Origin: Acidobacteriota bacterium | Lineage (GTDB): Bacteria; Acidobacteriota; Blastocatellia; Pyrinomonadales; Pyrinomonadaceae | Assembly: GCA_003222835.1 (NCBI GenBank) | Contig: QHXE01000371.1 | Span: 1 to 7,980 of the forward strand | Length of the DNA: 7,980 nt | Direction of reading: 5' to 3' | Shown: piece by piece, positions 1 to 7,980 of the stretch | Position numbering within the stretch: the first letter of the stretch is position 1 | Layout: each line of letters begins with the position of its first letter | Made by a program: the position numbers and the translations under genes | The notes under the pieces: model-generated | Databases searched by the model: none | Seen by the model: only the letters and a program-made list of their open reading frames with translations | Told to the model about the DNA's origin: nothing

Positions 1-863
1 TGCAAGTCAGCCTTAGCTTTCGCTTGTAGACCTTTCGGCAGTTTGTTAAGAACGTTGGCTGTTTTGTGCACCCAACAACGTTGCTCGCGGGTGTTGCCAA
101 AGACTTGCGGCAACGCTTTCCAGAAGCCTAGCGCTCCATCACCAATCGCTACTTTCGGTTCGATAGTCAGCCCTCGTTGTTTCAAGTCCAACAAGAGCTC
201 TTGCCACGATTCAGCTGATTCGCGGTAGCCATCGAGCATGGCCAGCAATTCTTTCTTACCGTCCGCAGTGGCCCCAATGACTACTAAAATGCACTGGCTC
301 GTGTCCTCCAGGCGTACCCCGAAGTGCACCCCGTCAACCCAAATGTAGACAAAGTTCCGATCCCTCAGATCCCGCTTGGCCCATTGCTCGTACTCGCTTT
401 TCCAGCTTTCCTTCAAGCGGCTGATCGTGGTTGCTGAAAGTCCCGGCGCACCTTGCCCTAAGAGCGCTCCTAAAGCTCCGGAAAAGTCACCGGTCGAGAG
501 CCCTTTCAAGTACAACCAGGGCAGCAGCTCTGCCAAACTCCTGCTGCGGCGCAGATAGACTGGCAAGATGCGCGACCGAAACTTGAGCTCGCCGGCCCGG
601 TCACGCGCCCGCGGCGCTTTCACTACCACTTCGCCAATCCCCGTTTGGATACTCCGTTCCGGAAGATATCCGTTGCGCACCACTCGCTGCCGCTCCTGCT
701 CATCCTTCAGTTCCCGATGCTCCTCGATGTACTCCGCCACCTCCGCTTCCACTGCTTGCCGCAACAACTGTCGCGCCCCATTCCGCAACACCTCGGTTAG
801 CGGATCGCCCACCGCTACCGCTACTCCTGGATTCCGATACTCAACTACGCTATCTTCTCCCAC
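1..863 (-). CDS. IS256-family (Mutator-like) DDE transposase, N-terminal 287 residues
   Basis: The protein catalyses cut-and-paste or copy-out transposition of its own IS. I read it from a GTG codon at 863-861, which is preceded by a strong Shine-Dalgarno AAGGAGG (878-872 on the minus strand) 8 nt upstream. The frame then stays open for 287 codons to the window edge; family members are about 390-420 residues, so the last quarter is missing. Visible family signatures are the first catalytic Asp in YIWVDGVHFG (D177), the second in IGDGALGFWKAL (D242), and the C-x2-H signature in QRCWVHKTANVL (C263, H266). The third acidic residue would lie beyond position 1. The N-terminal part (about 20-160) is the usual helical DNA-binding region, with a conserved block near GYLPERSIQTGIG. 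The ORFs on the opposite strand here are shadows. Whether the complete gene is intact cannot be judged. Confidence 0.93.
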   Translation of the reverse strand, partial: MGEDSVVEYRNPGVAVAVGDPLTEVLRNGARQLLRQAVEAEVAEYIEEHRELKDEQERQRVVRNGYLPERSIQTGIGEVVVKAPRARDRAGELKFRSRILPVYLRRSRSLAELLPWLYLKGLSTGDFSGALGALLGQGAPGLSATTISRLKESWKSEYEQWAKRDLRDRNFVYIWVDGVHFGVRLEDTSQCILVVIGATADGKKELLAMLDGYRESAESWQELLLDLKQRGLTIEPKVAIGDGALGFWKALPQVFGNTREQRCWVHKTANVLNKLPKGLQAKAKADL

Positions 864-924
864 GGCGTATTCCTCCTTAGCAATAAGGTTGATGGTTCTG
901 TCAAAAACTCATCAAGAATACGCC
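864..924 (-). promoter_or_regulatory. Transposase leader hairpin that can occlude the ribosome binding site
   Basis: A perfect 9-bp inverted repeat, GGCGTATTC / GAATACGCC in minus-strand reading, lies at 924-916 and 872-864. The loop is about 43 nt. The 3' arm abuts the GTG start and takes in the last base of the AAGGAGG Shine-Dalgarno. Two further pairs (915 with 873 as U-G, 914 with 874 as U-A) extend into its core. By analogy with IS10, IS50 and IS200, such a fold would repress translation of transposase mRNA that enters from outside the element. The repeat is seen directly; the regulatory role is inferred. Confidence 0.5.
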
Positions 925-965
925 ACCTTTTCTTCGTTCATACACAACTTTCGAGCATAACTCCC

Positions 966-1070
966 AACCCTGGGCTGGAGGCCACAACCGCGTTGCGGTT
1001 AAGAATCGAGCGGAACCATAGTTCAGGCCTTCGGTCTGTGGCAAAAGCCTCGCAAGACCGCAGGAGAGAG
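966..1070 (+). repeat. GC-rich hairpin leader upstream of the TonB receptor, possible dispersed intergenic repeat
   Basis: The non-coding stretch between the IS end and the receptor gene contains two foldback structures. The first is AACCGC-GTT-GCGGTT (986-1000), a perfect 6-bp stem with a 3-nt loop. The second is a nested structure with CGGTCT (1032-1037) pairing with AGACCG (1055-1060) around an inner GGC-AAAA-GCC (1040-1049). It ends just before the AGGAG (1062-1066) that serves the receptor gene. It looks like the dispersed palindromic repeats found between genes in such genomes, or a structured 5' leader. No clear sigma-70 promoter was found in it. Confidence 0.35.
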
Positions 1071-1080
1071 AAAAATTCCC

Positions 1081-3333
1081 ATGAAGCACAAGACAACTAT
1101 AATCTATTGCGCGCGTGCGCTACGCCTGTCGATTTGCGCGATGCTTATTCTTCTCTGCGCCGATCAATCTCGCGCCTCCGTCTTCGGCGACGTGCGCGGG
1201 ATTGTATTTGATCCACAGCACCAGGCGATTGCGGGAGCAAGCCTCCGACTGCGCTCGAAGTCTTCCGATTTTGCGCAAGACATGCAGAGCACTCCCACGG
1301 GTGAATTTCTTTTTCGCGCGATTCCGATCGGAGAATATACACTTACGATCGAGGCTAAAGGTTTCAAATCGATCGAGCAGTCAGTGACCGTCATTTCCGG
1401 AAATGCTCCGGTGCTTCATTTCTTCATGACAATCGCGCCGGTGTCACAGCGCGTTGAAGTCGTAGAAAACCCCGAAACACCGCGGACGGACTCGCCTACG
1501 CCCACCACACTGATTCGCAGGCAGGAAATCTCTCAAACTCCCGGATCGGATCGCACCAACAGCCTTGCCTTCATAACTAACTTCGTTCCCGGTTCTTATC
1601 TGACGCACAATCAACTGCACGTTCGCGGCGGGCATCAGGTGACGTGGCTCATCGATGGCGTTCCGGTGCCGAATACGAACATCGCCGATACGGTCGGCGC
1701 GCAATTCGACCCGAAGGACATCGATTATCTCGAAATCCAACGCGGCAGTTATTCCTCGGAACTCGGGGATCGCACTTACGCGGTCTTGAATGTAGTGCCG
1801 CGCAGTGGTTTCGAGCGCAAACGCGAAGGTGAATTGTTACTGACCTATGGAAATTTTCACCAGACGAACGATCAATTGAGCTTCGCCAGCCACACGAAGC
1901 GTTTCGCTTACTATAGCAGCGTAAATTTCAGTCGAAGTGATTACGGCTTGCAAACGCCGACTGTTCTGGTGCTACACGATCAGACCAACGGTCTGGGCGG
2001 CTTCACCTCGCTAATCTTCAACCCAAACCCAAAGGACCAGTTGCGATTGGTCGCCGGCGCCCGAAGAGATTTTTTTCAAGTGCCGAACGATAGCGAGGCG
2101 CAGGACTCGGGCATCCGGGACGTGCAGCGTGAGGCCGATGCGTTCGCAAATTTTTCCTGGGTGCATACTTTCAACGCCCAGGCTTTGTTCACGGTCTCTC
2201 CGTTTTATCACTTCAATCGGGCGGACTTTATTGGTGGGCCATTCGATACGCCCGTGCGGGCCAGGAACCGGCGAGCTTCAAACTATGCCGGCGCGCAGGC
2301 GACGCTCAGCATTCTGACCCGCCAACACAACCTCAAAGCGGGCTTCTACGGATTTTCTCAACATGATTCGAATCTGTTTGCCATTCAGGGCGAGGATGCT
2401 AACGGCGCGCCGATTAGCCTGACGCAGACGCAGAAACCAAGCGGCAATCTGGAAGCTGTCTTTGCCGAAGATCAGTTCAAGCTGCTGGACTGGCTGACAC
2501 TGACTGGTGGCGTGCGTTTCACCAGGTTTCACGGTGCGCTAACTGAAACCGCGACCAGCCCGCGCGCCGGTGCTGCCATTCGCATTCCGCGTTTGAATTG
2601 GGTCCTGCATGGATTCTATGGACGTTACTATCAGGCGCCGCCGCTGGCGACAGTTTCCGGGCCGCTGCTTGAATTGGCAATCAGCCAGGGCTTTGGTTTC
2701 ATTCCCTTGCGCGGCGAACGCGACGAAGAACATCAGTTTGGAATTTCGATTCCCGCACGCGGATGGATAATCGAATCAGATTACTTCCGCACCGGCGTAA
2801 AGAATTTTTTCGATCACAACCCGCTCGGCACCTCGAATATTTTCTTTCCCCTGACTATTGCCAGGGCGCGCATTCGAGCATTCGAAGTTACGGCGCGCTC
2901 GCCGCTATTGTTTGGTCGGGGCCGATTTCATCTGGCTTATTCGCGGCAGAAAGTTGAAGGCCAGGGCGCGGTCACTGGCGGTCTGACTGACTTCGCGCCG
3001 CCCGAAGACTTCTTTCTGCTCGATCACGATCAGCGTCACACGCTCAGCTCGGGTCTCGTGATCAATCTACCGAGCCGCGCGTTTGCTTCCGCGACTATTC
3101 GATACGGCTCAGGATTTCTGGATGGTGACAATTCACCAAACCATCTACCTGGCCACACGCTTTTTGATCTATCTTTCGGCAAAAACTTCGGCGAGGATTG
3201 GCTGATCGCAATTCAATCAGTGAACGTCGCAAATCGTCGTTTCCTGCTCGACAACAGCAACACGTTCGGCGGCACACACTTCGTGGAACCGCGACAGGTC
3301 TACGTCGAAGTGAAATACAAGTTTCACTATTGA
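1081..3333 (+). CDS. TonB-dependent outer-membrane receptor with N-terminal carboxypeptidase-regulatory-like domain
   Basis: This 750-residue protein is probably an outer-membrane channel for active, TonB/ExbBD-energised uptake; the substrate cannot be read from the sequence. Residues 1-32 form a signal peptide: basic start, hydrophobic CAMLILLC, and likely cleavage after DQSRA. Residues about 36-118 match the CarboxypepD_reg/Cna-B-like beta-sandwich (GDVRGIVFDPQHQAIAGASL; IPIGEYTLTIEAKGFKS). Residues about 140-243 are the plug, with TPGSDRTNSL, LHVRGGHQVTWLIDGVPVPN and LEIQRGSYSSELGD. Residues about 245-750 are a beta-barrel of alternating aromatic strands. The last residues, VEVKYKFHY, end in an aromatic as expected for BAM-dependent insertion. 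The ATG at 1081 is preferred because it yields the whole signal peptide; AGGAG lies 14 nt upstream, a long spacer, so initiation may be weak. No TonB box was recognised. It is shorter than the large Oar-like members (about 1000 residues) but complete for a receptor of this class. Confidence 0.9.
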   Translation: MKHKTTIIYCARALRLSICAMLILLCADQSRASVFGDVRGIVFDPQHQAIAGASLRLRSKSSDFAQDMQSTPTGEFLFRAIPIGEYTLTIEAKGFKSIEQSVTVISGNAPVLHFFMTIAPVSQRVEVVENPETPRTDSPTPTTLIRRQEISQTPGSDRTNSLAFITNFVPGSYLTHNQLHVRGGHQVTWLIDGVPVPNTNIADTVGAQFDPKDIDYLEIQRGSYSSELGDRTYAVLNVVPRSGFERKREGELLLTYGNFHQTNDQLSFASHTKRFAYYSSVNFSRSDYGLQTPTVLVLHDQTNGLGGFTSLIFNPNPKDQLRLVAGARRDFFQVPNDSEAQDSGIRDVQREADAFANFSWVHTFNAQALFTVSPFYHFNRADFIGGPFDTPVRARNRRASNYAGAQATLSILTRQHNLKAGFYGFSQHDSNLFAIQGEDANGAPISLTQTQKPSGNLEAVFAEDQFKLLDWLTLTGGVRFTRFHGALTETATSPRAGAAIRIPRLNWVLHGFYGRYYQAPPLATVSGPLLELAISQGFGFIPLRGERDEEHQFGISIPARGWIIESDYFRTGVKNFFDHNPLGTSNIFFPLTIARARIRAFEVTARSPLLFGRGRFHLAYSRQKVEGQGAVTGGLTDFAPPEDFFLLDHDQRHTLSSGLVINLPSRAFASATIRYGSGFLDGDNSPNHLPGHTLFDLSFGKNFGEDWLIAIQSVNVANRRFLLDNSNTFGGTHFVEPRQVYVEVKYKFHY

Positions 3334-3407
3334 GCCGCGTAGCTGCGCCGCACGCTAATATCCTGTTCGGCCCTCGTCACGAGCCTGGTCTTGTGTTACA
3401 AGTTCCA

Positions 3408-3455
3408 GCGGCGATGGAGTCCGCCATTAAATGCCTGCGTGCTGATGACTCCTAC
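3408..3455 (+). promoter_or_regulatory. Fluoride riboswitch (crcB RNA motif) aptamer
   Basis: The RNA senses fluoride ion and controls the exporter gene that follows. The sequence carries the conserved crcB-motif landmarks: GGCGATGGAGTCCGCCA at 3410-3426 with hairpin arms GGCG (3410-3413) and CGCC (3422-3425), then GCTGATGACTCCTAC at 3441-3455. The loop segment GGAGT (3416-3420) is exactly complementary to ACTCC (3448-3452), the pseudoknot that closes the fluoride pocket in the known structure. The middle helix (about 3431-3442) looks short and weakly paired. Its position directly before a CrcB reading frame makes the assignment strong. Confidence 0.93.
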
Positions 3456-3478
3456 CAACTCTTTCGGAGTTTATCGAC
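3448..3478 (+). promoter_or_regulatory. Expression platform: translational switch over the crcB ribosome binding site
   Basis: The Shine-Dalgarno GGAG (3466-3469) sits 9 nt before the GTG start at 3479. It is part of GGAGT (3466-3470), a second copy of the aptamer's own pseudoknot strand, so ACTCC (3448-3452) can pair with either one. In addition AACTC (3457-3461) pairs with GAGTT (3467-3471) in a small hairpin that buries the same site. There is no U-tract, so control is more likely at translation initiation than by transcription termination. The pairings are seen directly; the direction of switching (fluoride frees the site) is inferred from known fluoride ON switches. Confidence 0.65.
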
Positions 3479-3807
3479 GTGGGCAAATTTCTTTTGGCTG
3501 GGCTCGGCGGTTTCATCGGTTCGGCTTTGCGCTATGCAGTCGCCGGATACGTGCAGTATCGCAGCCGCAGCATTTATTTTCCCTACGGCACTTTGGCCGT
3601 AAATCTCATCGGCTGTTTTGTAATTGGCTTTCTCTCACAACTCTCCTGGGCGGATTCACAACTTTCTCAGCTTTCGGCAACGAGACTTTGAACCTGTGGC
3701 GCGACGGCGAGAATGCGCTTGCCATGGCCAATATCGCGGCGCACATCGTGCTGTGCCTGGGCGCAGTGTGGCTGAGCCGAGCGCTCGCTTATGAAATTTG
3801 GAGATAA
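3479..3807 (+). pseudogene. crcB: CrcB/Fluc fluoride channel, broken by an internal out-of-frame deletion
   Basis: Intact CrcB/Fluc proteins are dual-topology fluoride exporters in the inner membrane. The first half is read from the GTG at 3479: GKFLLAGLGGFIGSALRYA (TM1, with the conserved Arg18) and YGTLAVNLIGCFVIGFL (TM2, with the conserved Asn42, codon 3602-3604). This frame then runs into unrelated sequence and stops at 3689-3691. The second half continues in another frame from about 3640: LGGFTTFSAFGNETLNLWRDGE with the Phe box (Phe codons 3664 and 3673), then the TM4 segment AHIVLCLGAVWLSRALA, ending at TAA 3805-3807. In E. coli CrcB the Asn to first box Phe distance is 39 residues (117 nt); here it is 62 nt, a net loss of 55 nt. 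Restoring 55 nt gives a 127-residue protein, the family length. The loss removes the loop and the first part of TM3, so neither half should work. An assembly or sequencing error remains possible. Confidence 0.88.
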
Positions 3808-3854
3808 CATGTAGCGCAAGCTGCCAGCGTTATTGATGGAGGTGATGACTAGTC

Positions 3855-4193
3855 ATGATGCTTCCCGCGGAAGGTTTTCTACTACGTATTTTCATTGGCG
3901 AAAGCGACCGCCACAACGGCAAGCTGCTTTATGAGTGGATCGTGATTAAGGCGCGCGAAGAAGGATTGGCCGGAGCCACCGTGATGCGCGGTATGATGGG
4001 CTTTGGCGCGCACAGCCGCATGCATACTTTCAAGATCGAGCGACTATCACAAGACCTCCCAATCATCATCGAGATCGTGGACACGCGCGAAAAGCTCGAG
4101 AAGTTTCTATCGTTGATCGACAACGAAATCGAAGAAGGCATGGCCACCCTCGAGAAAGCGCAAATTCATTTTTATCGGAGCGGAAAGAAGTGA
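3855..4193 (+). CDS. DUF190 PII-like protein, fluoride-locus partner
   Basis: This 112-residue soluble protein belongs to the DUF190 family, whose known structure (Thermotoga TM0021) has a PII-like ferredoxin fold; its biochemical role is not established. Family blocks are LLRIFIGESDRHNGKLLYEW (8-27), AREEGLAGATVMRGMMGFGA (33-52) and LSQDLPIIIEIVDTREKLEK (64-83). The length is typical and the frame uninterrupted. The first of two adjacent ATG codons at 3855 was chosen; GGAGGTGAT (3838-3846) lies 8 nt upstream, the strongest Shine-Dalgarno in the window, so it can be translated independently of crcB. It begins 47 nt after the crcB remnant with no terminator between, so both are probably on one fluoride-riboswitch-led transcript. 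DUF190 genes often neighbour or are fused to crcB, which suggests an accessory or regulatory role in fluoride export; that role is inferred. Confidence 0.88.
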   Translation: MMLPAEGFLLRIFIGESDRHNGKLLYEWIVIKAREEGLAGATVMRGMMGFGAHSRMHTFKIERLSQDLPIIIEIVDTREKLEKFLSLIDNEIEEGMATLEKAQIHFYRSGKK

Positions 4194-4200
4194 AGTCAGT

Positions 4201-4222
4201 ACTACCTGCGTCAGCGGGTGGT
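4201..4222. terminator. Hairpin between convergent genes, possible terminator or dispersed repeat
   Basis: ACTACCTGC (4201-4209) pairs with GCGGGTGGT (4214-4222) through 9 pairs, two of them G-U, around a GTCA loop. It lies in the 40-nt gap between the convergent DUF190 gene and the minus-strand acetyltransferase, where a bidirectional terminator is expected. There is no T-tract on either side, so intrinsic termination is unproven. The motif also resembles a dispersed intergenic palindrome. Confidence 0.4.
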
Positions 4223-4233
4223 CTATTCACGAA

Positions 4234-4758
4234 TCATTCTGTCGATTCGACCGTGTATTCTTCAGTTTTATAAGGTCGAAAGCCGCGTTTCAGATAATTC
4301 GGCATTGCGGCTTGGTCATCTAGCGTGCAGGTATGCAGCCAGACTCGATTCGCGCCATCGGCCCAAGCTTCTTCGGTAGCAGACGTCAGCAAGTGCTTAC
4401 CGAAACCGCGGCCGATGAATTCAGGTAACAGACCGAAGTAAGCAATCTCGGTCGAACCATCTTCGCAGCGTCGCAGCTCGAAATAACCCGCCGGAGCTTC
4501 GTCATAAGTCATCAGCCATAAAGAAATCTCTGGCTGGTTAAGGTGCGCCGCCATTTCTTCGTCCGTCCACGGCAGGCGATCGACCCAGAGATAATTCTTG
4601 CCTACCTCAACATAAAGATGGCGATAGAAGGGAGGTGAGCAATCTTGCAATTGGTGAATTCGAATTCGCGGATCGTCGCTACGTGCGGGTCTTAGTTCCG
4701 AAGCGTCGCGCATTTCTAGATAGGTGCGGGTGACTTCGATTGCTGTGGCTGTTTTCAT
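4234..4758 (-). CDS. GNAT-family N-acetyltransferase
   Basis: The 174-residue protein should transfer an acetyl group from acetyl-CoA to an unidentified amine in the cytoplasm. The N-terminal block [19 protein letters not shown] (8-26) and the block [16 protein letters not shown] (58-73) mark a recognisable GNAT subfamily. The acetyl-CoA-binding motif A is at 104-124 (EIAYFGLLPEFIGRGFGKHL), with the pyrophosphate-binding loop GRGFGK at 116-121. Motif B is VWLHTCTLDD (139-148) followed by NYLKRGFRPYK (154-164). The ATG at 4758 has no clear Shine-Dalgarno. It is kept because it gives the usual short leader before EVTRTYLEM; a start at Met16 would cut into the conserved block. A diverged 5' copy of this gene lies about 460 nt upstream. 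The 70-nt gap upstream (4759-4828) contains an AT-rich GATAAT but no convincing -35 element. Confidence 0.88.
   Translation of the reverse strand: MKTATAIEVTRTYLEMRDASELRPARSDDPRIRIHQLQDCSPPFYRHLYVEVGKNYLWVDRLPWTDEEMAAHLNQPEISLWLMTYDEAPAGYFELRRCEDGSTEIAYFGLLPEFIGRGFGKHLLTSATEEAWADGANRVWLHTCTLDDQAAMPNYLKRGFRPYKTEEYTVESTE
4528..4737 (-). repeat. Diverged direct repeat, copy 1 (inside the intact acetyltransferase gene)
   Basis: These 70 codons (residues 8-77 of the intact GNAT gene) align without gaps to the fragment at 4986-5195. I count 61 of 70 identical residues, and the bases are clearly similar too, as in the shared run encoding [11 protein letters not shown]. The two copies lie in the same orientation with an offset of about 458 nt. 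This is a paralogous duplication and could itself be a substrate for further recombination. Confidence 0.85.
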
Positions 4759-4828
4759 CTGAACGAGAGATCAGTCATTATCAGAATCGATATCGAAGTA
4801 TCGCACTCAGATTTGGGTCTTCGCTTCT

Positions 4829-4990
4829 TCAGTTTTCGTCGAGCATTTGAATTCTTCGCGCATGCCGCCCGCCCTCAAAATCAGTCTCGAGCCATACGCG
4901 CACGATCTCAAGCGCGTCCTCCTCAGAGATCATCCGCTGGCCGAGTGAGATGATATTAGCGTCATTGTGCTGCCGTGCCAGTCGTTTCTG
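4829..4990 (-). pseudogene. rpiB: Ribose-5-phosphate isomerase B, C-terminal fragment
   Basis: RpiB interconverts ribose-5-phosphate and ribulose-5-phosphate in the pentose phosphate pathway and is normally about 145-155 residues. Only the last ~53 codons are here, ending in TGA at 4831-4829. The telltale segments are [37 protein letters not shown] and the terminal [12 protein letters not shown], matching the family's HNDAN and FEGGRHxRR blocks. Upstream of about 4990 the homology stops and the DNA belongs to an acetyltransferase gene in another frame. The N-terminal half with the nucleotide-fold active-site residues is absent, so no enzyme can be made. A functional rpiB elsewhere in the genome is expected but cannot be seen here. 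Confidence 0.87.
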
Positions 4991-5231
4991 GCCGGTTAAG
5001 ATGCGCCGCGATTTCTTCGTCTGTCCACGGCAGGCGATCGACCCAGTGATAGTTCTTGCCCACCTCGACGTAGAGATGGCGATAGAAGGAAGGTGCGCAA
5101 TCTTGCAATTGCTCGATGCGAATTCGCGGATCGTCAGAGCGCATGGGCTGTAACTCGGAAGGGTCCCGCATTTCAAGATAGGTGCGGGTTACTTCGATCG
5201 ATTGTCTCTTTATATCGGCGATCAGCGGCAT
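4986..5231 (-). pseudogene. GNAT acetyltransferase, N-terminal fragment fused to rpiB remnant
   Basis: The ATG at 5231 opens a frame whose residues 13-82 ([20 protein letters not shown] through AAHLNRPE) are 61/70 identical to residues 8-77 of the neighbouring intact GNAT gene. At about 4987-4991 (CCAGA in minus-strand reading) homology ends and the frame runs seven residues into rpiB DNA before TGA at 4964-4962. The acetyl-CoA-binding motif A and all of the C-terminal half are missing, so the 89-residue product would be inactive. It is the second copy of the direct repeat. The fragment lies 25 nt downstream of xerD on the same strand and may be co-transcribed with it. Confidence 0.87.
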
Positions 5232-5256
5232 TTAAGTTCTCAAACACACCCGGTCG

Positions 5257-6171
5257 CTACCGCTCCCGGTTCTGTAACCGCGCCCTCGGATGAAAACGAT
5301 CGTAAGCTTTGCGCATGTGCAGGTCGGTGATATGCGTATAGATTTCCGTCGTCGAAATGTCCGCGTGACCGAGCATCGCCTGCACTGAGCGCGAATCGGC
5401 CCCGCGTTGCATCAGATGAGTGGCGAAGCTGTGCCGCAGAGTGTGGGGCGAGATGTCGGGAACACCCGCGCGCGCCGCATGAGTCTTAATTATAGACCAT
5501 GCTGTTTGCCGCGTGAGCGGTCTCGCCCTGGGTCCGAAAAACAGATCGGGTCGCGCTTCATTCCCAAGTCGCTTGCGTATGCCCAGATACCTTTGCAGCC
5601 AATGCACAGCGCTCTTCCCGATCGGAATCCGGCGTTGCTTGCTGCCTTTCCCGTGACACGTGAGTAGCGCTGCGTCGATATCGATGTTGCCGGTGTTGAG
5701 CGCGCACAATTCTGAAACGCGCAGGCCGGCAGCATACATCACTTCCAACATTGCGCGATCACGCACTCCTGAATCCGTGGAGATGTCGGGCGTCAAGAGC
5801 AGCCGTTCCATCTCCTCTTCGGTTAGAAATCTTGGCAAATATGAGAGCCGCTGCGGCGTGTGAAGGTCTTCCGCCGGATGCCGTTTGATGTGGCCATCGA
5901 GCATCAGAAACCGAAAGAAGCCACGCGCCGCGCTCACTGCGCGCGCGATAGACGACGGCGCCAGCCCCTGGCGCGACATGCCGGCAATCCACTCACGCAA
6001 GTCCTTACGTTCAAGCTTTTCGATCTGTTTGTGATTTTTATCCGCCCAATTTTGCAGCTTCGCAACGTCGCGCGCGTAACTCTCCAGCGTGTTTGCCGAG
6101 AGGCCTTTCTCCACCTGAATGTAGCTGAGGAATTCGCGGACGAAATTGCGATGATCAATCTGCTCGCTCAT
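5257..6171 (-). CDS. xerD: Site-specific tyrosine recombinase XerD
   Basis: XerD acts with XerC at the dif site to resolve chromosome dimers, with FtsK activation at the septum. The protein is 304 residues, close to E. coli XerD (298). Residues 10-95 form the SAM-like core-binding domain (FLSYIQVEKGLSANTLESYA). The catalytic domain (about 115-300) carries the full set of residues: Arg151 in AGLRVSEL, Lys175 in GKGSKQR, His243 and Arg246 in HTLRHSFATH, His269 in LGHADIS, and the nucleophile Tyr278 in TTEIYTHI. It ends in the typical FHPRA segment plus a short basic tail. XerD is favoured over XerC on the N-terminal and linker segments, but XerC is not excluded. The ATG at 6171 begins where family members do; no Shine-Dalgarno precedes it. 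The gene is single-standing, with 250 nt of repeat-rich DNA upstream. An integron or phage integrase is unlikely given the length and match. Confidence 0.92.
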   Translation of the reverse strand: MSEQIDHRNFVREFLSYIQVEKGLSANTLESYARDVAKLQNWADKNHKQIEKLERKDLREWIAGMSRQGLAPSSIARAVSAARGFFRFLMLDGHIKRHPAEDLHTPQRLSYLPRFLTEEEMERLLLTPDISTDSGVRDRAMLEVMYAAGLRVSELCALNTGNIDIDAALLTCHGKGSKQRRIPIGKSAVHWLQRYLGIRKRLGNEARPDLFFGPRARPLTRQTAWSIIKTHAARAGVPDISPHTLRHSFATHLMQRGADSRSVQAMLGHADISTTEIYTHITDLHMRKAYDRFHPRARLQNRER

Positions 6172-6231
6172 CGCGAAGATGGTAGCACAAGGAGCATAGA
6201 CTTCAGTGAACTCTGAATAGGTTAATTACGT

Positions 6232-6266
6232 TCCCTCTCCCTTTGGGAGAGGGTTAGGGTGAGGGC
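6232..6266. repeat. REP-like palindromic element, left copy of an inverted pair
   Basis: This 35-nt unit begins with a perfect hairpin, CCCTCTCCC-TTT-GGGAGAGGG (6233-6253), followed by a G-rich tail TTAGGGTGAGGG. It matches the right copy at 6357-6391 in reverse complement at 33 of 35 positions. It lies in the gap upstream of xerD. It is the kind of dispersed extragenic palindrome found in many bacteria. Confidence 0.85.
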
Positions 6267-6356
6267 TTAGTGACGCCAGCTACCTTTTGGAATCCTCTCC
6301 TTGTGCCACCGCACAACTAAGAAATAAGGAGATGATTTCTTGGGCTGCTCTGCTAT

Positions 6357-6391
6357 GCCCTCACCCCGACCCTCTCCCAAAGGGAGAGGGA
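6357..6391. repeat. REP-like palindromic element, right copy of an inverted pair
   Basis: This is the inverted partner of the unit at 6232-6266, with its own perfect hairpin CCCTCTCCC-AAA-GGGAGAGGG (6370-6390). The two copies face each other across 90 nt of unremarkable spacer (6267-6356), the geometry of a BIME or a small non-autonomous REP-type mobile unit. As RNA the whole region could fold either as two small hairpins or as one long 35-bp stem. No transposase gene is present in the spacer. Confidence 0.85.
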
Positions 6392-6402
6392 GCATCAGTC
6401 TG

Positions 6403-6424
6403 AAAATGTAGCGCAGGCGCGCTA
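6403..6424 (-). terminator. Possible intrinsic terminator of the TPR-GNAT operon
   Basis: In minus-strand reading TAGCGC-GCCT-GCGCTA (6424-6409) is a perfect 6-bp hairpin followed after two bases by TTTT (6406-6403). Its first three bases are the stop codon of the acetyltransferase gene, so the terminator overlaps the end of the coding region. The T-run is short, and the REP hairpins just beyond may add to termination. Confidence 0.45.
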
Positions 6425-6976
6425 GATGTCTTCCGGCACGAGCGAGAACAACATTGCATCCTTTGATTCGCCGCTAATCAAGAGGCGTTTGCGGAGCAGG
6501 CCTTCGCGGAGGGCGCCGGCCTTTTCCGCAACGCGTTGGCTGGCGATGTTTTCAACCGCGGCGACGACCTCAATGCGATGCAAACCGAGTTCTTCGAAAC
6601 CGAATCTCGCCGCCAACCGCGCGGCCGAGGTGGCAACTCCGCGACCGACGGAGCTGGTGCGCACCCAATAGCCGAGGTTCGCCATCAGGTGCACGCGATT
6701 GATGAAGTTCAGGCCGACGCCGCCCAGGAATCTACCGCTGTCCTTTTCAAAAACTCCAAAGCTGTACCATTCACCATCCGCTGCTGATTTTCCCCTGCTG
6801 CTGACAAATTCACGACTCTCCTCGATCGAATAGTCTTCATGACACCAGGCCAGCCACGGTGAGACCTCGGCGATCGACTCGCGCACCGCTGCGTACAGCG
6901 CATCGGCATCTTCCTGGCGATAAGGTCTGATCAAAATGGCTCCCTCGCTGAGTTCGATGTTCATCGCTCCCGTCAT
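6422..6976 (-). CDS. RimJ/RimL-type GNAT acetyltransferase
   Basis: The 184-residue protein resembles the acetyltransferases that modify the N-termini of ribosomal proteins (RimJ/RimL/YdaF group); the actual target is unknown. Features in order are the beta1 segment ILIRPYRQEDADALYAAV (14-31), PWLAWCHEDYS (40-50), the acetyl-CoA-binding motif A at 101-121 (LGYWVRTSSVGRGVATSAAR, pyrophosphate loop VGRGVA at 110-115), and the C-terminal block VENIASQRVAEKAGALREGL (141-160), which fits the NxxSxxVxEKxGFxxEG pattern of the group. The ATG at 6976 overlaps the TGA of the upstream gene as ATGA, pointing to translational coupling. The alternative Met5 at 6964 has a poorly spaced GGGAG, so the longer form is preferred. 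It has no detectable similarity to the other GNAT in this window beyond the fold motifs. Confidence 0.88.
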   Translation of the reverse strand: MTGAMNIELSEGAILIRPYRQEDADALYAAVRESIAEVSPWLAWCHEDYSIEESREFVSSRGKSAADGEWYSFGVFEKDSGRFLGGVGLNFINRVHLMANLGYWVRTSSVGRGVATSAARLAARFGFEELGLHRIEVVAAVENIASQRVAEKAGALREGLLRKRLLISGESKDAMLFSLVPEDI

Positions 6977-7980
6977 GGCTTAGCCGGAGTCTTGTACTTA
7001 TCGATCAGTTGCTGCATACCTTCCGTCGAATTGTTGTGGCGGTAACGGTAGTAGGCTTCGAGATCGTGCAGATATTGCATCCGCACCTGTTGCATGTTTG
7101 CATTGCCTTCGGAAGCCGCAATGGCATGAGCGTACGCATCGATAACGGCGTCGAGCATCGCCTGGGCTTTCTTAAGTTCGTCGTTTTTGGCTTGGCCGGC
7201 CGGCATGCTCTGATAATGCTTGGCCTCATTCTGGTATTCCTCGTTGAGCATGCCCGCCAGCATCAGAAAGTTGAATGCATCCGAAGGCGCAAGCTCCGAC
7301 GCTTTCATGAATCGAGCTTTGGCTTCGGCTTGATTGCCCTTAATCAGATTGAGGAGTCCCATCGACTGATACACATTCGGCAAAAGTATTGTTTTGTATT
7401 GCTTCCAGGCGGCGTCATCCATGTTGGCGGGTTTTTTGTCAGCCTCGATTAACTCGATCGCGTGCGCGCCGTATTGAAGGCTTTGAGACAAGAACTTTGG
7501 ATTTTGCTTTTTTGCTTGATCGGTGCCGAGCGACATCAGATCGACCAGCACGTTAAGCGAATCGGGATTGTGCGAAAGAAATTCAGAGCCCTTCGCAAAC
7601 GCTTGATCCGGCTGATTAGCGGCAGCGTAAGCATCAATCAGCACGGGCATGATCGATTCCTGTTCGGAGGGTTGATCGAAAATCTTTTGATATTCCTGCG
7701 CGAGGTTCGCTTTTTGCGACGCGTCCGTCATCCCACGAATCTGGTCCAAGAGCCCTTGAGCGACGCGCGGCCTGACAGCGGTTTTTGGATATTTCTTGAT
7801 CAGTTCTGCCGCGGCTTTTAGTTTAACTGCGGGATCGGCCGCGGTCATGATTCCCTTGGCAAGGTTTTGTTCCTCAGGCGACATATTTTGTCCGCCGGGT
7901 CGCCCTTCGCCTCGTCCCTGAGCGCGGGCTGAAAAGGCGATATTGCTTGAGGACGCCAGACCACCGATTAATATGATTGC
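6973..7980 (-). CDS. Exported TPR-like repeat protein, 5' end outside the window
   Basis: The frame is open from the window edge to TGA at 6975-6973, giving 335 visible residues. The first methionine, at 7884, is not the start: the 32 codons before it encode the end of a signal peptide, a hydrophobic AIILIGGLASSSNIAFS followed by ARAQ, a plausible signal peptidase cleavage site. The true start is probably just beyond 7980. After cleavage comes a Gly/Arg-rich spacer (RGEGRPGGQN), then an all-helical region with TPR-like units, clearest at VYQSMGLLNLIKGNQAEAKARFMKASELAPSDA. The product is probably a periplasmic or outer-membrane-attached scaffold, though no lipobox is visible. No enzymatic motif was seen and the function is unknown. 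It is the first visible gene of a two-gene unit with the coupled acetyltransferase. Confidence 0.75.
   Translation of the reverse strand, partial: AIILIGGLASSSNIAFSARAQGRGEGRPGGQNMSPEEQNLAKGIMTAADPAVKLKAAAELIKKYPKTAVRPRVAQGLLDQIRGMTDASQKANLAQEYQKIFDQPSEQESIMPVLIDAYAAANQPDQAFAKGSEFLSHNPDSLNVLVDLMSLGTDQAKKQNPKFLSQSLQYGAHAIELIEADKKPANMDDAAWKQYKTILLPNVYQSMGLLNLIKGNQAEAKARFMKASELAPSDAFNFLMLAGMLNEEYQNEAKHYQSMPAGQAKNDELKKAQAMLDAVIDAYAHAIAASEGNANMQQVRMQYLHDLEAYYRYRHNNSTEGMQQLIDKYKTPAKP

Follow-up and report, generated by a model that had tools for sequence, protein, structure and literature searches.

A fluoride riboswitch operon of a Pyrinomonadaceae-type acidobacterium with a 55-nt, probably recent deletion in crcB and an intact DUF190 gene

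Introduction

In fluoride riboswitch-crcB operons (aptamer RF01734, channel PF02537/TIGR00494) the aptamer lies directly upstream of crcB, and the ribosome binding site of crcB is within reach of the aptamer ACUCC. Both features are shared by the locus described here, which lies in a window of 7,980 nt of acidobacterial DNA (the whole stretch that was analysed), but its crcB differs by a frame-shifting deletion of 55 nt. A second comparison is offered by SbtA-SbtB and AmtB-GlnK, in which a transporter is paired with a PII-family regulator. The product of the DUF190 gene downstream of crcB resembles these regulators in that it is predicted to be PII-like and is encoded beside a small membrane channel. 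The channel, however, belongs to another family, and the likeness is one of predicted fold and gene position. In a library outside which most subscription papers lie, no paper was found for CrcB with PII-like, for PII-like with fluoride channel or for UPF0166, and the papers found for DUF190 with fluoride concern other subjects by their listing.

An initial annotation of the window had described a broken exporter gene between an intact sensor and an intact DUF190 gene, and had offered two readings: a very recent loss, or a fluoride-related role for which DUF190 is kept without the local channel.

Results and Discussion

Organization of the operon and its riboswitch

From its left end, the window carries a Mutator-type transposase (PF00872), a TonB-dependent receptor (1081-3333) and the fluoride operon (3401-4193, plus strand). 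On the 3′ side of the operon these are followed by an acetyltransferase, debris, a tyrosine recombinase, a second acetyltransferase and a TPR-like protein. The features of the operon are collected in Table 1.

Table 1. Features of the fluoride operon, with positions in the window.
Feature	Position	Strand	Basis or remark
Fluoride riboswitch aptamer (crcB motif), intact	3401-3461	+	RF01734
Aptamer ACTCC	3448-3452	+	can pair with GGAGT 3416-3420 or GGAGT 3466-3470
crcB ribosome binding site GGAGT	3466-3470	+	sequence
crcB 5′ remnant (GTG start, TM1, TM2 with conserved Asn), 55 codons	3479-3643	+	PF02537 1-49
Deletion junction, 2-nt TC ambiguity	3643-3644	+	G001 alignment; spacing compared with 5 genus members
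Frame-shifted tail of the crcB frame, premature TGA 3689-3691	3644-3691	+	
crcB 3′ remnant (GGFTTFS Phe-box, rest of TM3, TM4), out of frame, original stop TAA 3805-3807	3646-3807	+	
DUF190 ribosome binding site, strong (GGAGGTGA), 9 nt before start	3838-3845	+	sequence
DUF190 (PF02641) gene, 112 aa, intact, predicted PII-like fold	3855-4193	+	

The aptamer matches the complete RF01734 model (positions 1-64) with 48.4 bits (gathering score 34; E 3e-11), and its positions 3407-3458 are identical to those in the nearest genome, G001. The span of 3408-4193 given initially for the operon is right within a few bases, as the aptamer match begins at 3401. Where the window has the crcB ribosome binding site, six other genus members in the alignment carry a motif of the GGAG or GAG type that varies in form. 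As the initial annotation had stated, the riboswitch and the crcB ribosome binding site are both preserved.

In the lowest-energy fold calculated for the RNA of 3401-3500 by itself (−31.7 kcal/mol, z −2.14), the aptamer CUCC is paired with the ribosome binding site of crcB. In the same fold UGAUGACUCC pairs with this site together with the bases following it, and UGCCUGCGU with the start-codon region. In the fluoride-bound state of this family, the aptamer ACUCC forms a pseudoknot, here with GGAGU 3416-3420. Since the same ACUCC would serve the ribosome binding site in the predicted fold and the presumed pseudoknot, crcB looks to be under control of a translational switch. The riboswitch itself looks still able to sense fluoride.

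A single deletion divides crcB into two frames

The crcB frame, starting with GTG at 3479, ends at the TGA after 70 codons. Its 5′ remnant matches the CRCB profile (PF02537) with 45.9 bits, while profile positions 58-101 are matched in the other frame by the 3′ piece (3643-3804 scanned) with 41.7 bits. The four-helix CrcB/Fluc domain is thus not contained in one open frame, but split into two pieces in different frames. Against TIGR00494 the 70-aa product scores 49.1 bits, which is below the equivalog cut-off of 80.45; the intact CrcB of G001 (127 aa) scores 99.9 bits.

Pairwise alignment with G001 shows a single gap inside crcB, exactly 55 nt long and located at 3643/3644. In the helix naming of this family, the missing block comprises the TM2-TM3 loop together with the first part of TM3, and its loss shifts the frame. 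The distance from the aptamer to the Phe-box is 239 nt in the window, 294 nt in G001, 297 nt in G003 and G005, 377 nt in G002 and 375 nt in G004. Since it is shorter than in all five genus members, the window represents the derived state. These data confirm the initial description of the locus: a net loss of 55 nt removes the loop and the start of TM3, adding 55 nt restores a length of 127 residues, as in G001, and the broken exporter stands beside a sensor and a DUF190 protein that match RF01734 and PF02641 in full.

It is conceivable that the crcB pieces are still used, either by −1 frameshifting or as half-proteins that assemble, and both have kept their similarity to the profile. In any frame, however, the protein would lack about 18 residues, among them the start of TM3, and the low TIGR00494 score of the 70-aa product also speaks against a function. 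Inspection by eye revealed no slippery heptamer in the stretch from the junction to the stop; nor did the second piece show a suitably placed start preceded by a ribosome binding site. We consider continued use of the pieces very improbable.

Direct repeats near the junction have spacings of 76, 69 and 39 nt, and one copy of the first overlaps the left breakpoint. As none of the spacings is 55 nt, a repeat-driven deletion was rejected. The exact junction pattern was found in 0 stretches of genome_contigs, in a search that may omit records very near the window, and in 0 stretches of viral_contigs. A query of the protein collection with the 70-aa product returned 68 short CrcB-type proteins, and the junction is absent in the 7 that were examined.

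The absence of the junction from every other record searched in genome_contigs and viral_contigs would also fit an error of assembly or consensus, or a metagenome assembly that has captured a minority allele, with the crcB of the organism being intact. That the rest of crcB looks fully constrained (see below) points in the same direction, as does the finding that gene breaks of this size are no rarity in these draft genomes. On the other hand, only 2 nt are common to both breakpoints, so that repeat collapse is not indicated, and the spacings of the nearby repeats do not fit. To our knowledge, a clean loss of 55 nt is not a typical base-calling error either, which we counted against this account. 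We rate an error or minority allele as unlikely, yet as the next account after a recent loss of crcB.

In order to get an idea of how often crcB appears broken, we compared the genomes of the class. Partial crcB genes were seen at 6 of 128 places, three at contig ends (G007, G085 and the second of G154), one at an N gap (G008) and two internal (G016, G037); among the genomes with a partial crcB, a DUF190 match is present in G007 alone. For RlmH as a housekeeping control, 3 of 154 genomes had two reduced-score matches (one of these places being among the matches listed), and 2 more had a weak single match. A second control, PF04020, was too rare (3 of 162 genomes) and was discarded. The idea that crcB is a hot spot, broken more than other genes, was not supported, since reduced-score matches of RlmH occur at a similar rate. 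In G016, crcB is apparently truncated before TM3 and runs into the next gene (L043, around 5786-6025, minus strand); this genome is without a DUF190 match.

Comparison with sister genomes and age of the lesion

G001 has 20% of sampled words in common with the window and is 89% identical in this region. It carries the same operon with crcB intact. The crcB-DUF190 pairs of G001-G005 share gene order and orientation with the window, DUF190 being directly downstream of crcB, but there crcB is full-length. In total, six of the seven genomes of the genus have aptamer, crcB and DUF190, with one crcB each. In the seventh, G006, all three are absent, and the downstream acetyltransferase-integrase block is in place. 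A CLC match (PF00654), as a sign of a second known exporter, was found in 0 of the 7 same-genus genomes, one of which (G004) is 79% complete. With no CLC and one crcB each in the genus, a real loss of crcB would leave the organism with no known exporter, unless one was gained.

Relative to G001, the 5′ piece of crcB has 5 synonymous changes and 1 amino-acid change, and the 3′ piece 4 synonymous and 2 amino-acid changes, both counted in the original frame. DUF190 has 11 synonymous changes and 1 amino-acid change. The crcB remnants contain no further stop or indel. When changes were polarised on the four outgroups G002-G005, the branch of the window received 2 ambiguous amino-acid changes in crcB and no certain one; the single G/A difference in TM4 is on the branch of G001. 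A crude neutral model, in which the pooled dS of 0.14 is split evenly between the branches, predicts about 17.5 amino-acid-site changes for a crcB released from constraint along the entire branch. Under this model, the probability of two changes or fewer falls below 5% once crcB has been free for longer than about the last third of the branch. Since at most 2 changes were seen against about 17.5 expected, the loss would fall within roughly the last third. The crude model thus says that the lesion is recent, and to it a recent loss and an unreal deletion look alike.

We regard a recent loss of crcB by one 55-nt deletion in an ordinary riboswitch-crcB-DUF190 operon as the most likely account, with a probability of about 0.6. 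Of the two readings offered initially, the very recent loss is favoured by the lack of a second lesion and of excess amino-acid change in the crcB pieces. The comparison with sister genomes that had been suggested as a check revealed an intact operon in G001.

On this account, the host would be an acidobacterium (Blastocatellia, Pyrinomonadaceae-type) with an ordinary fluoride operon whose crcB was inactivated only very recently. Without fluoride, the crcB ribosome binding site would be hidden by pairing with the aptamer CUCC. Binding of fluoride would draw CUCC into the pseudoknot and free the site. Opening of the switch would now yield only a 70-residue TM1-TM2 fragment, which is presumably dead. 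DUF190, having its own strong ribosome binding site, could still be made, and would be intact for the reason that too little time has elapsed; it would be expected to decay or to go with the operon. The premature stop leaves 163 nt untranslated in front of DUF190 and may lower DUF190 expression through polarity.

The DUF190 protein and its linkage to crcB

DUF190 scores 128.3 bits against PF02641 (gathering score 23.4) over positions 2-97 of the 97-position profile, and at 112 aa it is 99% identical to the protein of G001, in agreement with the initial view that this gene is preserved. The structure model (pLDDT 82, with a low-confidence loop at residues 58-64) has the PII-type ferredoxin-like fold of the PII superfamily, and matches PDB entries 2dcl and 1o51, then CPII and SbtB.

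We applied a 15-sequence DUF190 alignment in a public-locus scan of genome_contigs and considered the best 80 of 572 confirmed loci, four of which (L070-L073) are genus members also included in the genus count. At 76 of these best 80 of 572 loci, DUF190 is preceded on its own strand by a full-length crcB no more than 200 nt away, a share that may be lower in the wider family, as the scan was seeded with crcB-linked DUF190s. At about 51 of the 76, crcB and DUF190 overlap or are at most 5 nt apart. The four misses are L126, which is at a contig end, L075, L090 and L138.

Among the 162 genomes of the class, DUF190 is present in 41, crcB in 126 and both in 40 (Fisher p 1e-4, a value that ignores shared descent). 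In 32 of these 40 genomes the pair is adjacent and complete, and in G007 it is split by contig ends. In the remaining 8 of the 41 DUF190-bearing genomes, which all belong to family f3, the two genes are on separate contigs (7) or crcB has no match (G061). These 8 genomes form one lineage and have the lowest-scoring single DUF190s (97-105 bits). One f3 example (L158, 3737-4081, in G047) has DUF190 off the contig of crcB and convergent with a histidine kinase gene. A further genome, G028, has three fluoride riboswitches (L157, 12299-12366 and 14142-14207): one before crcB and three DUF190 domains, one before a PF00999 Na+/H+ exchanger and Usp, and one further on.

These data suggest that DUF190 behaves as a partner of CrcB, and the PII-like fold points to a channel regulator. 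By analogy, DUF190 is most likely a regulator of the CrcB channel, as SbtB is for SbtA or GlnK for AmtB. Taken by itself, the locus amounts to a single pseudogene within an operon already known. A more useful lead is offered by the pairing of a PII-like protein with a fluoride channel, the DUF190 gene lying directly behind a full-length channel gene at 76 of the best 80 loci, the record titles of which cover many phyla. The hypothesis that Fluc is regulated by DUF190 in the way that SbtA is by SbtB can thereby be tested directly. Should the deletion be real, the strain would be a natural crcB mutant with the partner kept.

Other DUF190 genes without an intact neighbouring crcB

Two of the four misses resemble the window in that crcB is inactivated and DUF190 is open, but their breakpoints are others and their losses are bigger. 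In L075 (4770-5333, from the KSB1-labelled draft G163), only the 5′ half of the aptamer remains, fused directly to crcB at a point shortly before TM3. This locus is about 229 nt shorter than those of G003 and G005, having lost the N-half of crcB and, unlike the window, half of the aptamer (its 3′ half). The half crcB is the only crcB match in this genome of 10.3 Mb, which is probably mixed. L075 is apparently an independent deletion in the same kind of operon. In L090, from an Acidobacteria draft, crcB is cut after about 35 codons, and most of the gene beyond TM1 is deleted. No crcB match was found in the genome of L090; its CLC has a long C-terminal part and a GREGP motif, which we take as a sign of the chloride type, and it looks like an ordinary chloride CLC. 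At L138 DUF190 is away from crcB, and one full crcB is located elsewhere in the genome. All three loci come from draft genomes.

These cases could be understood if DUF190 had a fluoride-related job needing no local CrcB and were kept by selection after loss of the channel. Such a role would agree with the intact DUF190 of the window and its 1 amino-acid change relative to G001, with the open DUF190 at L075 and L090 beside deleted crcB genes, with the position of DUF190 at L138 apart from the one crcB of its genome, and with the 8 of 41 genomes (family f3) without an adjacent crcB. Elsewhere, however, co-occurrence and adjacency are near-obligate. At L075 the fluoride sensor is gone as well, so that fluoride control is lost there, its genome is probably mixed and the other genomes are drafts, and the f3 genomes count as one lineage with the lowest-scoring DUF190s. 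Two or three such loci in 80 were not taken as evidence for an independent role, since the loci are few, the genomes are drafts, and reduced-score matches of RlmH occur at a similar rate. The second of the two initial readings, DUF190 kept for fluoride without the channel, is accordingly improbable; against it stand the 40 of 41 class genomes with both genes, the 76 of the best 80 loci, and G006, which lacks the whole set.

As a more speculative and quite improbable idea, DUF190 might sense a fluoride-stress signal and serve more than the adjacent CrcB, for example another exporter or a fluoride-sensitive enzyme. Lineages could then lose crcB, as in the window, L075 and L090, and keep DUF190.

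Further observations in the window

At the left edge, an open frame of the PF00872 Mutator-family transposase (3-899, minus strand) runs off the window, upstream of the TonB receptor. The debris 3′ of the operon (4829-5231, minus strand) contains a partial acetyltransferase copy (4987-5198) that is 84% identical to 4529-4740, and is adjoined by the 3′ end of an rpiB-type isomerase gene (PF02502, profile positions 91-138). An identity of 84% is more in keeping with an old duplication than with a fault of assembly. Short dispersed repeats are located at 4191-4222, just after the DUF190 stop, and at about 5241-5287, by the recombinase gene. In G006 each of them has several to many matches, and the first is matched by a second contig of G001 as well. 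Finally, an imperfect inverted repeat around CCCTCTCCCTTTGGGAGAGGG at 6232-6391 matches a region of G002 and looks like a REP or MITE-type element.
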